Assembly: GCF_965363235.1 (NCBI RefSeq)
Contig: NC_134851.1
Span: 20,488,347-20,552,346 of the forward strand
Direction: 5' to 3'
DNA: 64,000 nucleotides
Source of the DNA: Mytilus galloprovincialis
Taxonomy: Eukaryota; Mollusca; Bivalvia; Mytilida; Mytilidae
Shown here: in pieces, positions 1-64,000 of the stretch
How the letters are laid out: each line of letters starts with the position of its first letter
How positions within the stretch are numbered: the first letter of the stretch is position 1
Notes under the pieces: model-generated
Told to the model about the DNA's origin: nothing
The model's database searches: none
Seen by the model: only the letters and a program-made list of their open reading frames with translations
Translations under genes and position numbers: made by a program

Positions 1-1640
1 ACAAGAACCTTGCCTTTGTCTTGTCAAGCCTTTAAATTATTCATTTAGTAAACATCTGAATACTTATCGATGCAAGATTTTATATAATGCAGTATGACAT
101 CATTAGCATAATCATCAAATATGTTTGCCCAACTTTGTGACCTGGAATTAACCATTGCTGCCTTACCAACGATAAATGCGTCCGAATTTAGATCAGCAAA
201 TCGCTGAATACTACTATTTTAAGTGACTTCCTGAGATAAAGACGGAGGAGCAGTTTGGTTTCTATGGATAAAGAAATATTCCAAGTAAAACTGGCTACTG
301 TGACAAGAAATGAAAAGTCTAGAAAAGATATCGCAATCACTTTTAAGGTTCTCTAGCTGTGTTTCTGACAAAGACGTTTCCAGTTTCTTGTTGCGGCCAA
401 AATAGGAAGTTGCTCTTTTTTATTTGGTTGTAAAAATCAGGTTCTCCTTCGTTTTGAATTTGCTTCAAAAGATCTTCGTATTCTTTGGACCAATATCTTG
501 GGGTTTATTTACATATCTTACCTGTTTCCGAATCAACAATTTCCTAAATCAAGTATTTTTTTTACAAATCTGAAGACTCTTCCAGAAATTAATTTCCAAA
601 CTCGTTCCTCACTTTGCAAAGCCTTTAAAGCTGTTTAAAGAAATCTTTTTGTGTTTTCGTACATTCTTCATTATTTCGTTCGTCTGTCTTAGAATGACCC
701 ACCACTAGATCTTTCAAATTAGTCTTCTAGTATACTGACTCCTGGTCCAGCTACCATCCATTTGAATGTCTAAAAGGGATCTTCGGTTAATCCTATGGCA
801 CCAACATCGCCTTTCACAATTGCATTATTCTGTTCTTGTGTCTGATCAATTGTGATACAAAAGAGAAATTTGCTGGTCTTACGTACAGTGAAATTATCAT
901 TTTCAAATTCCATTGCCACCTGTGGGTGATGCTCGGGAAGGGAAGTCATATCTCGAAGATGAGTCGGTAATGATCGAGCATAATTTACACGATCAAGACC
1001 TAAAACAATACGCTATCATGATTTATATGGACTGTTAGAAAAGTACGAAATCTCACTCATGAAATGAGCATAATACCAATATCAGAAGAAGTTCTTAATT
1101 TATAATTGAATACCAGGAATTAAACTGTGGTCGAGATGACTCTATTCCCTTACACCAGTCTTTTAAATCATTGAACGTCACAGAGTCATGACATAATTAT
1201 ATATTCTGAGTTTAGCTTTCATAATCTGAAATTAACAATTTTTAAGCAAAATACTTGCAGTTATCTGATGCGCCTGCCTAGTCCTAGGTACATTTGAACA
1301 TGCATAAAAAGAATCTGCCGTTCTTGGTGTTGCAATATTGGCTTCAGTAAGACAACATGTCTATCCCCTATAACGCAATATATCACCCAGAGTTTAATAA
1401 GAAGTCATTTCAATGTGCAATCCACCAAACATGACGATACACTTATATTTTCCTTACAAATCAGGCCATTCCCACTGAATTTGCTTAGGCATTTCGAAAA
1501 GTGGCTAATTTGCAGTTACAATTGATGTTTCTTCGGGATTAACGACGTTCTCGCCTTAACCATCGAATACCTGAGAATTGCCTGGTAGTGCATACAAATC
1601 GATCATGATGTCTATAAATAGTTTGCACATGAGCAAAAGT
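1..1640 (-). pseudogene. Decayed copy of an unnamed multicopy invertebrate protein family (C-terminal part)
   Basis: The minus strand carries several protein-like stretches in the same order as a large family of uncharacterised proteins common in mussel and cnidarian genomes. From high to low coordinate they are a segment around MFGGLHIEM (about 1420-1460), one around TEANIATPRTADSF (about 1310-1360), a clear block with NYARSLPTHLRDM and TIDQTQEQNNAIVKG (about 800-1000), and a tail containing KAAMVNSRSQSWANIF (about 100-200). No long open frame remains, so the copy is broken with several breaks. The family function is unknown to me. It behaves like a repeat, so it may be transposon cargo or a multicopy gene. 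Family recognition is from memory; the decay is seen directly. Confidence 0.55.
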
Positions 1641-2420
1641 GTGACACATGTGTATCATAACCTTGAAAAATGTTATTAAACCAATTCATAATATCATTAG
1701 AAATCCAAAAACACTTAATATATAGTAAATAGTTCAAATGTTTTTGAAAAAATTTTGCTACATTTTTGCGCATGCGCAAATACTGGATATGTCAAATATT
1801 CATTTTTAATAAATATGTGATGTAAGGAAGGTAGCCACCAAACCTGGTAATTGTTTTTTACTAAAAGAAGTTCAAAGAAAAGTTTTCCAGAAAAATCAGT
1901 ATTTTCAAACTAAAGAAAACAGCTATTTTAGAAAATGGCCGTGGCCATCTTGAAAAAAATAATTTGTTTAATGGTCAGTAGTTATTTCTTACAAAGTATA
2001 TAATAATGATGCTTTGTGGTAATTTTCATGCTTGTATCATCATTTGCACAATTCCCTCGATTTTGCTTGCTAATATCTTCCACTATTAGTGTATTCAGCT
2101 ATGTTGAAAGACCTGCATAATGACAAATGACAAGAATACAAACTGGTTTTTTTTTTTGGGGGGGGGGGGGGGTGTAAATCGATGCAATTTGAATAAAATG
2201 ACGTTTTTTTTTAGAAAATACAAACAGGTGGTTGATGTAGAATTCCGCCAAAGCAGTCGATCAAGAGTGCGGTGAAGATTTTAAGACTTTGAAATAATGC
2301 AACTGTGATTGAAAAGAATATAAATGTATACAGTGGAAAGATGCGAGCTACAATTTTGGCGCTTACATTTTTTTTTTTTTGTTAAGATGGGAAATTCCAA
2401 ACTGGTTTATATTTCATTAA
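1641..2420. other. Unassigned AT-rich DNA
   Basis: No coding or repeat signature was recognised here, apart from a poly-T/poly-G run near 2141-2173 (T run followed by about 15 G). Confidence 0.5.
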
Positions 2421-3496
2421 AGCCCTGGTCACAACGAACCCACTGCAAATCTATGCAGCCCCGACATAAAATTTGGTCAAAGTGCGGGTCATTTGTGGTC
2501 GTCGTACGACAATCGGACGACCGTCGAACGATATTTTGAGCATCGTGGCGCTGTCGTGTGTCGTGGTACGGAAATTGGCTATGCACCTTATTTACCTTTT
2601 TTTGTTGTGTCACTATCTTCTGGTTGTCGTGAAAGTGTCTTACAACCGTCGTGCGACTGTCGTGCGATACACACATTGTCGTGAGTATCAACATAAACCA
2701 TTTTAATCAAACAATCGTCGAATGACTGCAGTACGACAATCTCACGACTGTCGCAAGACACTTGTGATACAGTCACACGATTGTCTCACGAATACCAAAT
2801 TTCGTACAATGCTCGCACAACATTAATTGTCTGTCTTACGACAGTGGTACGGTCTTCGGGCAACATATTTTCGTTTTATTTAGAAGCATACAATTAGGCG
2901 GGAATGACTGTTTGGGAAAACTTACCGTCTACCGTTTAAAGAGGATGGCTATTCCATCAGAACGATTATGCTTGGCTATGCTGAAAAGGCGCCTTCCCGA
3001 ACTCCAACAAGAGCAACATATGGTCCTGTAAGCGTTGATTTGAGCCCGTGAACAGTATAGGAACCAGCAAAACGCTCGACGTTGGTGGGTAAGCCATGGA
3101 TCGAACAGCGCCTGATGTTTGGGCAGTATAGTACACTGATGCAAGAGTTAGACCGATATTTCACCGGTTATCGCATCAGAGTGGCACGACAGGGGCACGA
3201 CAGTGACACGACAGTAACACGCGCATCCCATGACATGAAAACCTGAAAAAATGTCCCAAACAACTCACGATTGTCGTACGATTATCGCCCGACTGTCGGA
3301 CGATTGCCACATGACCGACTTGCGACACACCAATTACAATATCAATTTTTTTTTCTGTCGTATACCCATCGTGGAACCATTGTGAACATGTCGTATCTGA
3401 TGTGACCACTCGAAATATTTTTTTGACATTTTGCACGACAACTATTTTCTAGATTTTCCACCACAAAAAATCGTAAGATCTGTTGTGACCGGGTCT
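2421..3496. mobile_element. CpG-rich foldback/MITE-like element, 1,076 bp
   Basis: The ends are inverted: the left 15 bp (2421-2435, AGCCCTGGTCACAAC) and the reverse complement of 3482-3496 (AGACCCGGTCACAAC) match at 13 of 15 positions. Both arms are filled with a degenerate CpG-rich motif built on GTCGTACGAC / CTGTCGTGCGA in both orientations. This base composition contrasts sharply with the surrounding AT-rich DNA. No transposase was seen and no clear target-site duplication was found. The short reading frames inside (for example 2407-2694 minus) are motif shadows. It is most simply a non-autonomous DNA transposon; the superfamily is unknown. Confidence 0.6.
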
Positions 3497-4269
3497 CAAG
3501 TTTGAATACGGTATGAGTTTCATTAATGTTAAAGACTGAAAAAAAATAATTATAAGAGCCTCACTCAGCTAAAACATTTGAAGTTCCAACAGTCTACAGA
3601 AAGCAAGGCGTCAATCCTACTGAAATAATAATCATCTATATTTCTTTTTTAAAAAATATGAAATTTTCGAATTCAGGTTTTCAAAAACCTTCAACTAAAC
3701 ATTCGTGCACATATCTTCATTTGCCTGAGGTTTTAAAGTATGTTGGTTCCTAAGTCTTTTACAGACTGTTAGTTTATCCTTGCCTTAGGTTAATTTTGGC
3801 TGTAAGATTCGCAGCCCCGTACGGTTAGAAAGGGGATGTTAAATTTGATGTCATGTGTGGATAGTGTCGTGATCTCTTAATACCACGAAACCTTGCAGCA
3901 ACTTTTTTGGTCGCCCGTATTTTGTCTGTTGCATATCCGAATTTCTGTACCTATCCAATATATCTTCTTTTGTAAAAACCCTCCAAATTCGCAAGCCATT
4001 ATTGAAGTCAACCCCCTTTGCTAGACCTACATATTGTTTTATAGTGTAATTGGTTGGTAATTTTATTGTTAATTTGTTGTCGTACAGCAATATTTGAATC
4101 TAGATGTTGAACAATTAATTAGATATGATATATACACACTAGTGAGTAAGGGTACCCTAGCACCAAATAGTCTTATAAAAAGATATAAGGAAATAAAACT
4201 ACAGTAGTCAGCACTCCGTTCCAACGCTTGGTTATGACGGGTGTTACTACAAGAAAGTTGCATATACTA
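3497..4269. other. Unassigned, possible repeat-derived region
   Basis: There are short minus-strand frames at 3851-4090 and 4069-4263 with no recognised domain. The segment lies beside the reverse-transcriptase fossil and may belong to it or to a neighbouring repeat. No host gene is supported. Confidence 0.35.
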
Positions 4270-5925
4270 AAGCTCAAAATAGATTTAGTATGTAAAAACT
4301 AAAATCTCAAAATACTGAACTTAGAGAAAAATATTAATCGGAAATTTTATAATCACATGGCAAAATCAAATAACAAAACATATAAAAAAAAGAATGGACA
4401 AGAACTGTCATATTCCTGACTTGTAACAGACACTTTCAACTGTAGAAAATGGTGGATTAAACCTGGATTTATAGCGATCACCCTCTCATTTTGATGAAAA
4501 TCTCATCAAATTCCGTTATATTTACAATAATGCGTGAACTAAACAGACATAATAAATAAAATAGTCAAAATATGGGTACAGCCGTCATCATCGTGTAACA
4601 ATTTTAAAAGGAACAATTTAACAGAATACACAAAAATATCTATCTACAAACAAATTCATTGATTCGTGTGTCTGACATCAGACAATTGTATACGTCACAT
4701 ATATTTGTCGTTCAATGTATATACAAACAATTTTAAAATTTCACATAGGCAATGTTAGTATACAGGGTTTAAAAATCAAAAGTATGTAAGAACTAATTTC
4801 AGAAATAGATCGAGATTTAAAATAGTCTAAAAGTTATATAGAATTTATAAAAATCCACAAATAGTTCATTCCACTACGCAATTGAATAATTTTGACGTTT
4901 GTGGTTCAACGTATTTTGTAATTCATAATATATCATAATGACATAAAATAGAACAATATCATACTGACGGTATCTTTAAAAGTACAGAGTCAAATTATAA
5001 GAACCGAAGAAATACAAAAGGTCGCATATACAAAATACAAAAGGTCGCATATACAAAACAAACCAGTAAAAACTGAAAGACAATGCAAACACATTGACGG
5101 GATGTTTTAGTACCGAGCCACGTTAAATGAATATCACATAAAACAGTCCAACAGTAAAAGTAATATTAATAATGGAACAAAGATAAATGAAAGAACAATA
5201 AAACACGTTGTTTAGATGATTAACAACATCAGTACGCGAAATCAATAACTCAAGACCATCATGTATTATTTGTGAAGTTGATACGGAATATTTATCAACA
5301 AAGTCTTGGTACCTTCTGATGATTTTTTTTTTTAGAAAAAGAACGAGACGTTCTTTGACATACCCCTGGTTCATCAAATTTCTACTCAGACACTGGTGAC
5401 GTTTTAAAAAGTCTCAGTAGGAGCTGCAAGCTCTTAAATATCGGATAAGTTGGAAAATATATATCCCATATGCAGGTGAAGTTGGTATATTGCTACTAAG
5501 ATAGGGGAAATTTATAATTTCAAAATTGAAATCGTCTCGTTTGTCATACATTCTGGTACTGAGATGACTGTACATTTGTAAGTCAAATTCGAGATATAAG
5601 TCTAAAAATGAGGCAGAGGAAGCCGTGCCTGTTGTTTCTTTAATTTCTAGTTCTGGGGGATATATTCATGGAACACAATCAGAAAAGTTCGGATTGTTTG
5701 TTGAAAGAACATCATCAATATTTCTGAACGTGAAATTAAATGTTTTACAAGTTTCTGAAGAAACTCCGAATCATATGAAAATAAGAAAAGGTCGACAAGA
5801 AGATGAGCACAGTTTGTTCCCATAGGAATGCCGACAAATAGTTGGAAAAGACTACCTCCAAACTCAACAAATATGTTGTCGATAAGAAACTCATCATACT
5901 GACCACTTGTTCTTCTGTATAACAT
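4270..5925 (-). mobile_element. Reverse-transcriptase retroelement fossil (Penelope-like or related), broken
   Basis: Minus-strand peptides typical of a reverse transcriptase abundant in mussel genomes are visible: VGIPMGTNCAHLLVDLF near 5800-5850, SSASFLDLYLEF near 5590-5620, and a thumb-side piece with YQDFVDKYSVSTSQI near 5240-5310. They are followed by a long AT-rich tail (about 4290-5120) that recurs in part at 11255-11410, 27360-27575 and 49985-50157. The element is 5'-truncated, broken by several breaks, and an old copy. Class assignment (Penelope-like versus another non-LTR lineage) is uncertain. Confidence 0.6.
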
Positions 5926-6057
5926 GTTTTACCTTTTTGTTTGTCACTATCAACGAAATATGCCTTATTAAAACCAAAAGTAATAAATGTATAGCGTATG
6001 CTACCATTTTTATGTTGAAAAGCATTGTGGATTATTTATTTTATGCGATTTTTCAAT

Positions 6058-6185
6058 TTCACATGGGGAATGGTGGTATACAGGGTTAAAAAATCAAAAG
6101 TTTTGATAGAACTAATTCCAGAAAAAGACCGAGATTTAAAATTGTCTAGAAGTTCTTCAGAATTTTTAAGAATCCACATATGGTT
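6058..6185. repeat. Second copy of the retroelement tail segment
   Basis: This stretch repeats 4738-4868 in the same orientation, sharing a TATACAGGGTT core and the following ~100 bp. It suggests two insertions of the same family lying head to tail. Confidence 0.6.
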
Positions 6186-6424
6186 AAGACTGTGTTTCTG
6201 CTGTAGATGCAACTCTATTATGTACTTACAGTTGTTATTCCTTATTTGCTAAGCGACAAAGGACATTTTGCTCTTTTCTTACACTCTTGTAACTTTAGAT
6301 ATGGTATTTTATAAAATATATTACATGTTTATAGCTGTCTCATTAGAAGACCAAACTTAGTTACTGGCATGAAAATACGGATTTATTGTGTTATTAAAAT
6401 TTGCTGTTACAAAATGGTAGAAAT

Positions 6425-6640
6425 TATTATAAGTTAAGGAACGTATCTCCCTCATGCCTCTGATTCCTTTCACGGATTTGGCTATACTTTTTGGACCTTT
6501 TGGATTATATCTCTTCATCTTTTATATAAGCTTTGGATTTCAAATATATTGGCCACGAGCATCACTGAAGAGACATGTATTGTCGAAATGCGCATCTGGT
6601 GCAAGAACATTGGTACCGTTAATTTTATTATTTTCAATAC
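6425..6640 (+). repeat. Dispersed mussel repeat (SINE/MITE-like)
   Basis: The segment holding GAAGAGACATGTATTGTCG and the following ATCTGGTGCAAGAAC resembles a very abundant mussel repeat. A diverged relative appears in the lectin-locus duplication on the minus strand (35690-35765 and 36677-36752). The open frame 6454-6690 is a by-product. Confidence 0.45.
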
Positions 6641-7595
6641 TATATACCGTGTTTACCTGTACAAACTCATCAAAGATAATAGGCTTATGATAAACACACC
6701 TGACCTTTCGGCCGTAAAACTGTATTCAGAGTACTAAATTTGTACTCAAAATATCAAATCCAGTATTTTGATAGGTTGATCACTGAGTATTATGTACTCG
6801 ATGATAGGGGATGAAGTCCGTATAAATCATGTTTTGAATTCAAAAGTACTTCAACCTCAAAATCTTTGGCAAAAGCAAAAGCAATACGCAAATGTTTTCA
6901 ATATTGGTCCTGTTGTTAGGGATTTCAGTTGTTGGGATGGCATTTTTAAAGTAAACAAAAAATCGCTATCATAAGTTATAACGTTTTTGTTATCATATCA
7001 AACAATTATCCAAATTAATTGTTATAATTTATATCCCGTTTACATCAGAGATGTATTGCCAGTTTAATTTCTGGTGATGTAATAATTGAATATAAATTTA
7101 GAACATGATCTTGAATATAAAAAACGAAACATATAGTGCATATTTTTACAGGGAGTATACAGCTCAGCAATGATTTAGATCGTAATACACATCATCCAGG
7201 CTTAGCTGTAGCTGTAATCTTTCCAAGGATACACTGATCACTCTATTACCGAGGTTGACTTATACTTATTATACTAGCTAAAACAAATTTCACATGGTGT
7301 AAAAAAGACAAAACAAAACAAACAAAAAAACTTTATAAATTGTCTATTTGAACTATATTCACTATAATTAGAATTGTAAAGTTAGATGTATTTTATTTTG
7401 ATCGATACTTTGATTTAACACAGAACTACCTAAGACCTAAACGAGTTACACATAGGTCTTGTCACGTCAGAACTACTGATTTCTATGTCGTTGTCATTTT
7501 CTCTTAAAAGAATAAGTTTTGACTGTCCCTTGGTATCTCTTTTATCTCTTATCTAAAGATGATCAGAAAAATCAATATGTTCTGTTTACTACATT
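6641..7595. other. TLR copy A 3' flank, no gene seen
   Basis: AT-rich. The portion 7480-7560 matches 23467-23560 downstream of TLR copy B (shared GTTGTCATTTTCTCTTAAAA and TGTCCCTTGGTATCTC), so it is duplicated with the gene and probably belongs to the 3' UTR. Confidence 0.5.
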
Positions 7596-10178
7596 TTATT
7601 TTAAGGCATTAACTAACTGGTCCCAAAAAACTGTATCCCCATATTCATCATTCGGATATTCTATGTAAGACTTAGATTGAATCATCTCAAGAACATTCAG
7701 TGGAAGGTCTCTAGGAGACATTTGTTCATAAAACATTAAGAAAACCACGTTTTCGTCTCGTCGTTCGTATACGTTTTCCATTCGGGCCATATTATATTCG
7801 AACATGCACCAGTATGATTTTAAAAAGTTATGAGACATTATCACTAGAGTTTTGCGACTGTTATGAATTGCAGATGCGATATTAGTAGCAATGTCATTTC
7901 CGGGCAGGAAATTTCTCATGTGTAAGCATAATTGAATTCCGTTTTCAACTTCCAGTTTTTGCAGAAGAGTCTTGTGAACAAATATTCGATCTTCATCAGC
8001 ATAAGATACAAATGCTCCATACATGTAAGAATATTCTTCCTCAGTTTCCGAATGTAAGCTGCTATACTTCACTTTTACAATGTAATATAGGTAACGAAGT
8101 TTCCACCGGAATCTGTAAACGACTGCTCCAACAATGATTGCAATGAATAGTAAAATTCCAGAAACTAAGGCTATTTCTAATTGTTCATATGATGTGCAAT
8201 GTTTCTTCAATAAATTGTAAGTTTCCTTGGGATTGTGAAGTGAAACGATTGTTCGATTCCATAGCATGCACTTGTACTTTTTTATATTCTTGAGACGGAC
8301 ATTTGTGGTTGTCATCCATTCTATAAACTTAATCGATATACAATTACATTCTAACAAGTTGTCATTCAAATCCACAGAAAAGTTATTTTTTCTAGCTAAA
8401 GAATTCAATTGGGATGTAATAGGGGCACTGATAATTGTTATTCTGTTTCCACTCAAATCTAATTCCTGTAAATGCATCATGTGTGATACACGAAAAGTTA
8501 TATCTGTAAGAATATTATCACTTAAATCAAGTTTTTGCAGATTTCTTTGTGATTTTAATATTTTCTTCGGTAGGTTTGGAATTCTATTTTTAGATAGCAT
8601 GAGATCAGTAAGCGATTTCAAATTATGAAATATTTTACCATCGATATCGTCAGGAAGTACATATCCAAGTAAATTATTTTGAAAGTTTAAACGCTCTAAG
8701 TTTTTAAAATCAGTGCTAAAGAAGAAATTTGAAATATTGCTGCAGAAATTGTTAGCCACGTTTAATGTTTTTAGACTCGTTACATTGAAGATAGGACCAA
8801 TTAATGAATGTAGTATGTTATTACTTATATCAACGGTTTCTAATTTATTTCTTGAAAACATTAACTTAGGTAAATCCATTACAAGACTGCCAGAGCTGTA
8901 ATTTATATGTTTCAAATTTGTTGGAATCGGTATTTCAATTAGACTAAATATATCTGGAATATCCCCTTTTCTTATCTTGTCTTTGACATACCGTGATGAG
9001 ATTCGACTTTGGTCCATACAACTAGGTTCATTGACAGAGTCTTCGTTGCATGTGCATATTGATTCAAAAAAACATTTTTCGGGATAAAAGTTTGTTTTAT
9101 GACGATAAAGGTCTGAAATGTTTGCAGTTTCTAAATTTGAAAGATGAAGTACATCTTCTAAATAGTATCCAAACTTAAAAGGATTTTGTCTAACTGATAA
9201 AAACTTAAGTGATTTTGGAAGATAAGTCAATGCGTTTTTCTCTATAGTTTGTATACGATTACCGTCGACATACACATTTTGAAGGGAGGTGTTATGTAAA
9301 CCCTTGATATGAGACGTTTTTAGGACTGTAGTCAGATCTGACATTTTGTGAAGATAGCTAACCTTAAGAATGTTTATGTTTGAGAATTGTAAATCACTTG
9401 TAATGTTTTCCAATCCTTCGAATTTAATGCACGTATTATTTGATACGTCCAGATACGTTAAATTTTTCAAAACACTTAATGCTCCTCTATAAATTTGTTG
9501 AATATTACAGGTTGATATATCTAAATGTCGAACCTGTGAAATAAATTTGAAGGATTCGCTTTTTAAAATTGGCAGTGAACATTTTCCAGATAACCCTGAA
9601 AGATCGAGCATTGCAAGATTCTTCAGTTTTCTATATTGTTCGCTCATGAAAGAAATTCCATTTGACAAAAAGTCAATTTGTAGACTTTCAAGTGATACTA
9701 GTTTTGAAAGATCTGGTTGGTAGTGTTTGGCGAAATTATTTTTTAAGTTTAAATACTTCAAATTCTTTAAATGTGAAAACGTACTAGCACCGAACGAAAT
9801 ATTTCCTTTTGACAGATAATTGTTTTGCAAGCTTAATTTCAGTAAATTCTGAAGACCGTTGAACGACATTTCTGTTAGTGTATGAATCCTGTTATCAGAC
9901 AAGTCTAATTCTGTAAGGATTGTATTGTTAGAAAAGACACCATTTGGTATTACAGCAATTAGGTTATGTTTCATGATCAACTTTATAACATAACTTGGAA
10001 CGGATGGAATCCTTTTCAACTGTATATGTGAGCAGTCAACCTCAACAAAGTTTGTGTGGTGTTCTAAACGGCATCTACATCTTGGAAGAAAGCTGCATGG
10101 ATGGTGCTGTGTGTTCCCGTATATTGTTATCAATGAATTTAAACAAATAATTGCATGTAGTATGTGTTTGTTTCTCAT
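7596..10178 (-). CDS. Toll-like receptor, copy A (860 aa)
   Basis: Single-pass innate immune receptor. The order is: signal peptide (about residues 1-22); an N-terminal cysteine cap (CSFLPRCRCRLEHH...DC); about 18-19 leucine-rich repeats such as LTELDLSDNRIHTL; one C-terminal LRR cysteine cap (LLECNC...YKC...KHC); a transmembrane helix (about 667-690); and a TIR domain (about 717-860). In the TIR, box 1 is FVSYADED, the BB loop is LCLHMRNFLPG and box 3 is VFW. The BB loop has N where many TLRs have D. The single C-terminal LRR cap fits the vertebrate-like (sccTLR) layout. The open frame runs 61 codons further upstream, but a poly-pyrimidine tract and TTGCAG acceptor end at 10186, seven bases before this ATG. 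The start is therefore placed here, just after a 5' UTR intron, giving an intronless coding region as in copy B. The TIR would recruit MyD88-type adaptors (family knowledge). The ligand is unknown. Confidence 0.93.
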   Translation of the reverse strand: MRNKHILHAIICLNSLITIYGNTQHHPCSFLPRCRCRLEHHTNFVEVDCSHIQLKRIPSVPSYVIKLIMKHNLIAVIPNGVFSNNTILTELDLSDNRIHTLTEMSFNGLQNLLKLSLQNNYLSKGNISFGASTFSHLKNLKYLNLKNNFAKHYQPDLSKLVSLESLQIDFLSNGISFMSEQYRKLKNLAMLDLSGLSGKCSLPILKSESFKFISQVRHLDISTCNIQQIYRGALSVLKNLTYLDVSNNTCIKFEGLENITSDLQFSNINILKVSYLHKMSDLTTVLKTSHIKGLHNTSLQNVYVDGNRIQTIEKNALTYLPKSLKFLSVRQNPFKFGYYLEDVLHLSNLETANISDLYRHKTNFYPEKCFFESICTCNEDSVNEPSCMDQSRISSRYVKDKIRKGDIPDIFSLIEIPIPTNLKHINYSSGSLVMDLPKLMFSRNKLETVDISNNILHSLIGPIFNVTSLKTLNVANNFCSNISNFFFSTDFKNLERLNFQNNLLGYVLPDDIDGKIFHNLKSLTDLMLSKNRIPNLPKKILKSQRNLQKLDLSDNILTDITFRVSHMMHLQELDLSGNRITIISAPITSQLNSLARKNNFSVDLNDNLLECNCISIKFIEWMTTTNVRLKNIKKYKCMLWNRTIVSLHNPKETYNLLKKHCTSYEQLEIALVSGILLFIAIIVGAVVYRFRWKLRYLYYIVKVKYSSLHSETEEEYSYMYGAFVSYADEDRIFVHKTLLQKLEVENGIQLCLHMRNFLPGNDIATNIASAIHNSRKTLVIMSHNFLKSYWCMFEYNMARMENVYERRDENVVFLMFYEQMSPRDLPLNVLEMIQSKSYIEYPNDEYGDTVFWDQLVNALK

Positions 10179-10185
10179 TGTGTAT

Positions 10186-11254
10186 CTGCAAAAAAAAAAA
10201 GAACTCATAGTACTGTATATTCGAAATCTATTGCGTGCATTTTTTACTAAGATTTCCACATAGCAAACATGAATGTGACAAAAATCTATATGAGTACAAG
10301 ACAAAATACAAAGAACAGTGAACACTGAAGAATGCCAACGGGCTTTTATAAACATAAACATAGATAGCGAACTCTTACAATTGAAATTATCTTTGTCTGC
10401 TTGATTTCATGTTATAGGTTTAAATCATATGTTAATGATACATTTTATTTAGGTTTTTTCCTGTATAAGAATACGTTTTTTTTTAGATTGAATCAGTCAA
10501 CCAAATGGTATGTCCTTGTTTCACTTTCAATGTCGACATCCTTAACCTTTCAAAATCTGAATGCACATTGTACATGCGTAACCATGCGTAAACTATAGTT
10601 CACATGAATATGGATTAGATGAGGTTGAATTATTCCCTTGCAAATGATTAATTCATTAAAGATGTTACTTTGCTTATTTTGATAATAACTGAACAAAACT
10701 GGAGGCTAAAAGCGATTGACTTTATCACTATTTCCCTTTCATAAATGAATGAACCAACAAAATTCGTATTTCATTTTTCTCTCTCTTGTAGCTGATGCCC
10801 CTTTTAAACATCCATGTTTTCAAATATTCAGCTTTAATCGTCGAAACTGATTGTAAATCCAGACAAGCGTTTAAGACGCCTGTATTTAATAACGTGTTGT
10901 TTTCATTACTTAAGCACGCAGTCGATAACTCTCTTGGTTAACTATCAGTCTCTGATGGTATCTGCAGCTCTGTAGTCAGTGATTCGGTTCTGACATGATT
11001 TATACATTGATTTAATAATCCCTTCTAAAACTGTTCGTTTATAAATTTTGAAATTATAAAGAAACCGTGTTGCTTTCAGTTTTTACAGTAAAAAAATGGT
11101 AATTTGGTTATTTGGTAATTTGGTATGCAAATTAAATTCGTCACATTCTTAAATAAAATCATTAAATGATATTGTTCTGTTTTAAAGGGGCATTAGCTAC
11201 GAGATATATGAAAAACCTAATATATTATTTTGTTTGGCTCAATGAGTAAAAAGT
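10186..11254. other. TLR copy A upstream region
   Basis: This should hold the 5' UTR intron, the non-coding first exon and the promoter of TLR copy A. I cannot place them: no convincing TATA box or initiator was seen. The reading frames at 10054-10263 and 10401-10598 are not supported as genes. Confidence 0.4.
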
Positions 11255-11470
11255 AAAAACACAAAAATACTGAACTCCGAGGAAAATTCAAAAAGGAAAA
11301 TCAAAAATCAAAAGGCAAAATCAAAAGTCCAAACACATCAAACGAATGGATAACAACTGTCATATTCCTGACTTGGTACAGGCATTTTCTAATGTAGAAA
11401 ATGGTGAATATGAATTTGACAGCTTTTGCCCTTTCAAATAAGGCAGTGTATTGTTAGCTCCATCTTATAA
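11255..11470. repeat. Dispersed repeat fragment plus a 65-bp segment shared with the 3,075-bp duplication
   Basis: Positions 11280-11400 match the tail of the retroelement family (AACTGTCATATTCCTGACTT). Positions 11405-11470 match 12080-12145 and 15155-15220 inside the tandem duplication (shared GGCAGTGTATTGTTAGCTCC). Confidence 0.6.
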
Positions 11471-11717
11471 TTAATTAATACATTACAAATTGTGAAATAA
11501 CAATTCCTTTTAGTAGCCAAGGTTCAATTTTGTGAAAATAAGCAAAAAAAAACATTGATTATGAATTATTATCTTGCTAGTGAATAATTCGATCTCATTG
11601 AATTCATATTCATGTGAACTTAAATTTAACCCCTTAGCTTGAGATGGATAACACGTGAATTGTATGTATAAAGTTATTTAAAGGAAGGGAATGTCAACAT
11701 TGAAAGTGAAACAAAAG

Positions 11718-14700
11718 TAAACCATTTGATAGACTGATTTGACCCACAAATAAACATTCTTATTCAGGTAAAAACGATGATAAACATTTATTTTTTATCT
11801 GAAATATGACATTTAATAGACCTTAAATAACTCAACAGCATGTGTTTGCTTAATCTATTTATATTTATATTTAGGTTTACATCGCTTATATGGTCATCGG
11901 ATGACTCTAGAGGTCAATTCGATAAATAATTAGATGGCGTCTAGACTCAAATACACACAAAACGAAGCTATGTATGTTCATGCCTGTGCCTTGTTTATTG
12001 TTATATTTAGACTTTTAATTGTTTGGATAAATGTTTTACATTGTTGTAAATCAAATATGAGAATTTGATTAGAATCGATGAATATGAATTTGACAGCTAG
12101 TGCCCTTTCAAATAAGGCAGTGTATTGTTAGCTCCATCTTATAAATCAGGAAACGGAAATTCTTCAACGAGACAGCAACACTTTAGATCTGATCGCGAAA
12201 ATTTGTTGCGAAGTTCTGGGCACTTTAAATTACTATTTATAAAGTTTCAACAACTTTTTCCCCAACAAATGATCATAAGAGATGAATACAGTAAATAAAA
12301 AAAAATCAAAGACGCACGTGAACACATATATCAGAATCAATTAATGTCAAGTTACAGTAAAAGGGTCATGTCACAGGATTTTTTAAAAATTAGCAGTTAC
12401 CTTTGGGTCGTTAGACTGTATCCGAAAATCGAAAAATATAATGCATTTATCGCTATTTTTCTCAAATAGGTGACCATTTTTATAGAAAGCACATAAAAAC
12501 GACGAACGTTTTTTTAATTCGATGAATTTCCAATTTTTACTCCATAGATTATTCCTTAAAAACTATATGTTCTTGGTTCAAAACGTATACCGAAATCTGT
12601 GACAGAGTCAGTCCACTGCTCCTTGACCTCAAGGGGAATAAAAGATTTAAACAAAGATTATTTTAAAACATTATTGCTTCTGGTCGTAAAGAATGATAGG
12701 TTACACTTATCCTAAGACGTACCAATCGATACAGAGTTCATTCTCAACCCATACAATTCTTGAGACGTTACAATCGATATAGTGTTCATTCTCAACCCAT
12801 GCAATTCTTTAAAGGGTTATATTTTAATGTGAATAGGTACTATAAACACAACAATATATAGTAAATATATTTTATTTAAGTGAAACATTTTCTTATCTTG
12901 ACATGAACAAATGATGAATACCTTGATATTTAAACGGTAAATAACCCAAATATAATTTCCAAGGCCGTCCAAGGTAGAAATGATAAAATGACATTGTCCT
13001 ACATTAAAAAGAAATTACTAAATACTGCTTTATCGTGCACAGTCATTGAAAGCATGTACGTGTTGTTTACTATTGGGTGTAAATGATAATCATGATTTCA
13101 CATCTGTCAGTAGATCTTACAAAACTAAACAAAACTAATAGTTATCAAAGGTACCAAGATTATAATTTAATACATATAAATAAATAAATGTTCACATATA
13201 GGAACAACACATTAAAATAACCGTTATGTTTTCGTAGAATGCTTGTCACCAGGAAAATATTACTGTCCTCCCAACATTTAACCACGGAGTGTGTACAAGC
13301 CACACCATTCCATTGAGATTTCATTATTTGACAGAGTTATTTCTAATATTTATGATGTGTTTGCAACTCGTATGGTTTACCCTCTACTGCTTGAAGTTAT
13401 CATGTTAACCTATAATTAATCCTCATGGTTGGTAAAAACTGTTTATTTATTTTTTATTTGAGCGTCACTGGTGATTTTGTTTGTAAACAAAACGCGCGCC
13501 TGGCGCAAAAACAAAATTGTAATTGTGGTGTTTATAATTCGTTAACTTATATGGCTTGCTTGTCTAATACTATCTTTCATTTGACTACAACCTACAGATT
13601 AGCAGAAGGTTATGTAACTATACAAGTCTATATATTGTCTTTCTTTTTGTCTTCCAATTGTCCTCATGATGTTATCAATTGGAAAACAAATATATATAGT
13701 TATCATGCTTACCTGTCGATCAACTGCTCCCCAATAAAAACAAAGTTTTGAAAACACTTGAAATCGTTAATCTTGACATTTCAAATTTAATATATCACAA
13801 TAACACTGGGTATGATTTGTGGTAGATATAAATCATAGATGCATTGATATCGACTGAATATAAACAAATCTTTTGGAGTAAGATAAACAAAGTAAAACTT
13901 ATATACCAAATACAAGAGGCTCTCCATGGGGTGTTATCTATAACAGGAAATTTTTTATAAAACAAACATTCCATATTCGAGCAGGTACCAATAACATGGA
14001 TATTTACTTTATTTGAAAGATGTGTTAAAGGTTAAAGCTCATAGTACAAATAGTAGGGTGCCCAGTTTCAAAAAAGACGTCTAGTTAACGAGTTTAAGTT
14101 AACGGATAACATACGGCTATATTTATATGCTAACTATTGGAAAATCATTATATTTTTTAATCATGAATGTCGTCGTAAGATAACGTGGTCACGTTTTTCA
14201 TAATTTTGTGGTCTCTAAGGGTACCCCAAAATACCTCATCATACATGCCATCTTCAACACAAAAAATAAAATTATTACTTTCTGTGTTATTTGTTCAGAT
14301 GATACTTATCATTTAGCTTAAAAATTACATTTATCATATAAAGAAAGCTTGAAAGATTTATATAATTTAAGTAAAAGTATTTCATGAATTTAGTAAGACT
14401 ATTTTTGTAGCTGAAATTTAACACATTTTGAACGAAAGAACATTTTTTGTGTGTTACTTTCATGGGATTTTTACTCTGATTACATCAATAAGACATGGTC
14501 CATATGTGTGCCAAATATCTTTCGTGTAATGTTAATCGGTGAGAAGAAAATAGCAATTTAAAGCACAAATTTAGTGATTATTCTGTCTTGATTCAAACAC
14601 GCCTTTTCTCGTTCCGTTAATCGTTTTGTAGCTTACACTATCAGGTCTTTAACTAGGACAAGTGTAACTAACTTCGTTTCTCTTTTTTGCTTGTTGTGTG

Positions 14701-14792
14701 GTCGATTTCTATGTTTTAAATACTATAGTTAGTTTGAAGATCGTTGTTTTGTTTTAGGAAATGTATTTTTTGTTGGTTTTTATAACTAAAAT
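11718..14792. repeat. 3,075-bp tandem duplication, copy 1
   Basis: Starts at TAAACCATTTGATAGACTGA and runs without visible gaps until the same sequence begins again. No protein domain was recognised. The 108-codon frame at 13425-13751 exists in both copies only because the DNA was duplicated. It contains a stretch resembling a dispersed repeat (GATTTTGTTTGTAAACAAAA, 13472-13491). Confidence 0.95.
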
Positions 14793-17700
14793 TAAACCAT
14801 TTGATAGACTGATTTGACCCACAAATAAACATTCTTATTCAGGTAAAAACGATGATAAACATTTATTTTTTATCTGAAATATGACATTTAATAGACCTTA
14901 AATAACTCAACAGCATGTGTTTGCTTAATCTATTTATATTTATATTTAGGTTTACATCGCTTATATGGTCATCGGATGACTCTAGAGGTCAATTCGATAA
15001 ATAATTAGATGGCGTCTAGACTCAAATACACACAAAACGAAGCTATGTATGTTCATGCCTGTGCCTTGTTTATTGTTATATTTAGACTTTTAATTGTTTG
15101 GATAAATGTTTTACATTGTTGTAAATCAAATATGAGAATTTGATTAGAATCGATGAATATGAATTTGACAGCTAGTGCCCTTTCAAATAAGGCAGTGTAT
15201 TGTTAGCTCCATCTTATAAATCAGGAAACGGAAATTCTTCAACGAGACAGCAACACTTTAGATCTGATCGCGAAAATTTGTTGCGAAGTTCTGGGCACTT
15301 TGAATTACTATTTATAAAGTTTCAACAACTTTTTCCCCAACAAATGATCATAAGAGATGAATACAGTAAATAAAAAAAAATCAAAGACGCACGTGAACAC
15401 ATATATCAGAATCAATTAATGTCAAGTTACAGTAAAAGGGTCATGTCACAGGATTTTTTAAAAATTAGCAGTTACCTTTGGGTCGTTAGACTGTATCCGA
15501 AAATCGAAAAATATAATGCATTTATCGCTATTTTTCTCAAATAGGTGACCATTTGTATAGAAAGCACATAAAAACGACGAACGTTTTTTTAATTCGATGA
15601 ATTTCCAATTTTTACTCCATAGATTATTCCTTAAAAACTATATGTTCTTGGTTCAAAACGTATACCGAAATCTGTGACAGAGTCAGTCCACTGCTCCTTG
15701 ACCTCAAGGGGAATAAAAGATTTAAACAAAGATTATTTTAAAACATTATTGCTTCTGGTCGTAAAGAATGATAGGTTACACTTATCCTAAGACGTACCAA
15801 TCGATACAGAGTTCATTCTCAACCCATACAATTCTTGAGACGTTACAATCGATATAGTGTTCATTCTCAACCCATGCAATTCTTTAAAGGGTTATATTTT
15901 AATGTGAATAGGTACTATAAACACAACAATATATAGTAAATATATTTTATTTAAGTGAAACATTTTCTTATCTTGACATGAACAAATGATGAATACCTTG
16001 ATATTTAAACGGTAAATAACCCAAATATAATTTCCAAGGCCGTCCAAGGTAGAAATGATAAAATGACATTGTCCTACATTAAAAAGAAATTACTAAATAC
16101 TGCTTTATCGTGCACAGTCATTGAAAGCATGTACGTGTTGTTTACTATTGGGTGTAAATGATAATCATGATTTCACATCTGTCAGTAGATCTTACAAAAC
16201 TAAACAAAACTAATAGTTATCAAAGGTACCAAGATTATAATTTAATACATATAAATAAATAAATGTTCACATATAGGAACAACACATTAAAATAACCGTT
16301 ATGTTTTCGTAGAATGCTTGTCACCAGGAAAATATTACTGTCCTCCCAACATTTAACCACGGAGTGTGTACAAGCCACACCATTCCATTGAGATTTCATT
16401 ATTTGACAGAGTTATTTCTAATATTTATGATGTGTTTGCAACTCGTATGGTTTACCCTCTACTGCTTGAAGTTATCATGTTAACCTATAATTAATCCTCA
16501 TGGTTGGTAAAAACTGTTTATTTATTTTTTATTTGAGCGTCACTGGTGATTTTGTTTGTAAACAAAACGCGCGCCTGGCGCAAAAACAAAATTGTAATTG
16601 TGGTGTTTATAATTCGTTAACTTATATGGCTTGCTTGTCTAATACTATCTTTCATTTGACTACAACCTACAGATTAGCAGAAGGTTATGTAACTATACAA
16701 GTCTATATATTGTCTTTCTTTTTGTCTTCCAATTGTCCTCATGATGTTATCAATTGGAAAACAAATATAAATAGTTATCATGCTTACCTGTCGATCAACT
16801 GCTCCCCAATAAAAACAAAGTTTTGAAAACACTTGAAATCGTTAATCTTGACATTTCAAATTTAATATATCACAATAACACTGGGTATGATTTGTGGTAG
16901 ATATAAATCATAGATGCATTGATATCGACTGAATATAAACAAATCTTTTGGAGTAAGATAAACAAAGTAAAACTTATATACCAAATACAAGAGGCTCTCC
17001 ATGGGGTGTTATCTATAACAGGAAATTTTTTATAAAACAAACATTCCATATTCGAGCAGGTACCAATAACATGGATATTTACTTTATTTGAAAGATGTGT
17101 TAAAGGTTAAAGCTCATAGTACAAATAGTAGGGTGCCCAGTTTCAAAAATGACGTCTAGTTAACGAGTTTAAGTTAACGGATAACATACGGCTATATTTA
17201 TATGCTAACTATTGGAAAATCATTATATTTTTTAATCATGAATGTCGTCGTAAGATAACGTGGTCACGTTTTTCATAATTTTGTGGTCTCTAAGGGTACC
17301 CCAAAATACCTCATCATACATGCCATCTTCAACACAAAAAATAAAATTATTACTTTCTGTGTTATTTGTTCAGATGATACTTATCATTTAGCTTAAAAAT
17401 TACATTTATCATATAAAGAAAGCTTGAAAGATTTATATAATTTAAGTAAAAGTATTTCATGAATTTAGTAAGACTATTTTTGTAGCTGAAATTTAACACA
17501 TTTTGAACGAAAGAACATTTTTTGTGTGTTACTTTCATGGGATTTTTACTCTGATTACATCAATAAGACATGGTCCATATGTGTGCCAAATATCTTTCGT
17601 GTAATGTTAATCGGTGAGAAGAAAATAGCAATTTAAAGCACAAATTTAGTGATTATTCTGTCTTGATTCAAACACGCCTTTTCTCGTTCCGTTAATCGTT

Positions 17701-17867
17701 TTGTAGCTTACACTATCAGGTCTTTAACTAGGACAAGTGTAACTAACTTCGTTTCTCTTTTTTGCTTGTTGTGTGGTCGATTTCTATGTTTTAAATACTA
17801 TAGTTAGTTTGAAGATCGTTGTTTTGTTTTAGGAAATGTATTTTTTGTTGGTTTTTATAACTAAAAT
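14793..17867. repeat. 3,075-bp tandem duplication, copy 2
   Basis: Direct repeat of 11718-14792 at a constant offset of 3,075 bases. By eye I find only about four single-base differences (near 15304, 15555, 16769 and 17149), so the duplication is very recent or recently homogenised, or is an allelic/assembly artefact. The frame 16500-16826 mirrors 13425-13751. Confidence 0.95.
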
Positions 17868-17934
17868 TGTTTTTTGAATTGATAGTAGTGTTATATAAAA
17901 ATCAAATCCTTCGGTCCCGTTTCAGATCCGGAAT

Positions 17935-18290
17935 ATGTCATACATTCACATTCCTGTTAAACTATGCCCATTAAGTCCTAAACGAAGTACGAATGTAATA
18001 CAATGTGATAAGTGTGTTATATGTCTGGTTTCTTCTACTGAATTGCTTATTAATATGAGAGGAATTAGCACACACAAAAGCTTTATCGAAGCTCTGAAAG
18101 GACGGAAAGATCATGTATATTTTAGTATATTGCATGATGCTTCAGACTTAGACCATATTCGTACTGATGATTACAAAATATTGTACCACCATTCGTGCTA
18201 TAAATCTTACACTAGCAGACACACCTGTAGTTATTTTAAAGTTGAATCAAGATTTTGTTCGTCTGTAAAGGTGTTTCAAGTCATATATAG
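17935..18290 (+). pseudogene. N-terminal fragment of the same unnamed multicopy family
   Basis: Shows a Cys/His-rich N-terminal module (CDKCVICLVSS, then SFIEALKGRKD, then YHHSCYKSYTS), which I associate with the same invertebrate family as the fossil at 1-1640. It is interrupted by the DNA element that starts at about 18289, and further decayed sequence follows at 19998-20127. The copy is broken. Function is unknown; the module looks like a zinc-binding fold. Confidence 0.5.
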
Positions 18291-19997
18291 AGGAGGGGGG
18301 CAAAGGGTTTAACTGTTATGCTGTTATGGGGCATTTTAATTCTTTGTTATCTGTTATTCTGAAAATATATTTACTGTTAGCTGTTATTGTCTTATTCTTT
18401 GTTAGCTGTTATATGACTATTATCTATTTTGTTATCTGTTATTGTGAGAATCTATTTGCTGTTAACTGTTATTGAAAATTGGAATGTTAGCATTTTGACA
18501 GCCAATCTTCCGTAGAAATTGAAGATAATTGAAAATTGTGATTTGAATGGATAATAGTCTCATTGGCACGCTTACCACATCTTCTTACAATGTATATCTA
18601 TTGGGGTCTTTCTACTGGTAATATCGGTGGCCCTGTATTTGCAGAAGAATTTCAGTAACATACATCACATAAACATATAAAATCAATTGGACCCAGGACC
18701 ATTCCAGTATATATTATTATTATCCTTTGTAATAAATTCCATTGTCTGTGAACATGTAGCATTTTGTACAATAACTTATAGTATGGATTTTGTTATAAAA
18801 AAAGCATTGGTACACCCAATAGATTTTGTATTCAATGACCACATAATAATCTTAATGTTGTACTATTATACCACTGTCCCTGATTAGGGGAGGATTGAAC
18901 ACCAACTAGCATGCTAAAGTTGACGCAGTCACATTCTGTATGTGCCTATTTCCAAGTCAGGAGCCTGGATTCAGTGGTTGTAGTTTGTTACTGTGTTACT
19001 AAGTTTCTCGTTCACTATTTTGTGGATAAATTAGGCAGTTAGTTTTCTCCTTTGAATTGTTTTACATTACTAAGTGGTGTGGGTTTGAATTATGGCTTTG
19101 GGAATTATACAACATCTTTTTCTTTTAGCATTTATATTATAAGTGCTACTCCCTCTCTTTTCATTTACATGATTGAAAGAGAACCCTGACCACCATATTT
19201 TTTAAAGCTTTTTAACTGCTTCACATGGCAAAAATTGAAGCTCAGAAACCATTGATGCAAATACAGATGTGTCAGTTTAATTTTTCGACAAATACCCTTT
19301 TAAAAATCCTACAGCTTCTCCAATGCTGTACCTTAAATTTTTCCATATTCTATAATTTCACATAAGATACATGATTGGTGTTTCACTTGGTGTCATCCAA
19401 ATTTTCACTAGGTCCAATTTCTATTATACTATCAGAATTGTCACTTGAGTCAATTTTTATTATCAGAATAACCATAACTGGCATGCGTGTTTCAGTTACA
19501 TGTCCCGTCTCCACTGATCTGGGTATTTTTGTATTTTATAAGTAAGTTTTATCATGAGGTCATTAAATAAAAAAATATATATTGTGCATCAATGTTTTTT
19601 TTTATTACATGTAAAGTATATATATTGCTTTTCAGAAAAAAAATCTAAAAATCAAATTGATAATAAAGTGTCACTGGCTGCACTATTCAAAAATTAAATA
19701 AAAAAATCTAAATCATTAAAACTTGATCCCTCAAATACCCTAGATTGAAAATATCCCTTTATCAAAAACAGAAACTAGTAATTTCGTTCAGAAAAATTCA
19801 ACATCCATACTATAACCATACCACAAGTTATATACTAAGATCTACGAGTCATCTACTGGATTGGTCCTGGACAGATTTATTTTCATATTTCATTTACTGT
19901 TATCTGTTATTATCCCTTTTCAATTCCTTGTTATCTGTTTTTCACCAAATCAATTCACTGTTTTGCTGTTATGGGGACCCCCCTTGCCCCCCCTCAT
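18289..19997. mobile_element. DNA element of about 1.7 kb inserted in the family fossil
   Basis: Left end GAGGAGGGGGGCAAAGGG and the reverse complement of the right end GAGGGGGGGCAAGGGG form short G-rich inverted termini. Just inside, both ends carry repeats of TGTTATCTGTTATT and GCTGTTATGGGG in the same (direct) orientation: several copies at 18310-18480 and more at 19890-19975. A short ATAG flanks both sides and could be a target duplication. Nested inside are fragments of dispersed repeats (about 18485-18600 and 18895-19110). No transposase is recognised. Confidence 0.55.
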
Positions 19998-20127
19998 AGA
20001 ATGTCGTCAAATTCCTGAGTCAGTGCCGGAAAACCAGCAGGCCTTAATCAAATTTCTTGGCGAATCGATTGTTCAGCATCATAGTAGATCAACAGTAACT
20101 ATGATAATGCGGAAGTCATTTATCTAG
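19998..20127 (+). pseudogene. Continuation of the interrupted family fossil
   Basis: Protein-like text containing ESVPENQQALIKFLGESIV resumes directly after the inserted element in the same orientation as 17935-18290, consistent with the two pieces having once been adjacent. Another weakly protein-like stretch (20392-20550) may belong to it. Broken. Confidence 0.4.
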
Positions 20128-20552
20128 CTAGCACTTTCAATGACCCTAAATCTGCTCAGAAGGGATATTAATATTATTTTGTACGCACGATGAAGTAGAT
20201 AACTGCATGATTTTAACATGCTATTCATGTAGACAAAGAGTTCAGTGTGAAATGCATCAAGGGTAGGATAATAATAGTCACAAGAAACAGATGTTCTGAT
20301 CATTCTAACATTCTACCAGCCGCATATGTTTTAACATAATGCGATACAACGTCATCTCTGTTTAGGATCGATAACGCACTGTTTTTTAGTCTTGAAGGAC
20401 AACCCAGATGATTTTTCTGATTTGTCAAACCTTTCTAATAATGACATCGATGAATCTATAGATATAGCTCGAGATGTTGTTGTTTTTACTTTGAATGATC
20501 TCAAGTCAAAACTCAAAATAGATCATTGTGAACTAAACAAATTGAACGTAAA

Positions 20553-20626
20553 ATTTGCTAAAATTGTCTGTTTTATGGTCGGGTTGTTGTCTCTTTGGTA
20601 CATTCCCCATTTCCATTCTCAATTTT
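20553..20626 (-). repeat. Terminal fragment of dispersed repeat family A
   Basis: Matches the end seen at 57585-57648 and 59670-59716, with shared GGTCGGGTTGTTGTCTCTTT and the terminal CCATTTCCATTCTCAATTTTA. It fuses to the end of the 20392-20667 frame, which is therefore not a real gene end. Confidence 0.75.
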
Positions 20627-22429
20627 ACAATTTAAAAGTTCTCCCTTGTCAAACTTCCTCCTTGTGAATCTACTTTTAAACAATATGTAATAAGAGCTTC
20701 ACTCCAGACATAAACTTGATGTCTTCCAATATAGCAAAACTATCCTGCATTCTCGTCCGGTTGCAGTTAGAAACATTTATTACAACGAAGATGTATAAGA
20801 TTTCATTTTTCTGTTTGTACCTTATGAATCATTATTAGTTTTCTAATGTAAATTAAGCAGTCCATAATCTTTTCTTTAACAATAAATAAAACATCTACTC
20901 AATGTTGAAATCGTGGGAAATATAGTAATAATATATCTAGTAGTGAAAGATATGTAAAAATGAAATAACAACAACAAAAAACTAAACCTGCCATATGGTC
21001 TTTGACTTTCGCGTGGTTGGTGGGCTTAAACTACAGGAGACCATAGAACTTAGTAGGTAATACTAGCTTCGATCATAATTTTCTATTTGCATTTGTTTTT
21101 TTTTCAGTGTTTTTGCGATGCTGTTGTCAGCTTGTCTTCAATTTATAAGTTTTAAATGTCTCTTTGGCTCCTCACGCCTTTTTTGTTTGCAATTGTTTGT
21201 GAAATACATTGGTGCTGTACATAACTCTCTCCCTTACAAATTTTTTGGAATACTTGTAAACAGTATAGCCAATTGTTGCTCATTTAGTCATCTGTATATG
21301 TAGGATGGGGTGTTTTACCTGTTTCTAATAACTTGTTTTCATAACTTTAACCCACCCCCCTTCTTCTCCGTTTGCAATAATTTTCACTTCCGTAAAGCAA
21401 AACTATACACAGAGCTTTATATGCAACCAAGTTTGACGTTAATGTTACACAAATTTCGAAACAAATTATTTATATATACTCTTTCAAACCAAATAACAGA
21501 AATTTGATATTTACCTAGAAATTGACGAAAACCTTACTATCAAAAGACGTGAAAAACAAATTTTGTTTTCGACAAATTATTAAAGTTAAGATCTAAAAAC
21601 ATCTTTAGATCATACTTGTGATGAATTGAATACAAAAATTTCAAATTTAGAATTTGAAATAGGTCAAGGTTACTGTTATTTAACAGCTGTTTGAAAATTT
21701 TAAATTTGCACCCTATATGCAAAAAGTATATCTAAAGTCATTTTTGGCGATAAAGATATAGAATAAGTTCTAAATGTGGATACAAAAGATATTTTTTCTA
21801 TAAATTAGTTGTTTTTATTTTGCTCCAAATGCATATATGTAGGAGAAACAAGCTATCTTAATGTGACTTTGAATTTTTCTGAAATTTTTGCTTTGACCTT
21901 TGACCCTGATTTAAACGACAACGACGACAACGGTATTTCGATTAGGTTTGTTCTCCTATTTCCAATGATATAAAATATAGCCGTGTGTTATTCCGTTAAG
22001 GCAAATCGATTGGGTACCCTACTAAAATGTTCTCTTAGCTATGAATACGAGTCTACGTTTATCCAATGTTCATGATTGTACATTGTACATGCAAGATGGT
22101 GCAAAAAAAAACTGTTGTGAAAACGAATGAGGGATTTCGACATGACTATGTAACTGACAGATAAAATGGGTTGGATGGGGTCTGATTTTATATTAAAAAT
22201 AAAACGACATTGATCATGTGATGCACTATTTACTTCACGAGTGTGTGACATTATTTGTATTACATACCTTTTAAATCCAAGAGTAATGTTGACGGATGAA
22301 AACGGTGTTAATCAAATCTAAATTAAATAAACATCATATATTAGTCAGAGATGAAATTATACAAAACGTCTTTAACAAGCCGATGTACCATAAGAGTAAC
22401 ATACTTTTTTGTATTTTTGATTGTATTTT
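20627..22429. other. Unassigned AT-rich DNA
   Basis: No recognised gene. Small open frames at 21118-21507 and on the minus strand at 21540-22251 show no domain, splice context or codon bias worth calling. Confidence 0.5.
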
Positions 22430-22715
22430 TATGCACCTGTTATAAGCCTGGATCGTGTGGTTTTCGTTTGTTGATTTGGTTTATAATTGTTTCTCGTTTC
22501 TCTTTTTTTTTTATAAAGACAAAATGTTTTCCTGTTTGAATTGTTTTATACTAGGCATTTCATGGGCCAATATAGCTTGCTGTTCGTTGTGTTCCAAGCC
22601 TCTGTTCGAATGCGGTACTTTGAGCTATAATTATTAATTGTTTATACAAAGTGACTTCGAAGGAGAGTGGTCTTATTAACACTCACACCGCATCTTGCTT
22701 TTTATATCAATATTA
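22430..22715 (+). repeat. Dispersed repeat family B copy
   Basis: Shares the order GTTTCTCGTTTCTC, GTTTGAATTGTTTTA, ATAGCTTGCTGTTC, then ACCGCATCTT with copies at 44478-44800, 52238-52672 and 55238-55532. Typical of a SINE/MITE-like mussel repeat; class not determined. Confidence 0.65.
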
Positions 22716-23466
22716 CAAACATCAGCTGATAGAAATTATAACATTGTCTTTGGAGGAAAATACGGAAATGTTAAAATTAGTTCAGAGCGAAGGGTGATAA
22801 AGGGTACAACAACCAAGATAATGAACTTACAGAATCTTTAACTTACTTGGCAGCTGGTCATGAGGAGAGTATTAACAGATATTGTCAAACTTCCCTTAAA
22901 TGCACGATTGCATTGTACTCATGAAGATGAAGAATACTGACATCCAAACGTTATGCAAAATCTGATTGTCTATGTCCAATATAAAAGAAAGCTTATTGTT
23001 TTATACATTAATATAATATGTGCTATTTAGAGTACATCTAAATAAAATTAACGTCTCAGTTATGTTGCATATCATTTGAGAAGAATCCCCACACATGTAA
23101 TACACCTGTGAATGACAAATAAAGAGATTTTAATTCGCAAATGATAACATAATGTTTGCACATTTAATACGAATATAAACGTCAAGAAGACGTAAATTCG
23201 GCTACATTACAGAAAGAAAATGAAAATGAAAATACAACGACAGCAATTTTACAACGTGCATGTTTACTGCTTCTTGGACCACATCTACATGTCATATATT
23301 ACTTTTTCGTCGATTTTTAATAACCGAATTGAACTCCTCAAAAATACATCAATCAAAATGACGGTCTCAACATATGGGGCAGAACCTTCTTAACCCTCAG
23401 GAGCACACATAAACCATCTCGTGTTTTGCTAGGAGTTGTGATTATCGTGTTTGGTCTATTTATTCC

Positions 23467-23560
23467 CTATATCGTTGTCATTTTCTCTTAAAAGGCAGAG
23501 TTTGGAGTGTCCCTTGGTATCTCCAATCTATTATCTAAAGATTATCAGAGTCAGATAAAT
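23467..23560 (-). other. TLR copy B 3' flank, homologous to copy A
   Basis: Matches 7480-7560 downstream of copy A. In copy B the match is separated from the stop codon by about 490 bp containing low-complexity and palindromic sequence absent from copy A, so something inserted here after the gene duplication. Confidence 0.65.
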
Positions 23561-23935
23561 CAATTTATTTATTATGCAGCAAAAATACTGCAATCTGATT
23601 GGTTAATTATCCCAGTGTAAATACCCCCCCCCCCTTTTTGTTCACCCTGGATAAATAAGATTTTGTCAAAAAATTAAATTTTGCCATAAAGGAGTGGGAA
23701 AATGTCCCAAAAAAAAAAACAATACTAAAAATAGAAAAAATGATTAAATTTGAACATAGTATTACATAGAAAAAAAAAATCAAAAAAATCAAAAAATTCA
23801 AAAGAACACAATTTATTTCTGAATTTCCTTCAATTAAGAAAAAAGGTATCGGACAATGCGCAGCAACTTCGACGTTGGAAAACTTACACTGGTACATTTG
23901 TAAAGGAATTGATCGTAATAAATAAATTCGTTATA

Positions 23936-24017
23936 TTGGTGTAATCAGTGGTGTGCCTCAGGGTGTATTTGATTTTCATTAGCGGTGTAAAATTCTGTTC
24001 ACCCCTGATTACACCAA
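23936..24017. repeat. 82-bp palindromic MITE-like sequence in the TLR copy B 3' region
   Basis: Arms TTGGTGTAATCAG and CTGATTACACCAA are perfect 13-bp inverted repeats at the two ends, with further imperfect pairing (GTGGTG / CACCCC). It would be transcribed as a hairpin if it lies in the 3' UTR. Confidence 0.7.
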
Positions 24018-24051
24018 GATAACTAATAATAGTTTCAAAGTTCACTTTATT

Positions 24052-26631
24052 TTATTTTAAGGCATTCACTAACTGGTCCCAAAAAACTGTATCTCCATAT
24101 TCATCATTCGGATATTCTATATAAGATTTTGATTGAATCATTTCAAGCACATTCAGGGGAAGGTCCCTAGGAGACATTTGTTCATAAAACATTAAGAAAA
24201 CCACGTTTTCGTTTCTTCGTTCGTATATACTTTCCATGCGTGCCATATTATATTCGAACATGCACCAGTATGATTTTAAAAAGTTATGAGACATTATCAC
24301 TAGAGTTCTCCGACTATTGTGAATTGCGGAAGTGATATTAGTAGCAATGTCATTTCCAGGCAGAAAATTTCTCTTGTGTAAGCATAATTGAATTCCGTTT
24401 TCAACTTCCAGTTTTTGTAAAAGCGTATTGTGAACAAATATTCGATCTTCATCAGCATAAGATACAAATGCTCCGTACATGTAAGAATATTCTTCTTCGG
24501 TTTCCGAATGTAAGCTGCTATACTTTACTTTTACAATGTAATATAAGTAACGAAGCTTCCAGCGGTATCTGTACATGAGTGAACCCATGATAAGTATTAT
24601 AAAAAGTAATACTCCCAAAACTAAGGCTAATTCTAAATTTTCATATGATGCGCAATGTTTCCTTAATAAATTGTAAGTTTCCTTTGGACTATGAAGTGCA
24701 ACATTTGTTCGATTCCATAGCATGCACTTATACTTTTTTATATTCTTGAGACGAACATTTGTGGTTGTCATCCATTCAATAAACTTAATCGATATACAAT
24801 TACATTCCAACAAGTTTTTATTCAAATCGACGGAAAAGTTGTGTTTGGTGGCTAAAGAATCGAATTGTGATGTAAAAGGATCACTAATAATTGTTATTCT
24901 GTTTCCTCTCAAATCTAATTCCTTTAAATGGGTCATGTGTGATACACGAAAAGTTATATCCATAAACATATTTTCACTTAAATCAAGTTTTTGCAGATTT
25001 CTTTGTGATTTAAATACATTCTCCGGTAGATTTGGAATTCTATTTTTAGATAACACGAGCTCAATAAGTGATTCCAAATTATTAAGTATTTTACCCTCGT
25101 TATCGTCAGGAAGAACAATACCAAGTAGATTATTATGAAAGTTTAAATGCTCCAAGTTTTTAAAATCAGAACTAAAGAAGAATTTTGAAATATTGCTGCA
25201 GAAATTAGTAGACACATTTAGAACTTTTACATTTTTTACATTATAGATTGGGCCATTCAATGCATATAATATATTATTACTAAAATCAATCGTTTCCAGT
25301 TTATTTCCTGAAAGCTTTAATTTTGGTACATCCATTCTTAGACTACCGGAGCTGTAGTTCACATGTTTTAGATTAATTGGAATCGGTACTGTAGCAGGAC
25401 TAAGGAAATCTGGAGTATCCCTTTCGTTTGACTCGTCAAAGGCATTAAGATAGGTCACATCACTAGGGTCCATATACCTGGGTGCTATGACAGAGTCTCC
25501 TTTGCATGTGTATATTGAATCAGAAATACATTTTTCGGGATGAAGGTCTGTTTGATGACGAAAAAGATCTGAAACGTCTGCAGTTTCTAAATTGACAAGC
25601 AAAACTACTTCGAATATATACAATCCAAACTTCAACGGATTTCCTCTAAGTGACACAAACTTTAATGATTTTGGAAGATAAGAAATTGCGGTTTTCTCTA
25701 TAGTTTGTAAACGATTTCCATCGGCAAACGCATATTGAAGCGACGTGTTATGTAAATCCTTTATATGGGAAGTTTTCAATACTGTGGTCAAGTCCGATAT
25801 TTTGTGAAGATTGTTAACCTTTAATATCTTAATGTTTGAAAATTGTAAATCGCTTGTTATGTTTTCCAATCCTTCAAATTTGAGACATGTATTATTCGAC
25901 ACGTCGAGATACGTTATATTTTTCAACATCGTCAATGCCCCTTGATTAATTTGTTGAATCTTGCAGGTTGATATGTCTAAGTGTTGAACATGGGAAATAT
26001 ACTGAAAGGAATCATTTGTCAAAATCGGCAGAAAACATTTCCCAGTTGACCCTGAAAGATCGAGAATTGCAAGTTTATGTAGATTACCATATTGTTTGCT
26101 GAGGAAATGAAATCCATTTGATATGAAGTCAATATGTAAACTTTCAATTGAAACCAATTTCGAAATGTCTGGTTGGTAGTTTTTCACGAAATTATTTTTT
26201 AAGTTTAAATACTTCAAATTTTTCAAATGTGAAAACGTTTTAGCACCGAACGAATAATTTCCTTTCGACAGATCATTGTTTTGCAAGTTTAATTTTAGTA
26301 AATTCTGAAGACCGTTGAAAGACATTTCTGTTAGTGTATGAATCCGGTTATCAGACAAGTCTAATTCTGTAAGGATTGTATTGTTAGAAAAGACACCATT
26401 TGGTATATCATCAATAAGGTTATGTTTTAAGATCAACTTTATAACATAACTTGGAACGGATGGAATCACTTTCAGTTGTACATGTGAGCAGTCGACCCCC
26501 ACGCCGTTTTTGTGATGTTCTAACCGGCATCTACATCTTGGTAGAAAGCTGCATGGATGGTGCAGTATATTCTGGCATATTACAGTTAATATATTGAAAC
26601 ATACGATGACATATATGTACTTGCTTTTCAT
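24052..26631 (-). CDS. Toll-like receptor, copy B (859 aa)
   Basis: Paralogue of the receptor at 7596-10178 with the same order: signal peptide, N-terminal cysteine cap, about 18-19 LRRs, one C-terminal LRR cap, transmembrane helix (LELALVLGVLLFIILIMGSL) and TIR (FVSYADED, LCLHKRNFLPG, VFW). An acceptor (CTATCTCATTGCAG, exon from 26638) precedes the chosen ATG by seven bases, exactly as in copy A, which supports this start over the 30-codon longer frame. The TIR and juxtamembrane part is nearly identical to copy A. The mid-ectodomain differs much more, particularly a cysteine-containing loop between LRR blocks (after DLFRHQTDLHPEKC). Both copies point the same way, so they arose by direct duplication. 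Conservation of the full frame and all cysteine caps argues both are functional. Ligand unknown. Confidence 0.93.
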   Translation of the reverse strand: MKSKYIYVIVCFNILTVICQNILHHPCSFLPRCRCRLEHHKNGVGVDCSHVQLKVIPSVPSYVIKLILKHNLIDDIPNGVFSNNTILTELDLSDNRIHTLTEMSFNGLQNLLKLNLQNNDLSKGNYSFGAKTFSHLKNLKYLNLKNNFVKNYQPDISKLVSIESLHIDFISNGFHFLSKQYGNLHKLAILDLSGSTGKCFLPILTNDSFQYISHVQHLDISTCKIQQINQGALTMLKNITYLDVSNNTCLKFEGLENITSDLQFSNIKILKVNNLHKISDLTTVLKTSHIKDLHNTSLQYAFADGNRLQTIEKTAISYLPKSLKFVSLRGNPLKFGLYIFEVVLLVNLETADVSDLFRHQTDLHPEKCISDSIYTCKGDSVIAPRYMDPSDVTYLNAFDESNERDTPDFLSPATVPIPINLKHVNYSSGSLRMDVPKLKLSGNKLETIDFSNNILYALNGPIYNVKNVKVLNVSTNFCSNISKFFFSSDFKNLEHLNFHNNLLGIVLPDDNEGKILNNLESLIELVLSKNRIPNLPENVFKSQRNLQKLDLSENMFMDITFRVSHMTHLKELDLRGNRITIISDPFTSQFDSLATKHNFSVDLNKNLLECNCISIKFIEWMTTTNVRLKNIKKYKCMLWNRTNVALHSPKETYNLLRKHCASYENLELALVLGVLLFIILIMGSLMYRYRWKLRYLYYIVKVKYSSLHSETEEEYSYMYGAFVSYADEDRIFVHNTLLQKLEVENGIQLCLHKRNFLPGNDIATNITSAIHNSRRTLVIMSHNFLKSYWCMFEYNMARMESIYERRNENVVFLMFYEQMSPRDLPLNVLEMIQSKSYIEYPNDEYGDTVFWDQLVNALK

Positions 26632-26638
26632 TGTGTAA

Positions 26639-27359
26639 CTGCAATGAGATAGAGAAAAACATAGTATTGAATAGAGTTGCGTGGTATTGAAGATCGAATT
26701 TGTACAATTCGTTTCATACAATTCAATTCATAAAATATATTGTTCTGATATAACATCAACCATCGCTCAGATAAAGTTACTACTATCTCATAATCGACAA
26801 AGACAACTCGTAAAATCTTATCATACAAATGTGTTGCGACGATCTGCTAACCTTAAACGTCACGAATATGATTTCATATTGATTCTAACCCTTTCCAATT
26901 AGAGAATAATGCAGCAAAACATTTAAAAACATTTAAGACTTGGTGTTTACATGTTTGTCAGAATTTTATATCTTATCTAGAACCATCTCAACGAAAGAAA
27001 CATCTCACTTATCCTTACTTAAGGATTGATAATGGGGATATCTTCATCCAGTATATTTCATCAAATGGTTATATTGGAATGTGCACAAAGATATCTTTTC
27101 TTTTATCTAAAGATCAATATTTTCTCATTGAAACAAGGTTAAAACCTGGATATGGTGGAATTCCTATTTCAGTACAACCTCTAAGGTAGTGCAAAAGATA
27201 AAGATGGGATTATAAGATAGTAGTGTAAATAATAAAACGACAGTAGGGTAAATGATAGAACTAATAAAGAATTACATAATCAGTAAAAAGAATGAATTTT
27301 ACTTCTACTATATACATGTACAAATATTAAAAACGTGTATGTGTCATTATTCTGAGGAA
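26639..27359. other. TLR copy B upstream region
   Basis: Probably contains the 5' UTR intron, first exon and promoter. No specific element can be placed. The overlapping frames at 26628-26902 are not supported. Confidence 0.35.
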
Positions 27360-27575
27360 AAAAATATCATACAGTTGTTGTTCGTTCGTTTGATGTGTTT
27401 TATCAATTGATTTTGCCATATGAATTTGGGCTTTCCGTTTTGAATTTTTCTCGGAGTTTAGTTTTTTTGTTATTTTACTTTTTTTTATATACATATGCTA
27501 TGCAAATGCTATATTTGCTTATAAAAAAAGTAAAATAACAAAAAAACTGAACTTTGACATTTTTTGACATTTTTG
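27360..27575. repeat. Retroelement-tail repeat with a long internal hairpin
   Basis: Matches the family tail seen at 49985-50157. Positions 27456-27488 and 27521-27552 are near-perfect inverted arms of about 32 bp (core GTTATTTTACTTTTTTT / AAAAAAAGTAAAATAAC) around a 32-bp loop. Confidence 0.7.
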
Positions 27576-27579
27576 ATTT

Positions 27580-27720
27580 GAGAGTTACTGGTGAGTCATT
27601 TGCCGACGATTTATGCGTCTGGCGTATGCAATTTTAATCCTATTACCAAAATACATTTATTTACATCAACCGGGTCGATGCCACTTTTGGTCGAGGTTTT
27701 CTCCCCGAAGGTTTAACCAG
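27580..27720 (+). repeat. Dispersed mussel repeat fragment
   Basis: Contains TTATGCGTCTGGCGTATGCA and CCGGGTCGATGCCACTTTTG, hallmark segments of a very common mussel repeat. Related pieces lie at 51216-51300 and 61315-61370. Confidence 0.55.
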
Positions 27721-27979
27721 TTCAATAACTTTTCCATAATTCTAAGAATTTTATTGTCCACGAATTAAGTTTCTTTAGTAATCTATATTTGACAAAACGC
27801 CCATCTAGTGTATGAATTTTTATCCTGCTATCGGTGATGAATTTAAATAGAAACACGACCATATAGTGTATAATACTCAGGAATCCCAGAACACAATCCC
27901 TGTACGTCAAATAGGTTTTGAATCAATACTTTAATGTGTTCGTTGAAAAAAAAATATTACTACTTTTATAACGTAAATA

Positions 27980-28045
27980 AAATTGAGAAAGGAAGTGGTG
28001 AATGTGTCAAAGCGACAATAACCTGACCATAGAGCAGACATTTTT
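27980..28045 (+). repeat. Fragment of dispersed repeat family A
   Basis: Matches the family A start (AAAATTGAGAA...GAATGTGTCAAA...GACAATAACC). A similar fragment lies at 39061-39120. Confidence 0.55.
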
Positions 28046-30696
28046 CCGCGGTTTGAATACATTTAACAATGTATAACACCCATCATTAAAATGAAATAGC
28101 ATAAATATATTTCCCGATTATGCATGACGACTTTGCAACTAGTAAGAAAGCGCCTTAAATGTACAACGTCCAATAGTTTAACCTTTAAATCATTCTTTAG
28201 GCTGCACAATAGTTTTGTAAAGTTACAGGATGATCAACTTGATGTACGTTATATTTTATATCTTTCATTTCCAATTATATCTTTCATTTGACATTGAGCT
28301 CAAGATTGAATGCATCTAACTGTGTTTTTGCAGCTATTAAATAATGGTCTCTGATTAGTCCCCCCCCCCCCATTTACTTTACCATAGAATAAATCTGAAA
28401 ACAATTATAAATAGTTTCCCTTACCTGTCATCAGCTGCTCCACCAATAATAACAAAACTTTGGGTACACTTTAGATTGGTTTTCCTTTCATTTCGAAACT
28501 AATTTATCAATGCACCACTGGGAAGGATAAATATAAATGTTTGAATTGTCAACCCAAAGGTTTTAATATAAAATCGTCTTGTAAAGTTAGTTAAACTGAC
28601 GACAATTAAGGGTACAATACAATGAATAAATTTACACGGCTACTGTCATTTCTGAAGTGAACATGATATAGAGATAAAAATAGCTGGCTGTTTGTGATTG
28701 GCTGTTCATAGTATATTATTTACTAGATATTTTTTCTCCTGGATAGTATTTTGAATAAAGTTCAATGTAAGAACACATTCGTTCCGAGTGTATTGTTATT
28801 GTTTACCTTGATAAAGCTGTTAAACAATTTCTGCAAAATCGTAAGGTATGGTAACAAAAACACAAAGAAAAGTGATGGACCATATAAATTTAAGTGCGCT
28901 AAAATCACAAAAAGATGATGCGTTCATAATATAAGCATCTGTATTTCCACAAATAGTTATACCATTTGAGGAAGTAATTGCAAAAATAACATTGCCGGTA
29001 ATGTGACAAACACTTATAGTGTGTGATAACATTGTGTGAGGGAATTCGACGTTTGCTGTACCACTGTTCACTCCAACGCAATTTATGACAATACCACAGC
29101 ATCAATCTGTATGATTATTTTTGCAGTGTTTTAAAAAATGATTTTACTTTGTTGTCGCGTATTATTTTTGAAACATTCAATGTTTTAAGAAGGCGAATTT
29201 TCTGTATAAAGTCAATAATTATGTTGACTTTTGAAGCCCAAACTTTCTACAGCCTTAAATACGCAAATAAAAGATCCAAAAACTATACCAATACAGAACG
29301 ACATGTTTATGGAATTATAGCAAATCTTTTGGTTTACAAATTTTTATTCGTTATTGCAAAATAATGAACTTAAAATATCTGACATTTTCTCCCTACCCAG
29401 TTTACCCCTATTATTTTTTATGATGTGGACTGGTCATTGTTATTAATTCGTACGCAATTTGATTGGATTAACTTGTAATTAGTTTACCTTCAAACTTGTT
29501 TATGCTTTTCATACATGACTATTGATAATAAGAACGTGCATGCATGTGTACGGTAACTATAAAATGACCTTCAAACTGGACACTGGACGAGTCAATATTA
29601 TGTTTTATCAATGAAAGTTAAGGTATGAAAGGTAAGAATTGCCACTTCTTCTATTTTCACAAAATTTTCCGACTACACAGTTGATATATTATTTTTTAAA
29701 AGCCTATTGTGGAGATAAAAGAGAAAGTTTACAAATAAGACGTTTTGTTCCATTAAACAAGTCATTTTCTTAAGAGAAATGCCGAAATACATTTTACGCA
29801 CAGCTACGGCAGGTAAAGTTATTATTTATCATTACAAAAAAAAAGCATTATTCAGTCTCATTGGAATATGTTAATTACAATAACTCCCAAACTTAAGTAG
29901 TAGGTATATGAAGTCAAAATATGTCCGATCTGCCTATTTTTGGACATCAAAAGTCAATACGATCGTTTTAAAGTCAATTTCGTCTACCTCACAGAATCTT
30001 CTTAGGCACTATAGTACTTTGTTTTCTTAAAGTCCAAATATAGAAAGCTGTTGATGGAGGTAATTAAAACAAGGAAATTATTATTAAAACATAACAAACA
30101 TTCCGATTTACAGCAGACGACAAACACTTCATTTGCAGTAGTTATTATTGTTGAAATTTACGATAATAATATAAAAAAAAACTAAATGATGTGTAAATGG
30201 TTACGATTCTACGTGGTTCAACAATGCGATCACATACTTGTTTGAAAACTATTGAGGGATTTAACCTTGCCGGTATAATATTACTGAAGTACATTTACGA
30301 GGTGTGTTTTCATTTTGCATTCACAATGTACATGATATTGATCATGTGAGAGATATGACAACTATTTTACTTCACATTAACACGAGTATAAGAATATAAC
30401 ATAGATTGTAATTCTTTTCAAATTTAGCAGTAATGTTGTACCATAATTCACACCGACGGTGAAAAAAGACTTCAGTCAGAGATCAAATTAAATAAAACCT
30501 CATTGGCCGATTTTTTTAGAATGATACACTCATATCTAAAGTCAGTGATATTGCACAATACTTCATACTATATACTAAAAGATATACTCAATATTACAAA
30601 CATCATCTGCATTATAGAATTTCAGTCTAATTATTTTAGAAAAATATATAGTAAGCATCAATAAAACAACCAAAGTTTTGCACATAATAATACGTG
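28046..30696. other. Unassigned DNA, no gene supported
   Basis: A C-run (28362-28373) and a small match to the lectin-adjacent/3,075-bp unit sequence (28395-28460 versus 13695-13750). A minus-strand frame at 28820-29071 looks mildly protein-like but has no recognised domain or clean splice sites. Confidence 0.4.
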
Positions 30697-30977
30697 TTAA
30701 GGTGGTACCCAACACTTTAACTAAAATTAATTTGGCTCGTTTAATTTTCTTAAAATTTTGTCAAAGTATTTAATTTCACCCTTTGACAAAAATATATAAG
30801 TTTCAAAAAATTTTAACCAACCGTTTTATCAGAAAAAATACACTGGTTATATAGCAGTTTGACAAACACTTATTTTGATCATTGAGAAGCTTAATATTCC
30901 CTTAACAACACAACGTAATTAAAACGTTTAGCTGCTTTTACAGAGTTATCTCCCTGTAGTGTTAGGTACCACCTTAA
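30697..30977. mobile_element. piggyBac-type MITE, 273-bp element plus TTAA duplications
   Basis: Terminal inverted repeats TTAAGGTGGTACCCAACACT (left) and TTAAGGTGGTACCTAACACT (reverse complement of the right end) match at 19 of 20 positions including a flanking TTAA on each side. TTAA target duplication is the hallmark of piggyBac-like elements (established knowledge). No coding capacity, so non-autonomous. Confidence 0.85.
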
Positions 30978-31356
30978 TGATATATTTTTATTATTCGAAG
31001 AAATTATATTCTTCCACCATAAGCCAAAGACGTCTCTAGCTGTATTTGATACAAATTTTTGGAATTATTGCATTGCATTGCATTTCAACTTAAAGTCGGG
31101 GTTTGATTTATTATTCCTATTATAGTCCACCGCAAATGACTCTTAATTATACAGACAGTTGCAAACGTCCAGTATTCAACACTTTTTGTTTTCATGCAAC
31201 AAAATTGATATACTCATTTTTTTATGACAATGTTTGTTCATAACATTTAAAATTAACGAATCAATTAGGTTATCCCTAATAGATATTCAACGTGGTCAAG
31301 TAAGCGAATATTTTTTTAAACTTTGTTTGCCATGTGGTTAGAAATTTCATCTTCAA

Positions 31357-31655
31357 TAAAATTGAGAATGGAAATGGGGAATGTGTCAAAGAGACAACAA
31401 CCCGACTAAATAAAAAACAACAGCAGAGGGTCACCAACAGGTCTTCAATGTAGCGAAAAATTCCCGCACCCGGAGGCGTCCTTCAGCTGGCCCCTAAACA
31501 AATATATACTAGTCCAGTGATAATGAACGCCATACTAATTTCCAAATTGTACACAAGAAACTAAAATTGAAATAATACAAGACTAACAAAGGCCAGAGGC
31601 TCCTGACTTGGAACAGGCGCAAAAATGCGGCGGGGCTAAACATGTTTGTGTGAAT
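31357..31655 (+). repeat. Dispersed repeat family A, plus-orientation copy
   Basis: Contains GTGTCAAAGAGACAACAACC, CACCCGGAGGCGTCCTTCAG and CAGGCGCAAAAATGCGG. Other copies are at 32066-32306, 57502-57655, 59041-59720 and 62512-62960. An abundant mussel repeat of unresolved class. Confidence 0.8.
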
Positions 31656-32065
31656 GGTATGGAACCTGATGACCAGGAAGTCTGTAAACATTAAGAATAG
31701 GTAAATGAAACTCGAAGACAAAGTCATCATTAATCCATCTTGACCAATAGTAAATTGCCTGCAGGCTACCACTGAGACATGATCTTGGTGTTCAGAAAAG
31801 ACACAAAAATATTGTTCTTGAAAGGTACCAGGCTAATACTTTGATACGTCAGACGCAACAGTGACGCTAAGGTCAAAATGGTAAGAAAGCTAAATCAAGT
31901 ACAAAGTTGAAGAGCATTGATGATGAAAAACGACGGCTTATGAAATATATGCCAGGGATAAGAAAATCCTTAGTATTTCAAAAATGACTTACTCTTACGT
32001 CATTAGAGGCTATATATGTTTGTTGGATATGTGTTTGAATTATGTAGTCGGTTGTGAAGTATGTT

Positions 32066-32306
32066 TGCTGGCCTTTGTTAGTATTGTATGATTTTTAATT
32101 TTAGTCTCATGTCTATAATTTGGAGTATAGTATGACGTCACTGAACTAGTATATGCATTTGTTTAGGGGCCAGCTGAATGGCACCTCCGGGTGCGGTAGT
32201 TTCCCGCTGCATTGAAGACCGTTTGGTAACCTTCTGCTATTGTCTGTTCTATGGTCGGGTTGTTGTTTCTTTGACACATTCTCCATTTCCATTCTCAATT
32301 TTATTG
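32066..32306 (-). repeat. Dispersed repeat family A, minus-orientation copy
   Basis: Inverted relative to 31357-31655 and 410 bases away; shares GGGGCCAGCTGAA and the terminal CCATTTCCATTCTCAATTTTA. Together the two could form a foldback. Confidence 0.8.
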
Positions 32307-34164
32307 CTAAGTTTTGCTACTGCATCCTAATTATTTTCACCTTGATCGTTGTAGGAAATCAAAACAATACCTTTAGTTGTTAGTTTTTGTAATGATTAAA
32401 ATTTGTTAATTTTTGTGCCTTTTCTTAGCCTACTTTACTAAGAAAAAATAATTTTGAAGGTGGTACGGTCATCTATAATTGCTTCCATCGAGTTCAATTG
32501 ACTCATTGGCAAGTATACATTTACAACTTTTCCTAATTTTCTTTTGTTCATGCATTTGTGTATGGAGTTTCCGTGAAAAACAGTTATGTTCGATTTGGGA
32601 AACGAATAATTAATATTGCTCTTTGTAGTTTATAAATTTGCAATCAGTTCCATTTCGTGAATTTTAGCAGTTTGATTACGGAATTCGTAATTATTTAGAA
32701 TACAAATCCTGGTAATAGTAAGTGTTGTACTGATTACAAGTAGATGAAGTTGAGACAGGTCTTAACTGAGTTTGGCCATACATTTTGATTCATCATAATA
32801 CAGGAAATATATTTATGTGCGGTTCGCGTATGAATTTTGAAGTCTGCAATTAATTCTATTATGTTTTCTCAATAGTTGCCAACCAGTTTTGGCGGTCAGT
32901 ATATGATGACAGTTTGCACGAGATTTAATGATCGACGTTTGGGTAGTGACCATTGTCGTACGTTTCTTTTGTATTGAAGTTTAATTTTCATTAAGAATTC
33001 TGTTTTTTTAATGTATTGAAGTTGTATATAAAGAATTAATGTGTTTTGTATATATTTTGTAGATGTTTGATTGCTGTCCTTTACCGGTATTGTTGATTGT
33101 GTGATGTTTATAAACCGGGATTTGTTTTTGTAGATGCATGGTTTCCGTATTCAAAACATGAACTGTTAAATATGTTTGAATTTAGATATATTGTGATCTC
33201 TGGATCTATAGTTATTAAAATTGAGATGGTCATTGCGCCTAACAGTACCTAAATATGTATTTAGTTTTCTATTATGCCTTTATCGTATAAAGGTACAAAT
33301 CTGAATGTGCTCAGATATGTATGCTTTACAAAAATCTAGAGAGAGATTTAGCACCTAAATACTTTATATTTGTTTGAATACAGTGAATTTAGTACATAAC
33401 ATATAAGTCATAATTCATCAACAAACTGTAGATGAAAATTACATAGATGTTGTCAATAACGAAAGTTGTGTACAGTGTTAATATTCTCATTGTAATCCAG
33501 TCATATTATTTAGCATATTTAACTTTTTTTCATTATAGACGAATGCTGTATATGACATGCAAAAAAAGCAAAACAAAAAGTCATACGCAAAACGTTAAGT
33601 TGTGAAACATTACTAGAAACCATTATAAAACAATATGTGACTTGTATTTTGAAGTGAAATAGAACATTTCTATTCTTACATGTCTTTCTTTCTAAAATTG
33701 CGATGTTTCAACTTCTTAATAATAAATCTGTCAGCTCATACTTAGACTAGTTTTACATTAAAAAACATCGATAAGCAAACTACATGTAGATTTAAAGGAT
33801 GTCAAAGCATATCAACAGTTTATTAAACAAATAGGTAAGAAACAAATCTATTTGATTTTGTTTTGCGTATTATAAGGAACAACATTTCTAGCCGGGTAAA
33901 ATGTTTACTATTTTAAATATTCATTATCAAAATGACGGTTACAGTTTTATCTATTAAATATTCAAATAAACAAAGAAATGAAGCAAATAATGTCAGACAC
34001 ACACAAACAAAACAAACAGAAATTCACAAATAACTAATACAATTATTAAAATCAAGGACCAATAACCTCAATTAAACCTGAAAATGTTTTTTTATAGTTT
34101 TATGCACACTTGCAGTTTGTATGCATTTTTATGTCAAATATTGTGAGACTGCTAATATTATCTT
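32307..34164. other. Unassigned AT-rich DNA
   Basis: No gene or clear repeat recognised. Scattered short frames show no domain similarity. Confidence 0.45.
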
Positions 34165-35102
34165 AGTCCAGTCAAACTAAGTTTAAACCTCAAACTAATT
34201 GCAACAGAATTTTTTTTAGTTCTAATCTATAGCACTAAGCTTTAAATATACACAGAAAAAAGTCCCATAAAATCTAACTTGAGGAACACTCAAAATCATC
34301 ATTTTTAATTTCCTATGGAAATTAACATTGGAAGGGGAGATGACTCCGCTGAAATGAGACTTTTTGTCTATTTTTTGTTGATTTTCTTAAAATTTATGTA
34401 AAGTTTGATACTTTGATTGGGTTATAAGTTCGTATTTGACTATATTATATAATATTCTGTTCATGAAATGTACAAAACCGAAGTGTTATGGGTATTTTAT
34501 AGCTTTTGTGCATTTTTCATTGAAGAAACTGAAAATTTGTGGCTTTATGACCATTTTGAAAAAAAACAATGTTAAAATTTGGTATTGTTTATATCTGTAT
34601 ATGATAATTGTTCAGCATTTACCTTGTTTAAAGGAACTTTTAACCAAAAAAAAGAAGAATATATGCTTAATTATTTTTCTTAAATTTGAGATTCTTCCCC
34701 TTGACATGTTGAAAAATTCAATAAATGGTCGACTAATGAATTACAAAATCTAGATTGTTGCTTGATTAAAGATATAAAAACACCTTAAGTGTTGTTTGTT
34801 ATACTCTAAATACGGTTAAGATATCAAGAATCAATACAATATGTTGAATAGAAGCGGTAAAGTTATCATTTTATATTAAATTTTATTGATATTTCTGCCT
34901 TTTTCGCAGAGTTATCTCCCTTTGCAATGCAAATCTCTATTGAAATTTTAAATCATGATTTTTTTTAGTTTTCCTTAAGTAAGATTTTATTGGACAATGT
35001 TATGTGTATATTTGGGGTATAATGCTAAAGATTAAATCTTTAAAATCTTCTGTTGCAATTACTTTACGGTAAGGATCAAATTAATGCTAGATTGACTGGA
35101 CT
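34165..35102. mobile_element. DNA transposon-like element, 938 bp, immediately downstream of the lectin gene
   Basis: Terminal inverted repeats AGTCCAGTCAAACTA (left) and AGTCCAGTCAATCTA (reverse complement of the right end). Further inverted matches lie inside: AATTGCAACAGAA at both ends and GGGAGATGACTC / GGGAGATAACTC subterminally. The 105-codon frame at 34436-34753 resembles no transposase I know. The right end lies 41 bases past the lectin stop codon, so lectin transcripts probably end inside it; an AATAAA on the minus strand is at 34887-34882. Confidence 0.7.
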
Positions 35103-35143
35103 TTCTGTAATAAATCGGAATGATATTCCACAATTATAATTTT

Positions 35144-35364
35144 TTATATCCATACTGTACTACCTGGAACATTATTTACTGAGCCAGAACTAAACGAGGT
35201 GTACAAAGAACACTTAAAACCATTGAATACAAACGCGACACACAGTTGGTCCCTGACACACAAACTAGCGCAACGAACTTCGTTTTGACACTGAGTTGTG
35301 TGATATGGTTGATTTATAGGTTTGGTATCTTCAGCATCCAAGTTAAAATACCGCTTTATATGTC
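35144..35364 (-). CDS. Lectin exon 10: PAN/apple-like domain and stop
   Basis: Acceptor TTGTTTCAG. Cysteine pattern QCQNEVRCASLCVRDQLC, then AFVFNGFKCSLY, as in PAN/apple modules, which bind proteins or sugars. Ends in TAA at 35146-35144. Confidence 0.8.
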
Positions 35365-38300
35365 CTGAAACAAGATTTCAATAGAATAATTCAGCGTGTA
35401 TATGTCCATCAAAAGAAATTATTAAGTTGTTTTCTGGATATGAAATCTTTTTAATATATATCTAAACAATTTATTTTTACTTATTGTTTGAATACCATAT
35501 AGCTTTCGTTCTTTTCCTTCCCTTTTTTTGTGTGTATGTGTTTGTCGTAATTGTATATTGCCCTTTTGATTCGTAATTATGAAATGCCTCATCGTTATAT
35601 AATGGCATTACTGAATATTGAAGTATAGCCAAAAGTGATGGAAGTAACGTTACACATTAAAAGTAATATCGGGATAATATAAATCAAGTAGGTTAACATG
35701 ATTAACGATACCAATTTTACTGCACAAGATCCACATTTTGACAATAAATGTCTTTTCATTAATGCACGGGGCTGAAATATTCAAATATCCATCATCAAAT
35801 AAATATATATTATTAATTTGTTCGCTTTGAGAACATCGACTGTACAAATCTAGAGTGACAGATCTGCATTTAGACGATTTAAGTCAATGCAGTGTCCAAG
35901 ATGCCCAAATAGCTGTCATTTATCGAAACATTATACAAACGTTTAACCCGTTATTCGCTATGCATGTATCTGTTTAAGCTATCATTCAACAGCATTGAAC
36001 ATAATGATACATTTATTATAAGGTCTTACATTTGAATCTAAATATTTAAGTTATGTTAATGGAATACCTGAGCGTGGTGTAAGTGGATAGTTGCCCCCGG
36101 TGTTTCCTGAAGTAACTGGATACACTTCGGTTGTGACGTCACTGAACTGATCAATATCCTGGGATATTGGGAACAAATTGTTTGTTGGATCTGTAAAAAA
36201 TAAAAAATAAAAATGTGGTATGATTGACAATGAGACAACTCTCCATAAGAGACCAAAATACACTTATAGATCAACGTACGGCCTTGAATAATGAACAAAG
36301 CCCAAACCGCATAGTCAGCTATAGAATGCCCCAAAATGACAAATGTAAAGCAATTCCAACGAGTAAACTAAAGGCCTACTTTTTGTTGAAAAAACGAACG
36401 AAAAAGAAATATAAAACACATAAATAAACTTAAATTTTAGAACCAAATCAGAGGTACAGTAAGAGTCATTGTTTGAATACCATATAGCTTTCGTTCTTTT
36501 CCTTCCCTTTTTTTTGTGTGTATGTGTTTGTCGTAATTGTATATTGCCCTTTTAATTCGTAATTATGAAATGCCTCATCGTTATATAATGGCATTAATGA
36601 ATATTGAATGTATAGCCAAAAGTGATGGAAGTAACGTTACACATTAAAAGTAATATCGGGATAATATAAATCAAGTAGGTTAACATGATTAACGATACCA
36701 ATTTTACTGCACAAGATCCACATTTTGACAATAAATGTCTTTTCATTAATGCACGGGGCTGAAATATTCAAATATCCATCATCAAATAAATATATATTAT
36801 TAATTTGTTCGCTTTGAGAACATCGACTGCACAAATCTAGAGTGACAGATCTGCATTTAGACGATTTAAGTCAATGCAGTGTACAAGATGCCCAAATAGC
36901 TGTCATTTATCGAAACATTATACAAACGTTTAACCCGTTATTCGCTATGCATGTATCTGTTTAAGCTATCAATCAACAGCATTGAACATAATGATACATT
37001 TATTATAAGGTCTTACATTTGAATCTAAATATTTAAGTTATGTTAATGGAATACCTAAGCGTGGTGTAAGTGGATAGTTGCCCCCGGTGTTTCCTGAAGT
37101 AACTGGATACACTTCGGTTGTGACGTCACTGAACTGATCGATATCCTGGGATATTGGGAACAAATTGTTTGTTGGATCTGTAAAAAATAAAAAATAAAAA
37201 TGTGGTATGATTGACAATGAGACAACTCTCCATAAGAGACCAAAATACACTTATAGATCAACGTACGGCCTTGAATAATGAACAAAGCCCAAACCGCATA
37301 GTCTGCTATAGAATGCCCCAAAATGACAAATGTAAAGCAATTCCAACGAGTAAACTAAAGGCCTACTTTTTGTTGAAAAAACGAACGAAAAAGAAATATA
37401 AAACACATAAATAAACTTAAATTTTAGAACCAAATCAGAAGTACAGTAAGAGTTTAAGCCATGTACAACATCAGACAAATGAAAACTGCAAAACAAATTG
37501 CTGTATAAGCCATACTCTTTCAAATGTCATGCAATTTTATTAACCTAAAAATAGGTGACGTGATTTGATTCTCCGTTAGTTAGCTACATTTTGTACCAGA
37601 CACTGTCGTCACAACTCGGCCGGTTATGTACCTCATAGAAGGAGAGTAGCGGAATCAACCGAAGATTGCCGATTGCTACCAGCAAGAGTGCAAGTGACGT
37701 AGATGTTAGCAATGCATGATCATTGTACTGTCTTCGACAACGAGCAATCTCTAGCCATATAGTCCGCTATAAAAGGCATATTAATGACAAAATTTAAAAC
37801 AATTTAAACGGATTGCATTACAAAAGATAAGGTTATGTAACACTGGAAACGAAAATGGCATTGTTTAGTGCAGCCTACTGTAAACCACTTGTGATTAAAA
37901 AGATAAAGTTATCTTACGCTGTCAAAGAAAATGGTCAAGTTTATTTTAGCCTGTTGTAATTCATTGGAGATATACAAAAATAATTAAAAAAAAATAAAGT
38001 TGTCTAAACGGTATAGTTAATTGCAGCCTGTTGTATACCATTGAAGATAATTAAAAAAGATAAAGTTATCTTACACTGACAAAGAAAATGGTATAGTTTA
38101 TTGCAGCCTGTTGCATACCATTGAAGATAACAAGAAAAAAGATTAAGTTATCTTACACTGACAAAGAAAATGGTAAAGTTTATTGCAGCCTGTTGTAATC
38201 CGTTGGAGATATAAAAAAAAATAATAAAAAAATAAAGTTGTCTTACACTGACAAAGAAAATGGTTTAGTTTATTGCAGCCTGTTGTATACCATTGGAGAT

Positions 38301-41300
38301 AATAAAAAAAGATAAAGTTATCTTACACTGACAAAGAAAATGGTATAGTTTATTGCAGCCTGTTGTATACCATTGGAGATAATAAAAAAAGATAAAGTTA
38401 TCTTACACTGACAAAGAAAATGGTATAGTTTATTGCAGCCTGTTGTATACCATTGGAGATAATAAAAAAAGAGATAAAGTTATCTGACACTGACAAAGAA
38501 AATGGTATAGTTTATTGCAGCCTGTTGTATACCATTGGAGATAATAAAAAAAAATAAAGTTATCTGACACTGACAAAGAAAATGGTATAGATTATTGCAA
38601 CCTATTGTATACCATTGGAGATAATAATAAAAAAAGATTAATTTATCTTACACTGACAAAGAAAATGGTATAGTTTATTGCAGCATGTTGTATACGTTAT
38701 ATAGATACAATGGATAAGCGTTGATTTTTGAAAACGAAACCATGAGTTCGGAGAGCAAATGGTTTGTTTTTCATGAATCAGCGCTTATCCATTGTATCTA
38801 TCACTTAAACTATTGTGTTAATTTGTTTTAAAAATTAACGCCTATTCTTAAGTAGAAGGTATTGTGAGTGAGTTTAAATAACCATGTTATTGTGTCAAAT
38901 AATCCATTACAACAAATTATATATCACAATTAAATGGTTAAAAAAATACAAATATATTTTAACATAACACCTCTGCCCTTAAAAATCTTCATATCATCAG
39001 GCATTTGAATGTTATCTTTTTTTTTTTACAAAATAAGATATATTCGAACTTATTTGTATTAAAATTGATCTTAACGGAAATGGAGAATGTATCAAAGGGA
39101 CAATAACCCGACAAAGAACATTATATATAGTGCATATAATATGTGTATTTCCGAAATTGCTTGCAATAAGCCTAATTCTAGACACATCACGATTTTCTAG
39201 CATAGGAATTTGCGAATTAAAATTTGTAAAATTATGTAGTAAAACAGATGAAATCATATTATATCAATTTATAAAAACCAATACTATGCAATCCATTTTT
39301 GTTTTGTTTCAAACATGTGGAATAGCTAACAATAATCCGATAATAAACGACCAAAGTCGCTCTTATTACACAAAATATCCACAATAACATAAAAAGCAAG
39401 AACAAAACTGGAAATCTAGACTATAGGAACATCAAAGAGAATTTAGACAAACAAGTCCTTAGCTTTAACTCATTTATCTTAACCATAAAACCTCGTGGCT
39501 ACCAACTCATACTATACGTTTGCCTACTATGTATATATATAAAGCTACAAGTCTTGTGTGTCCGTTGTACAGATGTTTATCAAATATTCATTTATATATA
39601 TATAATAGACTTATAAATCGTAACTGATTGGTAGCCCAGAGGTTTCGTCGATATGTTGATGTCAGTAAAACGTAACAGAATTGATGAGCGGATTCGATTC
39701 CCAGTGAAGGCATAGTTAAATTACGAAAAATGAAAAGTAAGTTTTTAAAATAATTCCATTAGTGAACAGAAATCAGTAAATTAGTCAATTCAAAATTAAT
39801 TATATTAGACGACAAAGGAAACAAAAGAATATAATCTTTTTTAAGTTATCTTACACTGACAAAGAAAATGGTATAGTTTATTGCAGCAGGTTGTGTACCA
39901 TTAAAGATAATAAAAGAATAAAAAATATTAAGTTATCTTACACTGACAAGGAAAATGGTATAGTTTATTGCAGCCTGTTGTATACCATTGGAAATTAAAA
40001 AAAATAAAAAAAAAGATAAAGTTGTCTTACACTGACAAAGAAAATGGTATAGTTGAGTGCAGCTTGTTGTGTACCACTTGTATTGAGCGCTTCCCCTTGC
40101 CGTCACACACTTTGATGTTGCCATGTTGTTAGGTTCACCGTTAGATACCATCCAATCCGTAAACGTTGTTGGTGTTCCATCGTTCCAGGAAAAGGTAACT
40201 CCGTCCGTCGTTAACCCAATCCAGTAATCATCTGTCAGAAGGCTTTTAGATGGAAATGAAAACTTCATTAACGTATAATGTTGTATAAAAACAAAACTTT
40301 TTATTTTTATTTTATTTTTCTATTTCAAAATCATAATAGTTATATAAAAAATAATAATAAAAATACAGTAAAATAAATAATCGATTACCAAATTTAACAT
40401 GTTGATACATGGTCTGCTCAATTGGCCGTTGTTTCTATCTTATCAATTCCTGTTCAATTTGTTCAAGTAATGTTCTGGCTATTGTCCATGTATTAAGGTA
40501 ATAGTTTCAGTTGTGACAAAAAATGCGAATTTAAAAATTTTAATATAAAAATAGAAGATGTGGTATGATTGCCAATGAGACAACCGTCCACAAGAGACCA
40601 ACATGACACAGAAATTAACAGCTATAGGTAAGAACGGTTAAGATTGGTTATTGATTGTTTAACGTTCATATGCAATATACATTTTCGAGTCCGTTGCATA
40701 TCTGTCAAAAACTTTGGTTTTAGTGAACAATATTTGTGCATTTAGGGACATAATCACTTTTATTATAGTGGTAAGCATATGATAATATATTGAACAAATT
40801 ATTATACGGCAATTTAAATATCAAATTCCTATAATTGATAATCAGCATTACTGTCATTAGAGAATTGCGAAGAATTAATTACGGAACAAACATTATTTCT
40901 AGTTTATCCGGAATTATGACGATCTCGAAGACGCTTGATGAACTATTAAGGCGCGTACTTTACAAACTTCTCCGGTGAAGGACATAACATCCATATTATC
41001 AAATAAGAAGGCAAAGATGCACTGAGACGCTTAAAACCCATCAGTGAAAGAAACAGAAGAGCTTTATTGGATCCCGAACGAAATAAAGACGGAAAATAGT
41101 CTTTAACACAACATGGTTATCTACGTGTCAGCAACACGAACCTCGACAAACCAATGCTGACTTTAGTTTTTCAACATGAAACACTTAATGACACAGAAAT
41201 TAACAATTATATATCACTTTACAGCTTTACAGAGTAAAATCCTTTCGCATAGGCAGTTACAAAAAGACCCGAAATGTAAAACAATTCAAAGAAATTTAAT

Positions 41301-44300
41301 GCATAAACTATGTATAAATACAAATGAACACAAGCACCTAAGATGTACAGCGAAAAAGGACGATCAATTTGTTTCAGGCTCCTGACTAGGGATAGGAAAC
41401 TGTAGAATGTGGCGGGGTAAGACTAGTTGAGAGGATCACCAACTCTCCCCTGATCAGGGACTATGGTGTGACAAAACAATATAAGACCAAACTATACAAA
41501 TCAGCTGAAAAAGGCTTAACTCAGCAGATCTTTACAAAGCAAATACATGTAACGAGAACACAGTCTATTTAATTAAGGTCTTGGCTCTACTCCTTAGAGG
41601 TTGATCAAGAAACAATCCAGGCTATCCATAGATTTGTTTTCATTCAACCAAGAACTGATCATTTATATTCGATTATTTTATCCCGAGCGTAAGCGAGGAG
41701 TAAAATACGAATTTCAATGTCCAACCGCGAAAGCCAAATACACATGATACTGTTTAGCTGTTCCGTTTTACTCCCAATATCTAAAAACAGAATTCTCATT
41801 ATTTTTTTAACTATTGTTTCATTTGTAAGGTGTGCACATTCATCTGATTTTGATTTTTATCAAATGCTTTCTAGTTTCATAATAAATATTATTTGACAAA
41901 ACTTTGTTTAAAAGATTGTCGAATATTTGTTTTGTTGCAACCAACTAATTACTTTCCTTTGATTTGCATAGTAAAATATTGGAATATGATGTATTTATGC
42001 TTAATGATATTTGCTAACAATTTAAATAATTTCAGTCTATCAATTAATATGTATACAGTTTAATGATAAATGAACTGATAAATCCTTTTCATGTTTTACA
42101 AAGCGTACATATATACACAATATTAGGTCATAGGTTTTGTTGTATGAGACAGAGATACTTGGGAGGTTTCACTGAGCCCGTCCACAGTTTTTTTTTCCAA
42201 ATAAAAAAAAAGTTTACATTCTTATGACAATGATTTAATATTGTTTTATAATGCAACTTAAATTAATGCATTGATAGCTTTTTGAAAAATTGTAACACAA
42301 ATTTAAACTTATTTTCATCCCTTAATAAACCGTTGATTGTGGAAAACGTGTTCCATGTTGAAATTAACATTGCACAAAATATACGTGTTACTATATAAAG
42401 AATTAAACAAAACAAGTTGCAGAATAAATCATTTGTTTACTTATTCCAAACTGACAATTTGTTCATGCATACCAAAATAACAAAAAAAAATGAAGTCTCC
42501 ACTAATACGTTATTTTACCATTTTTTTACAATCAATTTTATTTTGTTTGTAATAAAATAGAAAGTATGTGCTTAAAGCGGGCAAAACGCGAAACAGTCAA
42601 TGTTGTGTATTTATGCGTTTGTGTTAAGGTATACATACTGTGTTTATACTTGTTGACGATAAAAGATCGTCATATTAGAATTCCATATAATTGATATCTC
42701 CGTTATAAGGTCTTAAATTTATCCATTGTCAGAGCAATAGGGAGCTTGTCTTGTGTTGAAGATGAATATTACGATTAAATGTGTTCTTTTAAACTAATTG
42801 ACCTTCATCCAATGACTCACTTTTTTCTAAAACTTTTATATACAACGAAATAAAATTAAAAAATAAAGGTTACTTTAAAGCTGATGAAAATTGAAAAGTA
42901 CTTACTTTTGTGTAAAAAGGGCATTTTTAACGATTGTCGCCTCCTCTTGAGATCTCAGAAGTGCAGGCTGTAACGCAAATGTCTCACATTGAGCTTTTGC
43001 GGCAGCATATGTCATACCTGTCAGTACAGGCATCAAGTTTACTGTTAAAAGAAAATGAACATAAAATAATACTCTTCAAATATTAGCTGTATACATAAAA
43101 ACACAAATATAACAGTCATGAGTGCTTTGTTATTTGTTATACATGTTTTAAAATTTGTTTGGGAAAATTCATATCTTGCTTTATTTTTTAGATTTGTATC
43201 ACTTTTTCATACTCTTTTTTGTCTTTATTTTCAAATACAATCTTAATACTATATTGATATATATGAACCTTGACATAAAGCATGGCTGAGTTGGTCCGTC
43301 ATCGGTCTTGCTGTCCATTTGAAGTTCAGTTGGGTCATTGCAACTGCTACATCCTTAACAGTGTTTGGTAAAGATGTATCGCAGTTATTGTACACCATTC
43401 CTTTTCCTGTATTTTGCCAGACTAAGTTGATCCCATTACCATACAATCCAATCCATATGTCACTTGATATATGTCTAATGATAATAAGTTTATAATCAAA
43501 CAAAATGCATCTGGTGCCGTAAAGTTGATATTGATAATGCTTTTTTTATCATTGGGTGACTGTCTCATTGACTTTACCAAATGTTTCGTTTGTTTGTTTG
43601 TTTACGTTCTATCGACCTACAAAGACATTCCCCGAGATGACACTAAATAAATTAACGGATAACGTTTTACCCTTGCAGATCTTCATTAAAAAAAGTGACA
43701 CTCCTGACAGTGCATGTGATATTAATTAAGGATGTTACAAAGTCTTGAAACTATTTAAGGTAATAATATTTTATAACCATGAAAAATGTTTTGAAAAGAA
43801 TTTAAACATTGATATTGATTAAAAATGTTACACGGAGAAGCTGTAAAACTTTGCAAATTCTACAGGAAACATCATTAAGAATAACACATTTAAAGTATTG
43901 GCAAACATTATGGCCAATCTATTATAGATCAAAATGCTTTCTCAGTTTGGTTACTTTAAAACATTGTAACCAAAAGAGATTACTGTACACTAAATTATTA
44001 TCGCGGATACTGTATTTCGCGTTTAACCCTTTCTAGTGCCCTCCCTGCTATTTAATTTCAAGTTTTTAGAATTTACGTGACATCTTTTGAATTGTAATAA
44101 TCTGAGTTTTACATATTTGCGACAATTCATATTCGCGTTATTTTTCTACTCGCGAAAATAAGTTGATTTACAGTATTTTTTAGCAAGCAACAGATTGTTT
44201 CTAGATAGCCATAGTACCAAAAAACTGTTTAGAATGTCTTCAGAATTATGCATGCTAATTGAATATAATCTAGCATAATTATTTTAGAGCCTTGTTATTG

Positions 44301-47300
44301 TTATATTCAGCATTTATTTTTTTAAATACTTCAATGAATATTTGTAGTAACAATAATAAAGTAAATTTGAAATCTCGTCCAAATTGACAATCATACATTT
44401 ACATGAGTTTTTACAGTATACTAACACATTTTATAGTGTGACTTTTTACATTATTATTTCAGATAAGGGTGTATGTTAGCGCCTGTTAAAACGTTAAAAC
44501 TTGAAGCATTTGTTTGCACTTGTCCTAGTTCAGGAACCAGCTGTTCAAGGCTGTTGTTTGTTGATGTTTTTCAAAAGTGTTTCTCGTTTTTCAATTGTTA
44601 CAAAGAGTGGACCGTTGGTTTTCCTTTTTGAATGGTTTTACGCTGGTCTATTTTTGGTCCTTAATAGCTTGCTGTTTAATGTGAGTTAAAGCTCCGTGTT
44701 GAAGGCCGTAATTTGACCTTCAATGGTTTACTGGTACAAGTTGTGACTTGCATTGAGATTTGTCTCATTGGCACTCATACCATGTCTTCCTATATCTATC
44801 TACCTACATGCCATACAGCTCATTCGTAACGCGGTCCATTGTCTCGGGATTATCCACAACAGCTAATTGTCCTCCTATAGCCTGGCATGCCAATGAAGCT
44901 TCATAGAAGTTGTACAATCCAGAGAGAAGGCTAAAGAAAGGCTGCATTGGAGCTGTAAAAACGTTACACAGTAATAAAACATTGTATATACTAACTAGAG
45001 AGATGTGCTCTTCAAACTTCAAAAATAAAAATGTTCCTATTATCATTTCTATAATAATGCGTTTATTCTGTACCTAATTTCACGAGGATACAGAAACGAC
45101 AAAATTACAACAGCTTTCGGAAAGCTTATGAAACAGAAGAAGTGAACTTGAAGTGTATGGGACTAAAGTTTCATGTATTGACCGCAAGAACTGGTGTCAT
45201 ATTAAAATTATTCACTTGCCAAAAGTGTTCATTGCGTCTTGTTAAAGTTTACTACAGGTTTAAAAAAATCAAAAAGTCTACTATTTAAATTGAAAAAAAT
45301 AGTTTGGTTACAACCATTGGCAAGAAACAATTGTATGTGATGTTAAGCCGTCACCACTAAAACATCATGTAAAGCAACAGTAAAAATCTGAGAGCAATAA
45401 AACTTACGTTAAGTTTTCACAAACCTCATCTCAGTTGCACTTACTGAATTGTGTTCACTCTTCTTTTTATTTACTGTTTTTTTAATCCCCGGTTAAATTA
45501 AAATACGACAAATATTAACTGTATAATAATAGACCAATAGTACAAATTTCCAGGTTAAGAATGTGTTGGTTTGTCAGTGTATTTGCATTTATCATGATTA
45601 TCTAATTTGTATTTTATATATATTTCAGTAGATAACTTTATTAACGTCAAAAGCTAAATATTACCTATGCATAACGAAATGAATTCATCAAAACAGTCTC
45701 GTGTTCGCCAAGTTGGGTAACCATTGTTTTCATTTTCCAGTACTGCACATGCGTTATCAGTCGGTTCGGAACTTGATCGCCAGTTTGACCAGTCAAGTAC
45801 TTCTCCGTCCCCCCATTGGCATGGAAGACTGTGACATGTTGCAGATATCCAAACTCGTTCATCAATAAGCCTGAAATAATTGATATCAAAACATAATTTG
45901 CTCACGAAGAAACATAACTTACTGTAAAAACATTTACAACTTGTTTTAATATGAAAATAGGAAGGATTGGTATAATTGGCAAGGAGAAAACAAGTCACAA
46001 TGACTAGAGTAGCAAGAATTTGGGAAACATAGCAGAACGGGAATCAATTTGTCCAAAATGCACGTCTTGTGATCCCGTTATGATTACTACTTTCTTTTAA
46101 AAATAATTTTTCGACCCTCCTTCTCAAACTAAGACATATATATAAACCATTCCTCTGTTATTCACAATATTCGATTTAGTTTATATATTGGAATTTTGTT
46201 ACACATTTTTGTTATATTTTCTGTTAATCAACTTATCAATAAATAAACACACCTCAATTTAAAATAATTCATGTACAAATATTTATCTCTAAGATGTCAA
46301 CATATTTGTATTATATAAGTGCTTTTGTACTGTTTTCAACCAGTTATTATCATTTTCTTTTTCACATGCTGGGACTCTATTTTCATAAAAATTAATCTCT
46401 GTATGTTCATGCTATTGGCCTTCTAATGATCCGAAACATTCATGATGAAGGCTGATTTTTTTTGTGTGCACATGGTCATATGATTGCACATTAAAAATTT
46501 GATAAAGACGATATCTCAAACACAGACTAAGGTTGAAACCTCTGAGGGAGATACTGGTTCAAAATCATTTCATGCCAGTATTACATTTTACTTTGATGAT
46601 GTTGTGGGGATGCTAGCGAAAAACTGCTGTACAAGAAAACGACAAAAAATAAAAACAATGAAAAAGAGCTAATTATGACTGAGATACATCACTGAATCCT
46701 AAATGGTTTCGGTTTTATGTCATCCAATATTTTAGAACATCAATATTTATAACGTTCGTGAATTATAATGCTTTTCAACTGAGGAGCGTACTATCAGTGG
46801 ACACAAATGATGATCTACTTTAGAACATGTTTATGCTAACGATTTGTTCTAAATTGTTAATCTATTTTTTTTTATAAGATTTTTTTATTTCCTTTCCATT
46901 CATCGCCTACAGTCTTGTCTTATTAGGACAAAAGTAAGTTATCATCGTTTAAATTTCATTAATCGATTACGACAACCAATCAAGGTAACAAACAAAACAT
47001 GGGGGAAAGGAATCAATGTCAAACTGAGTGTGACAGGGCAATAGTCTGCTATTGTTACCGCCATCGACCGATTAAAGATCCTAACATGAACAATCGTGTT
47101 AACGCTCTGATTCACAACATAACTGTCTGTAAATATATTTTTAAAGCAAATGCATTTTTTTTTATTGAAAATAAGATTGATAATGTGAACTTAAAAAATA
47201 TTTGTTGGTGTAACCTTTACATGTAGTTCGCAAAACTGTTATGAATTTTTGGTCCTCAACACTCTTCAACTTCGTACTTTATTTCGCATTTTTTTTTTTT

Positions 47301-48381
47301 TTTTTTATACGTCTCATTTGGACTCGTACAATATCTTCTTATATCTGTGTGTATTTAGTTTTCTCAAACAGACACTCTATTCGTTTATAATGAAAACACT
47401 AGTTGATTAGTTTCCATTTAAAACTTACAGACTTGTGAGATATTGTTCAGCTGAATTATGCAGTCCAATATTGTCTATCTTAGCCAATTCCATACCAATA
47501 CTTTTACAATAGGCATCTGCAGCAGCTTGACCAATAGTATTATTATTTACACGAAAGTATGCTGATTTTCCTGAAATTTTGATACATATATTAGTATTAT
47601 TGAGGATAGTATTCTCATTTAATAGTTATATATCCATGCTACCATGTCTCAATCTGAGAAGATAATGCCAACACGATGAACATGATGAAGTAGGAAAAAA
47701 TGCATGACTTAACATAGATGTCTCTTAAATGCTACAGAACGTGGTATTTTACCGCTCAAACAACAAAGACAATGTCAAAGCATGTGCGTTTGATACCATT
47801 TTGTACTGTTAAATTAAGCCTTCGCTAGAGTCGAGCATATTACCTTAAACTATTGAATTGGTCCATATTTGTTTTAACCAATATCTTAATTTATAAACCT
47901 GTTTTGTAAATCTTTGCTAGCACTGCATGCAAGAATCCTCTATCTATCAACGTAATCAAGCAACGATTTGTAAAATATTAGAGTATAAAGAGAAATGGTG
48001 TGGGTTTTCTTTAAAATATCCGTATGTGTAGCATTGAAATAAAACAAGGATACAAAATCCTTAAGATCATTAATAGATACCGGGATTAGATAAAAAGTTT
48101 CCATTGAGTGAAAATGTTAGAATTCGGAACATTAATGTATGATTCTTAAAGTTGATACATTGTATTAGTCCTGTTCATTTGGCCTCAATGTCGAAATTAC
48201 TTCAGAAATGCAAACATTTGCCTAGGTTACTACTAATGCAATATAATTAACCCTAAAAACAGGCATAGTGTTTACATATCTATGTACTATTTAAAATCAT
48301 ATTTGTTAAGGTTAACTTACCATTTATATTAACGATCTGTATAAACAAAAAACCTATTCTAAATAAGTTTACTCTGTCCAT
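35144..48381 (-). CDS. Secreted multi-domain C-type lectin with C-terminal PAN/apple-like domain (524 aa, 10 coding exons)
   Basis: Coding exons from 5' to 3': 48381-48321, 47570-47429, 45870-45665, 44952-44808, 43474-43269, 43041-42906, 40242-40031, 37177-37055, 36190-36068, 35364-35144. All introns are GT-AG, every junction phase matches and the exons sum to 1,575 nt. The predicted protein has a signal peptide (1-20), CTLD1 (about 21-136), CTLD2 (137-253), CTLD3 (254-369), two copies of a 41-residue Thr/Pro/Asn-rich linker (370-451) and a six-cysteine-type PAN/apple-like domain (452-524). There is no transmembrane segment. Only CTLD3 has the full sugar-site signature GEPNN and KCV, which in C-type lectins predicts Ca2+-dependent binding of mannose-type sugars. 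CTLD1 has EPT and CTLD2 lacks the site. Each CTLD is a two-exon, phase 1-2-1 module. A role in pathogen recognition or agglutination is inferred. Confidence 0.85.
36068..36190 (-). CDS. Lectin exon 9: linker, duplicate 1
   Basis: Same 123-nt linker exon as exon 8, differing by one replacement (final Ser instead of Leu) and a silent change. Acceptor TTTTTTACAG and donor G|GTATTC are intact in both copies. Confidence 0.72.
36195..36425 (+). repeat. Dispersed repeat family C (reverse relative of family B end)
   Basis: Begins ATGTGGTATGATTGACAATG then GAGACAACTCTCCA..., the reverse complement of the family B end. The duplicate copy is at 37182-37412. Relatives lie at 40548-40640 and 63796-63895. 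Confidence 0.7.
37055..37177 (-). CDS. Lectin exon 8: linker, duplicate 2
   Basis: 123 nt, phase 1-1. Encodes PTNNLFPISQDIDQF... ending ...TPRL, a Thr/Ser/Pro/Asn-rich spacer likely to be O-glycosylated. Near-identical to exon 9 because the surrounding ~987 bp were tandemly duplicated. In frame whether or not exon 9 is also used. Confidence 0.72.
   Translation of the reverse strand: MQQTICSQYPRISISSVTSQPKCIQLLQETPGATIHLHHA
37182..37412 (+). repeat. Dispersed repeat family C, duplicated copy
   Basis: Second copy of 36195-36425, produced by the ~987-bp duplication rather than by a separate insertion. Confidence 0.7.
37835..38690 (-). repeat. Minisatellite built from the CTLD3 exon end plus splice donor, about 11 units
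   Basis: On the plus strand each ~75-90-bp unit reads TTATCTTACACTGACAAAGA, then an AAAATGGTATAGTTTATTGC segment, then CAGCCTGTTGTATACCATTG and an A-rich spacer. On the minus strand this is WYTTGCNKLYHFLCQ followed by the donor T|GTAAGA, i.e. the last ~50 nt and donor of lectin exon 7 (40031-40080). Units recur at about 37853, 37928, 38009, 38086, 38165, 38260, 38336, 38415, 38501, 38578 and 38662. The central units are almost identical, the outer ones diverged, as expected for an array that homogenises in the middle. Confidence 0.92.
38702..38800. mobile_element. 99-bp palindromic MITE
   Basis: Arms TAGATACAATGGATAAGCG and CGCTTATCCATTGTATCTA are exact inverted repeats. It sits at the end of the main minisatellite block. 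Confidence 0.75.
39631..39715 (+). repeat. Possible tRNA-derived SINE head
   Basis: GGTAGCCCAGAGG resembles a pol III A box and GGATTCGATTCCC a B box, about 45-50 bases apart. No cloverleaf fit was verified, so this is tentative. Confidence 0.3.
39838..40030 (-). repeat. Two further minisatellite units adjoining the parent exon
   Basis: Units at about 39845 and 39952 match the 37835-38690 array and lie directly against exon 7, which is the parent sequence. The 1.1 kb between the two blocks is unrelated DNA including a palindromic element, so the array was probably split by insertion. Confidence 0.9.
40031..40242 (-). CDS. Lectin exon 7: second half of CTLD3, sugar-site exon
   Basis: YWIGLTTDGVTFSWNDG, then GEPNNMATSKCV, then KWYTTSC and FLCQ: the most canonical CTLD of the three, with the EPN tripeptide. 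The last ~50 nt plus the donor T|GTAAGA are the source of the minisatellite found downstream in the gene (37835-38690 and 39838-40030). Confidence 0.9.
40548..40640 (+). repeat. Dispersed repeat family C fragment in lectin intron 6
   Basis: Reads AGATGTGGTATGATTGCCAA then TGAGACAACCGTCCAC. The rest of the intron (40641-42905) shows only scattered repeat fragments, for example near 41380-41450, and no exon. Confidence 0.65.
42906..43041 (-). CDS. Lectin exon 6: first half of CTLD3
   Basis: Acceptor TTTTAACAG, donor AA|GTAAGT. TYAAAKAQCETFALQPALLR is the CTLD first-half pattern. Confidence 0.85.
43269..43474 (-). CDS. Lectin exon 5: second half of CTLD2
   Basis: Shows DIWIGLYGNG and the terminal HALCQ, but the calcium/sugar signature and the usual third and fourth cysteines are not in their normal context, so this is a structural, probably non-sugar-binding CTLD. 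Donor G|GTTCAT is weak. Confidence 0.82.
43981..44175. mobile_element. MITE with TACTGTA termini in lectin intron 4
   Basis: Left TACTGTACACTAAATTATTA then TCGCG, and the reverse complement of the right end TACTGTAAATCAACTTATTT then TCGCG, are inverted repeats of about 25 bp. This terminal sequence is common among molluscan MITEs (from memory). Confidence 0.65.
44478..44800 (+). repeat. Dispersed repeat family B copy, in lectin intron 4
   Basis: Contains AATAGCTTGCTGTTTAATGT and ends in GTCTCATTGGCACTCATACC, abutting exon 4's donor at 44807. The insertion thus lies only a few bases from a splice site. Confidence 0.75.
44808..44952 (-). CDS. Lectin exon 4: first half of CTLD2
   Basis: Acceptor TTTTTACAG, donor AT|GTAGGT. 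FYEASLACQAIGGQLAVVDN matches the CTLD first-half pattern. Confidence 0.87.
45665..45870 (-). CDS. Lectin exon 3: second half of CTLD1
   Basis: Contains VWISATC (WIGL position), the EPTDNACAVLENE region and the closing cysteines in TRDCFDEFISLCI. The calcium-site tripeptide reads EPT rather than EPN/QPD and no WND follows, so sugar binding by this domain is doubtful. Two extra cysteines (ATCHSLPC) could form a local disulfide. Confidence 0.88.
45871..47428. other. Lectin intron 2
   Basis: AT-rich with small frames at 46484-46672 and 46999-47226 that show no domain or splice support. No repeat recognised. Confidence 0.5.
47429..47570 (-). CDS. Lectin exon 2: first half of CTLD1
   Basis: Acceptor ATTTCAG, donor CT|GTAAGT. 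The text AAADAYCKSIGMELAKIDN is the classic CTLD helix 1 - Cys - strand region (A..YC...G..LA.I). Confidence 0.85.
48321..48381 (-). CDS. Lectin exon 1: signal peptide
   Basis: Encodes MDRVNLFRIGFLFIQIVNIN followed by the first base of a Gly codon. The donor is G|GTAAGTT. The hydrophobic core GFLFIQIV fits a short signal peptide. The phase 1 end fits exon 2. Confidence 0.75.
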
Positions 48382-49984
48382 TGCTGAACAAAAGTGGTTC
48401 GTTTGAAAATGACACTGGATAAATGCTTTAATAGAAAACATATTAAACGTTAAATAAAAAAAATCTTAAATAGAAGTCAACGTTAGAAAATAGGAGACCT
48501 ATTGACTGAGATCAAAATTGTATATTGGTGCCATTAAAGTAATGGTCATCAAAAATTATTATAAACTTCTAACACGATATCACAGTTTTATAACATTTTT
48601 TCTTAGAAGACCATGCTTTCTAAAGGAAATACCTGAACCAAGTCAGTTGTTTTCCATTTTTTTTTTATTATATATCAGCTTTTGTTTTTTTTACATTTGA
48701 TAAAACATGTAAAAGTCTTTCCATTTTCCTTTGAGATCGATAGTTTTGCGATTTCATTTTTTTTTTAAATTGATGAACAAACAAATGTGCTATAATCACT
48801 TCTTTGTGTATCAGACGATCAAAGACAATTTTATTATTGATAACATATTACAAAAATAACACAAATTGAAAATAATAGGAAGCGTTCATATTGTCTTATT
48901 GTCGTTTAAAAAACAAACAAAAAAAAACACAATCTTTTAGCATTCAAAAAAAGTTAACAAGAAAAGAATAAATCGGAAATGAAAAAAAATAATAAATGTA
49001 CACATTTCGTATGTCCCACGCTTTTTTTTCTTGATTTTACCCCATCGGAAACTCTCATACACAAACTTATGAAACCCAGTGATTATAGATATATAGAACC
49101 ATGAAAACTTGATTTACCGAAAAGAATATACAAAAAAGTATAGCTGAATTCATCTACGGTCAGTTATGTACGAAGCACTTAGGTTTCTTAAAATATATCA
49201 ACTTAAAAATTACAAATCATGTCGGTTTCTTAGCATTGACTACTGATATTCTGATATAATCGGGTACCAACTGTTCACCAGGAGTTGTATCATTCCACAC
49301 GTCAATTGATAAATAAGATATATTCAAAAGAAATATAACTCAACAATTCGTTATTCATACTTACATTAAAAGTCAAAACCATTTCATGTATTGCATCTCA
49401 CGCATTTGTTTGGTTTAAAAACAAAACAAAGATACCTGGCTTATAAGCTGGTACCCCAGACACTGAAGTTAGGCATTTTTTGTCATGTGTTCTTTGGCAT
49501 ACTGTTATTCAGAAGATCATATAAGACCAATAAGGTAGACAATATGTCTTCTTTGTGTAAACATCTGAATCGACTTTGTCGCCAATATTTGAATAATTCT
49601 CCGTTTATATGTATTTTAGTACACGTAATACCAAAGAAGACATTCGATTGAACTCTTGGCTCTATTTGAAATAACTGTAATATAATTCATAATCAATAGA
49701 CAAAATAATCATACATAATACCCTTTGTTATGTATCAAACATTCATTATTATAGTCTTTGTAAGAACCATTCAGGTTCCTGTTGATTCGTGACCACTTCG
49801 TAATTTGCTTTATATGTTGTTTTTGGAGAAGTTGAAATTGAGTTTCAATTATCTATATTTTCCTTTTGATCCTTTGTCATGTGTTTGTGTTGTTGTTGCC
49901 TAGTTAATAAATGTCATATCGGATTGTAACTGAAATAGAGAAAGTTGTGAACAGTACAATCAACACATTTTCACTAATAAAAAT
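48382..49984. other. Lectin upstream region
   Basis: Likely holds the lectin promoter and 5' UTR on the minus strand, but no core promoter motif can be placed with confidence. No gene seen. Confidence 0.4.
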
Positions 49985-50157
49985 CAAGAGAGATTACCAT
50001 TGGGACAACTATACACCAGAAAATGCCTGTATCCAAGTCAGGAATATGACAGTTGTTATCCATTCATTGTGTTTAAGCTTTTGATTTTACCATTTGATAA
50101 GGGACTTTCCGTTTTTAATTTTCCTCGGAATTCAGTATTTTTTGTGATTTTACTTTA
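49985..50157 (-). repeat. Retroelement-tail repeat with a consensus NF-kB site
   Basis: Inverted copy of the family fragment at 11255-11410 (AGTCAGGAATATGACAGTTG). Positions 50101-50110 read GGGACTTTCC, a textbook kB motif, but inside repeat sequence. Confidence 0.7.
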
Positions 50158-50204
50158 GGCTACAATGATGTCCATCATTTTTATTGTATTTAAAAAGATC
50201 TGTA

Positions 50205-51215
50205 CATAACATGACGCTGTATCAACGTAGCAAGAGCGTAACGAAAGCGTGATTCTATTCGTAGAAACTTCTCTGCGATCTCACAACGACGTCATTACGA
50301 CCTGACTACGACCATCATGTTCTCATCGGGATCCAACTACGACTATACCACGTTTACACCACGCTGTTCAAGACCATAGTGCGATTCTAGCACGCCCAGG
50401 CCGTCATAATCGCGCTCTTCTTACGACTGACGACGTTCATACTACGACCATCATTTTCATTGTCATTTTCACATGAAATATGTAAAAGCTCTCCAGGTTT
50501 TGTTTTTCGTATGTAATTTGGACTTCTTGTCCTTTTTCTTTAACAGCTCAACCGTGCTTGACACATCGGTGTCATCCCTGCGATCGTTCACTATAAACAT
50601 CGTTATTTTAAGTTTGATGGAACAATATAAGGTAGTGTGATTCAGGTTAGATTGGTCGTTCCGACATCTATGCTGGATCAGGATTCGTTACTATCAGTGC
50701 TCCCATGCTTCTACATCTACTCCTATTACCACGCCCACGTGTTCTCACGGTTAGATTTTGGTGGCATAACTCTATTATTTCCAAGAAATCTACGTATTAA
50801 TCAGAAATAGAATGAAATGGAACAGCATTTATATGGAACATGATGTTCACGTTATTGCTGCGAGCGTTGTGAGATCGCGATATGAACGTGGTATGATCGT
50901 ATTATCGTCTTGGTAAGAGCGTGCTATAAGCGCAGTAGAAGCGTGTTGCAATCGAATAAATTGTAGTAAGGTCGTAGTGAGAATGTGATTAGCGTAGAAA
51001 AATCGTGGTAAGTTAGATAAATCGTAGTGAGGTTGCAGAATAAGCGTGATGAGAACGTGGTATAATCGTAGCGGGAGTTGTAGAAGCGTAACGAGGACGT
51101 AGTTGCAACGTGAAAGAAACGAAAATTTACATTTGTATGCCTCTCTTACGCGACCTCACCGCGATCTGAATTTATTTTAGATCGCAGTGAGCGTGGTGCG
51201 ATCGTGGTCTAGTGG
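50205..51215. mobile_element. CpG-rich degenerate motif block, about 1 kb
   Basis: Left half (50220-50450) carries motifs of the type CTACGACCATCAT / TCACAACGACGTC; right half (50860-51200) carries the opposite orientation (GTAGTGAGAATGTG, AAGCGTGATGAG, TCGTGGTAAG). Architecture and base composition resemble the element at 2421-3496, but with a different motif. The ends could not be defined. Most likely a foldback-type non-autonomous element. Confidence 0.5.
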
Positions 51216-52237
51216 GACTGGGGATTTATAAAGACAAAACGGTGTCTAGCGTATTAGATTATAATACTGGTACCTTTGATAACTATCTATTCTTAAATCA
51301 TTCTAATGACTGGCATGCGTATGATTTTGATCCAGAACATGTTGGCAACATTAATATCCATCTATTCATCCTACATACTGAGATTAGTATGAGTTTGAAA
51401 AATTAATATTGTATTTAAAAGTTGCCCTGAATCTGTAGACAGAAATCCCAATCTTATTCATTTATATAACATGCCACCTTGTGATAGTCAAAAAACTGCC
51501 CACAATCCACATTTTCGGAATCTAATGCATTCTGGGTAATATTTTCAAAGCGTTCACCAAAACCTTGTACTTGGTTTAAGACTTACTTAACAATTAAGAA
51601 GAGGCAAATATCAAAATCTAACCGAGAACAGAGATCGAGGATACTTGAACTGATTACTAGTACTAACTATGAATATATTTAAATTTTATTATTTCAATTA
51701 CACACACAATGTAATCCGGAAAGTGATGAATGATTATGAATCCGGAGACGTTTTTCCTTATATTGATTATCGATTTTAACATAAAAATGATGCCCATAAA
51801 AATCTAAAAATTGATTAATCATACGCAATTTAATTTGTTTTATCGTTTTACTGTATAATATCACAGTTTTTCTTAGTGGTTGGTGGAGTGTGGAGGTGTT
51901 CAGTGGTGAAAAGAACCACCCAAAATTTAACCAATGACATATTTTTTAGTGTAAGGACAATGACATCACCCATAGTCCTTTAGTTTCTAAAAGGTAAATC
52001 ATTAATATTCTTTATGGGATTCAAGAGTTCTCAGTTATAAAAACATATATAGGTACCCAGTACTTTTTGTTAGCCATTATTCGTGTGTTTCTCTGTACTA
52101 TATGTTCTTCCATTTATTTGTCATGTAGTCCTGTCATGTACTGGTGTCGTTTTAATGTTATATTTAACATTGCCATAAAAGCAGGAGGTTTGGCATGCCA
52201 CAAAACCAGGTTCAACCCACAATTTTTTTCTTAAAAT
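51216..52237. other. Repeat-derived and unassigned DNA
   Basis: Positions 51216-51300 match the common mussel repeat (TACTGGTACCTTTGATAACT). The frame 51212-51406 runs through it and is not a gene. The rest is unassigned. Confidence 0.45.
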
Positions 52238-52672
52238 GTCCTGTACCAAGTCAGGAATATGGCCATTGTTATATTATAGTTCGTTTCTGCGTGTGTTACA
52301 TTTTAATGTTGTGTTTCTGTTGTGTCGTTGTTCTCTTATTTTTGATGCGTTTCCCTCAGTTTTAGTTTGTAACCCGGATTTGTTTTTTTCTCTTGGGATT
52401 TATGAGTTTCAAACAGCTGTATACTACTGCTGCCTTAATATAGAGTTGCCTACCCATAATGAGATGTTAACATGTAACAAGTTGGCAGACGAACCTTATC
52501 AACACTTTACCAAAAAATTCTCTCAAGGGGGCAACAATTTATAACTTGCTGTTCAGTGTGAGTCAAGGTTTCTTGTTTTTACCTACAACATATATAATGG
52601 TCTACTTTTACAAATTGTGATTTGGATGGTGATTTTTCTCATTTGCACTCATACCACATCTTCTTTTATCGT
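52238..52672 (+). repeat. Dispersed repeat family B copy
   Basis: From CTGTACCAAGTCAGGAATAT through ATAACTTGCTGTTCAGTGTG to ACTCATACCACATCTTC. The frame 52236-52544 is repeat-derived. Confidence 0.7.
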
Positions 52673-54484
52673 GTATACTATTCTATCTACTTTACTGATC
52701 TAATATTTTCATTAATAACAACAAAATGTTACATTTTTTACTTTTATTGAAGAACTGAGCACTTGCTTGAATATTTTAAGTTGTTCAACAAAGTCTACAA
52801 CACCATGAATTTTTAATCTATAATACCATATTTGAAATAAGTGTATCGTAAATTTCCTTGTTATAGAAATTTTACATGCCATTAGAAATACAAGTTCTGT
52901 TTTGTTCACTGATTTTACATGTACTAATTTTGCCAAATTGATCATGATTTTTCTTGCTTTCAGAAAATGAAATATAAGAATTGATATCTTTTTAAACCTT
53001 TTTTGCTTAACACTTTTGCATATTTCCTTTTTTTTTTTTTTTTTTTTTTTACATATTTCATAAACACAACCATTTCTAAAATGTATGGTACCAAAGAGAT
53101 GAAATAATCGTTTGGAAACCTATTTTTTAAGGAATAAAATCCTATAGACATGTAGTAAGAATATTCAATTTGACAAGCAATATATAATTAGATAATAAAG
53201 ATAAAGAAAGGATACCAGTTGTATATAAAATTGGAACACCTTTTATATTGCATTTACAGAGTACCACATGTATAAAATACTATGGTTAAAATTTCAACAT
53301 AGCTCTCATCTTATTTATACCAAATTCATTTGACAATCAAAATACTGTTTCTAGACCAGTTATTAAGTAATATGTATACAGTAAGTAAAATGCTTAGCAA
53401 ATGTATTTTTACGACACACAAATGTATTCCCTGAAACAAATATTTGTAAGAAAATATAAATAAATCAGTTTCAAGTAAACAATCTCCGTGAACTTAAATA
53501 TAATTTCTTTTTTAAATTCGTCACTTGCATGTGGTTTCCATCAATTTAAATTCTTGTGAAAGCTCTTCATTTAGTAATTTGTTAATACAAAATTTTGCGA
53601 ATTTGAAATTTTGCAAACTATATATTTGAAAAAGCATTAGTAGAAACACTCCAGGCTTCAATATATTGTAAAAAAATACTGCACATATAAAGTATGGCTA
53701 ATAAGCTTTTAAAGAATTAACAGCAAATAAAATAAACGTAACAACCAGAAAGAAAAAAGTATTCTTTTGCACCAAATCTGCGTAAAAAGATTAACATTTA
53801 TAAAACCTTAACAATATGTATAATTGTAATGCACATGATATATCTCTCTGATTAACACAAAAGAAAAAAAATTATGCTCAACATTTGTCTTTTCTTTCCT
53901 ATTTTACATGATTAAGAAAAAATAAAACTTCATAAATCACATTTTTTTCATAATTACAAAAGTGTCAAATGTTTTTCAAGCAATATAATATCCTTGTATA
54001 GGAACACTTATATAAACTGATTAATATCAAAATCAAAAGTTAAATACATTAAATGATTTTAATAAAAAATAATAAATGCTCCTTCTAACATTCTAAATCC
54101 TATATTTCTTCCAAATCCTAAAATATGCAATATTTTTAAACAGCTGCTTTATCATTATTTTTAACTTTTAGAAAAAACTATCTGGTAAAAATTTAATTAT
54201 AAGACTTCATACTTAATCCCAAAAAGTGTAATTTAAGATTAAATGATGAATCATTATTAATATTACCCCCGAACATTTTTTTTTTTTTTTTTTCAAATAA
54301 TTGAAATTCTGATATCTATATTTGCTAAAAAAAGAGACAGTCTTCAAGTTTCCCCATCACCATAACAACTCAAATTGTTTTTCTATCAACAAGTGTTCTA
54401 ATCAAATCCTTAGTACTCAAATCCTTTGTTTTCTATATCCGTAATCATAAATATGTCTCTTCCATTAGTTTTATTTTTGTATGT
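52673..54484 (-). other. DAP1 3' flank, probable 3' UTR
   Basis: AT-rich, no protein-coding signal, with several minus-strand AATAAA motifs starting close to the DAP1 stop. The true cleavage site cannot be chosen from sequence. Long T runs lie at 53030-53050 and 54279-54293. Confidence 0.45.
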
Positions 54485-54601
54485 TCAATATTTGTTTGGT
54501 TGGTGGATAATCTGAGGTTTCTGATTTGGTCTGTTGTCATGTGTTGGCAATGGCTTATCATGATACGCCTTCACAGCCTCTGGGGGGAAATCTTTGTCTC
54601 C
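54485..54601 (-). CDS. DAP: DAP1 exon 4
   Basis: Encodes GDKDFPPEAVKAYHDKPLP and the 3' end ...IIHQPNKY with a TGA stop. Its first ~15 nt and acceptor are copied upstream in intron 3 (54586-54812). Confidence 0.92.
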   Translation of the reverse strand, partial: GDKDFPPEAVKAYHDKPLPTHDNRPNQKPQIIHQPNKY

Positions 54602-57600
54602 CTGAAATAGTTAAAAAGTAATAATAAATAGAAGTGTTAAAATGTATTAAAATAAACTACTTTAGAAACTTTGTCTCCCAGAAATAGCAAAACCACAATA
54701 ATATTTAACAGTATTAAAATGTATCAAAAGAAACTACTTTGGAAATCTTTGTCTCCCTGAAATGGTTAAACAGTAATAATATATTATATAACAGTGTTTA
54801 AATGTTACAAAGCAAGGAACTTTTGTTAAGTGATTAGTTTTTTTGCAAGTTTAAATTTCTCAATTTCATGTAAACACTATTTTTTTTCCAAACTATTTTT
54901 GTGTTTTTCCTGGACTTTTCTGATCTTTCTTTTCTTTTTTCCAATAGTAATTATTGATTTTCTTTAACTTGATTCTTGAATGACAGTTAGGTGCATGTTG
55001 TCTTATTAAGTTCATGGCTACTCACCTTACTTAAAGCACCAGATATCAATACTGAAGTATGGTGTTTATCAGATTTTGGACCACTGAAAAAAGAATACAG
55101 CCATATATTGATAAATCGTCAACTGTATAAATATCCAATTGATATTTTATCGTGTGTTTTTCTATGTTGTGATGTTATACTATTTTTCAGAAAAAAGGAG
55201 AAGGTTTGGTACCATTAAAACATTTAATCCTGCTGCAATGTTTGCATCTGTCCTAAGTCAAAATTTTGATGTACAGTAGTTGTCGTTTGTTTATGTAATT
55301 TATAAGTGTTTCTCGTTTCTCGTTTTTTTTATATAGATTAGACAGTTTGTTTTCCCGTTTGAATGGTTTTACACTAGTAATTTTGGGACCTTTTATAGCT
55401 TGTTGTTCCGTGTGAGCCAAGGCTCCGTGTTGAAGGCTGTACATTGACCTATAATGGTTCACTTTTATAAATTGTTATTTGAATGGAGAGTTGTCTCATT
55501 GTCACTCATACCACATCTTCCTATATATCTATTAATAATTCATTACAATGGGCATAATAATAGTATTAAAATTCAAGTTTGAGCCTTGTGAGAAGTATCT
55601 CCAAACATTGCTTAATGTCTTCTCTCATATCTGTGTCTGCATTTCAACAGAATTCTTTTTAATTTAAAGAATATTTTTGTAAAATTTTATGTAAATGATA
55701 GTGGCCATTGTAATTGGGACCTCAAAGGAGATCATCAACATGATCAATGTATGATGGAAGCATTTTCCTAAAGTTTGACAGAGCTTGTTTTACTCTGAAC
55801 ACATGTTTGTTCTATTCTCACTATTAACATCAACATTAGTTGGTCTCTGTCATAAGATTGAAGTAAACACTCTACATATATGATTTATAAAGACTTTGAC
55901 CAAACTGTTCCTGTTGAAAATATCTATGAATGACAGACAATGAAAATTGCCAAAACATGCAAAATGCAAAAAATTAAAACTGGCTCTCCTTACAAGTTAC
56001 AAGTTTTTAATTAATTCAAGTTAAATTCCTTCATGAATATAGAGCACGCATTCATAATCAAAATAATATTTGTACATGTAGTATGACACAAAATCTGTGA
56101 TATAAATGTGATTTTATTTTCTCAATAATTCTGATGGGCATCTGGAATTGAATCCCACAGATCAAACAGTCTTCAGTACAGAAAATCACTGATACTAATT
56201 TTGTGTTTCAAACGTGAAATCAAATATACAGACATGACAGACATACATCCTAATCATGCTTATCTAGAAAACCCTAAAGAATACAGACCCATCTCCAAAC
56301 TCCTCAATTTCCTCTTTTGTTGGAGGGGGTGTGGCACCTTCAACTTTTTCATTCTTCTGGTGGGTAACAACTCTCATGCCACCTACTTTCACTGTAAAAA
56401 AGAAGTCACTTATTATACATTTATTTACTTCTATTACATTGATCATGTTGATTTAATGTAGACTATTTGGCATGTTAAGAAACATGAGAAATACGAATTC
56501 AAACTGAAAAACATTCATTTCTACATTTTTCATACCTAAAATTACTATATGTGCAGATTTGAGGGTCTATGTATGTATCATCAATGACAAAAGCCTTAAA
56601 GGGATAAGAGGGATCTTGCATATTTTTCAAAGCAGGGTTTGACTCTGTAAATTGAAGTTTCAGAAAAATTCATGGTTTATTCTAAATTTCTGAATTTGAT
56701 GAAAATTACACATATTTTCTCAATAAAAAAGGGTACAGGTAGTTTTGAAATCAAAGCCTTAAAGGCTGTAAAAGCAATTGCTGTCATGTTAATGTTTGGG
56801 GACTTTTATTTTTCATCCACATATATATAATAATTAAACCTGACATGAGTGTTGTCTAGTTAGAAGTAAGTAGGTTTTAACTTTATATAAATAAAAAACT
56901 TTAGCAGAAAGTCATTTTTAATATGTTTTATATTTCACAAGGAGACAACACGTTTACCAGGCTAAAGTTGGGGTCAAATATACATGTGCTGAAACATATA
57001 ACTCAAAAAGAAATCATCATGGATTATCCCCTGGTAGTGTTTGTAACTGGGCAATAATTTCCTTTATTGATTTAATTTTAACAATTTTCATTATCAATTT
57101 ATATCTAACCATTAACACAAATGATTAAGTTAAAACATTTCAACTTTCCAGACGCAAATGTTAAAAAACGGGAAAGAAATAAAATATCTTACAAGACATA
57201 AACATGTAAAGAATAAATATATATTTCAGCTTAATAAAAATATTTTCATAATGGTACTTTGTCATCATTTTTAAAACTAAGTTCCAAACATTATTGCTCA
57301 GTTGATATACATGTATGTCCTTCTGATGCGGTACGAGCACAGGCACTTGTTTCTATCCAAAATAGTTTTATATGGATAGCCGACCTTCCTATGGATAGAA
57401 ACGAGTGCATGTGGGTACGAGATAACTATAATTCTCATGCAATCCCGAAAAGGGGGGGTCATCACAGACAAACATGACATTAAATCGTTATCACTGATGT
57501 ATTGTTTAGGGCCAGTTGAAGGACGCCTCCGGGTGCGGGAATTTTTCGCTGCATTGAAGACCTGTTGGTGACCTTCTGCTGTTGTATGTTTTTCTATGGT

Positions 57601-60367
57601 CGGGTTGTTGTCTCTTTGACACATTCCCCATTTCCATTCTCAATTTTATTATACGAACAAGAACAAACAGCTCTACGTTGTTTTGACATTTATCAATTTT
57701 CAGGAAACATTGCGAAAAATGATCTTCAATATTTCGAAAACATGTGAAATAAAATTGCTAACACGGTGGACCGTCGAGTGTCAACAAACGTAGTAGACTT
57801 GTTCACTGAAAAGACGAGGATAATGGTTTCATCTGACATTTGTTATGCATTCCCAGTTTTCAGGGGCGGATGCAGGAATTTTCGAAAGGGGGGGTGCTAA
57901 CCCAGGGAACCCAGGGCAAAGGGGGGTGCAAAACATATGTCCCGATACAAATGCATTGATCGGCAAAAATAAAGGGGGGGTGCGCACCCCCGGAACCCCC
58001 CCCCTGGATCCGCCACTGGTTTTGATCATGATATTTAAAAAGACGTACTTTTTTTCAATCTATGTAACTAGAAAATTCCAAATTGAAATGTCTCTTCATC
58101 TGGACCGACTTGGCATCTACTACGTTTGGACGGGTCCATTTCATTAGTAAGGTGATCGATAAATATTACGGAGTTTGACAGAAAAGGAAAACGAACTTAT
58201 TGTTATTTGTTTTCAACAAGGGTTTCGTTCCGCTAAATTATTTGCGCAAACAAAGTTTGTCTATTTTTAGATTACAGGTAATCATTTGACACTACGCATT
58301 AACCTGTGTAGTGATTTTGATTTTACGATAAATGTATGAATGAACGATAATTTTATGAATGAACAAGAGCACCTGACCTCTTAAAGAAACACAAATTAAA
58401 CATATAAAACCGTATTTAATAGGAGATAATTCAGTTAAATTTTCAATACTAAATCAACAACTGAAATGAATCCATATTTTGTTGAAACATCGTACGAACG
58501 GCGGAAAACGGAATCGCAGTTATAAAAATGTACTTTTTTTCACTCGGACTTCTATGTTATTTGATAGTCAAACGATTGACCCTTTAAATACAAAAATACA
58601 TCTACAAGAACATATTCTGAAACTTCTTAAATCCACTAACGTTTTTTTAAAGTTTCAAGCTATGTATTGCATTAGAAAACATACATAGGTGTTAAAGAAT
58701 GACAGACCAGGAGCCTGTTTAACAAAATACTATGGCTTGATATGGGCGGAGTCTCTGATCTGGGTCACAAAGATGGCCATACGCGATAGCATAAAAGCAA
58801 TTGCTTTAAAAAGCCATTTATATCTCTGATATCATAACCAGGCGGTTAAATATAAAATATCTGCCGATTTTCACTGGCAACAGGCTTCTATTGAAAGCAC
58901 TGCACATTGAACATGTTGAATAAAAGTATATATAAAGATAGCAAGTCAATGGACCAATTTATACATTAATGATCAATAACAAAGATAACCTTAAGAAAAA
59001 TGTGAAGATTATCTTTGCGGCTTGATTTATTGACAATCATGCATACACGGGTTATGTTCTTCTCATATATGTTATGATGGTATGATACTAAACCCCTAAC
59101 GGGAAGGATTGTGCCTGGTTATGTTCTTCTCATATATGTTATGATGGTATGATACTAAACCCCTAACGGGAAGGATTGTGCCTGATGTTCATATGATGAA
59201 ATCATAATCTTTCAGTCAGTTTAGTTGAAGTCTGGAGCTGGCATGTCAGTTAACTGCTAGTAGTCTGTTGTTATTTATGTATTATTGTCATTTTGTTTAT
59301 TTTCTTTGGTTACATCTTCTGACATCAGACTCGGATTTCTCTTGAACTGAATTTTAATGTGCGTATTGTTATGCGTTTACTTTACTACATTGGTTAGAGG
59401 TGTATAGGGGGAGGGTTGAGATCTCACAAACATGTTTAACCCCGCCGCATTTTTGCGCCTGTCCCAAGTCAGGAGCCTCTGGCCTTTGTTAGTCTTGTAT
59501 TATTTTAATTTTAGTTTCTTGTGTACAATTTGGAAATTAGTATGGCGTTCATTATCACTGGACTAGTATATATTTGTTTAGGGGCCAGCTGAAGGACGCC
59601 TCCGGGTGCGGGAATTTCTCGCTACATTGAAGACCTGTTGGTGACTTTCTGCTGTTGTTTTTTATTTGGGCGGGTTGTTGTCTCTTTGACACATTCCCCA
59701 TTTCCATTCTCAATTTTATACAACAATAATTTTTCCATTGTGGCATCAGATATTTTGTATTATGACATCAAAATTTTATCTGGAACCTTTGTGATGTGCA
59801 GTAATGTTGGATAAATAGCAATAAGGTGTATTATCGCTTTTTTACAAAAATTTCCTTCGGCTTCGATCTTGCTAACTGATAATTTCCTTTCTCTGCGGAG
59901 TCAAGTGATACATGTATGAAAAGTTATTGCTAGAACCTTATGAAATTTACAGCGTCATAATAGTAATAGGTGAAATATCGATAAAAGATCATTATTGGTC
60001 ATCTCAACACATTGCTTTTCTCAATTTGACCGTACCCCTGCTCAAGAGAGATAATTATCAAACCTTGTGATGATCAACCACAATATAAATGTGACTAAAA
60101 TTTAGAATTCTAATGCCTGACTTTAATAGGACACAATAATTTATTAGCTTTTTTTTAATTATTCTTTCAGTTTTGCATTAATTCAGGTTTCACTAAGAGT
60201 AAACACTGTAAATAAATAAATGTTGCCATGTTGAGCAGCTGTTTGTTTGCTGAGAACATTTCGAGTTAAGTCTAATGGATGACAAAAAATGTAAACTTAT
60301 ATCCTCTGTTTATACCTGCAGGTGCATGGCCACCCTTCAGTTCTGCATCTTGACTAGCGTCTGACAT
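54485..60367 (-). CDS. DAP: Death-associated protein 1 (DAP1), 109 aa, four coding exons
   Basis: Coding exons 60367-60316, 56391-56289, 55083-55026 and 54601-54485 join in phase (52+103+58+117 = 330 nt). The predicted protein runs MSDASQDAELKGGHAPA, VKVGGMRVVTHQKN, GGPKSDKHHTSVLISG, then SKGDKDFPPEAVKAYHDKP. It aligns along its whole length with vertebrate DAP1: GG/AGHPPAVKAGGMRI, FISGVIARGDKDFPP. DAP1 is a small, mostly disordered proline-rich cytosolic protein. In mammals it is an mTOR substrate that restrains autophagy (established). Mussel DAP1 keeps the ISG...GDKDFPP core but shows no Ser-Pro at the position of the human second mTOR site. An acceptor (AAAAGCAG) four bases before the ATG suggests a 5' UTR intron. 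Donor of exon 2 (GG|GTCTGT) is weak. Confidence 0.93.
54586..54812. repeat. Triplicated ~77-bp unit at the DAP1 exon 4 acceptor
   Basis: Units 54586-54663, 54664-54740 and 54741-54812 share GGAAATCTTTGTCTCCCTGA and AAAATGTATTAAAA. Unit 3 keeps an intact acceptor CAG|GGAGAC (exon start would be 54756). Unit 2 has CTG in place of CAG. Confidence 0.88.
55026..55083 (-). CDS. DAP: DAP1 exon 3
   Basis: 58 nt encoding GPKSDKHHTSVLISGALSK. Acceptor TTTTTTCAG, donor AAG|GTGAGT. Corresponds to the vertebrate FISG region. Confidence 0.9.
55238..55532 (+). repeat. Dispersed repeat family B copy in DAP1 intron 2
   Basis: Contains GTTTCTCGTTTCTCG, AGCTTGTTGTTCCGTGTGAG and CACTCATACCACATCTTCCT. The remainder of intron 2 (55533-56288) is unassigned. 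Confidence 0.75.
56289..56391 (-). CDS. DAP: DAP1 exon 2
   Basis: Encodes VKVGGMRVVTHQKNEKVEG, then ATPPPTKEEIEEFGDG. Acceptor TTTTTTACAG. The overlapping plus-strand frame 56201-56461 is its shadow. Confidence 0.9.
57502..57655 (-). repeat. Dispersed repeat family A fragment in DAP1 intron 1
   Basis: Shares CGCCTCCGGGTGCGGGAATT and the terminal CCATTTCCATTCTCAATTTTA with the other family A copies. Confidence 0.8.
57861..58018. mobile_element. 158-bp G-rich MITE with GTTTT target duplication
   Basis: Inverted termini CAGGGGCGGATGCAGG and CAGTGGCGGATCCAGG (reverse complement of the right end), flanked by GTTTT at 57856-57860 and 58019-58023. This terminal sequence is common in metazoan MITEs. 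The frames 57829-58147 are its by-products. Confidence 0.85.
59041..59720 (-). repeat. Longest copy of dispersed repeat family A, with an internal tandem duplication
   Basis: Ends in the family terminus at 59716. At 59050-59185 a ~67-bp segment (GGTTATGTTCTTCTCATATA ... GGAAGGATTGTGCCTG) is present twice in tandem. Confidence 0.8.
60316..60367 (-). CDS. DAP: DAP1 exon 1
   Basis: Encodes the first 17 residues, ending GGHAPA plus one base; donor G|GTATAA. The Met is the only one in frame after the nearby acceptor. Confidence 0.85.
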
Positions 60368-62376
60368 TTTTCTGCTTTTGAAAAAAAATATGCGAAGTAT
60401 CAATACAAAAGCGTGCAATATATGGCCTTGACCTTTGTTTACGTGGTTCAGCTTATGGCACGCTGTACCTGTCACTAGTGAATGTTTATTTTTGGTTATG
60501 ATGAAGGAATTGTCATACTGGTTTAGTTTGAATTGTACTGCCTTTCTTTATTCTATCATTATTTTTCAACGAAATAGCTTAAATTCATATTTTTCCCGGA
60601 AAAAAATGAATTTTTGGCGTATTTTTTAAAAATATGATTCGTCGGGTCTTGTCTTCCATACAAAAGACATTCTTTCGGAAACCCTCGGACAGATTTATCA
60701 AGACCAAAGGCATACGAAAAACGGAAGCAACACAATCAAATCGTCAAAAACCCACAAACACACAAACTTAAAGTAAGTAACGATTCTGCAACTAAGTAAT
60801 ATTGTGATTATATGAATGATAGAGTCTCCAAACTCTGTTTTGATCTCTTCGACTTCAGATGTAAGACGTTTCGGCCAAATTTTGCTAGTTCGACCGCCGT
60901 CGTTTCGGCCACACTGTCAAATCGACCACAGTCGTTTCTTCATTTGATATACATTTTTAGCTTCATTTATATTCAAGTTAACCAACTGTTAATCTGTAAC
61001 ACTGTCAAATCGACAACAGTCGTTATGGGCTAAATCTGGGTTACACTAAAGACCTGAAAGTGGACCTGAAAATATAAGACTAAAATTATTCAAATTGCAA
61101 TAACTTTTTTATTATTGGATCGAATTTCTTCAAATTGGAATTTTATTAATTGTTAATGTCCATATTTCATTAAAATTTAAATGTTTTAAATAAAAAAACA
61201 AGTTTTTGATGTAAAAAGTTGGACCTGAACGGAGAAATGAGTCAAACGCAAATTCAGACTTCTTTATGTCTGAGCTCTGATGACTGCCCATACGAAAAAT
61301 CACAGAAACAAGTGCCTGTGGACTAAATGTGCGTCTGGCGTAAATATAAAATTTTAATCATGGTATCTAAGATGAGTTTATTTGTAAAGACGATTTGACC
61401 GTTTAATTGAAAAATATGTTTATAATTGAATCAAACATTCAAAGTAATTGACATAATTGAAAAACATGTGTGTATCAATAGTTTAATTTTTATTCTCGTT
61501 GTGTGCACTTGTATGCAAATTTGTTTGCCATTACGCCATTACTTAAAATCACACCACAAGTTCCTATTAGATTTGACAATTATTTTTTTTTAAATTGACA
61601 TTATAATCTTGATAATGAAAAAGTGATTGTTGCTTGATCTCAGATAGTCAAAATAATTATGATTATAAAAAGGCTATTTTTGCTATGACATCTTACTGCA
61701 ACACTAGATGTCAAATTGTTATTGGAAGACAAAATTAAGGTCATTCCCTGACAATATTCAGCTAAATTCCAAAAGTATAAATAAGGTTATAGTCATGATA
61801 GTTGTGAATGGTGATCATTAAAGAAATGGATTTTTTTTTATATGTACCGAACAAGATATGGCATTTATATATGATATTTATTTAAAAAGTGTAGAAGGTT
61901 GTTGTTCTTATCAATATATTTATTATGATCCATCCAACTTATCATTTCAATGGAATACATATTGTAGCCAGGAAAATACCTCACCAACTTTTTTACAAAC
62001 AAAAAAAGAAGGATATATAATTGAGAGAAAATACAAATAATTTATATCATGTATAACCATGATAACATACATGCACATGTACAGAACCTACAAATTAAAA
62101 CAATATATTCATCATGTTCATACACATGTATCTTATATGAAAATAAGTGTAGAAAATTGTCTGCAAATACATGTACATGTCCAACAAATGTCAGATTTGA
62201 AGTATTGGTGATGCTAATGAACTTCAAGCTAAAAAAAGATTTTGAAAACACTGTGAACACTGTTAACAATGGTTAATTGTAAAAAAAATTATCCCTATTC
62301 ATGATATTTTTTTTACAGTAAAATTACCTGATTATGACTTTTTGTTTTTTTCATATTTTATTTTAAAACCTTCCAG
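60368..62376. other. Intergenic region between divergent DAP1 and the CWC25-like gene
   Basis: Probably a shared or bidirectional promoter region plus 5' UTR sequence. Repeat-derived bits (61315-61370). A short GACNNNNGTCGTTTCGGCC-like duplication lies at 60885-61020 (TCAAATCGACCACAGTCGTT and TCAAATCGACAACAGTCGTT). No coding exon recognised. Confidence 0.4.
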
Positions 62377-62400
62377 GATTGTAATAAATAACGGAGAATT

Positions 62401-63654
62401 ATGGATGCTGAGGAAAAGAAAAGGATTAAAGAAATTATGAGAGATAAAGAGTAAGATACAATTTTGTTGTGATTATCTTTGAAATTTATGACATTATTCA
62501 ACATTTGTATAAAATTGAGAATGGAAATGAGGAATGTGTTAAAGAGACAACAATCTGATCAAAGAGCAGAAAATATTGGAAGGCCACCAATGGGTCTTCA
62601 ACACAGCGAGAAAATCCAGCACTCAGAGGCATGCTTCAGGTGGCCCCTAAACAAAAATGTGTACTAGTTCAGTGATAATGGACATCATCATGATCATACT
62701 TACCTCCAAAATAGGTTAATGAACTAAAATAAAAAATCATACATGACTAACAAAGGCAAGAAGCTCCTGCAAAAATGTGGTGAGGATAAACATGATAAAC
62801 ATGTTTTGAGAGATCTCAATCTTCCCTCTATACCTCAAGCCAATGTAGAAAAAACAAACACACAGTAATAAACACTTACAGTAAAACTCAAGTTTAAAAG
62901 AAGCAAGAGTGAAATGTCAGAATAGGTAACAAAAGAAACTCAACAAAATGACAAAGTGAATCAATATTAAAGCCAAAATATACCATCTTTAAAGACCTTA
63001 CAACATTATCGTAACTACATGTATATTAATATCATGTACAAATGTATAAGGGTCCAAATATTATCATGTGGTTATATGTCTAATTGGCTAAGAGTTCTAG
63101 GGTGCACTGAACACAGTGCAGGCCAAAATTCCAAGGTCTCACTCAGAAGACGTACAAGCAAGGGTTGTACAAGCAAGGGTTGAAGTCCTGTTTACCAAAT
63201 TCAAATACAGAATGACTTTTGGCTTCATTGGTGCAGGTTTACATATTAAAACTATTATGGCATGCCTTCTGACCATTGCTGACATAAGAAAAACATGGGA
63301 ATTCTAAAATACCAATTAAATTTGTTTGTAATAATCACCTTTTACCACTGAAAATATTAAAATCATGATTATCACAATGTATCATGATTATGCATTACAT
63401 TTTTTCACATTATTGCAGAATTTTTTTAAAGGGTTGTCCCCTTCAGATTTAGAATATAATTTACAGGTATATATTTCTTGATAGTGTTTGAATATAGAAA
63501 AAATCACTACGATTAAAATAAATTGTTTTGTTTCTTTTAAGTAAAACAGAAGAAAAGTTACAATGGATGTACAAGGGAGACAGGCCAGAAATGGAGGAAT
63601 ATCTTCTCGGAAAAAGAATAGACAGACATATTGAAAAAGATGATAAACCTCCTG
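62401..63654 (+). CDS. Start of a gene with a CWC25-like motif (two exons, partial)
   Basis: Exon 62401-62450 (MDAEEKKRIKEIMRDK plus two bases; donor GA|GTAAGA) joins in phase to exon 63542-63654 (acceptor TTTCTTTTAAG), which reads KTEEKLQWMYKGDRP, MEEYLLGKRIDRHI, EKDDKPP. The arrangement EEKL-WMY-G...EYLLG--ID matches the spliceosome factor CWC25 just after its N-terminal domain. The N-terminal KSWHP-type module of CWC25 is not seen upstream, and an acceptor at 62376 is followed by an in-frame stop before the ATG. This is therefore either a shortened relative, an alternative start, or a different protein sharing the motif. After the second exon the frame either continues through a donor (G|GTTAGG) or stops at TAG two codons later, giving a 55-residue protein. 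Confidence 0.5.
62512..62960 (+). repeat. Dispersed repeat family A copy in the CWC25-like intron
   Basis: Begins AAAATTGAGAATGGAAATGA and contains diverged versions of all family landmarks. An older copy than 31357-31655. The frame 62479-62667 is repeat-derived. Confidence 0.75.
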
Positions 63655-63795
63655 GTTAGGGTTTTCTGTTTCTAGAAATTTGATTTTTTCCTTACTGTAG
63701 ATTTTTTGTTCCCGTGTCCAAATTTTAGAAGATCTAGGGAAAATTATATTTTGGTAGATATTTGTCTTTGAGTCCAGACTTTTTTACAAATAGAT

Positions 63796-63895
63796 ATAGG
63801 AAGATGTTATGTGAGTGCCAATGAGACAACTCTCCATCCAAATAACATTTAAAAAAGTAAACCATCATAGGTCAATGTACGGCCGTCTGCATTCT
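63796..63895 (+). repeat. Dispersed repeat family C fragment
   Basis: Contains GAGTGCCAATGAGACAACTC and GTCAATGTACGGCCGTC, the landmarks of family C. Confidence 0.7.
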
Positions 63896-63912
63896 GTAGA
63901 TTCATTTACTTT

Positions 63913-63995
63913 CATGAACACCAATTTTGTGGATAAGGTACATGATTTTGAAGACATAAAATCATGTACGGTATCCAGGAAAATTGGTGTTCATG
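63913..63995. repeat. Foldback repeat at the window end
   Basis: Arms 63913-63950 and 63959-63995 are inverted copies (CATGAACACCAATTTT / AAAATTGGTGTTCATG, plus ATGTAC pairing). May continue past the window. Confidence 0.75.
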
Positions 63996-64000
63996 ATTTT

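Follow-up and report, generated by a model that had tools for sequence, protein, structure and literature searches.

The intron after exon 7 of a mussel C-type-lectin gene holds a series of degenerate repeats, 13 units each about 80 bp long, interrupted by a dispersed repeat; the unit combines the exon end, its splice donor and the first intron bases. We consider it likely that this array is a nearly neutral minisatellite seeded across the splice junction. It probably does little or nothing; its splice signals could in principle confuse splicing. The first-pass annotation of this DNA had proposed three roles (isoform diversity, decoy donors, inert DNA), and inert DNA is the likeliest of them: one donor of the array is deleted, other sites are lost and 1.1 kb has been inserted, and minisatellites lie across other exon edges of this genome about as often as expected.

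The lectin gene and its array

Positions are those of the window, the whole 64-kb stretch that was analysed. Exons of the gene were assigned solely from open frames. Splice sites were scored with matrices of vertebrate-like frequencies not fitted to the host species. The features are as follows.

40242-40031, minus strand: exon 7 of the C-type-lectin gene, coding for the second half of C-type lectin domain 3, open frame ...KWYTTSCTQLYHFLCQ
40025..40030, minus strand: exon 7 donor GTAAGA, read directly (matrix score 5.2)
39841..40076, minus strand: exon-proximal array, comprising the exon end and two units, whose donors follow 39942 and 39855 (Tandem Repeats Finder period 89, 2.7 copies; alignment)
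38696..39836, strand not assigned: dispersed repeat inserted in the array, starting with an inverted-repeat hairpin and present at no fewer than 35 other genomic places
37822..38695, minus strand: distal array of eleven units (Tandem Repeats Finder period 80, 10.8 copies, score 1089)
38652, 38569, 38489, 38407, 38327, 38247, 38157, 38075, (deleted near 37999), 37918 and 37842, minus strand: positions after which the distal unit donors lie (unit listing)
37055..37177, minus strand: the exon that follows exon 7 when the array is skipped; its phase is 1-1 and its acceptor score 15.5
36068..36190, minus strand: another copy of the exon at 37055..37177, lying 987 bp beyond it, near-identical in sequence and equal in acceptor score

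In a profile search the joined translation of exons 6 and 7 matched Pfam Lectin_C with an E-value of 6.7e-13. Across all joined exon translations, three domains pass the curated Lectin_C cut-off of 22.6 bits (30.1, 29.1 and 49.7 bits; E 8.4e-7, 1.7e-6 and 6.7e-13), and the second exon of domain 1 taken alone stays under it at 18.1 bits. Exon 7 ends in phase 1, and the exon at 37177-37055 joins it in frame with the joined frame open. Donor D (1.3) and acceptor D (-1.8) score poorly for the lectin gene and are probably misassigned.

The annotation had described the 3' end of exon 7 and its donor as copied about 13 times into the next intron. Alignment confirmed both the origin and the number, with 13 units besides the exon. 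Exon 7 plus its donor matches the array in 11 separate places at 84-93% identity over 58-67 nt, far past chance (E 4.0e-9 to 3.5e-19). Most units differ from one another, and their lengths are not kept to a multiple of three. The outermost unit, u13, is the most exon-like, and in a tree exon 7 groups with it (support 0.849). Coding selection on the units was considered and rejected: changes fall about evenly on codon positions 1, 2 and 3 (6, 4 and 5 without the two outermost units; 9, 12 and 10 with them; insertion-boundary columns unmasked), and there is thus no sign of coding constraint.

Origin and decay of the array, and exon edges elsewhere

The array would have begun with a tandem duplication of about 80 bp across the junction of exon 7 and intron 7, and would then have grown within the intron by slippage or unequal exchange. 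Because the outermost unit is the most exon-like, the first duplication probably led from the exon end to that unit, the middle units being added later. Exon 7 presumably keeps using its own, first donor, since this one is attached to the rest of the exon; the downstream copies would mostly go unused and leave with the intron. Persistence of the array may be due to selection acting unequally on its two sides: growth into the intron costs little, whereas growth into the exon would be selected out.

Signs of decay are spread over the units. GTAAGA is present in 9 of 13, eight of which also have the preceding T and the donor score of exon 7. The donors after 38569 and 38489 read GTCAGA, the one after 37842 reads GTTACA, and one is deleted near 37999. 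It had also been claimed that each unit supplies an acceptor 33 nt before its donor; this AG is found in 10 of the 12 donor-bearing units and was lost at donors 39855 and 38652. The 33-nt cassette so delimited contains stops in the unit at 37918.

Among the 40 of 1080 candidates that were scored, the inserted repeat recurs in at least 35 other places, each covering at least 988 bases of the 1141-base query with an identity of 81-88%. Its private differences, counted in columns on which 18 or more of 20 other copies are unanimous, amount to 92 of 1073 columns (8.6%), which dates it as an upper bound only, with 40 of the 1080 candidates scored and 20 of those aligned. Units on opposite sides of the insertion are 2.3-6.3% apart in a 39-nt core and 17-23% apart upstream of it. 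The core is therefore more alike than a neutral clock set by the 8.6% would predict. Uneven mutation, or gene conversion between units and exon, could account for this likeness and for that of the block described in the next section.

A whole-genome pattern search allowing up to 3 mismatches in 28 nt returned 11 matches, all at the lectin locus, and its reversed control returned none. Two DNA similarity searches, in each of which only 2 candidates were scored, likewise placed the array at this locus alone. In the two best-scoring paralogues, the 4.6-5 kb around the matching exon are free of a comparable array.

Around the locus, arrays with a period of at least 30 cover 1.7-2.8% of the sampled sequence (without and with the exon 7 array). 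Taking the ends of protein matches, and not annotated junctions, as exon edges at the control loci, such arrays straddle 3 of the 60 edges at 30 lectin loci, exon 7 among them, with 1.65 expected from their coverage (P 0.23). When the exon 7 array is dropped from both edges and coverage, the count is 2 of 59 with 0.98 expected (P 0.26). At 16 further loci, with only about 400-470 nt of flank, 0 of 32 exon edges are straddled. Minisatellites straddle exon edges at about the rate predicted by their density, and the exon 7 array would exemplify what generally happens in a genome that carries minisatellites at this density. The other straddling arrays are:

Lectin locus L009: 33 bp x 40
Lectin locus L020: 60 bp x 23
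DAP-like gene within the 64-kb window: 77 bp x 2.6

If the exon 7 array is inert, which is likelier, exon edges here still get drawn into minisatellite growth, in this lectin gene, in the DAP-like gene and in two other lectin exons. With as many as about 40 copies of a splice-site region beside the real one, such loci would then form a natural test of how the cell chooses among near-identical copies.

Candidate roles for the repeated splice signals

An acceptor stronger than the one 33 nt upstream, TTTTCTTTGTCAG followed by T or variants of this, overlaps all 12 remaining unit donors; it is absent from the first-pass annotation. In these units and exon 7 it scores 8.0-10.9, the 94.7th-99.1st percentile of 546 AGs. 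Unit 6 is an example:

38407..38439, minus strand: 33-nt cassette whose last bases hold the overlapping acceptor TTTTCTTTGTCAG and T just before the donor

Here the overlapping acceptor scores 9.6 (97.6th percentile of the 546 AGs) and the 33-nt acceptor 3.6. When the two strands of the window were scanned for an AG separated by 0-3 bases from GTAAG, with an acceptor score of at least 5, there were 12 matches, and 10 of them are exon 7 and array units. The units might thus work as overlapping 3' and 5' splice sites (TTTTCTTTGTCAG, T, GTAAGA), either as optional whole-unit exons or in stepwise intron removal, mostly truncating the protein, a reading that we regard as unlikely. Unit exons starting at the overlapping acceptor would measure 77 to 91 nt (158 across the deleted unit, 1204 across the insertion) and would meet an immediate stop in 9 of 11 adjacent unit pairs. 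Most inclusions would end the protein after the lectin domain (FLCQL, stop), and the array would therefore act as poison or truncating exons. However, two of the 11 pairs give no stop, and u4 to u5 (81 nt) keeps the frame and inserts 27 residues. In addition, the copies share descent from one exon end and so are not independent, the pyrimidine stretch is accounted for by the HFLCQ codons, the two best paralogues have CAA where the exon 7 repeat has CAG, and one base lies between acceptor and donor, making the AG/GT imperfect.

The overlapping site coincides with a 23-nt block, CCATTTTCTTTGTCAGTGTAAGA, that appears less variable than the unit remainder, only marginally so after correction; the block was picked after the alignment had been viewed, and the deleted unit u11 is excluded from all its counts. 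Among 10 units, 2 of 23 block columns vary against 19 of 45 in the rest (nominal P 0.005, scan-corrected 0.055); the counts become 6/23 against 29/45 for 12 units (0.004 and 0.043) and 6/23 against 30/45 for 12 units plus the exon (0.002 and 0.028). For the cassette-plus-donor stretch as the earlier annotation defined it, 6 of 39 columns vary against 13 of 27 flank columns in 10 units (P 0.006), and 15 of 39 against 18 of 27 in 12 units (P 0.044). The longest invariant run in the units is not unusual (P 0.35 and 0.07).

Human UBC contains a tandem array of dual-specific splice sites which are spliced, the site of each unit being both a 3' and a 5' site (PMC10809524). The mussel units too carry a site readable in both ways. 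The units of UBC, however, are coding, have lengths divisible by three and share AG/GT between the two sites, whereas the mussel units are intronic, irregular in length (4 of 11 unit exons divisible by three) and stop early, and their site reads CAG T GTAAGA. The array could possibly serve as a ladder in which splice sites overlap, but this is unproven. It is doubtful that such a ladder, more constant than the unit remainder, is entered stochastically, with most entries ending the lectin after its third sugar-binding domain and with array length tuning the share of truncated or decayed transcripts, which could differ between individuals. If the array is used, minisatellite copy number would set how often splicing strays in an immune-type gene.

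Decoy donors are a similarly improbable explanation: the repeated GTAAGA, mostly with the preceding T and score of exon 7, would bind U1 snRNP and alter use of the exon 7 donor, or would shield an AATAAA-bearing intron from early polyadenylation. The transcribed strand has 10 AATAAA in the 1038-bp array against 103 in 64 kb, each array copy lying about 22 nt before a donor, but these ten represent a single chance motif that was copied with the unit. Splicing from a unit donor would lead to a stop or frameshift in 12 of 12 cases: extending exon 7 to it brings an in-frame stop in 11, and the twelfth extension (+89 nt) shifts the frame.

Mis-assembly of the array, or a pseudogene with nothing spliced, would fit a gene structure taken from open frames but is very unlikely, as the exons join in an open frame that encodes the three lectin domains above and the array, with most units different from one another, is not a simple assembly loop.

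The proposal that 33-nt phase 1-1 cassettes yield lectin isoforms with extra Cys-containing peptides is barely credible. The phases stated for the cassette do agree with the open frames of exon 7 and the next exon, and 8 of 13 units combine the AG with a 33-nt frame that is open and a donor reading GTAAGA or GTCAGA. The frame is thus kept, but the acceptors score 2.2-4.2, which places them at about the 75th percentile of AGs; eight of the nine acceptors assigned in the gene score higher (4.7-15.5; the ninth, of exon D, -1.8). Frame-neutral cassettes also arise by chance in 21% of shuffles and at 27% of 599 natural GTs. Judging from the coordinates, introns between neighbouring cassettes would be only about 47 nt long, and the added CCNKLYHFLCQ carries an odd number of cysteines. 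With a weak acceptor, its AG missing from 2 of 12 units that have a donor, and frame neutrality often arising by chance, isoform diversity of this kind is unsupported.

Comparison with known repeats

A G1P3-type minisatellite reportedly lies at an exon end and repeats a splice donor, with downstream repeat donors used according to mRNA and a much shorter unit. In the exon 7 unit, too, the donor of the neighbouring exon is part of the repeat; the unit differs in being about 80 bp long, mostly intronic and known from DNA alone, whereas donor use in G1P3 comes from mRNA. If used, the exon 7 array would give the UBC and G1P3 arrays a counterpart in a mollusc. Known 3' splice sites that adjoin a donor at an exon end resemble the mussel sites in position but are single, AG/GT and backed by lariat evidence.

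In the open-licence literature, as far as titles and abstract openings go, there is no report of the exon 7 array or of a bivalve splice-donor minisatellite, and the available passages on bivalve lectin repertoires mention neither introns nor splicing (PMC10140915). Prawn Rlec C-type lectins have variable tandem repeats of 30/33 bp (PMC7536079). The likeness is one of variable tandem repeats in C-type lectin genes; the Rlec repeats differ in being coding, in exon 2, and in altering the protein. In C. elegans a minisatellite near alternative splicing is described (PMC4039745). Human segmental-duplication genes have variable internal tandem repeats at exon-intron boundaries; minisatellite expansion at such a boundary is what the mussel array has in common with them, but those repeats were found by comparing paralogues and transcripts and the mussel one by reading genomic sequence (PMC2812944).

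The array and its parent exon

Beside exon 7 of the lectin gene (40242-40031, minus strand), the second half of the third C-type lectin domain, lies a genuine tandem array in the next intron. It consists of two parts with an insertion between them:

37822-38695, minus reading: distal array (Tandem Repeats Finder, 80 bp, 10.8 copies)
38696-39836: dispersed repeat of about 1.1 kb interrupting the array, one of its ends an inverted-repeat hairpin
39841-40076, minus reading: exon-proximal array (Tandem Repeats Finder, 89 bp, 2.7 copies counting the exon end)

On the minus strand the units are made of the exon 7 end, the exon 7 donor and the first intron bases. Exons 6 and 7 together give a Lectin_C match (E 6.7e-13), and the gene has three Lectin_C domains once its exon translations are combined. 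The first-pass annotation described a repeat built from a lectin exon end and its donor, in about 13 copies within the next intron. This was confirmed by alignment (13 units in addition to exon 7), Tandem Repeats Finder and a genome search. Searching the genome with the exon 7 end, with 2 candidates scored, brought up 11 places in the array (84-93% identity). Genome-wide, a 28-nt pattern allowing as many as 3 mismatches matched 11 times, always at the lectin array.

The exon following the array is present in two near-identical copies on the minus strand (36068-36190 and 37055-37177, 987 bp between them). Both appear to be phase 1-1, so one or both might be used. In 1038 bp of array (37822-39999, minus) the transcribed strand carries 10 AATAAA motifs, each about 22 nt ahead of a donor; these motifs arose by changes not present in exon 7.

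Origin of the array

The best-supported reading is that the array is a probably near-neutral minisatellite whose seed straddled a splice junction. This reading ranks ahead of, in this order, an array of overlapping splice sites, decoy donors, an artefact or pseudogene, and 33-nt isoforms. An initial duplication of about 80 bp would have spanned the exon 7-intron junction, and later growth would have taken place between exon 7 and the outermost unit (donor after 37842). ACAAGTGG and CTGCACT are common to that unit and exon 7 and missing from the other units, and the two cluster on the tree (support 0.849). The shared motifs and the grouping fit this order of events. The two best-scoring paralogues, which are on the same contig, have no comparable array out to 4.6-5 kb from the matching exon. 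Two near-identical lectin paralogues, L066 and L067, lie about 99 kb apart on this contig, and L067 has a perfect 72-bp tandem pair about 1.5 kb downstream of its lectin exon.

The inserted repeat, 1141 bases long, has at least 35 other genome places that span 988 bases of it or more (40 scored of 1080 candidates). The copy in the array differs from 20 other copies in 92 of 1073 columns (8.6%), counted where at least 18 of the 20 agree; this private difference is an upper bound on the time since insertion. Between the array sides of the insertion, divergence is 2.3-6.3% in a 39-nt core, 17-23% in the upstream stretch and 13% in the first intron bases.

Possible splicing roles

Exon 7 and each of the 12 donor-bearing units have CCATTTTCTTTGTCAG followed by T, or a near variant, directly ahead of the donor, so that a single base separates acceptor from donor. 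With a vertebrate-like matrix this acceptor-like site scores 8.0-10.9 (94.7th to 99.1st percentile), which favors an array of overlapping splice sites. A scan of both window strands for AG, 0-3 bases and GTAAG (acceptor score at least 5) gave 12 matches: 10 exon 7/array units and 2 elsewhere. Hypothetical exons from an overlapping acceptor to the next unit's donor would encode FLCQL or FLCQS and then a stop in 9 of 11 adjacent pairs, two of which cross the insertion or the deleted unit. One of the other two pairs would shift the frame; the remaining one (u4 to u5, 81 nt) would stay in frame and add 27 residues. Such an array of mostly truncating exons, predicted from sequence, is unlikely. The sites resemble, without being identical to, those with dual splice specificity in human UBC (PMC10809524) and the recursive splice sites located at the ends of exons (PMC10156609).

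Variability across the unit was counted without the deleted unit. In 10 units the overlapping-site block had 2/23 variable columns and the remainder 19/45 (P 0.005; 0.055 once corrected for a best-block scan); the counts were 6/23 vs 29/45 in 12 units (P 0.004; scan-corrected 0.043) and 6/23 vs 30/45 with the exon included (P 0.002; scan-corrected 0.028). The 33-nt cassette of the first-pass annotation plus donor, compared with the flanks, gave P 0.006 when 10 units were counted and 0.044 with 12. The longest invariant run in the units was ordinary (P 0.35 and 0.07), and their third codon positions carried no excess of changes. The lower variability of the block and of the 39-nt core counts mildly against a purely neutral array; uneven mutation or gene conversion with the exon could also have caused it.

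A role for the array as decoy donors is a little less probable still; GTAAGA is kept in 9 of the 13 units, and the preceding T in 8 of those. The closest precedent for the mussel donor array is the minisatellite of G1P3/IFI6, which reportedly has repeated donors. An artefact or pseudogene is very improbable.

Least probable of all are lectin isoforms made with 33-nt cassettes. The proposed acceptor-to-donor piece is indeed phase 1-1, and its frame is open in all but one of the 12 donor-bearing units. It is not available in every unit, however: the AG is absent from 2 of the 12 and one unit contains stops. The cassette acceptors score only 2.2-4.2, close to the 75th percentile of AGs (3.4 in a set of 546 from the gene's strand), whereas eight of nine acceptors assigned to the gene score 4.7-15.5 with the same vertebrate-like matrix (the ninth is probably misassigned). 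A GT preceded by a frame-neutral, stop-free cassette of 15-57 nt is also frequent by chance: this was so in 21% of 20,000 shuffles and, outside the array, for 27% of 599 natural GTs. Isoform diversity from these pieces is therefore not supported.

Minisatellites at other exon edges

Expansion at exon-intron boundaries is on record for human paralogues (PMC2812944). Arrays with a period of at least 30 that cover at least 8 nt on each side of an edge were found over 3 of 60 exon edges in 30 lectin loci: in the studied gene and, on the acceptor side, in L009 (33 bp x 40, plus-strand 1689-3006, with TTACAG directly before GGACAATAATAACGATTTCT) and L020 (60 bp x 23, 128-1520). Array coverage of 2.8% (measured in the window and a further 37 kb of its contig) predicts 1.65 edges (P 0.23), and the 4.7% coverage of lectin flanks predicts 2.8 (P 0.55). 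With the studied array dropped from both edges and coverage, 2/59 edges were covered vs 0.98 expected (P 0.26). Exon-edge minisatellites thus recur in the genome at about the rate their density predicts, and the exon 7 array is the donor-side case among them. None of 32 edges was covered in 16 added loci (9 lectin, 7 fibrinogen-type). In 29 other lectin exons the donor end was not repeated within the next 1.5 kb, except for one 18-nt match.

A DAP-like gene in the window (Pfam PF15228, E 1.1e-15) has an acceptor-side array:

54586-54784, minus: 77 bp x 2.6, the last exon's acceptor and first bases, in the preceding intron

One acceptor copy keeps its AG (54756, score 9.0) and another lacks it (54678); the exon's own acceptor is at 54601 (11.3).

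Other repeats were also seen. At L098, a 42-bp x 7 array (694-1010) starts 46 nt past the end of the lectin match. A 48-bp doublet appears both at 12715-12809 and, 3,075 bp away, at 15790-15884, which suggests tandem duplication on a larger scale. At 59050-59184 a 67-bp unit forms an identical and presumably very recent tandem pair.
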